DNA of 34,808 bases from a virus: IMG/VR virus record IMGVR_UViG_3300042905_002558, positions 1 through 34,808 of that record. One strand, written 5' to 3'. Shown piece after piece: positions 1-34,808 of the stretch. How positions within the stretch are numbered: position 1 is the stretch's first letter; every line of letters starts with the position of its first letter. The position numbers and the translations under genes were made by a program. The notes beneath the pieces are model-generated. The model did no database searches, was not told the origin of the DNA, and saw only the letters and a list, made by a program, of their open reading frames with translations.

Positions 1-2
1 CG

Positions 3-986
3 CCGGTAGCAGAAGCACCCGCCCCCGAGGCGTCCGCTCCCGTTGAACAGCAGTCGCAGGGCTTCTCCACGCCCTACGAAGCGTTCCGCCATCTCCCCGA
101 ATACCAGGGTTCCGACGACCTGGCCATTGCCCAGGATCTGTACCGCTCCAAGCAGGGCTACCTGGAAAGCCAGCGGGTTCTCTCCCAGTACCAGAACCTG
201 ATCCCGCAGGCCAACGAGTACCTCCGCAACAAGGCGGAGTATGAGAAGTGGCAAGCCGCCCAGCGTGAGGCGTCCCAGCCGAAGCCGGCCGAGAAGCCGC
301 GCTGGTGGGATCCGCCCGCCATCAAAGACACGTACAAGTCTTACATCGTTCGGGATTCGCAAACGGGCAAGGAGGTCATCGACCCCAACGCCCCGTATGA
401 GGCCCAGCAGGCCCTGCGTGCGTACCAAGACTACACGGCGAACTTCGCCCGCAAGTTCGTTACGGATCCCGAGAACACGCTGAAGCCGTTCATCGAAGAC
501 GTTGCGATGCAGAAGGCCAAGGAGCTGGTCGAACAGCACCTCGGCCAGTATCAGGCGACGAACTATGTCCAGGATCTGGAGCGGCAGAACTCAGACTGGC
601 TCTACAACCAGGATGGGTCTGTCTCCCGTGAGGGTCAGGCGATCCAGGCGTACATCCAGCAGGCTGCGGAGCTTGGGATCGGTTCGCCGGACGCTCGCTG
701 GAAGTTTGCGACCGGCATGCTCCAGCGTGACCTGCTGAACATCCGCTACCAGCAGATGCAGCAGATGCCCATGCAAGTGCCGCCGCAAATGGGGCAGGGT
801 TACCCTGCCGCCCCGGAGCCGCCCCCGGCGGACCCGGTGGCTGAGAGCAACATGCAGTTCCTCCGGGAACGTGCTACCCGAACCCCCAATCGCAGTGCAG
901 GAACCACTGAGCCGCGGGCACCTCGCCAGCGGATGTCTTTTGAAGAGAGGCTTCGCGGCCAACTCGTTAACGATGGAGTGATCTGA
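3..986 (+). CDS. Putative capsid scaffolding protein (5' truncated)
   Basis: The reading frame is open from the left edge of the window, so the true start lies upstream; 327 residues are visible. The protein is rich in Glu, Gln and Ala, has long predicted helical stretches, Pro-rich linkers (start, and around visible residues 255-280), and ends in a basic segment containing RMSFEERLRGQLVNDG. A charged, helical, Gln-rich protein with a basic C-terminus directly upstream of the major capsid gene is the usual picture of a phage scaffolding protein, which nucleates procapsid assembly and then leaves. Its stop overlaps the capsid start (TGATG), so the two are translationally coupled. No protease domain is visible in this part. 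The role rests on composition and position, not on a catalytic motif. Confidence 0.72.
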   Translation, partial: PVAEAPAPEASAPVEQQSQGFSTPYEAFRHLPEYQGSDDLAIAQDLYRSKQGYLESQRVLSQYQNLIPQANEYLRNKAEYEKWQAAQREASQPKPAEKPRWWDPPAIKDTYKSYIVRDSQTGKEVIDPNAPYEAQQALRAYQDYTANFARKFVTDPENTLKPFIEDVAMQKAKELVEQHLGQYQATNYVQDLERQNSDWLYNQDGSVSREGQAIQAYIQQAAELGIGSPDARWKFATGMLQRDLLNIRYQQMQQMPMQVPPQMGQGYPAAPEPPPADPVAESNMQFLRERATRTPNRSAGTTEPRAPRQRMSFEERLRGQLVNDGVI

Positions 987-2098
987 TGAGCAGTTCGACC
1001 GACTGGGCTCGTTCCATTGCAACGACGATTGTCAATCATCTCCGTGAGGAAGAGATTGCGTCGTTGCGGAAGTTTAAGTTCTTCGCTGCCCTTGAGGGTG
1101 CGGGCCGTATCCGCACCAACATGAGCGGCCGTGGCTTCGACTGGGAGATCCAGTACAGGAACCACAATCCTTCTGGTAACAACGGCGAAACGCCTCGTTC
1201 GTTCGCGCGTGAGAACCTCTGGAAGAAGCTGGAGCTTGAGTACCGTGGCGCCCAGGTTACGGACGCCATCTACAAGAAGGAAATGCTGGAGAACCGGAGC
1301 GCTCAGGCTCTGGTGAACGTCGCAGGTAAGATGGCGAGCCGTCTGCTCACCTCCATGGAACAGTACCTGGCCAAGGAGTGGATTCAGGATGGTTACCAGG
1401 CGGGCAATGAGCTTCGGTTCCACGGCATCGAATCGTTCATGGGTGCGACCCAGACGATTCAGGAAGGTGCTGCTGGTGCCACGGCCCGCTCGGCCAACGG
1501 GGCGGATCGCTTCTTCTACCCGAACGATACCTACGCCGGTCTTTCGACCGTCCTGGGTGCGTACGGTGGCTCGGGCGATGCGACCTCCACCTGGCCTGAC
1601 GGTGAGGTCGATCCGGAGTTTGACTTCTTCAGCCCGGTGATTGTGAACGCCGACAGCTCGTACTTCGGTGCTTCGACCTGGGCGAGCAACTGCTCCAAGG
1701 CTCTGCGTGAGGCGATCCACCAGACCCGCCGGAACGATACGAAGGAAGACCAGATCGACATGGTGCTTCTGGACCGGCGTCTGTTCATCGACTTCCTCAA
1801 CACGCTGGACGCCAAGGAGCGTGTGATCGTCAGCCGGACCAACGGTCTGCGGAGCTACGGCTTCACGGATGTGTTTGAGTTCGACGGCGTGGAAGTCGGC
1901 AGCGAGGTGAGTGTTCCCGCCAACACCGGCTACGGTCTGGCCACGGGCAACATTGAACTCCTCTGCATGGAAGGTCAGCTGATGACCAGCGAGGGACCGT
2001 TCTACGACGAGATCACGCAGCAGTATCGTTACGTGGTGTCCACGCTGGGCAATCTGAAGTTCAAGAGCCCGCGTAACTTCTTCAAGCTCGTTGTCTGA
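986..2098 (+). CDS. Major capsid protein
   Basis: A 370-residue protein, a typical size for an HK97-fold phage capsid subunit, lying between the scaffold and a small head protein. The N-terminal helix (about residues 5-35) is followed by a stretch resembling the E-loop region, with FDWEIQYRNHNPSGNN and then conserved-looking RENLWKKLELEYRGAQ. The centre carries YAGLSTVLGAYGG (about residue 185), a pattern seen in capsid proteins of podoviruses and related phages. The C-terminal half is beta-rich and ends FKSPRNFFKLVV. The start is chosen because ATG overlaps the scaffold stop and GGAG lies about 8 bases upstream. Assignment to the HK97 fold is inference from size, pattern and context; a structure prediction would settle it. 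Confidence 0.85.
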   Translation: MSSSTDWARSIATTIVNHLREEEIASLRKFKFFAALEGAGRIRTNMSGRGFDWEIQYRNHNPSGNNGETPRSFARENLWKKLELEYRGAQVTDAIYKKEMLENRSAQALVNVAGKMASRLLTSMEQYLAKEWIQDGYQAGNELRFHGIESFMGATQTIQEGAAGATARSANGADRFFYPNDTYAGLSTVLGAYGGSGDATSTWPDGEVDPEFDFFSPVIVNADSSYFGASTWASNCSKALREAIHQTRRNDTKEDQIDMVLLDRRLFIDFLNTLDAKERVIVSRTNGLRSYGFTDVFEFDGVEVGSEVSVPANTGYGLATGNIELLCMEGQLMTSEGPFYDEITQQYRYVVSTLGNLKFKSPRNFFKLVV

Positions 2099-2118
2099 AA
2101 CCAAGGAGAAAGTGAAAC

Positions 2119-2709
2119 ATGAGTCTGTTGATTGATCCGCCGTTCGCCCTTGGTCAGACGCTGGGCGTCAGCTCCACTGCTGATGGCCAGAACTGGGTTG
2201 GGGTAGTGAAGCAGTTTCCTGACGTTGACCCGACTACCGGCCGCGTGCGGTCGAACCGGGTGAAGACCTGCGTGGCCGTGCGTAACGTCTCCAGCGTTGC
2301 CCTCGCCCCGAAGCGTCTGGTTCGGTTTGCGGTCGGCACCGCCGGGGTCGCGGTCTTCTCGTCTGTTGACGGCTACGCCAACGTGACGAACGAGGAGCGT
2401 GTCGGCGTGGTGGATGAGTTCCTGCCGGCCGGTGGCGTGGCGGTGAACGATGTGTTCTGGGTGACGGTGTCGGGTCCGACTGAGGTCGCCGTGGCGCTCT
2501 CGGGCACGGATGTGGCTGTTGGGAATCGCCTGTCGGCCATTACGGCTGCGGCTAGCACCAGCTCCACTGCCGGCCGGGTGACCCCGTCGCCGCTGTCGGC
2601 TTCGACCGCTGGTGCCAACGACAACGGCATCGGCGTGCTGGGCCGGGCTTGCAGTGCGGGTGCGACGACCGGGACGAACGTCCTGGCGATCCTCCAGACC
2701 CGGTATTGA
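2119..2709 (+). CDS. Small head protein, possible capsid decoration or head-fibre protein
   Basis: A 196-residue protein 20 bases after the capsid gene with an AAGGAG ribosome site. It is almost wholly beta-type sequence, rich in Val, Ala, Gly, Thr and Ser, with alternating hydrophobic residues such as VAVRNVSSVALAPKRLVRF and a Ser/Thr/Ala-rich stretch around residues 140-170. Small all-beta proteins directly after the capsid gene are often decoration or cement proteins (for example DUF2190-like proteins) that bind the outside of the capsid. No catalytic motif is seen. It is the last gene before a strong terminator, so scaffold, capsid and this gene form the end of one transcription unit. The function is inferred from position and composition. 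Confidence 0.6.
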   Translation: MSLLIDPPFALGQTLGVSSTADGQNWVGVVKQFPDVDPTTGRVRSNRVKTCVAVRNVSSVALAPKRLVRFAVGTAGVAVFSSVDGYANVTNEERVGVVDEFLPAGGVAVNDVFWVTVSGPTEVAVALSGTDVAVGNRLSAITAAASTSSTAGRVTPSPLSASTAGANDNGIGVLGRACSAGATTGTNVLAILQTRY

Positions 2710-2736
2710 GACATGCCCTGTTTGGGGCTAGGGGGG

Positions 2737-2775
2737 AGCCTCTGATCTGGGCAACCGGGTCAGAGGCTTTTCGCT
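2737..2775 (+). terminator. Rho-independent terminator after the capsid unit
   Basis: A perfect 9-bp stem (AGCCTCTGA at 2737-2745 with TCAGAGGCT at 2760-2768) can be extended inwards by CTGG/CCGG pairing (one G-U pair) around a GCAA tetraloop. A T-rich tract (TTTCGCTTTT) follows. It sits between the small head protein and the next gene, so strong capsid transcription probably stops or is attenuated here. Confidence 0.85.
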
Positions 2776-2792
2776 TTTCGCGAATCTAGAAA

Positions 2793-2939
2793 ATGAACGA
2801 ATCAGCCATCCAGAACCTTGAGTACCTCCGACAGCTCATTGCAGAGGTGCGTGGCGACAACCCGTATATGGACATGCTGAAGCTGCGGATGATGCAGGAC
2901 ACCGGGATGGGCGTTGACCAGATAGTGGAGGAAAGCTGA
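2793..2939 (+). CDS. Small acidic helical protein, 48 residues, unknown function
   Basis: A short frame from ATG at 2793 encodes 48 residues beginning MNESAIQNLEYLRQLIAEV. It is acidic, without Cys, and looks mostly helical (NLEYLRQLIAEVRGD, then MDMLKLRMMQD). Its stop overlaps the next gene by TGATGA, strong evidence for translational coupling. No good Shine-Dalgarno sequence precedes it (GCGAATCTAGAAA), and it begins only about 20 bases after the terminator, so it depends on read-through or an unseen promoter. I do not recognise the family. The coupling is the main reason to accept it as a gene. Confidence 0.55.
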   Translation: MNESAIQNLEYLRQLIAEVRGDNPYMDMLKLRMMQDTGMGVDQIVEES

Positions 2940-3673
2940 TGAGCCTTCAGTTCAAGCCGGGTAGTCCGATGTACGGCGGCTACACAACGAATTGGGCGCC
3001 GCCGCAACAGGGCAGGCCTCCCAGGCAGCTGTTTGGCATGCCGGCGGCTGGAGGCGAGCGCGGTGCCGGCCAGGGCGGTGAGCAAGGCAGGGCTGGCGGC
3101 GGCGACCGGGTTCCGCTAACCCAGCCCGAACTCCAGGCCGGTCGATCCCGCTGGGGCATGGGGTCTGCGCAGCCCATCCCTCCGCAGTCGCAGGGCACGC
3201 CGTACGGAGGGCCGCCTTCGCAATCACAGATGAAGTCGGCGCCCGGCTCGCAAGCCGGCGGCGGGCTTCGGGCGTGGGGCGATCTATCGGACCCGAGCGG
3301 GCCTGGCTATCAGCCAGGCGGAATGTTCAACCACGCGCCGATTCTCCCTGTCCCTCAACAGCAGCCCTCTCCGGCGGGCGGACAGTCGCCATGGGGCGGC
3401 TTCCCTTCCCCGCAGAACAATAACCCCGTCCCGTCCTTTGGTGGCGGGTTCGGTGGCGGAATGCCCGGCGGAGGGTTTGGCGGAAGCTGGGCTCCTCCTC
3501 CTAGCCGGCCAAACGTACCTCCCGGGTGGCAGCCGGCCTCGCCTGGTGGTGGACAGCGTGCCTGGCAGCAGCAGCACCAGCAGGCAGTGGCATCGCCCGC
3601 CAATCAGCGATGGCTTGGCAGCATGACGCCCGCGAATCGCCAGATCTATTCACTGTTGCAGGGCCTGTACTAG
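2939..3673 (+). CDS. Gly/Pro/Gln-rich virion-like protein
   Basis: A 244-residue, low-complexity protein rich in Gly, Pro, Gln and Ser, probably disordered for most of its length. Runs such as GGGFGGGMPGGGFGG (about residues 167-181) are flanked by Pro/Gln segments. The only part that looks folded is the last 20 residues, WLGSMTPANRQIYSLLQGLY, which resembles the C-terminus of the protein at 18388-18636. The start ATG overlaps the upstream stop and has GGAGG about 7 bases ahead. It lies in the structural module, so a virion role (flexible head or tail component, or cargo with a C-terminal docking peptide) is plausible. No enzymatic motif is present and the function is unknown. Confidence 0.65.
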   Translation: MSLQFKPGSPMYGGYTTNWAPPQQGRPPRQLFGMPAAGGERGAGQGGEQGRAGGGDRVPLTQPELQAGRSRWGMGSAQPIPPQSQGTPYGGPPSQSQMKSAPGSQAGGGLRAWGDLSDPSGPGYQPGGMFNHAPILPVPQQQPSPAGGQSPWGGFPSPQNNNPVPSFGGGFGGGMPGGGFGGSWAPPPSRPNVPPGWQPASPGGGQRAWQQQHQQAVASPANQRWLGSMTPANRQIYSLLQGLY

Positions 3674-3676
3674 TAG

Positions 3677-3705
3677 TTGCGTCCGGCTTTGTAATAGTGT
3701 AAACT
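3677..3705 (+). promoter_or_regulatory. Weak sigma70-like promoter candidate
   Basis: TTGCGT (3677-3682), a 17-base spacer and TAAACT (3700-3705) lie in an AT-richer 57-base gap before the glycosyltransferase gene. Matches to consensus are 3/6 and 4/6, so this is only a candidate. The gap is one of few places in the late region with room for a promoter. Confidence 0.25.
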
Positions 3706-3730
3706 TGTCTACCTACCCCCGAGGTGACAG

Positions 3731-4600
3731 ATGCAGCAGAAGTTCCAGGTTGGCATTGTTACGTTCTCCTACGGCGGTAACGGCGGCATAGCATCGGAAC
3801 ATCCGGACATCCGGGAGTGGATGATTCCCGCTGTCCTGGAGTTGTCCAAGGACGACCGCGTATCCGGCATCCGCGTCTGGAACCTGTCTGACACGCCGAT
3901 CACCATGACCCGCAATCAGGCGGTCTTGATGGCCCGCGAGTACGGCGTGGACGTTCTGGTCATGGTGGACAGCGACATGAAGCCAGACAAGTACGCCGGG
4001 CAGCCGGATGCAAAGCCGTTCATCCAGAGCAGCTTCGACTTCCTGGTCAACCACTACCACAAGGGCCCGTGCTGCATTGGGGCCCCCTACTGTGGGCCGC
4101 CTCCGCAGGAGTGCGTGTATGTCTTCAGGTGGAACAACTGGGCATCGGACAACCCGAACCCCGACTTCCAGCTGGAGATGTACGACCGTCACACAGCCGT
4201 GAAGATGGCCGGCATCCAGGAGTGTGCCGCCCTGCCTACAGGGCTGATCATGTACGACATGCGGTGCTTCGACCTCACCGAGCCGCGGTGCGATAGCGAC
4301 AAGCCTTGGTTTTACTATGAGTGGGCGGACAAGTATTGCGCCGCAAAGGCTTCCACCGAGGACGTTACGCAGACCCGCGATCTATCCATGGTCGGCACGC
4401 AGAAGCTGGGCTACAGCCCTGTGTACTGCAACTGGGACGCCTGGGCGGGTCACTGGAAGCCGAAGTGCGTCGGCAAGCCGCAAGTCCTGGCGGCCAAGGA
4501 CATCAGTAACAAAATGAAGCAGTGCTGGGAGGCGAACGTCGATCCCGGCGTGAAGCTGGTCGAACTCGCCAAACCGAACTGGCTGAATGTCAACGTATAA
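3731..4600 (+). CDS. GT-A type glycosyltransferase (family 2-like)
   Basis: A 289-residue protein starting with the beta strand FQVGIVTFSYGG. It then has ITMTRNQAVLMAREYGVDVLVMVDSDM, where D80-S81-D82 fits the DxD motif that binds a metal ion and nucleotide sugar in GT-A fold enzymes. A Cys-rich segment follows (PCCIGAPYCGPPPQEC, about residues 113-128) and an aromatic/acidic segment, DKPWFYYEWADKYC, fits an acceptor or catalytic loop. GAGGTGA is well placed before the ATG. There is no signal peptide or membrane segment, so it should act in the host cytoplasm. Its place between virion genes and the terminase suggests it modifies virion proteins or host glycans, but donor and acceptor are unknown. 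The last 14 bases overlap the next gene. Confidence 0.75.
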   Translation: MQQKFQVGIVTFSYGGNGGIASEHPDIREWMIPAVLELSKDDRVSGIRVWNLSDTPITMTRNQAVLMAREYGVDVLVMVDSDMKPDKYAGQPDAKPFIQSSFDFLVNHYHKGPCCIGAPYCGPPPQECVYVFRWNNWASDNPNPDFQLEMYDRHTAVKMAGIQECAALPTGLIMYDMRCFDLTEPRCDSDKPWFYYEWADKYCAAKASTEDVTQTRDLSMVGTQKLGYSPVYCNWDAWAGHWKPKCVGKPQVLAAKDISNKMKQCWEANVDPGVKLVELAKPNWLNVNV

Positions 4601-5210
4601 GACCTGCATCCAGTGCGGGACATCGTATCCCGCCACCGCCGAGAACTTTCACAAGTCCAAGGATGGACTGCACGCCCGGTGCCGTCGTTGTCGCAACGAC
4701 AAGATGAAGGGCGAGCGGAAGCAGGTCCGCAACAAGCGGCTGGCGAAGATTGAGAAGTCGGCCATCGACTCCTTCATCAAAGCCTCTCGCCTTGGCGGGG
4801 CCAACATCCCGCACTCGTCGGAACTCCTTGAGATCCTCATGGAGTATTTCGGCGGCGTCCGCGGTTTCGCTAACGCCTACATGAAACAGTTTTACGACTC
4901 TCCTGTTGGAGGGGCGTTTCGCACCAAGATGCTGGATTCCCTGGTTCGCCTGGTTGTCGGCAACACGGCCATGGGCGGCGCCAAGAAACCTCTGGAGCTG
5001 ATGAGCGAAGAGGAGCTGGAGGCCGAGTTGAGACGCCAGGTCTTGGAGGCCGCCATGACCATTAAGAAGGTTGAGGTGATCGATGAAGTTAGTGTGCCAA
5101 ACCTGCCGCTGGTGGAACTACCAGCCGAAGACCCAGCTCGGGCAGTGTCACCGTTACCCGCCGACCGTCTTGGCGGAGGGGGACTCGCACCCGGTAACGG
5201 AGCCGAATGA
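4587..5210 (+). CDS. Zinc-finger-like protein next to terminase, candidate small terminase subunit
   Basis: A 207-residue protein with a four-Cys N-terminal site (C7, C10, C32, C35: CIQCG and CRRCRN) of the kind found in phage HNH-associated and other DNA-binding proteins. The motif is followed by a very basic helix (KMKGERKQVRNKRLAK). Residues about 45-120 look helical (FIKASRLGGANIPHSSELLEILMEYFGG), then come an acidic coiled-coil-like stretch (LELMSEEELEAELRRQVLEAA) and a Pro-rich tail. No HNH catalytic residues are evident. A DNA-binding domain, oligomerising helices and an acidic tail just upstream of the large terminase is the layout of a small terminase, so that role is proposed by inference. 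The tail overlaps the next gene by 128 bases. Confidence 0.55.
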   Translation: MSTYKTCIQCGTSYPATAENFHKSKDGLHARCRRCRNDKMKGERKQVRNKRLAKIEKSAIDSFIKASRLGGANIPHSSELLEILMEYFGGVRGFANAYMKQFYDSPVGGAFRTKMLDSLVRLVVGNTAMGGAKKPLELMSEEELEAELRRQVLEAAMTIKKVEVIDEVSVPNLPLVELPAEDPARAVSPLPADRLGGGGLAPGNGAE

Positions 5211-5298
5211 TTGGTGCGGCGAGTGGTCGCATCGGGCGATTTCCCAGATAAACGAGCGTGCGAAAGCATCCGAAGATCCCACAACCGCCGAAGGCTGA
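5083..5298 (+). CDS. Small Cys/Trp-rich metal-binding-like protein
   Basis: A 71-residue protein in a different frame from both neighbours, overlapping the gene before it by 128 bases and the terminase gene by 41. It is supported by a good GAGGTGA ribosome site 5-6 bases before the ATG and by a recognisable phage pattern. CQTCRWW (C5, C8), GQCHRYPPT (C22, H23) and DWCGEW (C45) together look like a four-ligand zinc site with conserved aromatics. Similar small CxxC...CxRYPP...WCGEW proteins are known from many phages and prophages without a clear function. The context suggests a packaging or regulatory role, but nothing in the sequence proves it. Confidence 0.72.
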   Translation: MKLVCQTCRWWNYQPKTQLGQCHRYPPTVLAEGDSHPVTEPNDWCGEWSHRAISQINERAKASEDPTTAEG

Positions 5299-6946
5299 AG
5301 GGCCAATAGGCGGGCTGACTCAACACGCCCTCACGCAGATGAAGGACGTTCAGGCTGCGCTCACCGAGCGCCGTCTGGAGGCCCTGCGTCTGTACGAGCC
5401 CATGCCGAAGCAGGACGAGATTCATGCGTGCATGGCGAGCGAGCGGATCGTAATCGGCGGAAATCGCGCGGGAAAATCATTGTGCGTGGCGGTGGAGGCA
5501 GCGCGGGCCGTGACAGGCCAGGATCCGTACGGGAAATACCCCAAGGAGGACGGAACGCTGGTGATTGTTGGCAGGAACTGGCAGCACATCGGCATGGTGA
5601 TTTACAAAATCCTGTTCCGCCCCGATGCGTTCAAGATCATCCGCGATGAACAGACTGGTGCCTGGAGAGCCTTCCGCTACGGGGTGGACGACGCGCGTAA
5701 GCACCTCGCCAAGCCGGCGCCGCCATTGATCCCGCCCCGCATGGTCAAGGAACTGTCCTGGGTTCAGAAGAACGCCCACTACCTCAACAAGGCGGAGCTG
5801 ACCAACGGATGGACCATCTACTGCTTCTCGTCTGAAGGCGAGCCGCCGCAGGGCTTCAAAACGGACCTTTGCTGGCTGGACGAGGACTTGAACAATGAGG
5901 CGTGGGTGGGCGAAATGCAGGCCCGCCTGGCAGACCGCAAGGGCCGGTTTATCTGGTCTGCTATGCCGCACTCCAAGAATGATGCGCTCATCGGCCTGTG
6001 CGAGCGTGCCGAGAAGGCGGAGGAGAGCGGCGAGCCCAATCCGATCATCAAGAAGTTCGTCCTGAGATTCCTGGACAACAAGGCCATTGATGACGAAGAG
6101 AAGCAGAAGAACCTAGAGCGTTGGGCTGCCCTCGGCCAGGACGAACTGAAGATGCGGGCCGAGGGTGAATTCACCACCCAGTCCACGCTCATGTACCCGA
6201 CGTTCAATGCGTCGGTCCACATGATGAGCCGCTCAGAACTTCCGGACGGGCAGGTTCCAGCCGAGTGGACGCGGTATGTGGCGATTGACCCCGGCCATGC
6301 CGTGATGGCCACGCTGTTCGCCGCAGTGCCGCCGGATGAGCGGTTTATCCTGTTTTATGACGAGCTGTATATTCGCAACTGCAACGCCCTGATCTGGGGT
6401 GAGCAGTTCTTCGCCAAGGCCCAGAACCAGTACATCTACGCCGCGATCATGGACATGCACGGCGGCGCCCTGCGTGACCTGGGCTCGGGCCGGCTGCCGC
6501 ATGAGCTGTACTCCGAAGAACTGAAGAAGCGGAACTTCCGCTTCGCCGTCACGGGGCACCAGTTCCTCCCTGGTTCCGATGACATCCCGGCCCGCACGGC
6601 CATGGTGCGTCAGATGATGCACATCCGCGGGGACGGGACGACGAAGTTCAGGATCCTGGAAGGTGGCTGCCCGAACCTTGTCCGTGAGCTGAAGCGGTAT
6701 CGCAAGAAGACCACCACCGTCAACGGCCAGGTGTACGTGACCGACGAGCCGCAGACGCGCGGTGAGGTCCATGCCTGTCAGACGGCCGAATACCTCTGTG
6801 CCTACGAGCCCAAGTACCACAGGCCACCATCCCAGGTTGGGCCCGAGCCCTGGTGGGTGAAGTGGCATGCCAATCGACTGAAGAGACAGCGGAAGTCCGA
6901 AGACCCGTGCGTTTTCCTTGCCCCCAATGGGAGTATTAAGAGATGA
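5258..6946 (+). CDS. terL: Terminase large subunit
   Basis: A 562-residue packaging motor protein. The ATPase domain shows Walker A GGNRAGKS (residues 67-74), Walker B CWLDED (205-210) and a coupling motif in FIWSAMPHSK (231-240). The C-terminal RNase H-like nuclease domain begins at YVAIDPGHAV (D344 the likely first metal ligand), with a second acidic site near IMDMHG (D399). The enzyme pumps DNA into the procapsid through the portal and cuts the concatemer. GTG at 5258 is the longest start; it overlaps the previous gene and has only a weak ribosome site (ACGAG). A downstream ATG at MKDVQAALTERR would still keep every motif. The length is typical for the family. Confidence 0.93.
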   Translation: MRKHPKIPQPPKAEGPIGGLTQHALTQMKDVQAALTERRLEALRLYEPMPKQDEIHACMASERIVIGGNRAGKSLCVAVEAARAVTGQDPYGKYPKEDGTLVIVGRNWQHIGMVIYKILFRPDAFKIIRDEQTGAWRAFRYGVDDARKHLAKPAPPLIPPRMVKELSWVQKNAHYLNKAELTNGWTIYCFSSEGEPPQGFKTDLCWLDEDLNNEAWVGEMQARLADRKGRFIWSAMPHSKNDALIGLCERAEKAEESGEPNPIIKKFVLRFLDNKAIDDEEKQKNLERWAALGQDELKMRAEGEFTTQSTLMYPTFNASVHMMSRSELPDGQVPAEWTRYVAIDPGHAVMATLFAAVPPDERFILFYDELYIRNCNALIWGEQFFAKAQNQYIYAAIMDMHGGALRDLGSGRLPHELYSEELKKRNFRFAVTGHQFLPGSDDIPARTAMVRQMMHIRGDGTTKFRILEGGCPNLVRELKRYRKKTTTVNGQVYVTDEPQTRGEVHACQTAEYLCAYEPKYHRPPSQVGPEPWWVKWHANRLKRQRKSEDPCVFLAPNGSIKR

Positions 6947-7263
6947 GTTACGAGATGCCGAAGGCGGAAGTTGGTGAGATCGTCCTGTTCCAGACCCATG
7001 AAGGTTCCCCGCATGTGCCGGCGATTGTCTGCAAGGCGTCGGCCCGCACCCTGACCCTGTATGCCATGTCCGGGGAGTCTGGGGTGACCATCAAGCCCTC
7101 GGTCCACCATGTGACCGACGAGGGGGTGAACGAGTTCCCCGAGTGGAAGAAGTACGGCTTTTGGGAGCATCGCCCCAAGGATCCGCGTATTTCCCTGCTT
7201 TCAGAGCGGATCTCACTCCTGGAGAAGAAGCTGGAGGCCCTAGATCCGAAGAAGGCCAAGTAA
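6943..7263 (+). CDS. Conserved small phage protein between terminase and portal
   Basis: A 106-residue protein starting at the ATGA overlap with the terminase stop. The first about 75 residues look like a small beta-barrel (VGEIVLFQTHEGSPHVPAIV, then LTLYAMSGESGVTIKPSVHH, then a W/F-rich FPEWKKYGFWEH). A short C-terminal coiled coil follows (ISLLSERISLLEKKLEAL, residues about 82-99). Proteins with this order (a strand-rich N-terminus with a V-x-H-V-x-D-type stretch and a W/E-rich end) occur in other phages near structural genes but have no assigned function. The coiled coil suggests an oligomer. The position points to packaging or head assembly. Confidence 0.68.
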   Translation: MSYEMPKAEVGEIVLFQTHEGSPHVPAIVCKASARTLTLYAMSGESGVTIKPSVHHVTDEGVNEFPEWKKYGFWEHRPKDPRISLLSERISLLEKKLEALDPKKAK

Positions 7264-7287
7264 GGGCATTAGTCAGTAGGAGACGCC

Positions 7288-9303
7288 ATGCCCGACGAAA
7301 ATCCGCTGCGCCCCATCGTTAAGCGGTGGATGGAGTGCTTAAAACAGGCCGAAAAGCACAAGAAGGTGTTCTCGGACGACGCCAAGGAGGCCATGGGCTT
7401 CTACTCGTCGGACCCGAACGCCATGTGGGCCAACGAGCATGCGCGTGGCGAGCGTGGCTACAACAAGGGGATCGATCCGCCGGCCTTCCGGATGGTGGTC
7501 AACCGTGTCTTTGAGGCCGTAACCCTCTTTGGCTCGGTGATCCACCACCGGAACCCGCAGCGGACGGTGACGCCCAAGGAGTACCCGGTCATCGGGCCGG
7601 CGCTGCTGGGGGTCCAGCCGCAGCCGCCGATCCCGCAGATGGGCCCCAATGGCCAGCCGATCATCGGGCCGGACGGCCAGCCGGTGATGATGCCAGACCC
7701 GATGTTGATGGCCTACCAGCAGGCCGTGGAGCAGCAGGGCTTCCTGTACGAACGGCGGAAGCTGATTGCCAAGCTGCTGGAGGACTACCTCAACTACACG
7801 CCCAATGAACTAGACCTGAAGCGGCACACTCGCAAGGTGGTCGATGAGGCGTTCATCAAGGGCGCGGGAGTGTGGTGGCATGAGCTGTACCAGCCGCCCG
7901 GCTCGGCGGTGAAGTTGGCCGGGTCATTCTACGACTCCATCGACAACATCGTCTGGGATCCGGACGCCGACGAGTTCGATGACATTCGCTGGGCGGCCCG
8001 GAAGCGTGTGCAGCCTATCGATGAAGTGGCAGCCAAGTTCGGCCTGTCCCGCGATGATCTGAAGGGTCACATCGAATCCTATTCCACCAGGGCCGAGCAG
8101 GGCGAGCGGGGCTACGAACACAAGAAGCGTACCGGCAAGACGAACGACCTGATCTGCTACTGGGAGATCTACTCCAAGACAGGCTTCGGGGACCGTCTCA
8201 AGGACGCCGACCAGGACTTGCGTGGCAAGTTCGATGCTCTTGGGCCGAACTGCTACATCGTCGTTGCCGAGGGCGTGGACTTCCCGCTCAACGCCCCGCC
8301 GGCCATGTTGCAGGAGGAGGTGGACGAGTCGGGTATTCCGCAGTCCATGTTCATGTCCTGCCAGTGGCCGATCCCATTCTGGGCCGAGCCGAATGGCTGG
8401 CCGTTCACGCTCCTGGATTGGCACCGTCAGCCCGGATACTCCTGGCCGGTGAGCCTGATCAAGCCCGGCATCGGGGAACTTCGCTTCATCAACTGGGCGA
8501 TGTCCTTCCTGGCGACCCGGATTGCCACCTCGTCCCAGACGCTGATCGGCGTGGCCAAGGCTGCGGACCCGGATATCAAGTCGAAGATCCTGGAGAAGAG
8601 CGAAGGCGGGTTCAACATCGTTGAAATCTCCGAGGCCGTAGGCCGGTCGGTGAACGATGTGATCTCGGTCTTCCAAATGCCTGGGGTGACCCAGGACATG
8701 TACAACATCATCCAGGCCGTCACGGAGATGTTCGACCGCCGAGTAGGGTTGACCGAACTCATCTACGGCATGACCAGAAGTTCCTTCAGAAGTGCAGCTG
8801 AGGCTGCCGTGAAGAGCGAGCAGATTTCGGTGCGGCCCGACGATTACGCAAATACGTTGGAGGACCGTCTCTCGGAGGTCGCCCGCAAAGAGGCCCTCAT
8901 GGCCCGGTGGCTGATCTACCCGCAGGATGTCGAACCGCTCCTTGGTCCTTTGGCTGCGCAAGCCTGGGGCATGCACGTTCAGAACGAGGCCCCGGACAAC
9001 ATCGTCCGGGAGTATTCGTACCGCGTGGAAGCAGGCTCGGCCCGCAAGCCGAACATCGCCACCAAGACCGAGAACCTGAACAACTTCATGCAGATCATCG
9101 GCCCCGTGGCCCAGGGCATGATGCAGGCTGGCCAGCCGGAAGTCTTCAACGCCATGCTCGCCACCTGGGGCAAGGTCAACCAGATGGACGTTTCCGAGTT
9201 CTTGGTCCCACCGCCGCCGCCTCCGCCGCCCATGCCACCGCCCGGCCCACCTCCAGGCCCAGAAGGCCAGCAAGCACCCCCAGAGGGGCCTCCGGCCCAA
9301 TAG
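7288..9303 (+). CDS. Portal protein
   Basis: A 671-residue protein starting with AGGAGA and ATG 24 bases after the previous gene. The position directly after the large terminase, the size, and the pattern of an N-terminal helical wing (WMECLKQAEKHKKVFSDDAKEAMGFY), a central part with WDPDADEFDDIRWAARK, and a long-helix region near residues 480-530 (MTRSSFRSAAEAAVKSEQ) fit podovirus-type portals. The portal is the dodecameric ring at one capsid vertex through which DNA enters and leaves and to which the tail attaches. A Pro/Gln-rich segment around residues 110-135 and a poly-Pro tail after about residue 640 (LVPPPPPPPPMPPPGPPPG) are unusual and probably disordered. Assignment is by context and overall pattern. 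Confidence 0.85.
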   Translation: MPDENPLRPIVKRWMECLKQAEKHKKVFSDDAKEAMGFYSSDPNAMWANEHARGERGYNKGIDPPAFRMVVNRVFEAVTLFGSVIHHRNPQRTVTPKEYPVIGPALLGVQPQPPIPQMGPNGQPIIGPDGQPVMMPDPMLMAYQQAVEQQGFLYERRKLIAKLLEDYLNYTPNELDLKRHTRKVVDEAFIKGAGVWWHELYQPPGSAVKLAGSFYDSIDNIVWDPDADEFDDIRWAARKRVQPIDEVAAKFGLSRDDLKGHIESYSTRAEQGERGYEHKKRTGKTNDLICYWEIYSKTGFGDRLKDADQDLRGKFDALGPNCYIVVAEGVDFPLNAPPAMLQEEVDESGIPQSMFMSCQWPIPFWAEPNGWPFTLLDWHRQPGYSWPVSLIKPGIGELRFINWAMSFLATRIATSSQTLIGVAKAADPDIKSKILEKSEGGFNIVEISEAVGRSVNDVISVFQMPGVTQDMYNIIQAVTEMFDRRVGLTELIYGMTRSSFRSAAEAAVKSEQISVRPDDYANTLEDRLSEVARKEALMARWLIYPQDVEPLLGPLAAQAWGMHVQNEAPDNIVREYSYRVEAGSARKPNIATKTENLNNFMQIIGPVAQGMMQAGQPEVFNAMLATWGKVNQMDVSEFLVPPPPPPPPMPPPGPPPGPEGQQAPPEGPPAQ

Positions 9304-9309
9304 TCTTAT

Positions 9310-9840
9310 ATGATCCCCAAAACAGTTACAGACCGTGGCTCTGAGGCTATCGACGCTTACAAGGCCGCCCTGCCCTACGGGGAACGCTGGGCGGAAATGG
9401 TGGCCCTGAAGTGCCCCCCGGGAACCAAGGGCTCGGAGCGGGCGTTCTTGGAAGGCCGGCAGAACAACCAGCAGTTCGACAGCCTGCCCAAGCGCCAGGC
9501 CAAGTACATGATCCGGGAGGCCAAGCAGGCCGGGATCAATCCATCTGGCAAGTATTACTGTGCGGGGATCGCAGACGGCCGTGGCTGGCGAGATCCGGCC
9601 GCCTGGGTCAGCAGCAACGACGATGTACTGAAGGTGGCCAAGGCCCGCCGGATGACCGTCTCGGGGAGCGTGAACTACGACCCCGGCCCGGCCCCGCCGC
9701 AGCGCAAACTGTTGGCTGAATCCATCATTCAGGATGAGGTTCGCAAAGAGAAGCGAAAGAACCCGTCCGCCAAGGCGAGCGACCTGCGGGCCAAAGTCAT
9801 TGAGAAGCATGCGTACAGAGCGAAAGGACGAGGAGTATGA
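9310..9840 (+). CDS. Basic protein of unknown function downstream of portal
   Basis: A 176-residue basic protein. The first about 110 residues look folded and carry LKCPPGTKGSERAFLEGR, MIREAKQAGINPSGKYYCAG and GRGWRDPAAWV. The last 50 residues are Lys/Arg-rich and helical (IIQDEVRKEKRKNPSAKASD), a possible nucleic-acid or portal contact. No good ribosome site is seen before ATG at 9310 (the nearest purine run is about 19 bases away), so coupling with the portal gene six bases upstream is likely. The end overlaps the next gene by ATGA. I do not recognise the family; by position it could be a minor virion component or an assembly factor. Confidence 0.6.
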   Translation: MIPKTVTDRGSEAIDAYKAALPYGERWAEMVALKCPPGTKGSERAFLEGRQNNQQFDSLPKRQAKYMIREAKQAGINPSGKYYCAGIADGRGWRDPAAWVSSNDDVLKVAKARRMTVSGSVNYDPGPAPPQRKLLAESIIQDEVRKEKRKNPSAKASDLRAKVIEKHAYRAKGRGV

Positions 9841-10166
9841 ACGAAATCGCCAGGCACTTCAGCCCCGGAACCGTGATCACGGCCAACAGTTCGGCCGCGA
9901 CCACCTCGGGCCAGTTCCCGTTCGGCCGGTTTGGCGGGGCGTGCGTGATGATTGCCAACACCAATGGCGCCACGCAGATCAACTGGTTCGGGACGGTCAA
10001 TCCTGCCGTGACGCCCCGACAGATCTACGCCGATGGCGCGGCTGTGGCCACCGCGCTGACGGTCGGCATTCACCCCGTCCCGGATGCCTGCTTCGCGGTC
10101 CACCATGTGGTCCCAGTCATCACTGGTGCGGCCACCTGTGCCATGACCGTCATGGCCAAGGGGTAG
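9837..10166 (+). CDS. Small beta-rich virion-like protein
   Basis: A 109-residue neutral protein with a good GAGGAG ribosome site. It is rich in Ala, Thr, Val and Gly, with alternating patterns such as VMIANTNGATQINWFGTVN, suggesting a compact beta sandwich. No catalytic motif, Cys pair or membrane segment is convincing. Its size and composition resemble small head or tail accessory proteins. The function is unknown. Confidence 0.6.
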   Translation: MNEIARHFSPGTVITANSSAATTSGQFPFGRFGGACVMIANTNGATQINWFGTVNPAVTPRQIYADGAAVATALTVGIHPVPDACFAVHHVVPVITGAATCAMTVMAKG

Positions 10167-10169
10167 ACG

Positions 10170-10286
10170 ATGTTGGGCGAGACTCAACGCGAGATCAGCA
10201 AGGCGATTACCGAGCAGACGAAACTGCTCTACGCCTTGCAGCCGAAGGTGGCTGCGGCACACGGCGTGGAAGAGGGAAGGAACTGA
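10170..10286 (+). CDS. Very small helical protein, 38 residues
   Basis: ATG at 10170 follows AAGGGG by about 8 bases and lies three bases after the previous stop. The product starts MLGETQREISKAITEQTKLL and looks like one amphipathic helix followed by a short polar tail. The next gene starts five bases after its stop. Tight packing and a ribosome site argue for a real gene; the small size leaves doubt. The function is unknown. Confidence 0.45.
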   Translation: MLGETQREISKAITEQTKLLYALQPKVAAAHGVEEGRN

Positions 10287-10290
10287 CCGC

Positions 10291-13200
10291 ATGCCGATGA
10301 ATCCCCGCACCCTGCGTCCCGGCAGCACCTTCACGCCCCGCTCCATCTCTGGCCTTGCCCTCTGGCTTGACGCTGCTGACACCTCGTCGCTCTACACCAC
10401 CGACGCTGGGCCGGTGACTCCGGTGTCGGCACCTACGGAGATCAGTGGGTGCGTGGGGTGGTGGGATGCGAGCGATGCGGCCACGCTGTTTGCGGCTGAC
10501 ACCGGCACCACTCTGGCGACAACGACTGTTGGGCGGTGGGCAAACAAGGGGACGCTTGGGAGCGCAGCCGACCTCTTGCAGGCGAATTCATCGGCACGCC
10601 CCGCAATCAACGTCGCCACAAGAAACGGAACTCGCGTCCTATCGTTCGATGGCGTCAACGACGCTATGCAGCGTTCCTTCACGCTGGCGCAGCCCTGCAC
10701 GCTCCTCATGGTGTTCTCGTATTCAGCGCCGTTCACCGCTGCGACAACGCTCATGGACGGTGCGGGAACGGGGAACACGCTGCGACTCGCCCCGACCGGA
10801 CCTAACAGCGCGACCTTTACAACAGGCGGCGGCAACGGGTTGCAGTTGAACATGGGTGCGTGGGGGGCGTTCAATGCCTGGCAGCAGGCTTCGTTCGTAG
10901 CCAACAGCGGCACGTCTTCGGTCTACCGCGACGGCCCGCTGACCTCCGGCGGAACCGGCACTACGTCCGCAGTCACAAACCCAAACGGACTGACGCTTGC
11001 CATGTGGGGCAGCGGCGGGACGCAGTGGGCTGGGGTGCAGATCGCAGAGGTGGTGGCCTTCAACACCGCCCTCTCCACCACCGACCGCGCCCGCGTCGAA
11101 GCCTACCTCGCGGCGAAGTGGGGGATCACCGGAGTCCACAGGGCCGTACCGGACGAGTTGAAGGCGGTCGCGGCACCTACAGAGATCGGCGGGTGCGCGG
11201 GCTGGTGGGATGGCTCTCGCACAGACAAGATGTTTGATGCCGCAAGTGGCGGCAATCCTGTCGCCAACGGAGGCACCGTCCGGCGGCTGGAGGACTTGAG
11301 CGGCAACGGCAAACACCTCACGCAAGATAATACATCTGTGGCGCCGCTTCGCCTTGATGGAGGCCAGAGCGGGCGCACTGTTCTGTCATGCGGCGGATCA
11401 AGGGCAATGAGCGCGGGAACGGCAAGCGACTGGAACTTCCTGCACAACTCTCAAGGCGGGACTGTGTTTGCGGTCGTCAAGCCATTCGCTACGCCAGACC
11501 CGAACAACTTCGCGTCTCTGGTGAGAACAAACCTCAACTCAACCGCCCAGGTCGGCGTTTCCGTCCTGCTGGACGACAGGAGTCTGTATCCACGCAACAA
11601 CTACGCAGGCGTGTCAGTGACGGCTGGCGTGTCTGGTCAGTCAGTGGCAACCGTAGAGCGGAACAATCTGTACGACGCTGCAGACCAATTCCAACTGTTC
11701 TCCATCCGCCTTGACTGCGGGCAGGCAACGGCAGCAAGCAGAGCGGCGTTGTTTCTGTCGGGCGTGGCTGGCGGCACTACAACGGGAGCAATCGCAGCCT
11801 CCTCAAGCAATGCTGCGGAGCCGTTGCTGATTGGCGCCGCGGTGTTCAACTCTCTGGAGGCGATTGCCGAAGTCATCGTCTTCAATACCCCCCTCTCCCC
11901 CACCGACCGCGCCCGCGTCGAAAAGTACCTCGCCCAGAAATGGGGCATAGCGAACGTCCCTGACCCGACGCCTCCGGTTGGGTATTGGAGAGACAAGTCT
12001 GGGAACAACAGGCACGCCACGCAGGCGACGGGGGCGAGCAGGCCGACAGTTGGGAGCGTTGGAAGCCGGCCGGCACTTGTGTTTGATGCTGCAAATGATG
12101 GTTTGTCGCTTGCTTCGGGCATTTCTCTTGGCACAGGCGGCTATAGCGTGTCGGCAGTCTTGAGGCATCAGGGCGGTTTTCAGGTGTTTCTTGAGGGCGG
12201 CTCTCTAAGCCCTTATATGAGTTCTGACCCATCTGCCGCTGCTGGTCTTTACCACTATGACGGGCTGGTTGGTGTAAGCGCAGTCGGCGCCATGCCTGCA
12301 AGCACCAATACAATCGCATCTTTCTCAATTGCGCCAGCAGACCGCTCTATTTATGCACAAGGCGCGAGGGTTGCAGTTGGTGTAGGCACGTCGCGCTCGG
12401 CAACCATTCAGAATATCGGCCGCACCGGGTCTGGTTTCTGGTGGTCCGGGAGAATTGCAGAACTAATCCTGCACACGCGGCAGATCTCTGCCTCCGAACG
12501 CCAGCGCATCGAACGCTACCTCGCCGCCAAGTGGGGCATCACCCTCGCCCCGCAAGTCAGCAACGCCGACGCCCAAGACTGGGTGAACCGCGTCTATCAA
12601 AACGGCGGCACCGTCTCGTCCACTACGGCGACGGCGGTGAATACGTTCTGCAACGCCATCGACGAGGCAGGCATCCGCGACCGCTTCTACCGTCTCAACC
12701 TCTTCTGCGGCACCGGCCTGTCTGCGTGCCTGGTTCCGCTTTATCGCGGGCCGTCGTTTGGTGGGACGCAGTACGGCGGAACGACCGATGCCAACAACGG
12801 GCCGTTTGTCAGTGGAGACTACGCGGAGACGGGAGCGAGCGGAGGGCTGACTGGCAACGGCACATCAAAGTATCTGGATACTGGGCTGACGTATGACGCC
12901 ATGGGCGTGCCATCGACCAACCACATCGGTGTATTCAAGGGCGCTGGGACTTGGAACACCAGCATAGAAATCATCGGAGCAAGAGACGCCGACGACTACT
13001 ATTACATCCAGGGCCGCGCCCAAGTCGGAGGCGATCACAAGGTTCACGCGTTCAGCGGGCCGGGCGCCTCCGGCGGCAGTTTCATTAACAATGCGACAGT
13101 CTCGTCAGCCACTAATTTTTTAGTGGCGTCGCGGAATAGTTCCGCATCGTTTGTCCTTTACCAAAACGCGGCCTCCGTTGCCAGCACATCGTCGGCCGTA

Positions 13201-13386
13201 ACGATTGCCGGCAGCAACAGGCCGTTCCTAGTGTTCATGCGCGAGACAGGCACCGGGCCTAGTTTCATCGGCTGGACCCACCGACTGCTCGGATATTCGT
13301 TTGGACTGGGCATGAGTGCAGCGCAGGTGTCGGCCTACAATTCGGCAATGCAGGCGTTGCAGACCTCCCTGAGTCGTAACGTATGA
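10291..13386 (+). CDS. Large modular adhesin / tail protein with lectin-like domains
   Basis: A 1031-residue protein of repeated beta-sandwich modules of the concanavalin A-like (LamG) type. Each module ends with a similar signature: FNTALSTTDRARVEAYLAAK near residue 258, FNTPLSPTDRARVEKYLAQK near 531, and a diverged ISASERQRIERYLAAK near 727, each followed by W-G-I. Module starts also repeat: GLALWLDAADTSSLY (21), GCVGWWDASDAATLF (53) and GCAGWWDGSRTDKMF (301). The C-terminal part (about 755-1031) is a further beta domain with FCGTGLSACLVPLYRG. Lectin-like modules suggest binding of host glycans or matrix during adsorption. It has no signal peptide. GGAAGGA lies ahead of the ATG. Parts of module 3 use different, less GC-rich codons. 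Confidence 0.8.
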   Translation: MPMNPRTLRPGSTFTPRSISGLALWLDAADTSSLYTTDAGPVTPVSAPTEISGCVGWWDASDAATLFAADTGTTLATTTVGRWANKGTLGSAADLLQANSSARPAINVATRNGTRVLSFDGVNDAMQRSFTLAQPCTLLMVFSYSAPFTAATTLMDGAGTGNTLRLAPTGPNSATFTTGGGNGLQLNMGAWGAFNAWQQASFVANSGTSSVYRDGPLTSGGTGTTSAVTNPNGLTLAMWGSGGTQWAGVQIAEVVAFNTALSTTDRARVEAYLAAKWGITGVHRAVPDELKAVAAPTEIGGCAGWWDGSRTDKMFDAASGGNPVANGGTVRRLEDLSGNGKHLTQDNTSVAPLRLDGGQSGRTVLSCGGSRAMSAGTASDWNFLHNSQGGTVFAVVKPFATPDPNNFASLVRTNLNSTAQVGVSVLLDDRSLYPRNNYAGVSVTAGVSGQSVATVERNNLYDAADQFQLFSIRLDCGQATAASRAALFLSGVAGGTTTGAIAASSSNAAEPLLIGAAVFNSLEAIAEVIVFNTPLSPTDRARVEKYLAQKWGIANVPDPTPPVGYWRDKSGNNRHATQATGASRPTVGSVGSRPALVFDAANDGLSLASGISLGTGGYSVSAVLRHQGGFQVFLEGGSLSPYMSSDPSAAAGLYHYDGLVGVSAVGAMPASTNTIASFSIAPADRSIYAQGARVAVGVGTSRSATIQNIGRTGSGFWWSGRIAELILHTRQISASERQRIERYLAAKWGITLAPQVSNADAQDWVNRVYQNGGTVSSTTATAVNTFCNAIDEAGIRDRFYRLNLFCGTGLSACLVPLYRGPSFGGTQYGGTTDANNGPFVSGDYAETGASGGLTGNGTSKYLDTGLTYDAMGVPSTNHIGVFKGAGTWNTSIEIIGARDADDYYYIQGRAQVGGDHKVHAFSGPGASGGSFINNATVSSATNFLVASRNSSASFVLYQNAASVASTSSAVTIAGSNRPFLVFMRETGTGPSFIGWTHRLLGYSFGLGMSAAQVSAYNSAMQALQTSLSRNV
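11078..11100 (+). repeat. Adhesin hinge repeat, copy 1
   Basis: A 23-base stretch in the module-ending signature of the adhesin gene, identical to the copy 822 bases (274 codons) downstream. It encodes the TTDRARVE/PTDRARVE region. Identity over 23 bases between diverged modules is notable. Confidence 0.75.
11900..11922 (+). repeat. Adhesin hinge repeat, copy 2
   Basis: Identical 23-base partner of the copy at 11078, in the second module-ending signature. A third, diverged signature lies near 12490-12545. Confidence 0.75.
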
Positions 13387-13712
13387 CGCTCTCCGACCTC
13401 ACCATCCCGATCTCCTACGCCGACGCCAAAGAATTGGCGCTGGTCTTCACGCCGCAACTCGCCGCGAGGCTCGCGGAACTCCACGCGGAACACGGCACCA
13501 CCAACTGCGTGCCGATGCCTCGCGTCTTGACGGACGGCAGGCTCATGCTCTGTGCCGATGTGCTGACTGAAGTCGGGCCGGGCGGATTGCTCCATGCAAT
13601 GTGGATCCACGCCGACCAAGCGGCGCTGCTGCCAGCGGTGGAGGTGATCCCTTGGGACGAGGCGGTGGCGCTGCTGCCGCCAGACCCGCCGATGCCGGTG
13701 GAGGGGGAGTGA
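13383..13712 (+). CDS. Small protein between adhesin and head-tail adaptor, unknown function
   Basis: A 109-residue acidic protein whose start overlaps the adhesin stop (ATGA) and whose stop overlaps the adaptor start (TGATG). It shows a helical segment (YADAKELALVFTPQLAARLAELHAEHG) and then TDGRLMLCADVLTEVGPGG, ending in a Pro/acidic tail. Small proteins following a fibre gene are often fibre chaperones or tip proteins, but no specific motif supports that here. Tight coupling on both sides argues for co-production with the tail proteins. Confidence 0.6.
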   Translation: MTLSDLTIPISYADAKELALVFTPQLAARLAELHAEHGTTNCVPMPRVLTDGRLMLCADVLTEVGPGGLLHAMWIHADQAALLPAVEVIPWDEAVALLPPDPPMPVEGE

Positions 13713-14851
13713 TGGGCTATCTGACGATGTTTGACCTAGTAGAATCCCTGATCGTCTCCTCCTACGGCGGGCCGCAGGATGCCGAGCAGCGCGACATTCG
13801 CTCCGCCATTCACAAGGCGTACAACGAGCTGACGACCATCCGTGACTGGGCCTACTACCATGTCCATGGCCGGATCGTCACCAGCCCGGCCTATTCCACT
13901 GGGACGGTCGCCATCACCTCTGGCTCCGTGACCCTCACCGGGGGCTCGTTTGCCACCGCGGGAGTGACGGCGGATAACGCCAAATACTGGACCCTCCGCA
14001 CGGGCGACCGTTCGTATCCGATTGGATCGTATTCCAGTGCCACGGCCGTGACGCTGGAGTCAGCCTTCTCGGGCATCGATGTTGCATCGGGCTCGCCGTA
14101 CACGTTGTTCCGCACCGTCTACCCGCTGCCGGCCGACTTCCGGAACATGGACGAGCCGAGCGACGAGTTCAACTGGTGGTCTGGCCTGTATGTGACTCCC
14201 GATGAGGCGATGAAGATCGAACGGGTCAGCAACTCGTCCGGTGAGCCGTACCACTGGACGCTGATCAAAGACCCGCACGGTGCCAATTGGGCCATCAAAC
14301 TGGTGGGCTGGCCGACCGCCAAAGAAACCCTGGACTTCACCTACCGTCGCACGGCCAGGCCGATTCGCTATTCAGGGCATGAGGCGGCTTTACGACAGGG
14401 GACGGTTTCGCAGATTGGCAGTTCTGCTGCTGGTTCTGGCACGGCTTTCTCTCCGGCCATGGTGGGATCCATTCTCCGGGTTGGCGATGCCATAAACTCT
14501 CCAGGCCCGATTGAATCGCTCACCCCATGGACTTCCGAGAGCCGGATTGAGGCTGTCAGTTCTTCCACGGCCATGGTCACCGAGGACGCCGGGGCATTTG
14601 CTACATCCGCTAAGTATCTGATCACAGATCCCATCGACGTTGCCCCGCACATGCAGTCGGCCGTGGAGTCCTGTTGCGACTACTGGCTGGCTCGCATCCG
14701 TGGCCAGGGTGAAGACAAGGCATTCCAGATGTACCAGCGTGACCTGCGGATGGCGATGGAGCAGGACCAGCTCGCGCCGCTCTCGGGCCGCAGCCGGAAC
14801 ATCTACCATGATGGAGGCTGGCGCGCTCCGCTGCGGCCAGATCAGGGATGA
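13712..14851 (+). CDS. Head-tail adaptor / tail tubular protein A-like
   Basis: A 379-residue protein. The start at 13712 overlaps the previous stop and has a GGAGGGGGAG ribosome site; a longer frame from 13601 would run through the previous gene and is not used. The N-terminal part is helical (EQRDIRSAIHKAYNELTTIRD, residues about 25-45), then WAYYHVHG and a Thr/Ser/Gly-rich beta insertion (about 55-130) with repeated motifs such as TVAITSGSVTLTGGSFATAG. The C-terminus is helical again (CCDYWLARIRGQGEDKAFQMYQRDLRMAME). This layout matches podovirus adaptor proteins (T7 gp11-like) that join the portal to the nozzle. The next gene begins at an ATGA overlap and encodes nozzle-like sequence, which supports the call. 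Confidence 0.72.
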   Translation: MGYLTMFDLVESLIVSSYGGPQDAEQRDIRSAIHKAYNELTTIRDWAYYHVHGRIVTSPAYSTGTVAITSGSVTLTGGSFATAGVTADNAKYWTLRTGDRSYPIGSYSSATAVTLESAFSGIDVASGSPYTLFRTVYPLPADFRNMDEPSDEFNWWSGLYVTPDEAMKIERVSNSSGEPYHWTLIKDPHGANWAIKLVGWPTAKETLDFTYRRTARPIRYSGHEAALRQGTVSQIGSSAAGSGTAFSPAMVGSILRVGDAINSPGPIESLTPWTSESRIEAVSSSTAMVTEDAGAFATSAKYLITDPIDVAPHMQSAVESCCDYWLARIRGQGEDKAFQMYQRDLRMAMEQDQLAPLSGRSRNIYHDGGWRAPLRPDQG

Positions 14852-15096
14852 TCACCATTGAGAAGTGGTCTGGCCTGATTACGGCGGCTTCCCCGTACGC
14901 CCTGCCTGGGGGCGCGTGCGTGGAGCAGAACAACATCCAGTGCCTTCAGCCTGGCCAGATTCAGCCGCGCAAGGGGTACGTTGGCGTCGGCGTAAATGCG
15001 CCCGGGCCGGTGACCTCTGCCGTTCGCTACTCAGCTGGCTCCATGGACCGGATCGTCCTGCTGGCCGGGACTTCGCTCTACATCTTCACGCCGTAA
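14848..15096 (+). CDS. N-terminal segment of tail nozzle (tail tubular B-like), ended by in-frame TAA
   Basis: An 82-residue frame with ITIEKWSGLITAASPYALPGG followed by CVEQNNIQCLQPGQIQPRKGY. This is the pattern that opens podovirus tail nozzle / tail tubular B proteins (a short strand, an A-S-P-Y-A-L-P-G-G-A loop, then Q-N-n-x-C-L-x-P-G-x-x-x-P-R). It ends LAGTSLYIFTP with TAA at 15094-15096, immediately followed in the same frame by ATG of the 796-residue protein. The start overlaps the adaptor stop by ATGA. It may be the first part of one nozzle protein split by a nonsense codon, a read-through product, or a separate peptide that assembles with the larger chain. Confidence 0.6.
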   Translation: MITIEKWSGLITAASPYALPGGACVEQNNIQCLQPGQIQPRKGYVGVGVNAPGPVTSAVRYSAGSMDRIVLLAGTSLYIFTP

Positions 15097-17487
15097 ATGT
15101 CATACACGCAAATCCAAGGCGTTTCTTTTGCTGCCGCCCAGCCGGTGAGCATTCTGCCGGCCGCAAATGGTCGCATCTATGCGGTCAATGGGCTGGCACG
15201 CGGGGCGGCGTACTTTGGCGGAACGACAGCCTACAGCATTGGCATTACCGCGGCTGCCTCCATTAGCGTTGCCACCCAGGCGTCTCCTCTTTTTCACTAT
15301 GTATCGTCGGTCGAAATACAGAACGGCGGGCAGAACTACTTTCGGTGTCCGGCCGTCACCATTGCGGGAGTGACTCGCCCCAAGGCAGAACTTGCCGGAG
15401 CGGAGGTTGCGAGGGTGGTGGTCACCACTTCAGCGACCACGCACACGCGGTCGCCGGACGTTCTCTTCTCAGACGGTCAGGCGTCTGGGGCGACTGCAGC
15501 GCCTGTCATGCGAGGCCAGGTGGCTGGTGTTCATGTGGGGATTGGCGGCTACTATAGCGCTCCGCCTGCCGTCACCTTCGCCGCTGCATCTGGAGTGACA
15601 ACGTCCCGCACAGCCGTGGGCCGCGCCATCCTGGATTTCAGTGACGGGCTGCGTTCCGGCACTGTTCCGGTTGGCCGAATGACATCAGTTGTGGTCGCGG
15701 ACAGTGGCGAATACATGCACAGCGGCAGTGTCATAACACCAGTGACTGCCAGCGTGACCGGCAGCCCGGTATTTGGCGGCAACCCGTTCGTCACGCCAGA
15801 GTATTCAGCCACGGTCGATGCCGTGACCGTGGTTAGCGGCGGCACTAGCTATTCATCCGGTCCCAGGGTGTCCTTTATCTCCCACGGCCCGAAGCGTGCT
15901 GGCGGTGGAGCGGCAGCTGTCGCTGGCGTCACTGGCGGCCAGGTAGATTCCGTGACGATGACTGCGTTCGGCTCCGGGTACGACGGCCGCGTGACCGCGG
16001 CCCTGACGAACGAGCCGGCGAAGGCAGCCGCCATCATCACTCCACGGCTGCTCGGGAAATACCTGTGCGCGATCCGCTATATCGATGCCAGCGGCGTGAC
16101 CGGGAATCTCTGCGACCTTCGGGAGGTCAATTGCGAGGACGGCGCCAGTTCGCTTGCGTGGACGCTTCCGGGGGCGGTCGCCAAGGAGCCGCGAGTGGTG
16201 TCGATGGAACTGTGGCGGACCACCAGCGACCAGGCGATCACGCTGTACCGCGTGGCCACGGTTGCCGCAAGCGCCACCTCCCACACTGATTCACTGACCG
16301 ACTCCATGCTTCTAGACAGCACGCGGGCGGCTTATGGCGAACTGCCGATCCTCACGCCGGAGGGCTACCCGAACGCCAATCGATTCGGCGTGCCGCCCAG
16401 CAACTTCGCCACCATCTGCATGTTTGCCGACCGGGCGTGGTTTGCGGTGGACGAGTCTGGGGCAGAGCCCCGCACGCTGTACTTCTCGGAGGTCGGTGAG
16501 CCAGAAAGCGTGCCGCCAGAGTATCAGGTGGTTCTACAGACCGCTGGCCGCGAATCAGACCGCATCACGGGACTCATCCCCACAGACGGCGTTCTGTACG
16601 TCTGCCAGCAGCGGTCAGTAGTTCGGCTGACTGTGTCCGGGCACCCGCTGGAGTCCGCGGCAGCCACTCCGGTCATTGATCGCGGACTGCTGAATGACCG
16701 ATGTTGGGACAAGTACGAAGGCGTGGCGTACGTGGCGGACGCCGTGGGCCTGTACGCCTTTGACGGCAGCACATCGAAGCCGATCTCCGATTCGATCAAG
16801 GATTTCTGGACGGCTCCTCGCATCGACTTCACTCGGTCGAAATCCTTCTACGTTCGCGTCCATCCGCTGGAACAGGTGGTGCGGTTCCACTATGTCCCAA
16901 CAGGATCGTCGTCCACATCCCCGACCGCGGCGTTGTGCTACTCGCTCGTTACGCAGGCGTGGTGGACAGAGTCCTACGCCGACGATCTGCGCTGCACGGT
17001 CCTGCTGTACAACGGCGCTCGCGCCACCATGTACGCCGGGGGTTTTGATAGAATGTACGAACTTGGGTCTGGCCTGACCGACAACGGCGGTCCCATTCTG
17101 TACTCCCTGAAGACAGGGAACATGTCGCTGAACGACGACCCCAAGCGGGGCGTCAGGCTGACGTACACGCCGACCTCTTCGACGCACAACCTTGGCGTGG
17201 AGCTGCACTACAACGGCTCTAGCACGCCTCGCCCGAATGCCATTCAGACGAATCCAGGGGCAGGATTTGTGACCACTACGGGCGGCACGCAGGCCACGCT
17301 GGACATGGGGGTTCACCGCTCTGCCCTCGGAAGCGCCAGCGGTTTTGCGCAGTTCACGCTTGCCGGCCGGCTGGATGACCGCTCGGCAGGCGCGGACAGG
17401 TCGGTGGCCATCCGCATGTCCGGCTCGCAGTCTGGTGGCATCGCTGGACCGGCCATTCACCGCGTGCAAATTGATGGTGTGGGATGA
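15097..17487 (+). CDS. Tail nozzle protein (tail tubular B-like), main part
   Basis: A 796-residue beta-rich protein in the same frame as the preceding 82-residue segment, with no ribosome site before its ATG (CACGCCGTAA). It opens with RIYAVNGLARGAAYFGG, a segment normally inside a nozzle chain. Residues about 70-310 hold five G-x-x-Y-type beta repeats (EIQNGGQNYFRCPAVTI, VTVVSGGTSYSSGPRVSF and others). After residue 320 the sequence resembles the beta-propeller core, with LLGKYLCAIRYIDASG, VVSMELWRTT, RTLYFSEVGEPESVPPEY and GLIPTDGVLYVCQQRSVVRL. The protein should form the tubular tail tip through which DNA leaves. The C-terminus is beta-rich and overlaps the next gene by ATGA. Confidence 0.72.
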   Translation: MSYTQIQGVSFAAAQPVSILPAANGRIYAVNGLARGAAYFGGTTAYSIGITAAASISVATQASPLFHYVSSVEIQNGGQNYFRCPAVTIAGVTRPKAELAGAEVARVVVTTSATTHTRSPDVLFSDGQASGATAAPVMRGQVAGVHVGIGGYYSAPPAVTFAAASGVTTSRTAVGRAILDFSDGLRSGTVPVGRMTSVVVADSGEYMHSGSVITPVTASVTGSPVFGGNPFVTPEYSATVDAVTVVSGGTSYSSGPRVSFISHGPKRAGGGAAAVAGVTGGQVDSVTMTAFGSGYDGRVTAALTNEPAKAAAIITPRLLGKYLCAIRYIDASGVTGNLCDLREVNCEDGASSLAWTLPGAVAKEPRVVSMELWRTTSDQAITLYRVATVAASATSHTDSLTDSMLLDSTRAAYGELPILTPEGYPNANRFGVPPSNFATICMFADRAWFAVDESGAEPRTLYFSEVGEPESVPPEYQVVLQTAGRESDRITGLIPTDGVLYVCQQRSVVRLTVSGHPLESAAATPVIDRGLLNDRCWDKYEGVAYVADAVGLYAFDGSTSKPISDSIKDFWTAPRIDFTRSKSFYVRVHPLEQVVRFHYVPTGSSSTSPTAALCYSLVTQAWWTESYADDLRCTVLLYNGARATMYAGGFDRMYELGSGLTDNGGPILYSLKTGNMSLNDDPKRGVRLTYTPTSSTHNLGVELHYNGSSTPRPNAIQTNPGAGFVTTTGGTQATLDMGVHRSALGSASGFAQFTLAGRLDDRSAGADRSVAIRMSGSQSGGIAGPAIHRVQIDGVG

Positions 17488-18347
17488 GCGCCGCATTGTT
17501 GCAGGCCCTCATCGCAGCCGGCTTTCGCCCGGCAGACGCTGGCCGGGTGACGCTCGCGGTGGAGGGGATGGTCGGGAAGGGGCCGGCGACCACGGCGGCC
17601 ATCAACAGCCAGTTCTCCCGTCCGCCTGGGGTTGGCTATCAGCCAGTGTCTGGGAAGAAAGACACGTTTGCCCTGTACGCCTCGGCGCCCCAGACGAATC
17701 TGAGGGACGCCGCGAGCGGCACCACCTTCGGTCCAGGCGGTGGGGCGTTGGGCGTTAACGGCGTCTCGGTATTCGACGGGGACATTTATTGCAGCTCCAC
17801 GGCAGCCGTCGAAAACCTCATAGTGCGTGGCGATGCGGATGTGGCTGACGGGCTTGAGGCCCGCAACATGGTCGCCTCCCGGACGCTGGCTGTCGGGACA
17901 GCGATGGGCGTTTCCCAGGAGGCCGTAACGGTGACGGTGCCGCTGGTGGCGGCATCGACCCTGTCGGTCGCCGGCTCCAGCACGCTGAACGTCCAGACCA
18001 CACTCACGGGCCGCATTGATATCCAGGGGCAGGTGTTTTGGCAGGGTGCCCAAAACCCAGCAGTTGTGAACCTGCTGACGGCGGCCGTCCCCAATAACGA
18101 CAACACCGTCACGCTTTTCCCCAATGCCGTCACCGTCCTGTCCAACCACGGCCAGGGGGCTCCAACCAAGCTGAAATACGAGTTTATCCCGACAACCAAA
18201 TCCATCACCTACGTTACAAAAGCTGTTTTTGACCATGAAACGTGCAGTATCACCACCACAACGGAGACGATTGATGTGGTTACGGCCGTGAAAGTCGATG
18301 ATGTGTGGAAGGCCGGGGACGTAAAAGTCAGTTTTACGGATCCGTGA
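17484..18347 (+). CDS. Fibre- or spike-like tail protein
   Basis: A 287-residue protein starting at an ATGA overlap with the nozzle stop. About 45 residues at the N-terminus are helical (ALLQALIAAGFRPADAGRV), which may anchor it to the tail. Then comes a long beta-rich, Val/Thr/Ala/Ser-rich part with regular short repeats (TAAVENLIVRGDADVADGLE, TLSVAGSSTLNVQTTLTG), resembling the shaft of trimeric fibres. A C-terminal domain (about 195-287) has YEFIPTTKSITYVTKAVFDH. Placement after the nozzle suggests a tail appendage. No enzymatic motif is seen. Confidence 0.6.
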   Translation: MSAALLQALIAAGFRPADAGRVTLAVEGMVGKGPATTAAINSQFSRPPGVGYQPVSGKKDTFALYASAPQTNLRDAASGTTFGPGGGALGVNGVSVFDGDIYCSSTAAVENLIVRGDADVADGLEARNMVASRTLAVGTAMGVSQEAVTVTVPLVAASTLSVAGSSTLNVQTTLTGRIDIQGQVFWQGAQNPAVVNLLTAAVPNNDNTVTLFPNAVTVLSNHGQGAPTKLKYEFIPTTKSITYVTKAVFDHETCSITTTTETIDVVTAVKVDDVWKAGDVKVSFTDP

Positions 18348-18387
18348 CTCCGGGCTAGCGGACACTATTCAGTAGGAGGCCATCAGA

Positions 18388-18636
18388 GTGTTCAATTTCC
18401 AGGGTACTGGCAGACCGCTGCTTAACACGCCATCCGCTGGCTTGAATAACGCCTTCCAGGGATTCGCCAATTACGGCGGCCCCAAGGATGCGCTCGGCAT
18501 GGCCTTTTACCCCATGCTGTTCGACGGCCTCAAGGACTCATTTGGGCGGGCCGCGCAACGGCCCGCTGGAGAAGCGTGGCTTAAAACACAAACGCCCGAC
18601 AACCAGAGAGCCTGGCGTTTAATGATGGGTTACTAG
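18388..18636 (+). CDS. Small virion-like protein with conserved C-terminal motif
   Basis: An 82-residue protein starting at GTG, chosen because AGGAGG lies 8 bases upstream. It is Gly/Phe/Asn-rich at the N-terminus (FNFQGTGRPLLNTPSAG), followed by a helix-like segment (ALGMAFYPMLFDGLKDSFGR). The last 19 residues, WLKTQTPDNQRAWRLMMGY, align with the last 20 residues of the protein at 2939-3673 (shared W-L, T-P-x-N, an aromatic and a final G-x(0-1)-Y). This suggests a shared docking or packaging peptide. The function is unknown; the context is virion internal proteins. Confidence 0.65.
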   Translation: MFNFQGTGRPLLNTPSAGLNNAFQGFANYGGPKDALGMAFYPMLFDGLKDSFGRAAQRPAGEAWLKTQTPDNQRAWRLMMGY

Positions 18637-18651
18637 AAAAGGGAGATAGCG

Positions 18652-19230
18652 ATGGATCTTTCGGGAATGATTGGTTCCATCTACAACACCAATATGCAGC
18701 TGCCGCTGCAATATGGGAACATGTACAACAACATGTACAATCCCATGTACGGCTACGGCCAGTCGCAGGCCGGCAACATGGCCCAGCTTGGTGGCCAGGC
18801 GATGGGCCTGTACGGCAATCTCGCCGGCCAGCAGGCCAGCATGTACCAGTCTGAGCTGCCGTTCCAGATGCAGCAGCAGCAGTGGAACGCGCTTGCTCCT
18901 GTCCTTGGCGGCCTGCTTGGCCAGTTCGGTATGGGCGGCGGGGCGTCGATCAGCCCGATCAACATGTCATTCAATCGGCCGAATGTCATGTCGGGCTACC
19001 AGGGCGCCGTTGGTAACGCCTACAGCAACGCCCGCGGCTACGACGGCTGGATGCAAAATAACTTCACGCAGCATTCTGGCATGATGCCGCAGATGCCGCA
19101 GCCGCAAGGCGGCGGTGGCGGCCAGACGTTCGGTGGCTATGTTCCGCAGAACCCGCCGCCGGCAGGAGCTTCCGCTTCCAAGCCGAAGGGCGGTTCGGCG
19201 AGCTCGGGGCCGATTAAACAGCTCTTCTAG
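18652..19230 (+). CDS. Gln/Gly/Met/Asn-rich internal virion-like protein
   Basis: A 192-residue protein with a good GGGAGA ribosome site. The N-terminal half has Tyr/Asn/Met repeats (YGNMYNNMYNPMYGYGQSQA) and QMQQQQ. The second half is Gly/Pro/Gln-rich and probably disordered (PQMPQPQGGGGGQTFGGYV). A hydrophobic Gly-rich segment, ALAPVLGGLLGQFGMGGG (about residues 80-97), could insert in or cross a membrane. Proteins of this composition just before large ejection proteins in podoviruses (compare the T7 gp14 position) are ejected into the host envelope; that role is inferred. Confidence 0.6.
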   Translation: MDLSGMIGSIYNTNMQLPLQYGNMYNNMYNPMYGYGQSQAGNMAQLGGQAMGLYGNLAGQQASMYQSELPFQMQQQQWNALAPVLGGLLGQFGMGGGASISPINMSFNRPNVMSGYQGAVGNAYSNARGYDGWMQNNFTQHSGMMPQMPQPQGGGGGQTFGGYVPQNPPPAGASASKPKGGSASSGPIKQLF

Positions 19231-19241
19231 AGAGTTGCGTT

Positions 19242-19478
19242 ATGCAAGGGTATCAATCCAATCCCGCTTACCTCGGAGCCGCCTGGGCTGGACAGGCGAA
19301 CCAACGACGCAAGCAGGCTCAGTCCTACGGCCAGATGGCGTCCCAGAACGCTGCGCAGCAGAGCCAGTACAACCTGGCGAATGCGCAGTTCCAAGGCCAG
19401 CAGGGGGCGAACCAGATGCGTCAGCGGGACAGCATGTTTCGCTTTGGAATTAACGCCCTGACTGGATTGATGAGGTAA
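19242..19478 (+). CDS. Small Gln/Ala/Asn-rich virion-like protein A
   Basis: A 78-residue helical protein dominated by Gln, Ala and Asn (QAQSYGQMASQNAAQQSQY), ending in RFGINALTGLMR. The ribosome site is weak (GAGAG). The C-terminus resembles that of the next protein (x-D-S-x-F, F-G, A-L-x-G-L-x-R), suggesting related proteins or a shared C-terminal signal. The layout (polar helix, hydrophobic C-terminus) is typical of small ejected virion proteins. No family is recognised with confidence. Confidence 0.58.
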   Translation: MQGYQSNPAYLGAAWAGQANQRRKQAQSYGQMASQNAAQQSQYNLANAQFQGQQGANQMRQRDSMFRFGINALTGLMR

Positions 19479-19481
19479 CGC

Positions 19482-19865
19482 ATGGCCTTCGGGGGTTGGG
19501 GCGCGCCACCGTCGATCTCGGCGCGTGACACAAACGCTGTCGCCAACAACCTGATGGCCACTGGGGCCCAGGCTGGGGCGTCTCGTTCGTATGCGGGCGC
19601 CGGCCTGTCCAGGGGCCGCGGTCAGGTGGCAATGGACCAGAATCGGGCGGCGCTGGCGCGTGCCAACGCTTCCAACGAAGCACAGGGCGTCCGTGACGAA
19701 GACGCCATGTCGAACCAGGCGATGCGAGATCGGTATAGGTTTGGCGCTCTGAACGAGCGCCTGCAATACAACTCGCTTGCCGAGCAGGACAAGATGAATC
19801 GATGGGACTCTCGGTTCGGAAATCTCACCACTGCATGGGGTGCCCTTGCCGGGCTCCTGCGGTAG
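19482..19865 (+). CDS. Small helical virion-like protein B
   Basis: A 127-residue protein with a good GAGGT ribosome site three bases after the previous stop. An Ala/Gly/Ser N-terminus is followed by a long polar helix (DQNRAALARANASNEAQGV to DRYRFGALNERLQYNSLAEQ, about residues 50-105) and a hydrophobic C-terminus, FGNLTTAWGALAGLLR. The ending is similar to protein A (A-L-x-G-L-x-R). The shape resembles small internal core proteins of podoviruses. It lies inside the internal-protein run and is probably co-packaged with those proteins. Confidence 0.6.
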   Translation: MAFGGWGAPPSISARDTNAVANNLMATGAQAGASRSYAGAGLSRGRGQVAMDQNRAALARANASNEAQGVRDEDAMSNQAMRDRYRFGALNERLQYNSLAEQDKMNRWDSRFGNLTTAWGALAGLLR

Positions 19866-19888
19866 CAAACACTCTCGGGGCTTATGGG

Positions 19889-20146
19889 ATGAAGATGGAC
19901 TTTGATCTCCGCGATCTGAACCGTGGCGCCCTGGAGCGCATGGTGAAGCAACTCCTGGTCGCCAAAGACGGCGACGAGAAGAAGATCCTGGACAAGCTCC
20001 AGCAGCGGGCCGAGAAGAACGACCTGGCCGACCTGGACGAGGAGATGCACGGCAAGCCGAACACTCCCGAGGTGACTGAAGACGACCTCCCCGGCGACGG
20101 CGAGCTGGCCGACCTCCCGAAGAAGAAGGCGAAGAAGAATGTCTAA
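19889..20146 (+). CDS. Small acidic/Lys-rich helical protein, possible assembly factor
   Basis: An 85-residue protein starting MKMDFDLRDLN. The ATG at 19889 is preferred over an upstream one at 19802 because the longer version would lie inside the previous gene and carries an unlikely Cys/His-rich leader; a purine run (GGGG, then GGG) lies ahead. It is highly charged: a helix (LERMVKQLLVAKDGDEKKIL, about 13-32), an acidic middle (EVTEDDLPGDGELADL) and a basic tail (PKKKAKKNV). The end overlaps the next gene by 8 bases. Charged, flexible small proteins in this position may be chaperones or DNA-associated core proteins. The function is unknown. Confidence 0.6.
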   Translation: MKMDFDLRDLNRGALERMVKQLLVAKDGDEKKILDKLQQRAEKNDLADLDEEMHGKPNTPEVTEDDLPGDGELADLPKKKAKKNV

Positions 20147-21725
20147 AGGTAAAGCCAGGGGCTTTGAGGCTCTGATGGGGTGGCTGTCTGGCCGGGGCAT
20201 TGACCCTGATCAGGCCGAGTCGCTGCTCCGCTCGCTGCCGAACGTGGATAGCATGACGCCCACTGACCTTCAGCGTGTCATCGATCAGATGAACGCTCCT
20301 GCGCCAAGGGCCAGGATGGAAAGCCCTGTCAGTTTGGAAGAGCGCGTCGTCGGAAACCCAGAGACGGGCCTTCGGAGAGATGGGCGGTTCCGTGAGTGGT
20401 TTGAGGAGCATGATCCAGAGTTCGCCGCGCGCATGGACAGCGCGTCGGCAGAAGAGATCATGGACAGGTACGGCAAACAGGTGTGGGCGGCGGATAACGT
20501 CCGGCGTGGTGCGCCTCGCAAGTCGCCGGCTCGGGTCATGGACACGCCCGTCGCTTCTGTTCCTCCTCCGCAGGGACCAGTGCGGCAGATGGAGCTTCCG
20601 CTCGGGCCAGGGGCTCCTGAACCGAATATCCGGGAACTGCTCGGCCCGTCGCAGCGGACGCCGCAAACGCCACAGGAGCAGATCGCCTCCCAGTTCGACG
20701 CCGTCACTGGCAACCTGGGCCGCGACCCGTTCTCGGCTCCGCGTTCACCGCAGCCACCGCGGCGACCGACTGCCGCCATGCAGCCAGACGATTTCACTCA
20801 GCGACTGGCCGATGGTAGAACGCAAGCATGGGGCGGCGGAGACGCGGACGAGTACGTTGACTGGCTTACGGGGCAGCGGGTTCGCCGTCCAGGGGCTTCG
20901 CCTCCGCCAGCCGCCGACGAGTTGATCGATGGCCCGTCTCCCGGCATGCGGGCAAGCCAGCCCGAGGTGCCTCGGCCGGTCGATGACGGCCCCAAGATGC
21001 CATGGGGATCCCTGGCCGGCGGTCTTGGTCTTGGCCTGGGCCTCAGTCAGATGATGCCCGAGGACGCCTTTAAGACTCCTCCTGCAAGCGGTGCCACTCC
21101 CAAGAACTCAACCACCGCTGACCTGGCAGAAGAGTCTCGCCCGGCACCGAAGGTTGAGGTCACCGAGGAAACCCCGCAGCCGTCCGTCAAGCAGGGGCCG
21201 CCGGACTACTCCGCCCAGGCCCGGCAGTTGATCGCCAGGGCCAACGACATTCAGCGGCAGGCTGGCCGGCAGACTCCGGAATCCATTGCTCTGATCAACC
21301 AGGCGAACCGGCTGTACGAGATGGCCGCCGAGGGCCGCCGGAACGGATCGCAACCTGCGATAATGCCGGTGGAGCAGCAGAACCAGCAGACCAGCTCCAT
21401 CCAGCGGAATGCCCAGGAGCAGGTCGCCCAGAACCAGGGCACGGACTACCGCAGCCAGGCTCGCCGGATGATGGCCGAGCTGAACATTCGCTCCTCGCAG
21501 GGCAATATCTCTTCAGCGGAGTATTCCGCTATGAAGCGGCGAATCGATGAGCTGTTCGCCCTGGCCGACCGAGAGGACAACGCCCGTCGCAATCCAAGCG
21601 ACCGTCGCCCGAATACTGGCGGCGGCATGGGGCGGGCGCAGTTGATCGGCAAGCCAAAGCGAGGGCCGGAACTCATCGGCCCGACTCCTGGATACCAAAA
21701 GCGACGGTCGCCTAGCACTACGTGA
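20139..21725 (+). CDS. Internal (ejection) virion protein, about 528 residues
   Basis: A 528-residue protein starting inside the end of the previous gene. It has a folded N-terminal region (FEALMGWLSGRGIDPDQAES), a Pro/Arg-rich middle (about 110-280), a short Gly/Leu hydrophobic stretch (GSLAGGLGLGLGLSQMM, about 288-304), and two related helical repeats beginning DYSAQARQLIARAND (356) and DYRSQARRMMAELNI (436), 80 residues apart. Location within a row of internal-type genes and the mixed disordered/helical composition fit a podovirus ejection protein. No peptidoglycan hydrolase motif is seen. Confidence 0.62.
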   Translation: MSKGKARGFEALMGWLSGRGIDPDQAESLLRSLPNVDSMTPTDLQRVIDQMNAPAPRARMESPVSLEERVVGNPETGLRRDGRFREWFEEHDPEFAARMDSASAEEIMDRYGKQVWAADNVRRGAPRKSPARVMDTPVASVPPPQGPVRQMELPLGPGAPEPNIRELLGPSQRTPQTPQEQIASQFDAVTGNLGRDPFSAPRSPQPPRRPTAAMQPDDFTQRLADGRTQAWGGGDADEYVDWLTGQRVRRPGASPPPAADELIDGPSPGMRASQPEVPRPVDDGPKMPWGSLAGGLGLGLGLSQMMPEDAFKTPPASGATPKNSTTADLAEESRPAPKVEVTEETPQPSVKQGPPDYSAQARQLIARANDIQRQAGRQTPESIALINQANRLYEMAAEGRRNGSQPAIMPVEQQNQQTSSIQRNAQEQVAQNQGTDYRSQARRMMAELNIRSSQGNISSAEYSAMKRRIDELFALADREDNARRNPSDRRPNTGGGMGRAQLIGKPKRGPELIGPTPGYQKRRSPSTT

Positions 21726-21731
21726 GGTTTT

Positions 21732-23447
21732 ATGGTCTTCACCACCACCCGTGAGTACAACGTGGAGGGCGCCCCGTCCACGCCGCTTGGCATCGATCCG
21801 CTGGCAGGCAAGCCGATCCTGCGTGAGGATCTGAACAACGCCGCCATGGAGCGGCTGGTGCAGCAGTACGTGGCGGCCGGCATGCCCGAGCCCCAGGCCC
21901 GCCGGCTTGCGGCCAATCAGGTCAAGATGTACGGCCCGCAGGGTGCGTCCGGACTGGCCGACGAACATGCCAATGACCCTGCTGGCGTAAAGGAATCAGC
22001 CGCCGCCATTGCCGAGGATGACCGTCGCCACGCCCAGATGAAGGCCGACTACGACCGGGCCACTGGACTGGGGCCGGCGTCTCCCGAGCTTGAGGCTCAG
22101 TTTGCCGACAGCGAGCGGTACTCCGCCGAGCAGGGGCGTCTCCGCCGGGCAGGGCTGCACTCCCAGACTCCCGTGGATCCAGGGACGCCCGAGCAGCAGG
22201 CCAGCTGGAATCAGTTCCTAGAGGACAATCCCGATGAGATGCGGCGATACCGGCCGCAGGTGGCCGCCGAGCGTGAGCAGGCAGTACGTGCAGGCGAGGA
22301 AACGGCTCACGCCGCGATGCTGGACCAGAAGTATGGGCCCGGCGTTGGTGCCAAGTACCTTGAGGCCAAGTCGCAAGGGCGATCTGTTGGTACGGATGTG
22401 ATTCCTGTGCCCACGTACTCCGACGACGAAATGGCCCAGCGGCGTGAGGCAGCGGCGGCAAGCAATGACATCCGACTTCGCAGGCGGCTGATAGCCGCAG
22501 CAGGTTATGAGCCCGACCCCGGCGAGGAAGTGTCGCTGGATGACATGAGGACACGCATTGCCATTCGCAAGCAGGCTGATAGGGAGGCCCGCGAGCGGCA
22601 GTGGAAGGCGCAGGTGATGCTGCGAGCCGGCAACCGCGTTGGCGCCCTTGGCACTGAGGGCCTGGACGACTGGCAGCGAGCCGCCATTGCCGGAGGCCCG
22701 ACGCCGCTGGCCGTTGAGGCGGCGAGGGCTGCGCGGCAGAGCCCTGACAACGACGTTCGCCTGAAGGGGATTGAGGCTCAGATCGCAGCCGCCAATGCGG
22801 ATCGCGAGGCGCGGGCCAATGAGTTCAGGGCCACAATGGCGAGGCAGGAGGCGGAAGCCAAGGAGCGGGCGAAGCAATTCGACGCCTCGCAGACGCTAGC
22901 CATGACACGCATGACTGAGGAGGGCAAGCGGCAAGAAGCGGCCATTGCGGCACAGCTCGCGAACAGCGGGCGTGAGTGGGACGCCAGGATGAAGATGAAC
23001 ACCGAGAATGCCGATGCCGAGCGGCAGAAGGCCGACGCCGCGGCCCTGAAAATTAACGAGCAAATTCGCATGGCGGAGGAGGCTCGCGCTAAGGCCGAGA
23101 GAGAGAAGGAGATCATGGCCTGGGAGTCGCAGTACGGCCCTGGCGCCAGGCATATTGTAGACGGGGCATACGATACACCGGAGGCACAGGAGTCGCTGGA
23201 GGCCATGGCCGCTGCGGCTGACAAGAGCTGGACTGGGTTCTACAACTCGGACGCTGTTCGCCTAGACGCAACGCTTCAGCGGCTTGGCATTGCTGACCCG
23301 TCCGTACGAAAGAGGCTTGTGAACGAATACGGCCTCGGCCCCATGTCGGCCTCGGGGCCGGGCGGGAGATCTGGGCCAGTCTCTATGTTCGCTAACTGGT
23401 TGTACGGAGCGCCCCGCTACTCGCAGGTGCCCACCCCAGCCCGTTAA
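21732..23447 (+). CDS. Internal (ejection) virion protein with long coiled coil
   Basis: A 571-residue protein with a good TGAGG ribosome site. The N-terminal 170 residues are mixed (LVQQYVAAGMPEPQARRLAA). From about residue 230 to 480 the protein is one long Ala/Glu/Arg/Gln-rich helical stretch (ARANEFRATMARQEAEAKER, DAAALKINEQIRMAEEARAK), a coiled coil. The C-terminus has RLGIADPSVRKRLVNEYGLG and a Gly/Ser linker. Long coiled-coil internal proteins such as T7 gp15 form the DNA-ejection tube together with a larger partner, here probably the next gene. The role is inferred from order and shape. Confidence 0.65.
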   Translation: MVFTTTREYNVEGAPSTPLGIDPLAGKPILREDLNNAAMERLVQQYVAAGMPEPQARRLAANQVKMYGPQGASGLADEHANDPAGVKESAAAIAEDDRRHAQMKADYDRATGLGPASPELEAQFADSERYSAEQGRLRRAGLHSQTPVDPGTPEQQASWNQFLEDNPDEMRRYRPQVAAEREQAVRAGEETAHAAMLDQKYGPGVGAKYLEAKSQGRSVGTDVIPVPTYSDDEMAQRREAAAASNDIRLRRRLIAAAGYEPDPGEEVSLDDMRTRIAIRKQADREARERQWKAQVMLRAGNRVGALGTEGLDDWQRAAIAGGPTPLAVEAARAARQSPDNDVRLKGIEAQIAAANADREARANEFRATMARQEAEAKERAKQFDASQTLAMTRMTEEGKRQEAAIAAQLANSGREWDARMKMNTENADAERQKADAAALKINEQIRMAEEARAKAEREKEIMAWESQYGPGARHIVDGAYDTPEAQESLEAMAAAADKSWTGFYNSDAVRLDATLQRLGIADPSVRKRLVNEYGLGPMSASGPGGRSGPVSMFANWLYGAPRYSQVPTPAR

Positions 23448-23464
23448 GCCTCGCAGAAACTCGC

Positions 23465-26400
23465 ATGGCCGCATCGCCACTCTTCGACCTCTACGATCCG
23501 TACGGCCTGTTGCAAGACCAGGCCAGGATGGGGCTTCTTCCATCCGACGACCCAGACGAAGAATTGCGGCGGCGGGCAACCGTTGCCGACCTCATGCCGC
23601 AGGAGCAGCAAAGCTCCATGCTCGGCAAGTTGGCCGAAATGGGAACCTCTGGACTCGCCGGGCTGGGGTGGATCCTGGACACGCCTGGTGCCATGGTTCG
23701 CGGTCTCTTATCCGAGGGGCCCGGCAAGGCCATCTCGGCCCTCTGGGACACAAGCGATGAGCGTGTAACCGGCCGCGAGCTGGCGCGTCAGTATGGGATG
23801 GCGTCCAACAAGGATAACTGGTGGAATTTTGGCGGCGGGCTTGCGGCCGAGGTTTTGCTAGATCCGCTGACGTACATGTCGTTCGGCGCCAATCAGCTTC
23901 TGGGCGCCCCGGCCAAGACGCTCGCCGGGCGTGCGGCCCAGAAGGCCGGCATGATGGGCCACATGGACGACTATGCCCGCGCCGCAGGCGTTGGTCCTCG
24001 GGTTGCAGCCCGTAACGCCACCGCCGACGAACTGCTTAAGCTCATGCCCGCGGACGCCGCCGCTGCGGCTCGCCAGCGGTTCGTAGCAGACATGGGCGAA
24101 GAAGCATTGACAGCCCCGCTCGCACGCATGAATCGCATCGGCCTCCCTGGCATGACGCAGGGTGCGACTGATCTCTTTGGGCAGACGATAGGTGACGCCA
24201 CCGCCAAGTGGGCTGACGAGGCCGGCGACAGTCTGATGCGTAACGACATCACCGGGCCTGTCCTTCGCCGGCTCAATGCTGCCGTTGGTGACGCAGACGT
24301 TCTCGGCATGACCGACTACGACCGGCAGCTAGAGGCCAAGGAGCTGTCGTCCCTTCGGCGGAGGCGAGCGGCGGCCGACAGACGCACGCTGGCCGATTTG
24401 CAAATGCGTGCAGAGAACGTGCTGCGTGGCGAGGGCCGGTCCCTGGGCGAGCTGGACCTCTCGCGCGGCCTGCGGTCGGCCCTGGAGCTGGGGCCAGAAA
24501 GCATCGCTGACGACACTGCCGAGCTTCTGTCTCGCCCAGGCGTCCAGGATGTCACGGACTTTTGGGACGCCTACAGAGACGCCACTCCAGATCGTCGCAG
24601 GGGGCTGGGGCTTCCCATCGAAGAGTGGCAGTCCAGGGCAGGAACGCAGTTTGTGCCTCGGCAGCAGGTCGGGTTCGATGTCCCGCAGCGGCCAGAGTGG
24701 CCGGCTGGCGTGGTCCCGCCTGAGAGGATCAAGCAGCAGTACAGCCGCGGCAATCGGCGGGTCAATTTCAGCGAGAATCTTGGGCGGCGGCGGCGGGACT
24801 ACACCGATGCGGTGGGTGGCACCGACACTCTTGACAGGCTGTCCTTGGACCCTGAAGTCCAAAAGGCTTTACGCGAGGCCGCGAATCCGGACGCTCGGCT
24901 GCTGCTGGAGGACTGGGCGGCCCGCAACTTGGACATCGGAGACGGCGGCCTGTATGGGTGGGTGGATGAGCTGGACACGCGAGCCCAAGACCAGATCGAC
25001 TCCCTGACAGCCGAGATGAATCGGCTTACCGAGCGTGCCGGCGGACCGACGAGGCGCACCCAGCAGCTCCAGGAGCAGATCGATGCCATGCGTGCCGATC
25101 TACCGGGCGAGCCGCAGTACCTGCACAAGGCCCCGCCGCTCGCTGCCGACCACCCGCTCGCCGCGCAGCAAGCTGAATTGTCGAAGCAATTGGCGGCGGC
25201 CCAGCGCGGCGGCGAGCTGCATAGGGTCGGGGAGCTGAAGCGTCAATTGGACTCGGTTGTCGCCCAGATTCCAGACGCCGAGCGCGACGCTTGGAAGGAC
25301 TCGCTGTACACCAAGCTCGCTGACTTCACTCGGGCGATGGATCCGCAGCACGCCAAGACGGGCGTGCCGATCTTTGGCCAAAACACATTCCAGGAGATCT
25401 CTCGCTACGTTCAAAGCGGCGGGCGACTTGAGACAGACGCCGACTTCATGCTTAACCTGCTAAAAAAGCAGGCGGCGGATGTCGGTGTGGATGATGTGAT
25501 CGGCAACGTCAACTACACGCCGGCTGAGACGCTGACGCGACTGGGGCTTACGGGCGAGGATGCCTTGAAAGTCCTGGAGAAAAGGGTCGGCCGTCCTCTG
25601 GCCAACGTCTCGTTCCCGAAGAAGTTCGTTGACGACTGGTCCCGTGTGGTTGAGCGAGGCCAGGTAGCGCCAGAACTCAACCCCATCCTTGAGGCTGGAG
25701 ACAACTTCCTCAAGACGTTCAAGACGCTCGCTCTGGCATGGCCCTCCCGGTACTCCCGAGACGCATACTCCGGTGCGTTTGCGGCAGCCATGCGGAACTC
25801 GTTTAATCCCGTGGACTGGTATGTAGGGACACAGCTGCGTAAGGGAAACTACGACCCGCTGGTCAAGCCGATGCTAGGTGGGCTGATTCCGCCCAGGCTG
25901 GCGGGCGCGCCTGAGTACGCCGAACTGCTGAAGGCCAATCCCGATGAGGCCGTGCGGCGGTTTCTGCTGGATGCCGGCGAGCAGGGCATGGGGTCTGGCA
26001 CGGTGTCGAACGAGCTGGCCGATGCTGCTGCCAATGCGCAGATGCGTGAGCTGTATCCGGGCGCAGCCAATCCGCAATGGTCAGAGGTCGGGCGTCGGTT
26101 CTACAACCCGGATCGCACCTGGCGTGAGGCACTGCGGGACTACAACCCGCTTGCCACCCGTGGAGCGTCCGGAAACCGCAATCCGATCCTGGAACTGGCG
26201 GACAGGGCTGGCGAAACCACGGACGCCGGCAACCGCTACGGAACGTACCTCAATCAGATCCGCCAAGGGGCTGCGCCAGAAGAGGCGGCACGGGTGGCGA
26301 ACCTCACCCAGGTCAACTACTCGCCGGACGCCTTTACGAACTTTGAGCGGGATGTGCTGAAACGCATCTTCCCCTTCTATTCGTACACCAGGGGCATTAT

Positions 26401-27235
26401 GCCGTTGATCGGCAGTGAGCTGGTCAACAACCCGGCCGGACTGATGGGCAAGACGACGCGAGCCATTGCTCGCGGGTCCGCGCCGTCTGAGGACAACTTC
26501 ACGCCGGAGTACCTGCGCCAGAGCGCTTCGATCCCGTTGCCAGAGGGGCTGCCATTGCTGGGCCTTGATCCAGGATCCAACCTCAAGCGATACCTCACCA
26601 ACATCGACCTGCCGTTTGAAAGCGTGATTAACTTGGTGACTCCGGGTGTCGGCAACAGCACCCTGGAGACGGCCGGTGGCACGCTGCGGAAGACGGCCCT
26701 CAACCTCCTTGGTCAGACCAACCCGCTGATCAAGGGGCCGCTGGAACTGTTCACAAACCGGCAGTTCTACTCCGGGCGACAGCTGTCCGACCTGTACTCT
26801 GTGCTTGAGCAAACGCTCGGGGCGCCGGGGCGGTTGGCAGAGCAGGTGCTGGTCAATGCCCCGGGCGGGAGTCGGCTCGTCGGCACGTATCGCCAATTGA
26901 CCGACGACCGCCTGTCGCCGCAGGAGAAGTATTCCAAGCTCCTGTGGAACGCCATGACCGGCCTGAAATTCCAGGACGTTGATCAGGAACGCACGCGGCG
27001 TCTCGCCGCCCGGGATACGCTCAATCAGCTCCTGGAAACCACGCCAGGCGTCCGGACCTACGAGAACATCACGGTCCCCGAGGATGTGCTGCGGGGCATG
27101 CCGAAAGAGCAGCGGGACATGTACTTGTTGTACAAGATCATTCAAAGCACGGCCGCGAAACAGGCTCGCGAGAAGAAGAAGCAGCAGGCGGCCCTGGATC
27201 CGCTCCAGATGCTAGGTGTTCTGAACCAGTTCTAG
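23465..27235 (+). CDS. Large internal (ejection) virion protein, 1256 residues
   Basis: The largest protein of the window (1256 residues), the last of the late run, similar in length to T7 gp16. It has GLAGLGWILDTPGAMVRGLL (about 57-76) and a glycine-rich region GGGLAAEVLLDPLTYMSFGA near residue 125, both possible membrane-active helices. A long helical region has a coiled coil (about 500-600), and a C-terminal third carries FPFYSYTRGIMPLIGSELV (about 967), a pattern seen in other very large phage internal proteins. I see no lytic transglycosylase or peptidase signature. It probably enters the host envelope during DNA delivery. The ribosome site is weak. Its last 24 bases overlap the 3' end of the integrase gene on the other strand. 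Confidence 0.7.
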   Translation: MAASPLFDLYDPYGLLQDQARMGLLPSDDPDEELRRRATVADLMPQEQQSSMLGKLAEMGTSGLAGLGWILDTPGAMVRGLLSEGPGKAISALWDTSDERVTGRELARQYGMASNKDNWWNFGGGLAAEVLLDPLTYMSFGANQLLGAPAKTLAGRAAQKAGMMGHMDDYARAAGVGPRVAARNATADELLKLMPADAAAAARQRFVADMGEEALTAPLARMNRIGLPGMTQGATDLFGQTIGDATAKWADEAGDSLMRNDITGPVLRRLNAAVGDADVLGMTDYDRQLEAKELSSLRRRRAAADRRTLADLQMRAENVLRGEGRSLGELDLSRGLRSALELGPESIADDTAELLSRPGVQDVTDFWDAYRDATPDRRRGLGLPIEEWQSRAGTQFVPRQQVGFDVPQRPEWPAGVVPPERIKQQYSRGNRRVNFSENLGRRRRDYTDAVGGTDTLDRLSLDPEVQKALREAANPDARLLLEDWAARNLDIGDGGLYGWVDELDTRAQDQIDSLTAEMNRLTERAGGPTRRTQQLQEQIDAMRADLPGEPQYLHKAPPLAADHPLAAQQAELSKQLAAAQRGGELHRVGELKRQLDSVVAQIPDAERDAWKDSLYTKLADFTRAMDPQHAKTGVPIFGQNTFQEISRYVQSGGRLETDADFMLNLLKKQAADVGVDDVIGNVNYTPAETLTRLGLTGEDALKVLEKRVGRPLANVSFPKKFVDDWSRVVERGQVAPELNPILEAGDNFLKTFKTLALAWPSRYSRDAYSGAFAAAMRNSFNPVDWYVGTQLRKGNYDPLVKPMLGGLIPPRLAGAPEYAELLKANPDEAVRRFLLDAGEQGMGSGTVSNELADAAANAQMRELYPGAANPQWSEVGRRFYNPDRTWREALRDYNPLATRGASGNRNPILELADRAGETTDAGNRYGTYLNQIRQGAAPEEAARVANLTQVNYSPDAFTNFERDVLKRIFPFYSYTRGIMPLIGSELVNNPAGLMGKTTRAIARGSAPSEDNFTPEYLRQSASIPLPEGLPLLGLDPGSNLKRYLTNIDLPFESVINLVTPGVGNSTLETAGGTLRKTALNLLGQTNPLIKGPLELFTNRQFYSGRQLSDLYSVLEQTLGAPGRLAEQVLVNAPGGSRLVGTYRQLTDDRLSPQEKYSKLLWNAMTGLKFQDVDQERTRRLAARDTLNQLLETTPGVRTYENITVPEDVLRGMPKEQRDMYLLYKIIQSTAAKQAREKKKQQAALDPLQMLGVLNQF

Positions 27236-28039
27236 CGGCGGTGCCGTGGGTTCCTGTCGCTTCTCCTCGGCCAGCAGCAGCCGGTCCACGTAGTACTGCT
27301 TCATCCCCGGGCTTCGATGTCCTAAGTGTCCACTGGCGTCCTTGCCGGAAATTTCGCAGTAGGTCGCCCCTGATCGCCGCAAGAACTTAGTGCTTCCCGG
27401 CAGGCCGGCAGCATTTCGGATCTGCCGCATCAGGGCCATCACCTTGTCTCGGCAGATCAGGTCGCCAAAGATACGCGGCCCAAGGACAGGCAGCTCGCGG
27501 ATGGCTGCCAGGGCGTTGTCATCCAGCCAGCACACATGGGGCCACCCAACCTTGTGCTGGCTGGGGCAGAGACGTTGGCCACGGATTTGGTCATGGCGAA
27601 TCGACAAGAGATCCTCAAGACGCAGGCCGGTGGAGTAGGCCACCAGGATCCACGCCCGTGCCAGCTTGGCTCGCGGGCATTTGCGGCCACCAGTCAGATT
27701 CGCGGCTACCGCCAGAAGCGAACGAATTTCCGCATGGCTCCACGCCCTCGGGTTGGGGGGAATCTGCTTGACACGCCGGAGGGGCCGGAGTATACTGGCG
27801 TCCACAAGTCGCTCGGAGGCGGCAAAATGCAGCAGACAACGCAGCATTTTTCTGTGGTTGCGAACGGTGGAGGGAGCAAGATGCTTCAACGCCCCAGTCA
27901 GGTAGGCGTCGATGCGGTCGGGATGCAAGTCCTCGGCCTGCCAGTCCAGTCGCCGGACGAACACCTCCAGCTGCTCCAGGTAGCCGGGCGATCCTCCCAC
28001 GCGGTTGTGGTAGAGGCGAGCAAGTGCGAGCAAAGTCAT
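27212..28039 (-). CDS. int: Tyrosine integrase (site-specific recombinase)
   Basis: A 275-residue protein. The start at 28039 is chosen because GGAGG lies 6 bases ahead; a longer frame reaches 28126 but runs into the att-like region. The N-terminal SAM-like core-binding domain spans about residues 20-95 (PSTVRNHRKMLRCLLHFA). Catalytic residues: R140 in STGLRLEDLL, probable K163 (QHKVGW), R221 in KFLRRSGATY (the usual H of HxxR is K218), H241 in HLGHRSPG, and the nucleophile tyrosine at Y249 or Y250 (MKQYYVD). It integrates and excises the phage genome at att sites. There is no long arm-binding domain, so it is on the short side. It converges on the late operon. Confidence 0.9.
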   Translation of the reverse strand: MTLLALARLYHNRVGGSPGYLEQLEVFVRRLDWQAEDLHPDRIDAYLTGALKHLAPSTVRNHRKMLRCLLHFAASERLVDASILRPLRRVKQIPPNPRAWSHAEIRSLLAVAANLTGGRKCPRAKLARAWILVAYSTGLRLEDLLSIRHDQIRGQRLCPSQHKVGWPHVCWLDDNALAAIRELPVLGPRIFGDLICRDKVMALMRQIRNAAGLPGSTKFLRRSGATYCEISGKDASGHLGHRSPGMKQYYVDRLLLAEEKRQEPTAPPLELVQNT

Positions 28040-28056
28040 GGCGAAGCCTCCGGCGG

Positions 28057-28095
28057 GGGGCTTTTTACCCACGCTTGGCAGGTGTTTAAAGCCCC
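28057..28095 (-). promoter_or_regulatory. Hairpin in integrase leader
   Basis: GGGGCTTT (28057-28064) and AAAGCCCC (28088-28095) form a perfect 8-bp stem, with possible inner ACC/GGT pairing. On the integrase strand it ends just upstream of the GGAGG ribosome site, so it could modulate integrase translation, or be a protein-binding palindrome. Confidence 0.45.
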
Positions 28096-28127
28096 GCAAA
28101 ATCGCTTTATTCGGAACTTCGGGCAAC

Positions 28128-28143
28128 TAGCTCAGTTGGTTAG
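28128..28143 (+). other. tRNA D-arm-like 16-mer, candidate attachment-site element
   Basis: TAGCTCAGTTGGTTAG is identical to the D-arm core found in many bacterial tRNAs, but the rest of a tRNA is absent: no D-stem partner GAGC, no anticodon arm, no forward T-arm, no acceptor partner. A fragment of a host tRNA beside an integrase is typical of an attP identity region, although those usually match the 3' half of the tRNA. Confidence 0.5.
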
Positions 28144-28150
28144 CCGCCCG

Positions 28151-28178
28151 CGACTCCTCGCCCTCTGCGAGCGAGTCG
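28151..28178. repeat. Inverted repeat beside integrase, candidate recombinase core site
   Basis: Left arm 28151-28161 (CGACTCCTCGC) pairs with right arm 28167-28178 (GCGAGCGAGTCG, one C at 28172 unpaired) around a 5-base centre, CCTCT. Two about 11-bp inverted arms with a short spacer resemble the core-binding sites of tyrosine recombinases. It begins eight bases after the tRNA-like 16-mer. It could also be a simple RNA hairpin. Confidence 0.5.
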
Positions 28179-28213
28179 AACCAATCTTAGAGTCGGCCTA
28201 TCTGGCCTGTCTC

Positions 28214-28232
28214 GCAGCCCTTCTCTGGCTGC
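28214..28232 (+). other. Small perfect hairpin in early leader
   Basis: GCAGCC (28214-28219) pairs with GGCTGC (28227-28232) around a 7-base loop. No U-tract follows, so it is not an obvious terminator; it may be part of a structured 5' leader of the early operon. Confidence 0.35.
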
Positions 28233-28299
28233 ACCAAATGGAACTCTGTCTCGGCCTTCTTGTGGTCGGACAGTTTCGCAAAGCGTTCAGGAGGCTCCG

Positions 28300-28345
28300 C
28301 CCACGGACGGGCTGAAGGATCGGCTGGTTGCCCATGGACGGGCTG
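28300..28345 (+). repeat. Twin direct repeat with hairpin cores ahead of early operon
   Basis: CCCACGGACGGGCTG (28300-28314) and CCCATGGACGGGCTG (28331-28345) match at 14 of 15 bases, 31 bases apart. Each contains GCCC...GGGC around a 6-base loop (the first copy uses the G at 28299), so each can form a short hairpin; the second is followed by TTTTCTCTC. They may be tandem operators for a repressor, or a leader attenuator just upstream of the exonuclease ribosome site. Confidence 0.45.
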
Positions 28346-28368
28346 TTTTCTCTCTCGGAGGTGTACAG

Positions 28369-29229
28369 ATGAACATCGATGTTTCAAACGGGCCGGTGAA
28401 AGTCGTCGGCATGGAGAGCAGTGTCTACTTCTCGCTCAAGCAATTTGACTCGCGGTCTTTTCTGCACGCGGTGAGCAAGGGTGGCGGCGAGGCCCAGCGG
28501 TGGCTGGACCAGGGCTACCCCCTGTTCACGGGGAACTCGGCCACCAAGCGGGGCGGCGAGTTTGACGAGATCGTCATGGGGATGTGTGCCGGGAAGACCT
28601 TTGATTCCCTGGTCTGCATCGCTCCGGATAAGGTGCTTGGTGCTAACGGATCCCGCAGCACCAAGGCATACAAGGAGTGGGAGGCCGCCCAGACGGGCAT
28701 CTGCTGTACGGCCGACCAGGCTTGGGTCTATCGCAAGATGATCGAAGCCATGGAGCGGAACAGTGCCGCCAAGGCTCTCATGGACCAGACCTCCGAGACG
28801 CAGCTCTCGGTGTTCTGGCAGGAGGTCAACGGACACCTTCTCAAGGTGCGGCCGGACGGCGTGACGCCTGATCTGTGGTGGGATCTCAAGACGACCTCGG
28901 CCACCTGGGATCGGCTGTACCGCAGCGTCTTTGACTACGGCTACGCGGAGCAGCAGTGGCTGTACTGCCGTGGGGCGGAGCAGATCGGCTACGAGCCGTT
29001 CCGAATGCCGTTCGTCTTCGTTCAGACCATGCCGCCGTATGCGTGCCATGTGTTCTATCTGCCTGACGATTTAGTGGAGGAGGCTGGGCAGCGGTTGCTC
29101 AGTGTGATGGAGGAGGTTCGTCTGCGGCGTTCGACCGGCGTCTACATGCCCGCTGATCACGGTGAGATCACGGAGTTGGAGATCCCGGCCTGGGCCCGCG
29201 GCAAGCAAGGAGAGGTGGTGATCCTATGA
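28369..29229 (+). CDS. PD-(D/E)XK recombination exonuclease (lambda Exo/RecE type)
   Basis: A 286-residue nuclease. Motifs in order: GGEFDEIVMG (62-71), an acidic residue in SETQLSVFW (E143), RPDGVTPD (D163), WDLKTT (D172, K174) and QQWLYCRGAEQIG (Q195/Q196 with Y199), the Q-x-x-x-Y motif of the RecB/lambda-exonuclease branch. These fit a 5'-3' double-strand exonuclease that makes single-stranded tails for the annealing protein encoded next. GGAGGTG is well placed before the ATG. It is the first gene of the early recombination operon and overlaps the ERF gene by ATGA. Assignment to the superfamily is firm; the exact subfamily is not. Confidence 0.85.
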   Translation: MNIDVSNGPVKVVGMESSVYFSLKQFDSRSFLHAVSKGGGEAQRWLDQGYPLFTGNSATKRGGEFDEIVMGMCAGKTFDSLVCIAPDKVLGANGSRSTKAYKEWEAAQTGICCTADQAWVYRKMIEAMERNSAAKALMDQTSETQLSVFWQEVNGHLLKVRPDGVTPDLWWDLKTTSATWDRLYRSVFDYGYAEQQWLYCRGAEQIGYEPFRMPFVFVQTMPPYACHVFYLPDDLVEEAGQRLLSVMEEVRLRRSTGVYMPADHGEITELEIPAWARGKQGEVVIL

Positions 29230-29852
29230 CTGACCATAACGACATCCTTGGCCCGAGCAGTTCGCCTGCGACCGGCCAGTTGACCAAGGCCCTGGCAGCC
29301 GCCCAGGCCGAGTACCCGGTGGTGAAGTTCGACTCTGCGAACCCGCACTTCAGGAGCAAGTTCGCCAGTTACTCGGCGTGCTGCGAGGCGTTGCGTGGTC
29401 CGCTGACGAAGAACGGCATCGCTCTCCCGGACTTCCGGCCGGGGCTGGTGAACGGGCAGTGGATTGTGATGGGCACGCTCCGGCATCTGTCGGGCGAGTA
29501 CATCACGGCCATCGCTCCGTTGCTCATGGGCAAGTCGGACATGCAGTCCTTCGGGGCTGCCATGACCTACGCCAAGCGGACGCTGCTCATGGCACTGGCT
29601 GGCGGGTTCTCTGGCGAGGCGGATGACGACGGGCAGAGTGTGGCACAGTCCGACACTCCGCCGGCCAACCACGCCAAGAGCATGCAGTACGAAGCCGAGG
29701 CCAAGAAGGCCATTGCAGAGGCCAAGGATGAGGCCACGGCAAAGAAGCACCTGGATACCGTCCGGCTGCGGGCCAAGGAAAAGGCCGTGGCTCCGGAGGT
29801 CTACAAGCGTTGTGAGGCTGAGTTCAACAAGGTCTGGAAACAGGAGGCTTGA
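29226..29852 (+). CDS. erf: ERF-family single-strand annealing protein
   Basis: A 208-residue protein with the ERF signature: SANPHFRSKFASYSACCEAL (38-57), then a core with LRHLSGEYITAIAPLLMG (85-102) and QSFGAAMTYAKRTLLMALAG (107-126), followed by the acidic EADDDGQ. ERF proteins (as in phage P22) bind single-stranded DNA and anneal complementary strands during phage recombination and genome circularisation. The C-terminal 65 residues are a variable Lys/Glu-rich helix. It lies between an exonuclease and an SSB, completing a recombination cassette, and is translationally coupled to the exonuclease. The length is typical. Confidence 0.9.
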   Translation: MTDHNDILGPSSSPATGQLTKALAAAQAEYPVVKFDSANPHFRSKFASYSACCEALRGPLTKNGIALPDFRPGLVNGQWIVMGTLRHLSGEYITAIAPLLMGKSDMQSFGAAMTYAKRTLLMALAGGFSGEADDDGQSVAQSDTPPANHAKSMQYEAEAKKAIAEAKDEATAKKHLDTVRLRAKEKAVAPEVYKRCEAEFNKVWKQEA

Positions 29853-29854
29853 TC

Positions 29855-30184
29855 ATGGGTTATCAGCGTTTCGTTGCTCTCGGGAATGTCACCAAGGATC
29901 CCGAGATTCGGCAGGTCGGTGAGAACGATGTGGCCAAGTTCGGCATTGCCGTCAATGGCTACAAGGACAGCGTGGAGTTCTTCGACTGCGAGTGGTGGAA
30001 GCCCAACGGGGCTCTCGGCTACGTGGCCAAGGGAACGCCTGTTCTGGTCGAAGGTGAGTTGCAGACGCAGAAGTGGGAGAAGGACGGCCAGCAGCGCAGC
30101 AAGGTTGTGCTGAAGGTCCGGACTCTCCAGCTCTGCGGCAGTAAGTCCAAGGCCGAGCCTGAGTACGCAGGGGATTTTGCCTGA
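29855..30184 (+). CDS. ssb: Single-stranded DNA-binding protein
   Basis: A 109-residue OB-fold protein: YQRFVALGNVTKDPEIRQVG (3-22), FGIAVNGYKDSVEFFDCEWW, LGYVAKGTPVLVEGELQTQK and a final strand VVLKVRTLQLCG. It starts at ATG 29855, seven bases after AGGAGG; a TTG six bases further upstream is less likely. It is shorter than bacterial SSB and lacks the usual long linker, ending in a brief acidic tail (AEPEYAGDFA) that only loosely resembles the protein-interaction tip. It coats single strands made by the exonuclease. A strong terminator follows. Confidence 0.9.
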   Translation: MGYQRFVALGNVTKDPEIRQVGENDVAKFGIAVNGYKDSVEFFDCEWWKPNGALGYVAKGTPVLVEGELQTQKWEKDGQQRSKVVLKVRTLQLCGSKSKAEPEYAGDFA

Positions 30185-30198
30185 GTCAGTGCGCGCCG

Positions 30199-30240
30199 CC
30201 CGGGGCGGAGAACCTCCGACTCCGCCCCGGGTTTCTCTTT
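30199..30240 (+). terminator. Strong Rho-independent terminator after ssb
   Basis: A perfect 12-bp GC-rich stem (CCCGGGGCGGAG at 30199-30210 with CTCCGCCCCGGG at 30220-30231) around a 9-base loop, followed by TTTCTCTTT. It ends the exonuclease-ERF-SSB unit. Confidence 0.9.
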
Positions 30241-30256
30241 CACACACACAACAGCC

Positions 30257-31759
30257 ATGCAACTGCGTGATTACCAATCCGAGATCGTAGACGCCCACCT
30301 GCGTGCGCTTGCAGAAGGGGTGCGGTCTACGCTGACGGGCCTGTTCACCGGAGCGGGGAAGACGGTGGTGTTCACTGAGACGGCCAACCGCATCTCTGGC
30401 CGGACGCTCATCCTCGCCCCGCTCCGTGAACTGGTCTGGCAGGCGGTGGACAAGGTGCGCGACATCACGGGCGCTGATCCCGGGATGGAGATGGCGGAGT
30501 ACCGCTCGCAGGAGGACGAGTGGTGGTCGCCCAAGGTCATCGTCGGCTGCAAGCAGACGCTGATCCGCGGGCGGTACAAGAGGTTCACCGACATCCAGCT
30601 AGTGATTGTGGACGAGGCCCACCTTCAGTATTCGCCCGCTTGCCTGGAGATGTTCCGCTGGTTCCAGGACCGCGGGGCCATGGTCGCCGGCTTCACGGCC
30701 ACGCCATTCCGTATGGACGGGACGGCGATGCGGGACTTCTACGAGCGGGAGATTTGCAACAAGGACATTCAATGGGCCATCGACAACGGCTGGTCGGCTC
30801 CGTACGTGTGCAAGCTGGCCCGCGTGCAGGAACTGGACCTGTCTGGCGTGACCGTCTCTGGTGGGGACTTCAACCAGGCCCAGCTCCAGCAGGCGGTGGA
30901 GAAGGAGGCCAACCTCCATCGCATTGCTCTGATCACCAAGGAAGAGATGGAGGGGCCGACCGTGGTGTTCACGCCCTCAGTTGCATCGGCCAAGGGGGTC
31001 TGCCACTACCTCAACAACAACTACGGAATTTCGTCAGTTTATGTGTACGGAACCCAGCCCGAGGACGAGCGGCAAGATGCTATCCGGAGATTCAAAGCTG
31101 GCGAGGCGAAGGTTCTTGTCAATTGCCAAGTGGTGGCAGTCGGCTTCGACTACCCTCCAACCTCCACCCTCATCCTGGGCAGGCCAACAAAGTCCAGGAG
31201 CTTCTGGCTTCAGTGCGTTGGCCGAGCCACCCGTCCGCTCCCAGGAGTTGTTGACTACGAAGGCTCTGATCCGGCCGGACGAATCGCCCGCATCGCCGCC
31301 TCCGGAAAGCCTCGCTTCAAAATTATCGATTGCACAGACGCCAGCCTTGACCACCGACTTGTCACAGCTGTGGACATGTTCTGCACAGCCGACAAGGAAG
31401 TCCGGCAGGTTGTCAAGAAGGCAGCTGCTCAGGCCGCAGAGCCGCTGACGCAGGAGCAGATCGACGCCCTGGCCCAGCAGGAACTGGAGCGTCGGTTGGT
31501 CGCCCAGGACATCGAAGCCCGTCGCAGGCGGATGCAGGGCCAGGCCACAGGCCGGCTGTTCTCGGAAGAGGTGCAGATTGGCGCTGGAAGGCGGTGCGTT
31601 GGGACATACATGAATCCGCTGAAGGGCAAGTTCGCCGGCCGGACACTTAACACGCTGCCGGATTGGTATCTGCGGTGGGCCGCAGTGAACACCAAGGGCT
31701 GGGTGAGCAGCCTGTTTCGCAAGGAGAGGGAGAGACGCAATGCAAAACAAACGGCCTGA
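30257..31759 (+). CDS. SF2 DEAH-type helicase
   Basis: A 500-residue superfamily 2 helicase. Motif Q-like LRDYQ (3-7), Walker A GAGKT (32-36), DEAH (119-122), FTATP (146-150), a domain-2 stretch with VVFTPSVASAK (236-246) and motif VI QCVGRATRP (319-327). The C-terminal about 130 residues are a coiled-coil-like and basic extension. It probably unwinds DNA or branched intermediates in replication or recombination. MQLRDYQ is the natural family start, but the leader (CACACACACAACAGCC) has no Shine-Dalgarno sequence and the gene starts 17 bases after a strong terminator, so its expression is puzzling. Confidence 0.9.
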   Translation: MQLRDYQSEIVDAHLRALAEGVRSTLTGLFTGAGKTVVFTETANRISGRTLILAPLRELVWQAVDKVRDITGADPGMEMAEYRSQEDEWWSPKVIVGCKQTLIRGRYKRFTDIQLVIVDEAHLQYSPACLEMFRWFQDRGAMVAGFTATPFRMDGTAMRDFYEREICNKDIQWAIDNGWSAPYVCKLARVQELDLSGVTVSGGDFNQAQLQQAVEKEANLHRIALITKEEMEGPTVVFTPSVASAKGVCHYLNNNYGISSVYVYGTQPEDERQDAIRRFKAGEAKVLVNCQVVAVGFDYPPTSTLILGRPTKSRSFWLQCVGRATRPLPGVVDYEGSDPAGRIARIAASGKPRFKIIDCTDASLDHRLVTAVDMFCTADKEVRQVVKKAAAQAAEPLTQEQIDALAQQELERRLVAQDIEARRRRMQGQATGRLFSEEVQIGAGRRCVGTYMNPLKGKFAGRTLNTLPDWYLRWAAVNTKGWVSSLFRKERERRNAKQTA

Positions 31760-32066
31760 CGTTCTCTTGGATCGAACGATCCGAGAGGTGATGGACTACT
31801 TCGATATCGAACACGTTTTCCCCACTACTTTCATCAAGGAGGAGAAGAAAGATGGTTGGTTTCGCAGAACATGGCGTCGTATTGCGGCATGCTTTGGCTC
31901 ACGCCGACGAACTGCGTCGGATGTGCCTTGTCAACGGGCAGTCCGCAAGGGATGCGGCGCGTGCGCTAAGACTGGATCCGGAGCAGACTCGCGGTGCAGT
32001 CCGCCTGCTCCGAAGGCTGAAGTACGAGCCGTCCCAGGAGAGGCTGGCACTCGTAGTCATGCGTGA
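31740..32066 (+). CDS. Possible small protein overlapping the helicase end and the HTH-like gene
   Basis: A frame of 108 residues with a purine-rich leader (AAGGAGAGGGAGAGACGCA) before its ATG, starting inside the helicase end. The first 40 residues look protein-like (LLDRTIREVMDYFDIEHVF), but from 31852 it runs in another frame under the HTH-like gene and becomes Arg/Cys/Ala-rich, as expected of a shadow. Only a short N-terminal product, or a frameshift joining it to the next gene, would make sense. Treat as uncertain. Confidence 0.3.
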   Translation: MQNKRPDVLLDRTIREVMDYFDIEHVFPTTFIKEEKKDGWFRRTWRRIAACFGSRRRTASDVPCQRAVRKGCGACAKTGSGADSRCSPPAPKAEVRAVPGEAGTRSHA

Positions 32067-32370
32067 CTGGGGCCTGGATGACGCAGACATCGCGGAGATT
32101 TTCTCCAAGCCGAAGATCTGGGCCGAGGCTGTGCGGTTCCATGCGGACAGGATCAAGGCCAAGGAGCGGATCCCGGCGCGGCTGGAGTTTTTGGACTCCG
32201 GACTTCAGTCGGACGATGTCTCGCCTGAAGAGTTGTACAAGCGTGCGGCGGAGCTGCGTGCTGCCGGTGTGATTGAAGGTCGCATGGTTGGCCCGCGGAG
32301 CGTGCCCGTGGATATGCGGACCTACTCCTTTTGGAACGATTATGCGTTCATTCCAGTCGGCACTCGCTAA
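31852..32370 (+). CDS. Tandem helix-turn-helix-like protein
   Basis: A 172-residue protein with an excellent AAGGAGG ribosome site. Two helix-turn-helix-like segments are visible: NGQSARDAARALRLDPEQTR (29-48, continuing to about 57) and WGLDDADIAEIFSKPKIWAE (73-92). A further helical region, SPEELYKRAAELRAAGVIEG, follows. The C-terminal tail ends YAFIPVGTR and overlaps the next gene by 29 bases. Double HTH architecture suggests DNA binding, perhaps a regulator or a replication/recombination partner of the neighbouring helicase and nuclease. No known family is recognised. Confidence 0.65.
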   Translation: MVGFAEHGVVLRHALAHADELRRMCLVNGQSARDAARALRLDPEQTRGAVRLLRRLKYEPSQERLALVVMRDWGLDDADIAEIFSKPKIWAEAVRFHADRIKAKERIPARLEFLDSGLQSDDVSPEELYKRAAELRAAGVIEGRMVGPRSVPVDMRTYSFWNDYAFIPVGTR

Positions 32371-32959
32371 CGGCCAAGCGGCCGAGCGCAAGTGGGTTGA
32401 TGCGATGCGGGCCAAAGGACGGTCGGTCGCGCACGGGAAGAAGATTGTTGTCAAGAAACATTGCAGAAAAACTGGCCATGTCGAAACCCCCGACGCTCTC
32501 GGGCTGTTCAGCATTGAGATCAAGGAGCGGAGCCTGGCGTTCGATTCGCCAGAGTCCTACCCCTACGACACCGTGTTTGTTGACGACCTGCGTGGGCTTG
32601 GAATGGAGTCTCAGCAAAACCTCATCTACATCTACCTGTCGAAACCGACAGGGAAGTGGGTGTGGCTCACCATCCTGGACCGTGACGAGAGCTGGACAGA
32701 GGCCGTTACGTTCGACCGCGGGCGTGGGCATGAGGTGCCGGTCCTCGTCTGCCCGAAGGCGCATCTCCGGCCCGCCGAATCGTTGATCAACCTTTTGTAC
32801 CCACACGCCTTTTTGGACTTGGTAGATGGACCAACCGAAGCCTTCCTCGCAGGAGGAGGAGAGACTGAAGAGAGAGAACGATACGTTGCGAAAACGCATC
32901 CGGACGCTGGAGGCCGAGCTGCAAAGGCTCCAGCAAAGACTCGTAAGCACATGGGGTGA
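32342..32959 (+). CDS. PD-(D/E)XK-like nuclease
   Basis: A 205-residue protein. ATG 32342 is chosen over an upstream TTG at 32273, which would lie deep in the HTH gene; the ribosome site is weak. It has a helix with E in AERKWVDAMRAKGRSV, then HVETPDALGLFSIEIKERS, in which PD...EIK fits the PD-(D/E)XK catalytic core. Later come NLIYIYLSKPTGKWVWLTIL and VPVLVCPKAHLRP, a strand-rich core. The last about 45 residues are low-complexity because the same DNA encodes another small protein in a second frame. The likely role is DNA cleavage in replication or recombination, alongside the helicase. Confidence 0.68.
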   Translation: MRSFQSALANGQAAERKWVDAMRAKGRSVAHGKKIVVKKHCRKTGHVETPDALGLFSIEIKERSLAFDSPESYPYDTVFVDDLRGLGMESQQNLIYIYLSKPTGKWVWLTILDRDESWTEAVTFDRGRGHEVPVLVCPKAHLRPAESLINLLYPHAFLDLVDGPTEAFLAGGGETEERERYVAKTHPDAGGRAAKAPAKTRKHMG

Positions 32960-32966
32960 CGCCTGA
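32826..32966 (+). CDS. Leucine-zipper microprotein, 46 residues, nested in nuclease gene
   Basis: ATG 32826 opens a 46-residue frame inside the nuclease gene in a different frame. The product has a perfect heptad: L14, L21, L28 and L35, with I25, L32 and L39 in the second hydrophobic position and N18 as a polar core residue, all within a charged helix (RLKRENDTLRKRIRTLEAEL). Its stop overlaps the ATG of the next gene (TGATG), as with other genes in this operon. The ribosome site is weak. It probably dimerises, perhaps with another coiled coil or as a regulator. Function is unknown. Confidence 0.6.
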   Translation: MDQPKPSSQEEERLKRENDTLRKRIRTLEAELQRLQQRLVSTWGDA

Positions 32967-33247
32967 TGTTCGGCAAAAAGCAAGTGGTTTGGGAAAACAT
33001 CCTGAAGTTCCGGACTTTCAACCATGTCATTCGCACATGGGTGGAGCGTGCCGAGCAGGGGCCGTCGCATGCCGAGGACATGGCGGCCATGCAGAACTGG
33101 GTGGCGGCCCATCGACAGCGGCTGGACATGCTGCCTGGCGAGGACATTGCCAAGGAGATGGCAGCAGAGTTCCCCAGGATCTCGGCCATCGAAGTGATGA
33201 ACGGCTATGCGTCCGAAGGTTGCCTCCTGTACCCGAGGTGGCCGTGA
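32966..33247 (+). CDS. Small protein, unknown function
   Basis: A 93-residue protein coupled by TGATG to the leucine-zipper gene, with GGGGTGA upstream. It is helical and amphipathic (VVWENILKFRTFNHVIRTWV, then DMAAMQNWVAAHRQRLDML and EDIAKEMAAEFPRISAIEVM). The C-terminus, NGYASEGCLLYPRWP, is less regular. No catalytic motif is visible. The next gene begins at a GTGA overlap. It belongs to a block of small early accessory genes. Confidence 0.58.
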   Translation: MFGKKQVVWENILKFRTFNHVIRTWVERAEQGPSHAEDMAAMQNWVAAHRQRLDMLPGEDIAKEMAAEFPRISAIEVMNGYASEGCLLYPRWP

Positions 33248-33444
33248 GCGATGACATCGTTGATCGGCTGAAGTGGCATCACGCCAACTCGCAGCTCTTG
33301 TCGGGCAGGCCGCTGTTCAAAGAGGCGGCGGAAGAGATTGCCATGCTGCGAGAGTTGCGGAAAACGTGTGGCGAATCTTGGATGGCAGCGTATAGACTTG
33401 GTATCGCGCACGCCAAGGAAGGGAACGATGACACTCCCAAGTGA
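33244..33444 (+). CDS. Small conserved phage protein, 66 residues
   Basis: Starts at GTG in a GTGA overlap with the previous stop, and GAGGTGG lies about 5 bases ahead. The product begins MSDDIVDRLKWHHANSQLL, followed by LFKEAAEEIAMLRELRK, a pattern common among short phage proteins of unknown function (a D-D-I-V-x-R-L start and an E-A-A-x-E-I-x-x-L-R helix). The latter half, SWMAAYRLGIAHAKEGND, looks helical too. Its end overlaps the next gene by 17 bases. Confidence 0.65.
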   Translation: MSDDIVDRLKWHHANSQLLSGRPLFKEAAEEIAMLRELRKTCGESWMAAYRLGIAHAKEGNDDTPK

Positions 33445-33661
33445 ACGGACCCATGCAGTAATCCGGGCGCGTGAGTTCCTGCTTCGGCTGTCGAATGTCT
33501 ACGTTCCCAATGGAATTAAGGGCATCCGCAGCGAGGTCAGGCAGGAGGCCAGGTCGATCCTGCGGCACTTTCCAAGCGGCTTCGACCTGACAAACCAAGG
33601 CGCTTTCGACGCCGCCGCCGTAGACGCCTGGTACGACCGCTACGAAACGAGGAGCGTATGA
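33428..33661 (+). CDS. BPSL0761-like small phage protein
   Basis: A 77-residue protein with AAGGAAGG well placed before the ATG; a longer frame upstream lies under the previous gene and is not used. It has TLPSERTHAVIRAREFLLRL and then EVRQEARSILRHFPSGFDL. A T-x-P-x-E-R-T-x-A start, a helix, and a late L-R-H-F/Y-P motif is the pattern of the BPSL0761-like family, common in phages of many proteobacteria and others; its function is unknown. The stop overlaps the next ATG by ATGA. Confidence 0.65.
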   Translation: MTLPSERTHAVIRAREFLLRLSNVYVPNGIKGIRSEVRQEARSILRHFPSGFDLTNQGAFDAAAVDAWYDRYETRSV

Positions 33662-33927
33662 AGGACGTTGCGAAACGCATCGACCACTGGCTGCAAAATG
33701 AACATGTGGATGACGCTGACCAGACGCTCACCGACGCCCGCGACGAGATCCTCTCGCTCCGCGAGCGGCTGGCGGAATCGCGTGACACGCTGCTGCTGTC
33801 GATGCGCGAGTCTGGCAAGTATGCCCACCGCGCTGGGTATTGCGAGGGGACGCTGATGATGATTGCGGCCGGTCACCCTGACCCTGCGGCAGCGGCTGAG
33901 GCAACGCTGAAAGAGGTGACCAAGTGA
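33658..33927 (+). CDS. Small coiled-coil protein, unknown function
   Basis: An 89-residue protein starting at an ATGA overlap with a GAGGAG ribosome site. It is helical: IDHWLQNEHVDDADQTLTDA and then a leucine-rich stretch EILSLRERLAESRDTLLLSM (about 30-49). A C-terminal part has YCEGTLMMIAAGHPDPAAAA. It probably forms a small coiled coil. No catalytic residues are recognised. Its stop overlaps the next GTG start. Confidence 0.6.
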   Translation: MKDVAKRIDHWLQNEHVDDADQTLTDARDEILSLRERLAESRDTLLLSMRESGKYAHRAGYCEGTLMMIAAGHPDPAAAAEATLKEVTK

Positions 33928-34808
33928 CCGACCGCGACCACTTCGCCGCTGCGGCGTTGACGGGGCTTGTTGGCGAATGTGGCTACAACTCGCCGGAAGA
34001 CGTTGCCGGTGAGGCATATGCTCTGGCCGACGCCATGCTCCGCGAGCGGGAGCGTGTTACGGAACCGCTGCTGAAAGAAAAACAGGCAGAGGTTTCTGCC
34101 GCGCCAGTGTCTCGCCCGCCTGAGACTCGCGCCAGCTTTTCTGCGACGAACCATGACGCCGCGCCGGCGGCGAGAGCCCAGTTGCCGGAGGCGGATCATG
34201 CCGCCTGTCGGAGTCGCGAGAGCGATGCGGGCACCGGCGGCACAACCGCGTCGGCTTGCGACGGCGCGGTGTCTCCATCCGGCTCTGGAAGCGGCGGATC
34301 GCTAAGCCGCAGCGCGCCAGAGCGGCAGTCACCGGCCAGCGAGTGCGGTGGAGGCGAGCCCCTAGACGACTGCGCCCCGACAAGGGACAACGCACCGGGT
34401 GGGCGGGGGCGAGATACACAGGAGCCAGTTGCTTTTGCCGTCATGTCTGGCGGCCGGTCGTATGACATCTACGACACGCGCGGCGAGGCTGAGGCGATGT
34501 GCCGGTGGCTGTGCGATGAGGAGTCTGGCGACATCTGGCGAGTGGTGCCGCTGGTGCCGCTGGTGCCGTGTGACGCTACGCCGGAATCGCACGCTACCCA
34601 TGGCGAGTGCAGCGTACATCCGTGTGGCAGTGAGCCAGTGGCGTGGGCGGTTGAAAATCCGGCTGTCGTCCCGCTCTACCTCCAGCCCGCGCTCACCGCA
34701 GAGGAGTGCGAGGCGATTGAACTGGCCACCTACGAGTTCCTGTACCATCAAGACCCGGGCGGCCGGGCGCAGTGGATTCGTCAGCAGTTGCTTGGACTAC
34801 TCGCGAGG
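33924..34808 (+). CDS. Modular small-domain protein with EPVA-type modules (3' truncated)
   Basis: A GTG start in a GTGA overlap, with GAGGTGA about 6 bases ahead. The frame is open to the end of the window: 295 residues visible, with no stop. It begins MTDRDHFAAAALTGLVGECG, a start shared by many phage proteins, then EAYALADAMLRERERV. A Ser/Ala/Gly/Arg-rich disordered stretch (about 60-165) follows. Two similar modules come next, EPVAFAVMSGGRSYDIYDTR (about 168) and EPVAWAVENPAVVPLYLQPA (about 232), plus a helical region. EPVA-W-A-V modules recur in small phage accessory proteins of unknown function. A short in-frame tandem repeat lies between the modules. Confidence 0.6.
   Translation, partial: MTDRDHFAAAALTGLVGECGYNSPEDVAGEAYALADAMLRERERVTEPLLKEKQAEVSAAPVSRPPETRASFSATNHDAAPAARAQLPEADHAACRSRESDAGTGGTTASACDGAVSPSGSGSGGSLSRSAPERQSPASECGGGEPLDDCAPTRDNAPGGRGRDTQEPVAFAVMSGGRSYDIYDTRGEAEAMCRWLCDEESGDIWRVVPLVPLVPCDATPESHATHGECSVHPCGSEPVAWAVENPAVVPLYLQPALTAEECEAIELATYEFLYHQDPGGRAQWIRQQLLGLLAR
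34545..34568 (+). repeat. Short in-frame tandem repeat
   Basis: GTGCCGCTG occurs twice in tandem and is followed by a third partial unit GTGCCG, encoding a Val-Pro-Leu-type repeat (VVPLVPLVPC) just before the second EPVA-type module. Probable slippage-prone site. Confidence 0.6.

Follow-up and report, generated by a model that had tools for sequence, protein, structure and literature searches.

The stretch of viral DNA analyzed here, hereafter the window, is the entire record IMGVR_UViG_3300042905_002558, which comprises 34,808 bases with a G+C content of 62%. Genes for head, portal, terminase and other virion proteins make up its left block, and genes for exonuclease VIII, Erf, SSB and helicase its right block. 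Between the virion-gene block and the early recombination block lies the region examined in this work, formed by a tyrosine integrase gene (int) and a candidate phage attachment site (attP), whose features are collected in Table 1.

The integrase most likely starts at its ATG rather than at the TTG listed at position 28126. The 304-aa reading of the protein matched the Pfam family PF00589 at an E-value of 4e-4, under the Pfam cut-off, and a match to PHROG_1 (integrase) was obtained at 5e-20. In an alignment of nine proteins, residues R140, K163, R221, H238, H241 and Y250, presumably the catalytic ones, were invariant. The structure model was of moderate confidence (pLDDT 69, pTM 0.48); its four-helix N-terminal part begins at residue 3, and the closest PDB folds were XerA and lambda Int, at a TM of about 0.4. 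The integrase profile found no match among the sequences of solved structures, and annotated phage records gave no match to the integrase protein and only short and weak matches at the DNA level.

The original prediction had pointed to a 16-base match to the tRNA D-arm (TAGCTCAGTTGGTTAG, 28128-28143). This match was present, and proved to be the 3' part of a longer 23-mer, GGGCAACTAGCTCAGTTGGTTAG, which stands upstream of the integrase ATG, on the opposite strand, across a gap of 81 bases; by chance, a given 23-mer would be expected about 1e-9 times in the window. The exact 23-mer matched 20 stretches in genome_contigs, and in 18 of them an intact tRNA begins at its first base (13 tRNA-Val and 5 tRNA-Ile according to ARAGORN), while in the other two (L022 and L025) the anticodon loop is the point at which the tRNA-Val(CAC) sequence breaks off. 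Judged by these matches, block 28121-28143 is the true 5' end of a single tRNA in a single orientation, and not a combination of tRNA-like pieces in conflicting orientations as had been proposed. The supposed T-arm read on the opposite strand (GAGTCGAACC, 28173-28182) is not kept by the relatives, three of which (L063, L065 and L072) have GAGTTGAGCC at that place; on this comparison, the match is a coincidence. A phage-encoded whole tRNA was rejected, ARAGORN having found no complete tRNA in the window, whose record may be incomplete, and an Rfam search of the window returned nothing at the gathering score. When window positions 27215-28380 (1,166 bp covering int and its flank) were compared as DNA with 397 class genomes, 11 weak matches were obtained, seven of which consisted of the tRNA block alone, at 93-100% identity.

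Table 1. Coordinates of the features at the int-attP region of the window.
Feature	Position	Strand	Remarks
Tyrosine integrase gene, 275 aa	27212..28039	-	ATG at 28039
int-attP spacer; would lie 5' of the restored tRNA gene as its new flank (promoter region)	28040..28119	+	
Left arm of the candidate attP core, CGGGCAACTAGC (tRNA nt 1-11 plus one base)	28120..28131	+	
Copy of tRNA-Val nt 1-23, GGGCAACTAGCTCAGTTGGTTAG	28121..28143	+	Exact match to tRNA genes
7-bp centre TCAGTTG, on the tRNA D-loop side; inferred overlap region	28132..28138	+	
Possible small membrane-protein ORF, 59 aa	28136..28315	+	TTG start inside the inferred overlap
Right arm of the candidate attP core, GTTAGCCGCCCG, phage-specific past GTTAG	28139..28150	+	9/12 paired
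Exonuclease VIII-like gene, first clear early gene, followed by Erf, SSB and helicase genes	28369..29229	+	

Conservation of the tRNA copy and anatomy of the candidate core

Integrase searches of viral_contigs yielded 5, then 11 and then 37 loci, the latter with integrase identities of 44-94%; L073 (24% identity), one of the 11, lies outside the 37. In all 37 integrase-found loci (37/37), the 5' end of a tRNA lies a short way upstream of int and is divergent from it. A set of 39 loci with 24 distinct cores results when the window is added, along with L129, which was recovered through its tRNA pattern. The D-arm match was not lost in relatives with the same integrase, since the five viral relatives closest to the window retain the whole 23-mer and nt 1-18 of the tRNA are common to 39/39 loci. 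Past nt 18, the shared run continues for up to 8 bases (0 in eight of the 24 cores, 1 in six, 5 in nine and 8 in one), and the shared tRNA block ends between nt 18 and 26 in every locus. The Val type (GGGCAAC or GGGCAGC) was found in 34 of the 39 loci and the tRNA-Arg type in the remaining five (L071, L083-L085 and L129).

Searched alone against viral_contigs, the exact Val 23-mer recovered five contigs, the same five as the first integrase search. A longer Val pattern ending in TTAGAGC had no match in viral_contigs, and a 22-mer extending into the window's own right arm was found in no viral contig. A 26-nt Arg pattern recovered three viral contigs (L129, L130 and L131), among which L129 has an integrase of the clade described below. 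L131 was set aside: its tRNA-Arg, which is intact, stands at the end of the contig, and the 3.2 kb compared contained no integrase match. L130 has, at 9512-11430, a complete tRNA-Arg between an integrase gene (29% identity) and repressor/CsrA-like genes, an arrangement that fits a phage carrying a whole tRNA as well as an integrated junction.

A phylogenetic tree of 54 integrase rows was built without L064 and L066, and without the integrases of L022, L025 and L029, for which there was no match. The 37 viral rows with a 5' tRNA copy (the window, 35 of the 37 loci and L129) formed one clade, with support values of 100/99. L106 and L130 fell outside this clade, on long branches of unsure placement, and the Arg-type sites were located on two separate branches inside it.

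An inverted repeat of about 11 bp with a 5-base centre had been put forward as part of the site. This second repeat is present (about 28151-28178) and folds well as RNA, but perfect 6-7 bp arms occur at that place only in L063, L065, L072 and L067, being absent from L068, L069, L070, L074 and L076; not kept beyond the nearest relatives, it was rejected as the attP core. A better inverted repeat, which the original prediction did not include, spans 28120-28150 and is centred on the tRNA copy, with a 7-bp centre that reads TCAGTTG, or TCAATTG in the Arg types. The candidate attP with a D-arm identity block was supported, with the tRNA 5' end beside int in all loci, whereas the 11-bp repeat as its core and the mixture of T-arm and D-arm were not.

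Across the 24 cores, the arms paired at a mean of 7.71 of 12 positions, compared to 3.33 (sd 0.31) with the right arms shuffled. The optimum was found at a spacer of 7 and a shift of 0, and the other registers (centre moved by 1-8 bases, or spacers of 3-11 except 7) reached at most 5.2. At the optimal register, the sequence of the host tRNA itself scores 5-7 of 12, and five of the 24 cores pair at only 5 of 12, no better than the tRNA itself. At the outer seven positions, 91/168 were paired vs. 59 after shuffling (sd 5.7; the highest of 2,000 shuffles was 78). Val right arms scored 7.9 against Val left arms and 6.6 against Arg left arms, and Arg right arms scored 5.3 against Val left arms; among the three Arg cores, L071 scored 9 and the other two 5. 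The evidence that the right arm tracks the target tRNA is modest. As far as can be read from its sequence, the core has the anatomy expected of a simple tyrosine-recombinase site, with the D-arm as the tRNA symmetry used. A longer palindrome formed by the copy and GCTGGTTGCCC at 28323-28333 was not conserved and was rejected.

Target tRNA genes, hosts and integrated elements

In Planctomycetota, the tRNA gene that opens with the 23-mer is tRNA-Val(CAC). According to their titles, eight of the 20 genome_contigs stretches with the 23-mer belong to Planctomycetota (counting Kuenenia, which we take to be one of them), eight to Patescibacteria groups or Chlamydiae, and four only to a 'bacterium'; because of these mixed titles, the host has to be read from the tRNA alleles themselves. 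The exact 23-mer was detected in 7/72 genomes of the family of G004, two being the genomes of L022 and L025 and the other five having an intact tRNA-Val(CAC). A second Val allele, GGGCAGCTAGCTCAGTTG, was present in 23/57 genomes of one host family, followed by tRNA-Val(CAC) sequence in 22 of the 23 and complete in 21 (the contig of G060 ends first). The GGGCAAC and GGGCAGC phage copies match two host alleles of one family. The Arg-type 23-mer was exact in 102/397 Planctomycetia genomes, and all eight Arg loci that were read contain tRNA-Arg(ACG) sequence, in agreement with ARAGORN on four of them. The hosts of this virus family are probably planctomycete bacteria, and we infer from the tRNA alleles that the target of the window phage is the tRNA-Val(CAC) of Planctomycetaceae. 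With a tag of 18-23 nt from a tRNA 5' end beside int, it would be possible to predict which gene an uncultured phage targets and which host it probably has, here planctomycetes; the titles from the literature search named no temperate phage of planctomycetes whose attachment site had been mapped.

Integrated copies of the clade were searched for in overlapping sets of genomes from the host family, order, class and phylum. None was found in the 72 family genomes (best match at E 5e-28) or in the 397 class genomes (best match at 3e-35); the 296 order genomes contained only two distant, already known integrase matches beyond 1e-30, and the 294 phylum genomes contained none. In genome_contigs, 18 stretches fitted a pattern for close integrase relatives and none was confirmed. 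Two integrated look-alikes, a junction-like locus (L142) and a different element in G176, have the layout predicted for insertion at a tRNA 5' end. The locus L142 (genome G366) has galactarate dehydratase, MoxR and DUF58 genes of the host and an intact tRNA-Met, followed 96 bp on by a divergent integrase that is 31% identical to that of the window and covers positions 1-255 of the 274-position profile. Its displaced 5' fragment was absent from the genome by exact 18-mer search, and the contig ends 0.3 kb past int.

Genome G176 (L122, G176:C95:19500-36800) has a 15.2-kb element in tRNA-Arg(ACG), with two copies of the tRNA 5' end 15.2 kb apart, which share 39 nt reaching the anticodon loop. Upstream of the intact tRNA-Arg the DNA is unfamiliar and a divergent integrase of 368 aa is encoded, whereas the broken copy keeps the promoter-like flank ccctcttcc...ctacaatcg, as found before the intact genes in L114 and L115. 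The element appears to supply the tRNA 5' half, so that integration restoring a tRNA from its 5' side seems to occur in these bacteria, at another exchange point. The G176 integrase is 25% identical to that of L071 (E 1e-4), and the genes of the element include DUF5131, GMT-wHTH and DUF5906.

Several other arrangements of tRNA pieces and integrases were observed. In two planctomycete MAGs (L022, 895-2360; L025, 4815-6268), tRNA-Val(CAC) is cut after the anticodon loop by an element with another integrase directly next to the cut (446 and 412 aa, respectively); when the tRNA 3' half was searched for with a 20-base pattern, one of these MAGs gave only an unrelated tRNA-Met and the other nothing. 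G450 (L127 and L128) has two tRNA-Arg 5' fragments ending just past the anticodon stem, with no adjoining 3' half. Genome integrases with E-values of 1e-8 to 1e-35 were also compared for tRNA pieces, and four were assigned to other types: those of L048 and L050 are next to a piece of tRNA-Arg, either internal or 3', that of L047 is next to a 3' part of tRNA-Met (by eye), and that of L101 follows a whole tRNA-Met encoded on its own strand. Most of the remaining genome integrase loci had no tRNA piece when compared with a small tRNA library. The tRNA-Met called by ARAGORN in L107 was dropped as support, its 5' half being non-tRNA.

Proposed integration and its alternatives

Four points were obtained directly from the sequences, namely which tRNA the copy comes from, that it is conserved next to int, that the inverted repeat has a 7-bp centre and that there are two types of target. 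Three features expected of a tyrosine-integrase attP are found at this locus (an adjoining integrase gene, tRNA-end identity, and inverted sites around a centre of 6-8 bp), as is the tRNA 5' end on the element that defines a 5'-fragment tRNA island. The interval 28120-28150 is likely to be the attP core, at which the integrase would exchange strands in the D-loop and the tRNA would be restored from its 5' side. With regard to binding, cleavage points and the recombination itself, we infer that the short tyrosine integrase would bind both inverted arms and that strands would be exchanged across TCAGTTG, which in the target tRNA gene is the D-loop. Since attP carries nt 1-18 or more of the tRNA, integration would rebuild an intact tRNA, formed by the phage 5' part and the host 3' part, and the host's own 5' fragment would move, along with its promoter, to the far prophage end. 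The restored-tRNA junction is predicted to read 28040-28131, TCAGTTG and the rest of tRNA-Val(CAC), and the far-end junction host upstream sequence, GGGCAACTAGC, TCAGTTG and then 28139 onward.

The same copy could belong to an attP at which exchange takes place elsewhere in or beside it, the D-loop centre being a by-product of D-stem symmetry. The score of 5-7 of 12 for the tRNA D-arm itself, not surpassed by five of the 24 cores, is consistent with this, as is the fact that other planctomycete integrases (L022, L025 and G176) act at an anticodon loop, whether of this tRNA or of a different one. Yet the attP has no anticodon loop, its outer arms pair above the shuffled level, and the tRNA identity ends at the right edge of the centre in 8/24 cores and one base later in six, so that the tRNA would not be restored by an exchange placed more to the right. 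An exchange outside the D-loop is, on these grounds, unlikely.

Two readings in which the copy has no part in recombination were given still lower probability. It would be kept either as RNA, being the 5' leader (a hairpin or a tRNA-like structure) of a rightward transcript that continues into a small ORF and the early operon, or as a captured, functionless tRNA fragment inherited by descent. The stretch 28115-28190 does fold as two hairpins (z -4.8) and a possible small ORF opens within the copy in 25/29 loci, but a leader would leave the host allele identity and the Val/Arg switch unexplained, G-U shows little enrichment, at 21% of the non-Watson-Crick positions vs. 16% after shuffling when the two innermost are excluded (24% when they are included), and the 23-mer alone recovers only contigs with an integrase of the clade, all of which makes an RNA leader very improbable. 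Phages pick up tRNA fragments, a general habit that would accommodate simple capture; that nt 1-18 are kept down to 44% integrase identity while their neighbours diverge, and that two branches of the tree have the Arg 5' end as one unit, leaves capture hardly credible. Strand exchange in the D-loop is the reading followed below.

Attachment sites in tRNA genes are common, those that restore the 5' side are a minority, and exchange in the D-loop is outside the subsites listed by Islander. In that collection, 3,760 of 3,919 islands have a 3' fragment and 159 a 5' fragment, and the subsites given in its Table 1 (A, T and J) are the anticodon loop, the T loop and the T/acceptor junction (PMC4383910). 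As summarized in two reports, tRNA-targeting integrases act at the anticodon loop, the T loop or the 3' end, and the tRNA keeps its own promoter after integration, exceptions in bacteria being few (PMC8371274, PMC4383910). Neither part of this recognised rule would hold for an integrase clade that is tied to the 5' end of the tRNA, has its overlap in the D-loop and uses at least two target tRNAs. As at the A, T and J sites, attP contains part of a tRNA gene beside int (PMC4383910) and a 7-bp centre that lies within an inverted repeat in a tRNA loop, and integration would restore the gene; unlike them, the part carried is the 5' end, in contrast to the 3' end of the majority, the inferred exchange is in the D-loop, and the integrase is too short for an additional arm-binding domain. 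It also differs from the heterobivalent integrases of the lambda type, which have a separate N-terminal domain for arm binding, in its 275 aa, with core-binding-like helices from residue 3 in the model of pLDDT 69.

The archaeal pTN3-like elements are described as a 5' exception, seldom found in bacteria, in which the tRNA is expressed from the integrase promoter, and the borders of the D-loop are mentioned as one possibility for IntpTN3 (PMC8371274). Beyond that possibility, no D-loop integration class appeared in the titles and abstract openings of the literature searched. As in pTN3, the element carries the 5' half of the tRNA and the restored tRNA would be parted from its original promoter (PMC5495485, PMC8371274), but the part shared by pTN3 is 41 bp long and includes the anticodon (PMC5495485), compared to 18-26 bp here, where it stops at the D-loop or shortly after it; integration also disrupts the pTN3 integrase gene, whereas int would here stay intact. 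A short core common to attP and the host tRNA (about 10 bp) is likewise described for tRNA-dependent lysogeny, in which the phages do not rebuild the tRNA but encode a replacement (PMC10865867); the window has no tRNA gene, and its copy could rebuild the target. The G176 element, from the same bacterial class, is alike in its 5' fragment and in an integrase divergent from the restored tRNA, and differs in its 39-nt identity, which extends to the anticodon loop, and its weakly similar 368-aa integrase. Short integrases with 31-bp sites are possible genetic tools.

With the host promoter displaced, the restored tRNA would have to be driven from the int-attP spacer of about 80 bp. A promoter-like pair was detected in the window spacer (p=0.02 vs. 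200 shuffles), and none stood out in the nearest relatives L063, L065 and L072. After removal of near-duplicates, which left 29 of the 39 loci for the promoter and ORF counts, pairs at p of at most 0.05 were found in 13 (11/18 with long and 2/11 with short spacers), that of L075 sitting away from the common position, and a -10-like TACAAT, TATAAC or TATAAT stands 9-18 nt before the copy in 10. Promoter scores were higher on average on the reverse strand (5.3 vs. 4.6). From its sequence, a spacer promoter for the restored tRNA is plausible. In three short-spacer loci (L094, L098 and L099), the place of the promoter-like sequence of the long-spacer loci is taken by CTGACA...TGTCAAG inverted elements, perhaps an int promoter.

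A more doubtful extension of this mechanism is that integration would act as a promoter swap, giving the phage rightward promoter to the host tRNA and the host tRNA promoter to the phage early genes. The crossover would fall, on both partners, between a promoter and everything downstream, and would place the host tRNA promoter before the small membrane ORF and the early recombination operon; if so, crossing over in the D-loop would itself act as a switch, rewiring early transcription when the phage enters lysogeny. The small ORF stays open for at least 42 aa in 25/29 loci, in two of which it continues into the exonuclease frame. It had no Pfam match and its substitutions do not favour third codon positions, and it was rejected as a proven gene.

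The sequence GCCCAYGGACGGGCTG occurs twice in the window (28299-28314 and 28330-28345), just before the exonuclease ribosome-binding site. An RNA fold of this stretch was no better than shuffled sequence, and it is speculative that the GGA in a possible hairpin loop represents a CsrA-type site. Both copies are mostly kept in the nearer relatives.
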